Source: Propionibacteriaceae bacterium (lineage in GTDB: Bacteria; Actinomycetota; Actinomycetes; Propionibacteriales; Propionibacteriaceae). Taken from it: a stretch of DNA of 10,160 nt. The translations under genes and the position numbers were made by a program. The stretch lies in contig DAIEHO010000077.1 of assembly GCA_027353565.1 (NCBI GenBank), positions 1-10,160 of the forward strand, given 5' to 3'. The notes under the pieces were generated by a model. The model saw nothing but the letters and a program-made list of their open reading frames with translations, was not told where the DNA came from and did not search any database. Within the stretch, counting starts at the first letter, position 1. Each line of letters begins with the position of its first letter. Of this stretch, positions 1-10,160 are shown one piece after another.

Positions 1-2274
1 TCCGACGAGCACCACCAGCGACGCGGCCGAGCACTTCTGGCCGGCGTGCCCGAACGCCGAGTACGCGACGTCCTTCGCAGCGAGGTCGAGGTCGGCGCTG
101 GGCGTGACGATGATCGCGTTCTTGCCGCTCGTCTCGGCCAGCAGCGGCAGGTCCCGGCGGAACGTGCGGAACAGTGACGCCGTCTCGTACGACCCGGTAA
201 GGATCACGCGCTCGACCCGCGGATCGCGGATGAGCTGAGCGCCGAGGGAGCCCTCGTCGAGCTGCACGCACACCAGGACGTCGCGCGGTACGCCCGCCTC
301 CCACAGCGCTTCGACCATGACCTGGCCGCAGCGCCGCGACGGGTGGGCGGGCTTGATGATCACCGGCGACCCGGCGGCCAGTGCAGCCAGCGTCGACCCG
401 GCCGGTATGGCGACCGGGAAGTTCCACGGAGGCGTGACGACGGTGAGGCGCACCGGTTCTGGCGTCGCCCCGTCGAGCTCGTACAGGGCCCTGGCCGACT
501 CCGCGTAGTAGTGCGCGAAGTCGATCGCCTCGGACACCTCCGGGTCGCCCTGCTCGAGAACCTTCCCGGTCTCCGCGCCCATGACCTCGAGCAGGTCGGC
601 GCGATGCGCCTCCAGGGCGTCCCCCGCGGCATGGAGGATCCGTACGCGCTCCGCCACAGGCAGGGTGCGCCACGTCGCGCCGGCCTCGACGGTACGAGCG
701 ACCAGCGCATCGAGATCGGCGGGGGAGACCACGTGCGTGATCGCAGTGCCGAGGGTGGAGGACTGCATGCGACCCCTGATCGCATCGGCCCAGCCGCGGT
801 TGGCGGCGATCGCGGGATCTGTGTCCGGCGTGTTCTCGAAGCGATCTGACGGAGCCGGGGCCGCAGCCTGCGTACGGTCCTGGACGCGGTTCGGCCGCGG
901 TACGGACGGGGGCATCGCAGCGACGGAGGACAGGAAGCGCTCGCGCTCCCGGGCGAACATCGCCGGGTCGTCGAGGTCGAAGACCGCGGACATGAAGTTC
1001 TCGCTGGAGGCACCCTCCTCCAGACGGCGGATCAGGTAGGCGATCGCCACGTCGAACTCGTCCGGGTGCACGACCGGCGTGTACAGCAGGATCGACCCCG
1101 CGTCGCGGCGTACGACCTCGGCCTGCGCCGACGCCATCCCGAGCAGCATCTCGATGTCGACCGCCTCGGTGACACCCCGGTGTCGCGAGAGCAGCAGCGC
1201 GAGCGCTACGTCGAACAGGTTGTGGCCGGCGACCCCCACCCGTACGTTCCGCGTGTGCTCGGGGCGCAGCGCGTAGTCGAGGACCGCCTTGTACGAGGCG
1301 TCGGTCTCGCGCTTCGTCCCCCACGTCGCCAGCGGCCAGCCGTGCAGCTCGGCGTCGACGCTCTCCATGGGCAGGTTGGCTCCCTTGACGACGCGCACCT
1401 TGATCGGGGCGCCGCCGGCGGCAACCCTCGCCGCCGCCCACTCCTGCAGGCGGATCATCGCGTCGAGTGCGTCAGGCAGGTACGCCTGCAGCACGATCCC
1501 CGCGGAGTAGTCACGCAGCTCCGGCCGCTCCAACAGCGACGTGAAGACGGCGATCGTGAGGTCGAGGTCCTTGTACTCCTCCATGTCGAGGTTGACGAAC
1601 GTCGCTGCGGAGCCCGCTGCGGCCAGCTCGTACAGCGGCGCCAGGGTCTCGACCGCATGACGCACCGCCTCCTGGAAGGCCCACGGCGTGTGTGGTGCGA
1701 CAACCGCGGACACCTTGACGGAGACGTAGTCGACGTCCTTGCGCTCGAGCAGGCGACGGGTGCCGGCCAGGCGCTTGGCGGCCTCGCCCTCGCCGAGGAT
1801 CGCCTCACCGAGGAGGTTGATGTTGAGCTGTACGCCGCCGTCTCGCTTCAGACGCGTGATCGCGCCGCCCAGCCGGGCGTCGCTCGCGTCGATGATGAGG
1901 TGCCGGACGAGGTGGCGCAGCACCCGGCGGGCCGCCGGCACGACAAGCCAGGGGGCTGTCGGCCCCACCACCGCCCCTACGCGGAACCCCGCCCTCATCC
2001 ATCGTGGAAGGAACTGAGGCATGAGGGGAGTGAGCTCACGAAGCGCGCGGGCTGCGACGTGAAGGTCCTCAGGACGTACGACCCGGTCGACGAACCCGAC
2101 GGTGAACTCGAGCCCGTTGGGGTCTCGCAGCACGTCCGCCAGCAGCTTCGCCGACGAGTCGGGCTCGATCTCGCGGCTCGCGGCGAGCCACGTCCGCACC
2201 TGCTCGATCGCCGCGTCGGCAAGGTCGGCGATCTCGTCGGTCGCGGGCGTGTATCCGGTCTGCTGCATGGTCAT
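1..2274 (-). CDS. putA: Bifunctional proline dehydrogenase / L-glutamate-5-semialdehyde dehydrogenase (PutA), C-terminus cut by window edge
   Basis: Oxidises proline to pyrroline-5-carboxylate with FAD, then P5C/glutamate semialdehyde to glutamate with NAD+. The first 758 codons are present, in frame to base 1; actinobacterial PutA proteins are usually around 1,100-1,200 residues, so roughly 400 are missing. The proline dehydrogenase barrel spans about residues 125-430: NLLGEAILGEG, VKVSAVV, FVNLDMEEYKDLDLT, VRVVKGAN, ATWGTKRETDASYKAVLDYA and the substrate-binding helix YLIRRLEEGAS. The aldehyde dehydrogenase domain starts near 470: TPPWNFP, ILTGSYETA, general base E714 in AETSGKN and catalytic C748 in GQKCSA, 34 residues apart as is normal for the family. 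There is no N-terminal ribbon-helix-helix DNA-binding domain, so this PutA is not self-regulating as in E. coli. An in-frame ATG two codons downstream (2268) is an alternative start. Identity is secure. Confidence 0.96.
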   Translation of the reverse strand, partial: MTMQQTGYTPATDEIADLADAAIEQVRTWLAASREIEPDSSAKLLADVLRDPNGLEFTVGFVDRVVRPEDLHVAARALRELTPLMPQFLPRWMRAGFRVGAVVGPTAPWLVVPAARRVLRHLVRHLIIDASDARLGGAITRLKRDGGVQLNINLLGEAILGEGEAAKRLAGTRRLLERKDVDYVSVKVSAVVAPHTPWAFQEAVRHAVETLAPLYELAAAGSAATFVNLDMEEYKDLDLTIAVFTSLLERPELRDYSAGIVLQAYLPDALDAMIRLQEWAAARVAAGGAPIKVRVVKGANLPMESVDAELHGWPLATWGTKRETDASYKAVLDYALRPEHTRNVRVGVAGHNLFDVALALLLSRHRGVTEAVDIEMLLGMASAQAEVVRRDAGSILLYTPVVHPDEFDVAIAYLIRRLEEGASSENFMSAVFDLDDPAMFARERERFLSSVAAMPPSVPRPNRVQDRTQAAAPAPSDRFENTPDTDPAIAANRGWADAIRGRMQSSTLGTAITHVVSPADLDALVARTVEAGATWRTLPVAERVRILHAAGDALEAHRADLLEVMGAETGKVLEQGDPEVSEAIDFAHYYAESARALYELDGATPEPVRLTVVTPPWNFPVAIPAGSTLAALAAGSPVIIKPAHPSRRCGQVMVEALWEAGVPRDVLVCVQLDEGSLGAQLIRDPRVERVILTGSYETASLFRTFRRDLPLLAETSGKNAIIVTPSADLDLAAKDVAYSAFGHAGQKCSAASLVVLVG

Positions 2275-2390
2275 GGCGCCTCCGTTCCTACCCCAGTGTC
2301 CGCCCAACGAACCCTTCAGGAAAAGCGAGCAATGATGACCAGTACCATTCGAAAGAACTGACTAGTTGCTGCTGAGGACGGGAGCCGACC
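2275..2390. promoter_or_regulatory. Divergent putA / LysR-regulator intergenic region with dyad-rich AT island
   Basis: This 116-bp gap separates the divergent starts of putA and the LysR gene and must hold both promoters. Bases 2331-2367 are clearly more AT-rich than the surroundings and hold three small dyads: AATG-N11-CATT (2331-2349), TTCGAA (2348-2353) and ACTAGT (2361-2366). LysR-type regulators usually bind interrupted AT-rich dyads between themselves and a divergent target, so this is the likeliest operator. TACCAT (2343-2348) fits a TANNNT -10 for the LysR gene, but I see no matching -35, and no convincing putA -10. The region and layout are seen; the binding function is inferred. 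Confidence 0.5.
2279..2283 (-). promoter_or_regulatory. putA ribosome binding site
   Basis: GGAGG on the minus strand lies 4 nt before the ATG at 2274 and 10 nt before the ATG at 2268. Both spacings are at the edge of the usual range, so the true start of PutA could be either codon. The two products differ by two residues only. Confidence 0.55.
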
Positions 2391-3296
2391 ATGTTCGAGG
2401 TCCGCAGGTTGCGGCTGCTGCGCGAGCTGGCTCTGCGTGGCACGCTGGCCGCGGTGGCGGACGCCCTCTCGTACAGCCCCTCGACCATCTCGCAGCAGCT
2501 CGCGCAGCTCGAGAAGGACGCAGGCGTGGCCCTGCTCGAGCCTGACGGGCGCCGCGTCCGGTTGACGCCGCACGGGGAGGTGCTCGCCGCGCACGCGGCG
2601 CGCGTCCTGGACCTCGAGGAGGCGGTACGTGCCGAGCTCGCGTCCGTACAGCCCGGACTGACCCCGGTGCGGGTCGCGCTCCTGCAGACGGCGGCACAGG
2701 CGCTGTTGCCGAGGGCGCTGGGCCTGCTGGCGGACCGGGAGCCCGCTCTCCGCGTCGAGGTCGCCGAGGTCCCACCCGAGGTCGGCCTGTTCGAGCTCAG
2801 CGCACGGACGTTCGACCTCGTCGTGGCCGAGCAGTATCCGGGCCAGACGCGCGCGCACGCGGCCACGGTCCAGCGTGAGCCGCTGGGCAGCGACCCCGTC
2901 CGCCTCGCGTTGCCGCCCGAGGATGCGGCGACCGACCTCCGGGACCTGCAGGACCGCGCGTGGGTCATGGAGCCCGAAGGGACGGCGGCCCGGCAGTGGG
3001 CGGTGCAGCAGTGCCGGGCCGCGGGATTCGAGCCGGACGTCCGCTACGAGCTGGCGGACCTCAACGCGCAGGTGCGGCTCGTGGCTGCCGGCCACGCGGT
3101 GGGCATGCTCCCGGACCTGCTCTGGGCCGATGCCCGGCCGGCCGTACGGCTCGTACCTCTGCCCGGAAGTCCCGCGCGGGACCTCTTCACGGCCGTTCGC
3201 GGCGCCGCGACGAGCAGGGCAGGGGTACGAGCTGTCCGTGATGCGCTCCGCGATGCCATGGCGGCCGTGGTCGCGCGCCCGGAAGGGGTCGGCTGA
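2391..3296 (+). CDS. LysR-family transcriptional regulator, divergent from putA
   Basis: A 301-residue DNA-binding regulator of typical LysR length. The N-terminal winged helix-turn-helix covers about residues 3-62: LRLLRELALRGTLAAVADAL, then the recognition helix YSPSTISQQLAQLEKDAG and the wing RRVRLTPHGE. A linker helix follows (about 63-90). The rest is the two-lobed effector domain, starting at VRVALLQTAAQALLP and including the second-lobe stretch LNAQVRLVAAGHAVGMLPDLL. The start is supported by GGGAG 6 nt upstream. Divergence from putA with a shared AT-rich gap suggests that it regulates putA, perhaps with proline or P5C as ligand, but the ligand cannot be read from sequence. It converges on galK, with only 59 bp between the stop codons, so a galK role is less natural. 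Family certain, target inferred. Confidence 0.93.
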   Translation: MFEVRRLRLLRELALRGTLAAVADALSYSPSTISQQLAQLEKDAGVALLEPDGRRVRLTPHGEVLAAHAARVLDLEEAVRAELASVQPGLTPVRVALLQTAAQALLPRALGLLADREPALRVEVAEVPPEVGLFELSARTFDLVVAEQYPGQTRAHAATVQREPLGSDPVRLALPPEDAATDLRDLQDRAWVMEPEGTAARQWAVQQCRAAGFEPDVRYELADLNAQVRLVAAGHAVGMLPDLLWADARPAVRLVPLPGSPARDLFTAVRGAATSRAGVRAVRDALRDAMAAVVARPEGVG

Positions 3297-3355
3297 CGGG
3301 GTCCGACGTCCGCTCGGCTACGAGGATGCAGGGCGTCGTCGGGAGGGTGCGGCCG

Positions 3356-4516
<1,161 letters not shown>

Positions 4517-4521
4517 GAGTA

Positions 4522-4527
4522 CCCCTT
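4522..4527 (-). promoter_or_regulatory. galK ribosome binding site deciding the start
   Basis: AAGGGG on the minus strand, 5 nt upstream of the ATG at 4516. It favours this start over the ATG at 4603, whose added 29 residues do not resemble galactokinase and would be encoded across the predicted promoter and inverted repeat. Confidence 0.75.
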
Positions 4528-4536
4528 CGTTCTCCT

Positions 4537-4563
4537 GGGCGTCACTGTACGGGGGTGACGCCC
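4537..4563. promoter_or_regulatory. Perfect 9-bp inverted repeat upstream of galK (candidate operator)
   Basis: GGGCGTCAC (4537-4545), a 9-nt spacer, then GTGACGCCC (4555-4563): all nine positions pair. It lies 20-47 bp upstream of the galK ATG and overlaps a candidate galK -10, the usual place for a repressor site. It is also about 100 bp from the divergent uridylyltransferase start and could influence both genes. As RNA only part of it would be transcribed if the predicted start site is right, so a DNA operator is more likely than an attenuator. No bound protein is identified. Confidence 0.55.
4544..4549 (-). promoter_or_regulatory. Candidate galK -10 element (TACAGT)
   Basis: TACAGT on the minus strand fits the actinobacterial TANNNT -10. 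It predicts transcription starting near 4537 and a leader of about 20 nt containing the AAGGGG ribosome site. No convincing -35 hexamer is visible 16-19 nt upstream, which suggests a weak or activator-assisted promoter. It sits inside the inverted repeat at 4537-4563. Confidence 0.35.
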
Positions 4564-4627
4564 CGCGCACCGGAGCCGACCCGTCTGCCCAGGTGGGAAC
4601 CACGGCCAGGGGGCCGATTCCGGACCC

Positions 4628-4658
4628 TCGACACGGCGAATCGAGTCACAACTAGAGT
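4628..4658 (+). promoter_or_regulatory. Candidate promoter giving a leaderless uridylyltransferase mRNA
   Basis: TAGAGT (4653-4658) fits TANNNT and ends 6 nt before the A of the ATG at 4665, so transcription would begin at or next to the start codon. TCGACA (4628-4633) matches five of six bases of TTGACA, with a long 19-nt spacer. No Shine-Dalgarno precedes the ATG, in line with leaderless translation, which is common in actinobacteria. Positional evidence only. Confidence 0.42.
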
Positions 4659-4664
4659 CGGACC

Positions 4665-6026
4665 ATGACCGACGGACTCACCCAGGCCACAGAGAAGATG
4701 CGCGCGGCCGGGGTCACGGACACCGCGATCGCCATCTTCGCCGACTACTACGCCCAGCTCGCCGCGGGCACGACCGGGCTCGTCAGTGAGGAGTCGATCG
4801 CGCCGATCGGTGATGTCGCACGACTCGAGGACGTCACCGGCTCACCCGAGGACGTCGCCGCGTTCGCGAGGACGGTGATGATCCGGCTGAACGGAGGGCT
4901 GGGTACGTCGATGGGGCTGAGCAAGGCGAAGTCCTTGCTGCCCGTACGCGACGGGCTCTCGTTCCTCGACCTCATCGCCCGTCAGGTGCTGGCGGCCCGG
5001 GCCCGGTACGGCGTACGGCTGCCGTTGCTGTTCCTGCACTCGTTCAACACCCAGGACGACTGCCTCGCCGCACTGGCCGGTTACCCGAGTCTCGCGGTCG
5101 AGGGCCTACCGCTCGACATGGTCCAGTCGCAGGAGCCGAAGCTGCGGTCCGACGACCTCACTCCGGTGTCGTGGCCCGCCGACCCCACCCTCGAGTGGTG
5201 CCCACCGGGCCATGGCGACATCTATCCCACGCTGCTCGACTCGGGGATCCTCGACCGGCTCCTTGCGGCCGGCTTCCGCTACGCCAACGTCTCCAACTCC
5301 GACAACCTCGGCGCCTCACCGAGCCCGGTGCTCGCGGGCTGGTTCGCACGCACCGGAGCCCCGTTCGCGGCAGAGATCACGCCCCGTACGCCGATGGACG
5401 TCAAGGGGGGCCACCTCGCGCGCCGCCGTTCGGACGGCCGGCTGATCCTGCGCGAGTCGGCGCAGACGACGCCCGAGGACATGCGGTACTTCACCGACCC
5501 GGCGATCCACCCGTACGCGTCGACGAACAACCTGTGGTTCGACCTCCAGGTGCTGCGGGACGTGCTGCGCGAACGTGGTGGCGTGCTGGGCCTGCCGATC
5601 ATCAAGAACGAGAAGACGGTCGATCCCAAGGACCCGTCCAGCCCCGAGGTCATCCAGATCGAGTCCGCGATGGGCGCGGCGATCGAGGTGTTCGAGGGGG
5701 CGACCGCCATCGTCGTCCCGCGCAGCCGCTTCCTGCCCGTCAAGACCACCAACGAGCTGGTGCTCCTGCGCAGCGACGTGTACGAGTGGGGCGACGGCGA
5801 GGTCCCCAGCGCCACGGTGGACACGTTGCCGGTCGTGAGCCTGTCGGCCCCGTACAAGAGGATCGTCGACCTGGACGCCCGCATGCCGGCGCCGCTGCGG
5901 CTCCGAGACGCGACCTCCCTCACTGTCACCGGCGACTGGAGCTTCGGCAGCGGCGTCTCGGTCATCGGCGACGTGACGCTGGGCGCAGAAGGCGGCCACG
6001 TCCCGGACGGCACCACCCTGTCCTGA
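4665..6026 (+). CDS. UTP-glucose-1-phosphate uridylyltransferase, eukaryotic (UGP2-like) type
   Basis: Makes UDP-glucose from UTP and glucose-1-phosphate, a cytoplasmic precursor for glycans, trehalose and the Leloir cycle. At 453 residues it is far longer than bacterial GalU (about 300) and matches the UGP2/UAP1-like family: nucleotide loop MIRLNGGLGTSMGLSKAKS (residues 72-90), FLHSFNT (123-129), MVQSQEPKL (152-160), CPPGHGDIYPTLLDSG (179-194), NSDNLGA (211-217) and a later FLPVKTTNELVLLRSDVY stretch. The C-terminus (WSFGSGVSVIGDVTLGAEGG) looks like the short beta-helix end of this family. Related bifidobacterial enzymes also act on galactose-1-phosphate, and the divergent galK makes that activity plausible here, but specificity cannot be read by eye. 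There is no clear ribosome site; the start fits a leaderless mRNA and the usual N-terminal length. Confidence 0.93.
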   Translation: MTDGLTQATEKMRAAGVTDTAIAIFADYYAQLAAGTTGLVSEESIAPIGDVARLEDVTGSPEDVAAFARTVMIRLNGGLGTSMGLSKAKSLLPVRDGLSFLDLIARQVLAARARYGVRLPLLFLHSFNTQDDCLAALAGYPSLAVEGLPLDMVQSQEPKLRSDDLTPVSWPADPTLEWCPPGHGDIYPTLLDSGILDRLLAAGFRYANVSNSDNLGASPSPVLAGWFARTGAPFAAEITPRTPMDVKGGHLARRRSDGRLILRESAQTTPEDMRYFTDPAIHPYASTNNLWFDLQVLRDVLRERGGVLGLPIIKNEKTVDPKDPSSPEVIQIESAMGAAIEVFEGATAIVVPRSRFLPVKTTNELVLLRSDVYEWGDGEVPSATVDTLPVVSLSAPYKRIVDLDARMPAPLRLRDATSLTVTGDWSFGSGVSVIGDVTLGAEGGHVPDGTTLS

Positions 6027-6042
6027 CGCCTCTCGCGACTGA

Positions 6043-6059
6043 ACACCCACCCAGGGTGT
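6043..6059 (+). terminator. Candidate hairpin terminator after the uridylyltransferase gene
   Basis: ACACCC (6043-6048), loop ACCCA, GGGTGT (6054-6059), starting 17 nt after the stop. There is no T-run after it, which is common for actinobacterial terminators but makes the call weak. Confidence 0.35.
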
Positions 6060-6062
6060 CCA

Positions 6063-6092
6063 GTCACGTGCGGGGCGCCGCGCTCGGGTGAC
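6063..6092. repeat. Inverted repeat GTCAC...GTGAC in the convergent gap
   Basis: GTCAC (6063-6067) and GTGAC (6088-6092) flank an inner GCGG-GGCG-CCGC stem-loop (6070-6081 approx.). It could be a second stem of a two-way terminator. The outer arms resemble the core of the inverted repeats upstream of galK and of the aldolase operon, but they are short. Confidence 0.25.
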
Positions 6093-6183
6093 GGACATGG
6101 GTGGACCTCACCGCGGTGGAAGCAACCATGCACGTCGGGTACGGCGGTCGGGGCCGTCGGCTGGGACTCGTGCCCGGGTGCCC

Positions 6184-6210
6184 GGCCGGTCGACTGTCGC
6201 GACCCGGGCC
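6184..6210 (-). terminator. Candidate hairpin terminator after dhaK
   Basis: GGTCG (6188-6192) pairs with CGACC (6200-6204) around a 7-nt loop, and GC-rich flanks (GGCC / GGGCC) extend the stem past a one-base bulge. It lies 25-50 nt beyond the dhaK stop, where the four-gene operon should end. No U-tract is visible. Confidence 0.33.
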
Positions 6211-6234
6211 GAGCACCCGTGTGCGTCCAGCGGA

Positions 6235-7230
6235 TCAGAAGATCCGGTTGACGACGCTGGCCGGGGCGGCGAGCAGCGCGTCGATCTCGTCGTCCAGCTT
6301 GACCAGGGTGAGGGAGCACCCGGCCATCTCGAGCGACGTGCAGTACTCACCGACGTAGCTGCGGGTGGCTGTGATGCCCTTGGCGGCGAGCTTCTCCGCG
6401 GCGATGCCGTACAGCAGGTAGAGCTCGCTGATCGGTGTCCCGCCGAGGCCGTTGATCATCAGGGCGACCTTGTCCCCCGACGAGAACGGCAGGTCCGGCA
6501 CGACCGCGTCGAGCAGGATGTCGACGATCTCGTTCGCGGACACGACCTTGGCGCGACGGCGACCGGGCTCGCCGTGGATGCCGACGCCGACCTCCATCTC
6601 GTCGTCGCCGAGCTCGAACAGCGGCGAGCCCTTCGCCGGCGGTGTGCACGCCGTCAGCGCGATGCCCATGGTGCGGGTGACCGAGTTGACCAGCTCGCCG
6701 ACCCGTACGACCTCCTCGAGCTCGGCTCCCTCCTCCGCCTTGGCCCCGCAGGCCTTCATCACGAAGAAGTTGCCGGCCACGCCGCGGCGACCGACCGTCC
6801 AGGTGGAGTCCTTGACGGCGACGTCGTCGTCGATGAACAGCGTCGTCACCTTGAGGCCATCGGCCTCTGCCAGCTCCTGTGCCATCTCGAACGCCATCCG
6901 GTCACCCGTGTAGTTGTTGACCAGCAGCAGGACGCCCTTGTCGGAGGCCACGAGCTTGGCCGTCTGGTACACGTAGTCCGACGGCGGCGCCGCGAAGACG
7001 TCGCCGGGGCAGGCCGCGTCGAGCATGCCTGGCCCGACCACCATGACGTGGGCCGGCTCGTGACCGGAGCCCGACCCCTGGACGATGCTGACCTTGTTGT
7101 TGTTGGGGGCGTCGGCTCGCATGATGAGGTTGTACTCCGGCACGTACTTGATGGTGTCCGGGTTGGCCGCCGCGATGCCCTTGAGCATCTCCGGTACGAA
7201 CTGCTTCGGGTCGTTGACGAACTTCTTCAT
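6235..7230 (-). CDS. dhaK: Dihydroxyacetone kinase subunit DhaK (or related ketose-kinase subunit)
   Basis: The substrate-binding half of a dihydroxyacetone-type kinase, which holds the ketose covalently while DhaL delivers phosphate. At 331 residues it is slightly shorter than E. coli DhaK (356). The key residues match the E. coli protein one position on: H57 in GSGHEPAH, D110 in NYTGD, and the hemiaminal-forming H219 in GVGIHGEPG. IDDDVAVKDS and YCTSLEMAGCSLTLVKLDD are also conserved. The usual GGGSGHEP loop reads GSGSGHEP, and the stretch after it (HVMVVGPGMLDAACPG) differs from classical DhaK. Related kinases act on erythrulose or apulose, so dihydroxyacetone is likely but not certain. 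It is last in the operon, 51 bp after dhaL, with its own AAGGAG 7 nt before the ATG. No dhaM is present. Confidence 0.93.
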   Translation of the reverse strand: MKKFVNDPKQFVPEMLKGIAAANPDTIKYVPEYNLIMRADAPNNNKVSIVQGSGSGHEPAHVMVVGPGMLDAACPGDVFAAPPSDYVYQTAKLVASDKGVLLLVNNYTGDRMAFEMAQELAEADGLKVTTLFIDDDVAVKDSTWTVGRRGVAGNFFVMKACGAKAEEGAELEEVVRVGELVNSVTRTMGIALTACTPPAKGSPLFELGDDEMEVGVGIHGEPGRRRAKVVSANEIVDILLDAVVPDLPFSSGDKVALMINGLGGTPISELYLLYGIAAEKLAAKGITATRSYVGEYCTSLEMAGCSLTLVKLDDEIDALLAAPASVVNRIF

Positions 7231-7281
7231 TGACGTTCTCCTTGCTTGTCGGTTGGCGTATCGGTCAGGAACTGTCGGTTG

Positions 7282-7914
7282 TCACTCGGGCCAGTCGTCG
7301 GCCAGCTTCTCGAGGAGCACGGCGATGGCCATCGCGCCGGCGTCGACCGACCCGATGCTCCGTTCTCCCGTGTACGAGGCTCGGCCGCGTCGGGCCTGCA
7401 TGGTCTTCGTGTTCTCGGCGGCTTCCCGTGCGGTCGTCGCCATCGCCCGTACGATCTCGGCCGGGGGTCTGCCCGCAGCCGACTCGGCCCCGAGGGTGTC
7501 GATGGCCGGCACGAGCGAGTCCATGAGCGTCTTCTCGCCCAGCTCCGCCTTGCCTCGGGCCTTGATGCCCTCGACGGATGCCCGCAGGGCGCGGACGACG
7601 TCCTCCGCGGTGAACTCGTCCTTGCCCCGGAGCTGGGTGCCGGCCCGCAGCATCGCCGTACCCCAGATCGGGCCGGACGTCCCGCCGATGCGGGCCGACA
7701 CGCCTCCGGCGATCTTGATGAGGAACGTGCCGGGGTCGGACCGGTCGATGTTGGCCCAGTCCTCCTGCACGATCTCGAATCCACGTGCCAGCGAGTAGCC
7801 GAAGTCGCCATCTCCCACGACGGCGTCCAGCTCGCCGAAGTACGTCTCGTTGTCGAGGATGGTCTGCGTGACGTTCGCCATGACGAACTCGACGTCCTTG
7901 AGGGTTCCCGTCAT
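7282..7914 (-). CDS. dhaL: Dihydroxyacetone kinase subunit DhaL (nucleotide-binding)
   Basis: The nucleotide-binding subunit that passes phosphate to the ketose held on DhaK. Its 210 residues match E. coli DhaL (210). The Mg-binding aspartates D30, D35 and D37 are present in LDAVVGDGDFG at the same positions as in E. coli; the next residue, normally His (GDADHG/GDGDHG), is F38 here. Other family blocks are intact: GGTSGPIWGTAML, ARGKAELGEKTLMDSLVPA and the C-terminal RRGRASYTGERSIGSVDAGA. In PTS-type kinases DhaL keeps a bound ADP that DhaM rephosphorylates; with no dhaM in the window an ATP-exchanging DhaKL is an alternative. The ribosome site AGGAG overlaps the stop of the preceding phosphatase gene (TAGGAG, 9-nt gap), a sign of translational coupling. 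Confidence 0.93.
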   Translation of the reverse strand: MTGTLKDVEFVMANVTQTILDNETYFGELDAVVGDGDFGYSLARGFEIVQEDWANIDRSDPGTFLIKIAGGVSARIGGTSGPIWGTAMLRAGTQLRGKDEFTAEDVVRALRASVEGIKARGKAELGEKTLMDSLVPAIDTLGAESAAGRPPAEIVRAMATTAREAAENTKTMQARRGRASYTGERSIGSVDAGAMAIAVLLEKLADDWPE

Positions 7915-7923
7915 GTGTTTCTC

Positions 7924-8697
7924 CTAGTGGTGAATGAGATGTGCGATGTCGGACAGAGAGACGTAACCGGGCTCGGCGAATGTCGGCGGTTTGCGCAGCG
8001 GCCCCCCGGCGAACGGGCGTCCCGGGTCCCCGAGGCTCGGCAGGACTACGGTCGCCCGGGAGAAGTCGTCGTCGGCGGTGTAGCTGCTGACGGTCACGAG
8101 CACGGTCAGGCCTGCACCGACGGCCGCCTCGACGCCGATCCCGCTGTCCTCGACGACGACGCACTCGCTCGGCTCGAGCCCGAGGTCGTCGAGAACCTTC
8201 AGGTAGATGTCGGGCGCGGGCTTCTTGTGGGCGACGATGTCGCCGGCGAAGACATGGCACTGCTCGTACGAGTCGTCGCCCGCGGCGTGCCGGAGCACTG
8301 CCCGTACCGACGGCTCGGCAGAGGTCGATGCGACGGCCACGGTCCAGCCGGCGTCCAGCGCCTCGGCGATGATGCGATGGATGCCGGGGCGCCCCGGCAG
8401 GAGGCCCGCCTCGACGCGCTCCGTGAAGAGCTCGGTCTTGCGAGCATGGAGTCGCTTGATGAGCGCCCCCTGCTCCTCGGCGTCCGCGCCGACTCCGGCA
8501 TCCGCCGCGACCTCCGGGGTGAACACGCTGGCGATCCGCTCCTTGCCGCCGCCGATGCGGAGCTTCTGCGCGTACGTGGCGTCGTCCCAGGAGATAGGGA
8601 GCCCGAACTCGGCGAACGTGAGGTTGAACGCGGGCAGGTGCCCGTCGCGCTCGGTGTCGGCGAGCACGCCGTCGCAGTCGAAGATCAAGGCCGGCAT
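7924..8697 (-). CDS. CbbY-like HAD phosphatase (candidate xylulose-1,5-bisphosphate phosphatase)
   Basis: A 257-residue HAD-superfamily sugar phosphatase. Motif I is FDCDGVL with nucleophile D7 and acid/base D9; motif II is AVASTS (121-126); motif III is K158/K159 in AHKKPAPDIY; motif IV is VVEDSGIGVEAA with E183/D184. The cap carries IGGGKERI (48-55), a hallmark of CbbY, and SSYTADDDF near the C-terminus closely resembles the plant chloroplast CbbY. CbbY enzymes hydrolyse xylulose 1,5-bisphosphate, a Rubisco inhibitor, to xylulose 5-phosphate. No Rubisco is visible here, so the role is more likely catabolic and tied to the adjacent aldolase and kinase. It begins 3 nt after the aldolase stop (TGAGCGATG), with GGAAGG inside the aldolase end. 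Other phosphosugars remain possible. Confidence 0.85.
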   Translation of the reverse strand: MPALIFDCDGVLADTERDGHLPAFNLTFAEFGLPISWDDATYAQKLRIGGGKERIASVFTPEVAADAGVGADAEEQGALIKRLHARKTELFTERVEAGLLPGRPGIHRIIAEALDAGWTVAVASTSAEPSVRAVLRHAAGDDSYEQCHVFAGDIVAHKKPAPDIYLKVLDDLGLEPSECVVVEDSGIGVEAAVGAGLTVLVTVSSYTADDDFSRATVVLPSLGDPGRPFAGGPLRKPPTFAEPGYVSLSDIAHLIHH

Positions 8698-8700
8698 CGC

Positions 8701-9558
8701 TCAGGCCTTCCCCGCGCTGCCGAAGATGGTGATGTACGAGATCGTCATCTCCCGGATGGCCTTGCCCACAGGGGCGAACAGGCTCGGCGGGTCCCACTTG
8801 CCTGCGGCCTCGGCGGTCTTGAGGTAGGCGAGGCTGGACTGCATGAACGTCTCCTTGAGCGCCGTCGAGATGTTGACCTTGGCGCAACCCCGGGAGATGC
8901 AGTCCTGGAACTGCTCGTCGGTCAGTCCGCTGCCGCCGTGGAGGGCGATCGGCACGGGATGCGCGGCGACGAGGTCGCTGACGCGCTGGAAGTCGAGGAC
9001 GGGGGCCCGCTTGTACGTGCCGTGGGCGTTCCCGATCGCCGGCGCGAAGCAGTCCACTCCGGTCGCCTCCAGGTAGGCGAGGCTGATCTCGAGCGACTGC
9101 CGGTGCGACTCGGCGTCGCTGCCGATGCCGTCCTCCTGCCCGGTGATCGACTCGATCTCGCCTTCGACGTCCGCACCGTAGCGGCGCGCCTCGGCGACGA
9201 CCTCGATGGTCTGGCGCTGGTTCTCCGCGACCGGGAGCGTCGAGGCGTCGAAAAGCACGGAGTTCCACCCCTCGGCGAGGCAGGTGGAGATCACCTCACG
9301 GTCGGGGCAGTGGTCCAGATGCAGGGCGACGGGCACTTCGATGCCGGCCGTCATCGCCTTCCACATCGCGTACAGGACGGGTGCTGTGATCGACCTCACC
9401 GTCTTCACCGACGTCTGCAGGATGATCGGCGACCTCGCCTCGACCGCGCCCGCGAGGACGCTCTCCATCGAGAGGTCGTTGACGATGTTGATCGCGGGCA
9501 CCCCGTACCTCGCCTCGAACGCGGGCTTGAGGATGTCCCTGAGGGGCATGACAGCCAT
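8701..9558 (-). CDS. Class II (zinc) fructose-bisphosphate / ketose-bisphosphate aldolase
   Basis: A zinc-dependent aldolase that reversibly joins DHAP to an aldehyde or aldehyde phosphate. Its 285 residues match the FbaA/GatY/KbaY group. Visible blocks are LHLDHCPD (79-86; D82 proton donor, H83 zinc ligand), VEGEIESITGQEDG (131-144), AIGNAHGTYK with zinc ligand H179, LHGGSGL with H207, KVNISTALK, and the C-terminal FGSAGKA. The loop usually read as D-x-SH-LP is here FDASTLP (103-109), with Thr in place of His, so the substrate may not be fructose 1,6-bisphosphate. It is first in a four-gene operon with a phosphatase and dhaLK, which points to DHAP as product or substrate. The start has GAGGAG 4 nt upstream; M4 is a less likely alternative. 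Family sure, substrate open, hence no symbol. Confidence 0.9.
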   Translation of the reverse strand: MAVMPLRDILKPAFEARYGVPAINIVNDLSMESVLAGAVEARSPIILQTSVKTVRSITAPVLYAMWKAMTAGIEVPVALHLDHCPDREVISTCLAEGWNSVLFDASTLPVAENQRQTIEVVAEARRYGADVEGEIESITGQEDGIGSDAESHRQSLEISLAYLEATGVDCFAPAIGNAHGTYKRAPVLDFQRVSDLVAAHPVPIALHGGSGLTDEQFQDCISRGCAKVNISTALKETFMQSSLAYLKTAEAAGKWDPPSLFAPVGKAIREMTISYITIFGSAGKA

Positions 9559-9583
9559 GGCACTCCTCTCGTCGTTGAGCGGG

Positions 9584-9613
9584 CGCCGTCACGGAGTGGT
9601 TCCGGTGACGGCG
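9584..9613 (-). repeat. 9-bp inverted repeat with bulged stem in the aldolase operon leader
   Basis: CGCCGTCAC (9584-9592) and GTGACGGCG (9605-9613) pair perfectly. Inside, GGA (9593-9595) pairs with TCC (9601-9603) past a one-base bulge, leaving a 5-nt loop. It lies 26-55 nt before the aldolase ATG and just after the predicted transcription start, so it could be an RNA hairpin at the 5' end or an operator. It shares the core CGTCAC...GTGACG with the repeat upstream of galK. Confidence 0.5.
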
Positions 9614-9622
9614 ACGCGTCCG

Positions 9623-9628
9623 ACACTA
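9623..9628 (-). promoter_or_regulatory. Candidate -10 of the aldolase-cbbY-dhaLK operon (TAGTGT)
   Basis: TAGTGT on the minus strand fits TANNNT and would start transcription near 9616, giving a leader of about 58 nt that contains the inverted repeat 9584-9613. The bases 17 nt upstream do not resemble a -35, as expected for an activator-dependent promoter. Positional evidence only. Confidence 0.35.
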
Positions 9629-9649
9629 GGGAGGCAGGTCGACGACGGC

Positions 9650-9695
9650 CATGGGGGATTCCCCGCACGGGTGTGTGCGGGCCGGCATGGGGGAT
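9650..9695. repeat. Two 10-bp direct repeats CATGGGGGAT upstream of the aldolase operon
   Basis: Identical copies lie at 9650-9659 and 9686-9695, 36 bp apart. They sit between the regulator gene end and the candidate operon -10, at about -35 to -45 and -70 to -80 relative to the predicted start. That is a normal place for activator sites. A hairpin (9662-9681) lies between them. The binding protein is unknown; the adjacent LuxR-type regulator is an obvious candidate. Confidence 0.45.
9662..9681 (-). terminator. Candidate terminator hairpin of the LuxR-type regulator gene
   Basis: CCCGCAC (9662-9668) and GTGCGGG (9675-9681) form a 7-bp perfect GC-rich stem with a 6-nt loop, 30 nt beyond the regulator stop. 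There is no U-tract. If it works, the operon downstream depends on its own promoter. Confidence 0.38.
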
Positions 9696-9710
9696 GCGAC
9701 GTGAGAGGTG

Positions 9711-10160
9711 CTAGAAGCGGAGCGCGACGAGCTCGGTCCGACTGCGGACGTTCTCCTTGCGGAGCACCGCTCCGACGTGCTTCTCGACGGTCTTCACGGA
9801 GATGCCGAGACGGGTCGCGATCTGCTTGTCGGCGAGGCCCTGCTCGAGCAGCATCCGCACCTCGCTCTCACGCTGAGTGAGCGACGTGCCGGTCGGTGTG
9901 AGGCTCAGCTGCTCGAGGAGACCCCCGAAGACCAGCACCTCGCCGCGGGCGGCCGCGAGCACGGCGCGTCCGAGGGACGTGGCATCGACGTCACGGGGTA
10001 CGAGTCCGCGCACACCGTCCGCCGCCCACGCTCTCACTTCGGCCTCGGCGCCCGGGTCGTCGACGAGCCCGATCACGGGGACATCCGGGTCGACCTCGCG
10101 CAGCGCGGTCAGGAGACCCCGCTCACCGGGCAGACGGAGGTTGGCGATCACGACGTCCGG
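9711..10160 (-). CDS. NarL/LuxR-type response regulator with degenerate receiver, N-terminus cut by window edge
   Basis: A two-domain DNA-binding regulator; 149 C-terminal codons are present and the frame stays open to the window edge (PDV before the GTG at 10151), so the true start is outside. The C-terminal LuxR helix-turn-helix (9714-9881) is canonical: LTQRESEVRMLLEQGLADKQIATRLGISVKTVEKHV. The receiver part aligns well in shape (PDVVIANLRLPG, PVIGLVDD, GLVPRDVD, AVLAAARGE), but the phospho-acceptor Asp is Asn (codon 10140-10142), the switch Thr is Val (10062-10064) and the conserved Lys is Arg (9993-9995). It is therefore unlikely to be switched by normal phosphorylation. It lies 152 bp upstream of the aldolase-dhaLK operon in the same direction and may control it. 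A partner histidine kinase, if any, would be off the window. Confidence 0.88.
   Translation of the reverse strand, partial: PDVVIANLRLPGERGLLTALREVDPDVPVIGLVDDPGAEAEVRAWAADGVRGLVPRDVDATSLGRAVLAAARGEVLVFGGLLEQLSLTPTGTSLTQRESEVRMLLEQGLADKQIATRLGISVKTVEKHVGAVLRKENVRSRTELVALRF

Follow-up and report, generated by a model that had tools for sequence, protein, structure and literature searches.

We have analyzed a stretch of 10,160 nucleotides (the window) from a Propionibacteriaceae bacterium. On its minus strand, four intact and tightly packed open reading frames run from 9558 to 6235. The first codes for a class II (metal) aldolase (8701..9558; PF01116, E 1.5e-76) and is followed by the gene of a HAD/CbbY-type phosphatase (7924..8697), whose nearest solved relatives are AtCbbY and RsCbbY, and by genes for a DhaL-type (7282..7914; PF02734) and a DhaK-type protein (6235..7230; PF02733). 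The last two proteins exceed the cut-offs of their NCBIfam families, with 181 bits against 138 for TIGR02365 (DhaL) and 423 against 406 for TIGR02363 (DhaK). The gaps between the genes, in order, are 3, 9 and 51 bases, and GGAG-type ribosome sites precede the aldolase, DhaL and DhaK genes. The earlier note had described one tight operon of these four genes, and all of them were found intact at that place. The next gene after DhaK in the window codes for a UTP-glucose-1-phosphate uridylyltransferase and lies on the opposite strand. No tRNA was found in the window, and terminator-like sites numbered 2 against 0.9 expected.

Upstream of the aldolase, on the same strand, the contig end cuts a hybrid regulator gene of which the C-terminal 149 amino acids remain (9711..10160; PF00196). 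A full-length relative (L043) has the architecture GAF - HisKA_3 - HATPase_c - receiver - LuxR. A match to this regulator end was found on the same strand less than 1 kb upstream in 36/80 loci, and anywhere in the locus in 50/80, some of which may be unrelated NarL-type regulators. Between regulator and aldolase, positions 9623..9693 (minus strand) hold a block that is conserved upstream of the aldolase, aligned in 11 loci, and that is likely a promoter/operator. Its elements are CCCCCAT (9693-9687), CCCGCA-N8-TGCGGG (9681-9662), a second CCCCCAT (9657-9651) and CTAGTGT (9629-9623). The pattern CCCCAT-N15-22-CTA[GC]nGT occurs upstream of 22/80 aldolases and 0.0 times in mononucleotide shuffles, the loci being related and not independent. 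A sigma-70 promoter scan found no site. The window also shows an inverted repeat, CGTCAC/GTGACG; it was searched for upstream of the 80 aldolases, occurs in 0/80, and was therefore dropped in favor of the CCCCAT/CTAG block. Neither the 3' end of the regulator gene nor the 9623-9693 block had been listed in the earlier note.

Conservation was counted over the 80 best aldolase loci, and in a separate set found through the phosphatase. The phosphatase gene adjoins the aldolase gene in 80/80 of these loci, of which 73/80 continue with DhaL and then DhaK, so that the four genes are conserved together in relatives, a point on which the earlier note had made its proposal depend. The seven exceptions are three loci that end after DhaL (L053, L062 and L074), three with a divergent kinase in the order DhaK-DhaL (L096, L100 and L111) and one with a DhaK-type match alone before the locus end (L123). 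The search through the phosphatase recovered all four genes in 13/13 other genomes. The set is a conserved actinobacterial module, beyond chance, and the compact operon is carried by a minority of actinobacteria. Aldolase/CbbY pairs lacking an adjoining DhaKL were seen in four genomes (G021, G022, G029 and G643), some of these clusters holding a RuBisCO-like protein (RLP) and a GlpK-like kinase, and in G029 there is also a CbbY-type gene (59%) that lacks an aldolase of this kind as neighbor. These other contexts of the pair, or of CbbY alone, make another substrate possible. Among open-licence PMC papers, the titles and abstract beginnings gave no description of the operon or of the route proposed below, which is weak evidence of absence.

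The phosphatase is of the CbbY type, as the earlier note had it, and by its sequence groups with the plant and Rhodobacter xylulose 1,5-bisphosphate (XuBP) phosphatases and not with other HAD-IA phosphatases. Its best solved relative is AtCbbY (4uav, E 8e-61), followed by RsCbbY (4uar, 1e-36), the next being at 4e-13. It keeps 77% (66/86) of the columns identical in the At and Rs enzymes, compared with 36-53% for 12 generic HADs. Among 98 operon phosphatases (some genes counted twice) GGKER 50-54, W37, Y42, H84, K87, R103, D153, K158-K159 and E183-D184 are kept at 1.00; R21, which the At and Rs enzymes share, survives in 2% (0.02), and some other columns are also lost. In the phosphatase tree the CbbY clade comprises 43 rows with support 95/88, with long-branch warnings and a non-operon row (L017) inside. 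Two Arabidopsis members are described as removing one phosphate from XuBP and RuBP and none from Xu5P or Ru5P, favoring XuBP by about 1000- and 5000-fold (PMC10212915). We propose that the operon enzyme is a XuBP 1-phosphatase; CbbY likeness is no proof of XuBP specificity, but as a member of the same sequence family as the R. sphaeroides CbbY and Arabidopsis CbbYA it likely performs the same hydrolysis of the C1 phosphate. Unlike the known CbbY, it sits with an aldolase and a kinase, in hosts mostly without a RuBisCO match. Such a match was absent in 45/53 carriers, so that any XuBP there would have to come from the aldolase and not from RuBisCO misfiring. Two members of the window's genus (L040 and L042) have a second, RsCbbY-like copy within a form II RuBisCO cluster.

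The aldolase has the fold of the class II DHAP aldolase superfamily together with the His triad and the Asp, which we take to be the zinc ligands and the catalytic residue, respectively. By its sequence it is a separate subfamily. It matches 20 NCBIfam models but reaches the cut-off of none, those of the glycolytic FBA/TBA enzymes included (TIGR01859 220.6/343, TIGR01858 195.1/443.6, TIGR00167 209.2/215.6), and its identity to the solved class IIb FBA, TBP aldolase and SqiA enzymes listed is 24-35%. It carries the motifs Q48-T-S50-V51-K52-T53 and N229-I-S231-T, the latter (NIST) replacing the NVAT, NVNT or NVDT of aligned relatives. Lys52 is present in 105/105 loci (some genes counted twice), and in the AF2 model (pLDDT 91) its position is just past barrel strand 2. 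This acceptor-side motif distinguishes the operon aldolase from the solved class II ketose-bisphosphate aldolases as a group; residue 51, adjoining this position, is described as crucial for FBP binding in the B. methanolicus FBAs (PMC8119897). Among the five solved relatives shown aligned, SqiA, a sulfofructose-phosphate aldolase, is alone in having a Lys at position 52; by our reasoning, its substrate resembles XuBP in that the terminal anion lies three bonds away from C4, compared with four in FBP. The carriers have a separate class IIa fructose-bisphosphate aldolase in 52/53 cases. We propose that the operon enzyme is a XuBP aldolase joining DHAP and glycolaldehyde phosphate.

The best VIA matches of the model are class II aldolases including SqiA, which brings in sulfoglycolysis, with the aldolase as a class II sulfofructose-phosphate (SFP) aldolase. 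When folds are compared, SqiA structures take ranks 3-5, level with ordinary FBAs; the Lys at position 52 is shared, and a PFK lies in 9/82 loci. Still, this reading is highly improbable, since inspection by eye of the 45 most shared neighbor clusters revealed no sulfoquinovose gene and such a pathway offers no obvious function for CbbY and DhaKL. In addition, according to a 2026 review, class II SFP aldolases belong to Firmicutes/Proteobacteria and those of class I to Actinobacteria (PMC12890257), and the Arthrobacter sulfo-EMP clusters are described with a YihT homologue (PMC8873060).

The kinase is the component for which the earlier note seems to need revision. It had DhaKL convert dihydroxyacetone (DHA) to DHAP, with the aldolase adding glycolaldehyde phosphate from elsewhere and CbbY releasing xylulose 5-phosphate (Xu5P). 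DhaK and DhaL do exceed their family cut-offs, the carbonyl-binding His of DhaKLM kinases is kept, the aldolase and phosphatase evidence serves this form equally, and the operon accounts for the single Dak1 match found in Arthrobacter sp. SF27 (G058). However, compared with the E. coli DhaK, Lys104 (presumably a substrate-pocket residue) is replaced by Asn105 and Gly52 by Ser53 in the window, no dhaM lies in the operon, and the partners are an aldolase and a phosphatase. Neither was dhaM recognised among the 45 most shared neighbor clusters of 82 loci. At the Lys104 position, 100 operon kinases have Asn (96) or Leu (4), whereas Lys is kept in 17/17 DhaK closer to the DhaKLM DhaK of the window genome. 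The loss also occurs outside the operon: of eight fused kinases found in other contexts, six carry Gly at this position, one has Lys and one was not read by the pattern. A row with Leu in that comparison, L189, belongs to the contig of L096 and is its operon kinase. By itself the loss names no substrate. In the GD[AG]D-x-G motif of DhaL, read in 79 loci, x is F in 55, L in 21 and H in 3. A DhaM match is found elsewhere in the genome in 48/53 carriers (37 of them over the cut-off), probably marking a separate DHA kinase, and the same holds for the window genome, on contig C11. Besides, if the kinase already made DHAP, the operon would have no need of a neighboring TPI or PFK to supply it. The residue change and the DhaM matches make phosphorylation of DHA doubtful and the complete form of the earlier note rather unlikely, while its conversion of XuBP to Xu5P is favored by the phosphatase type, the aldolase subfamily and the rarity of RuBisCO. 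We think that DhaK/DhaL form a glycolaldehyde (or DHA) kinase, glycolaldehyde being the likelier substrate; a kinase acting on the C2 partner, while glycolysis provides the DHAP, fits better.

Our preferred reading, to which we give a probability slightly under one half, is a self-contained C2 + C3 route into the pentose phosphate pathway. The kinase would phosphorylate a small carbonyl, for which glycolaldehyde is the most likely candidate, the aldolase would join the glycolaldehyde phosphate to glycolytic DHAP giving XuBP, and the phosphatase would remove the C1 phosphate, making the sequence irreversible. Production of Xu5P from XuBP is the best reading of the phosphatase grouping, the RuBisCO rarity, the separate FBA, the Lys52 subfamily and the pentose-phosphate neighbors described below; the substrates, products and direction, and the signal of the regulator, are what we infer. 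The role could be assimilation or detoxification of glycolaldehyde under control of the GAF-sensor/LuxR regulator. More tentatively, this may be a natural actinobacterial glycolaldehyde assimilation with a re-tuned DhaKL (glycolaldehyde + DHAP + ATP to Xu5P), which with transketolase, RpiB, TPI or transaldolase would close a carbon-conserving C2 cycle. XuBP is a known RuBisCO inhibitor. If the reading is correct, it would be a real pathway intermediate, and XuBP and CbbY-type phosphatases would gain a role outside RuBisCO repair, hinting at how the latter exist in organisms without RuBisCO. It would also be a natural, carbon-conserving way of making pentose phosphate from C2 and C3 units; for synthetic photorespiration, a step of this type had to be designed (PMC6298115). 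The glycolaldehyde shunts described there likewise couple a C2 aldehyde with a sugar phosphate in an aldol reaction and end in pentose phosphate, but they are designed, and the demonstrated one uses FsaA and GAP to arabinose 5-phosphate (PMC6298115), whereas the route proposed here for natural genomes would run through DHAP and XuBP and use a phosphatase. Kinase, aldolase and phosphatase could become parts for C1/C2 bioproduction, and adjoining 'DhaK', 'DhaL', 'class II fructose-bisphosphate aldolase' and 'HAD hydrolase' labels in actinobacteria may mark one specific pathway.

Beyond the core the neighbors vary, and no glycolaldehyde-producing gene was seen consistently linked. On plasmid pA10BH1 the module lies beside TPI, RpiB, a split transketolase and a MIP-family channel, and some relatives add a transaldolase-family gene. 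Together with the PFK, these neighbors could supply DHAP or use Xu5P. The XuMP cycle of methylotrophs combines DHA kinase, aldolase, phosphatase and transketolase, and the gene logic of the operon is alike, with a CbbY-type phosphatase in place of FBPase. In the DHA-recycling branch of such a formaldehyde pathway, aldolase and phosphatase would act on FBP or SBP and regenerate transketolase substrates. DhaKL, aldolase and phosphatase plus the transketolase, TPI and RpiB of pA10BH1 match this logic, and by eye we read an iron alcohol dehydrogenase in a Cryobacterium ORF (L106) and a formaldehyde dehydrogenase in L112. Genes that could bear on the dihydroxyacetone synthase of that cycle are the split transketolase of pA10BH1 and, in L111, an ORF read by eye as a transketolase. 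We consider it improbable all the same, in view of the DhaK residue changes, the canonical FBA of the carriers, the reported strong preference of the Arabidopsis enzymes for XuBP over RuBP (PMC10212915) and the fact that, reading the 45 most shared neighbor clusters by eye, we recognised no methanol/formaldehyde gene.

A catabolic direction seems slightly less probable again. In it the substrate of DhaKL would be a ketose (erythrulose or pentulose), the aldolase would cleave the phosphorylated sugar, and CbbY would serve in repair, removing XuBP formed as a side product. An L-erythrulose 1-kinase, LerK, is described in tetritol breakdown (PMC10733421). A divergent DhaK-type kinase occurs in four loci (fused in L096, L100 and L111), and the RLP cluster L039 encodes a TIM-like protein that does not reach the cut-off of TIGR00419. 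LerK we take to be a DhaK relative from M. smegmatis. Nevertheless, co-transcription of phosphatase and aldolase points to synthesis, in our interpretation, and by eye the 45 most shared neighbor clusters held no transporter or isomerase, and SDR dehydrogenases in at most 4/82 loci per cluster. For the TPI and RpiB of pA10BH1, a role as erythrulose-phosphate isomerases is disfavored by the cut-offs: TPI passes that of TIGR00419, and RpiB passes two general RpiB-family ones but not that of DerI, although TPI falls short of the longer PRK00042 models and RpiB of the narrower RpiB models as well.

The four genes that the earlier note had assigned to one operon are all present as intact ORFs on the minus strand. 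They run from 9558 down to 6235 in the order aldolase (8701-9558), CbbY-type HAD phosphatase (7924-8697), DhaL (7282-7914) and DhaK (6235-7230), with 3, 9 and 51 bases between successive genes. Upstream of the aldolase (9711-10160) are the C-terminal 149 amino acids of a hybrid regulator truncated at the contig end; its full-length relative at a locus of the same genus, L043, has GAF, HisKA_3, HATPase_c, receiver and LuxR domains in that order. Same-family loci have common CCCCCAT blocks, a CCC[CG]CA-TG[CG]GGG palindrome and CTAGnGT upstream of the aldolase. The CCCCAT-CTAG pair was found in 22 of the 80 loci, where mononucleotide shuffles gave 0.0, and the palindrome in 10, where they gave 0.1; as the loci are related, these counts are not independent. 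The flanking genes (UTP-glucose-1-phosphate uridylyltransferase, galactokinase and LysR) were recurrent, among 80 loci, only in those of the same genus. The nearest named relatives of the window are Propionibacteriaceae MAGs, and its assembly (1.76 Mb in 377 contigs) is 69.5% complete.

We scanned named genomes with the aldolase alignment and retained the best 80 of 130 relatives. A CbbY gene followed the aldolase in every one of these 80 loci, and DhaL and then DhaK lay downstream in 73. Three loci stop after DhaL (L053, L062 and L074), three have a divergent kinase with the order DhaK-DhaL (L096, L100 and L111) and one, L123, has a DhaK-type match alone before its end. L096 and L100 encode the divergent kinase as a single 576-residue protein, and in L111 both of its parts fall within one open frame. 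Since this set had been selected through the aldolase, we also used the phosphatase to search 394 genomes of the same class, scoring at most six candidates in each (matches at E 1e-45). Fourteen genomes matched, the window's own included, and the other 13 all had the four genes. Across the phylum, the aldolase alignment was positive in seven of 396 genomes, two of them already known (the window's and genome G191). Four of the five others had kinase genes too, including G584, whose kinase is divergent and whose assembly is apparently that of L111; in G643 a DhaK-type gene lies not beside the aldolase and CbbY but about 5 kb off. Hosts belong to Propionibacteriaceae, Micrococcaceae, Microbacteriaceae, Streptomycetaceae, Pseudonocardiaceae, Micromonosporaceae and more distant members of the phylum. 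These counts and families indicate that the module is uncommon yet spread across the phylum.

The two solved structures closest to the operon phosphatase were both xylulose 1,5-bisphosphate (XuBP) phosphatases, one from Arabidopsis (4uav, E 8e-61) and one from Rhodobacter (4uar, E 1e-36); the third in rank scored 4e-13. At the 86 columns identical between 4uav and 4uar, the window protein retains 77%, and 98 operon phosphatases (some genes counted twice) average 77% with a minimum of 67%. Two incomplete sequences at the ends of loci gave 59% and 66%, and twelve generic HADs 36-53%. In a tree of 53 rows the operon members and the plant and Rhodobacter CbbY formed one 43-row clade with support 95/88; there were long-branch warnings, and a single HAD from outside the operon (in L017) also fell within the clade. 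As described in PMC10212915, two Arabidopsis CbbY enzymes remove one phosphate from XuBP and RuBP and none from xylulose 5-phosphate (Xu5P), preferring XuBP about 1000- and 5000-fold.

A RuBisCO-family match was absent from 45 of the 53 operon-bearing genomes, some of them incomplete assemblies, over the cut-off in seven and weak in one. Among four genus members checked, RuBisCO was found in G001 (form II; NCBIfam PRK13475, 880 bits) and G006, and none in G002 or the window's genome. In G001 and G006 it adjoins its own RsCbbY-like phosphatase, and the operon CbbY is a separate copy. With RuBisCO mostly absent and the operon copy distinct, the substrate of the latter is probably supplied by the adjoining aldolase. 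The RuBisCO clusters of these two genomes, L040 (G001:C202, form II) and L042 (G006:C210), also contain, besides the RsCbbY-like phosphatase, genes assigned by eye to PRK, rpe and transketolase, pointing to possible autotrophy in Propionibacteriaceae-type MAGs.

The aldolase falls under the cut-off of all 20 NCBIfam models that it matched, and its predicted structure (pLDDT 91) shows the barrel of a class II aldolase. A separate class IIa FBP aldolase was present in 52 of 53 carriers, the exception being the incomplete window genome. Residue 51 is Val in 101 of 105 loci; in the FBP aldolases of B. methanolicus this residue is reported to be crucial for FBP binding, and the gluconeogenic enzyme has Val (PMC8119897). 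Gln48, Ser50, Lys52 and Thr53 are found in all 105 loci (some genes twice in both counts), clusters with other kinases included. Lys52 is located after barrel strand 2. Its position is Gly in four of five aligned solved relatives and Lys in the fifth, SqiA, a class II sulfofructose-phosphate aldolase. The terminal anion lies three bonds from C4 in sulfofructose 1-phosphate and XuBP, and four in FBP. From the shared Lys and this spacing we infer that Lys52 is the sign of a short anionic acceptor, which for the operon aldolase would be glycolaldehyde phosphate.

The operon DhaK retains the carbonyl-binding histidine. At the position of E. coli DhaK Lys104, which contacts the non-phosphorylated hydroxyl end of dihydroxyacetone (DHA), 96 of 100 operon kinases have Asn and four Leu, and Gly52 is replaced by Ser in 95 (some genes twice in both counts); all 17 sequences that are closer to the DhaKLM DhaK of the window's genome keep Lys. 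Of eight fused kinases from other contexts, six have Gly at this position, which suggests that the change marks an altered pocket and not any one substrate. DhaM matches were found in 48 of the 53 carriers (37 over the cut-off), and a canonical DHA system is usually co-present; the window's genome has a separate dhaK-dhaL-dhaM set on contig C11 (L045). In Arthrobacter sp. SF27 we found no DhaM match and the only DhaK was that of the operon, so its kinase may use ATP directly, unless genes are missing from the assembly.

The best available reading of the operon, judged from its sequences, is a route through XuBP to Xu5P. That chemistry was proposed in the earlier note; DHA as the kinase substrate is doubtful, given the lost Lys104 and the canonical systems usually present. 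The kinase more likely acts on the C2 partner: glycolaldehyde, having no second hydroxymethyl group, would fit. It would be phosphorylated to glycolaldehyde phosphate, the aldolase would join this to DHAP derived from glycolysis, and the phosphatase would convert the resulting XuBP into Xu5P. No description of this operon was found in searches of open-licence papers, and the published glycolaldehyde-condensing shunts considered are designs (PMC6298115).

Cryobacterium plasmid pA10BH1 has the aldolase (42% identical) and CbbY with dhaL and dhaK, and behind these four genes come a MIP-family channel, an HbpS/GlcG-like protein, a TPI on the opposite strand (over the TIGR00419 cut-off), an RpiB (over two general RpiB-family cut-offs, under the erythrulose-phosphate one) and a split transketolase; this whole set lies between a Tn3-family transposase and a gene for a GntR regulator. 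The start of the G555 aldolase is overlapped, by four bases, by a gene with a weak match to the transaldolase family (33 bits, cut-off 27), and downstream of DhaK in this genome is an HbpS-like gene. Neighbours that could supply DHAP or use Xu5P agree with the proposed product and are present in few loci only. HbpS-like genes were near the operon in 19 of 82 loci and PFK in nine, each family named from one member. The remaining neighbours differ from locus to locus, which speaks for a module that stands alone. These HbpS/GlcG-like genes (PF03928), possibly aldehyde- or haem-related, recur near the operon in two more loci besides the 19 of 82; examples lie at 14487-14906 in L046, 10781-11200 in L206 and 13235-13654 in L210.

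Among 57 genomes scanned, comprising that of the window and those of its relatives, the module was seen in the window's genome, G001-G004 (with the G003 aldolase truncated by a contig end), G006, G013, G042 and G056; no close phosphatase match was found in G005, of the same genus and 98% complete. In G021, G022 and G029 the aldolase (42-47%) and CbbY occur with DhaKL not adjoining, and G029 has an additional CbbY-type gene (59%) that lacks such an aldolase beside it. The aldolase-CbbY pairing is thus tight though not tied to DhaKL, and the phosphatase is also able to stand alone. The pair, with the Lys52 aldolase subfamily, lies inside other clusters at L036, L037 and L039 (of these three genomes, respectively) and at L207 (G643). 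Both L037 and L039 have a TIM-like match and, scoring under the matched cut-offs, an MtnW-like RuBisCO-like protein; L039 has besides a GlpK-like kinase, an Fe-ADH_2 dehydrogenase and ORFs taken on inspection by eye for fused E1 and E2, and L207 a TIM-like match and Fe-ADH_2. These four clusters may represent an undescribed pathway, possibly one that shares XuBP. The lone CbbY-like gene (59%) of L038 (G029:C2:636000-654000) has as neighbours, by eye, a RhaD-like aldolase/dehydrogenase, a four-carbon acid sugar kinase and a DeoR-type regulator. A divergent DhaK-type kinase replaces DhaL-DhaK in L096, L100 (Cryobacterium), L111 (Nitriliruptoraceae) and L123; PFK lies near the first three, and L096 has fused E1 plus E2 genes besides.
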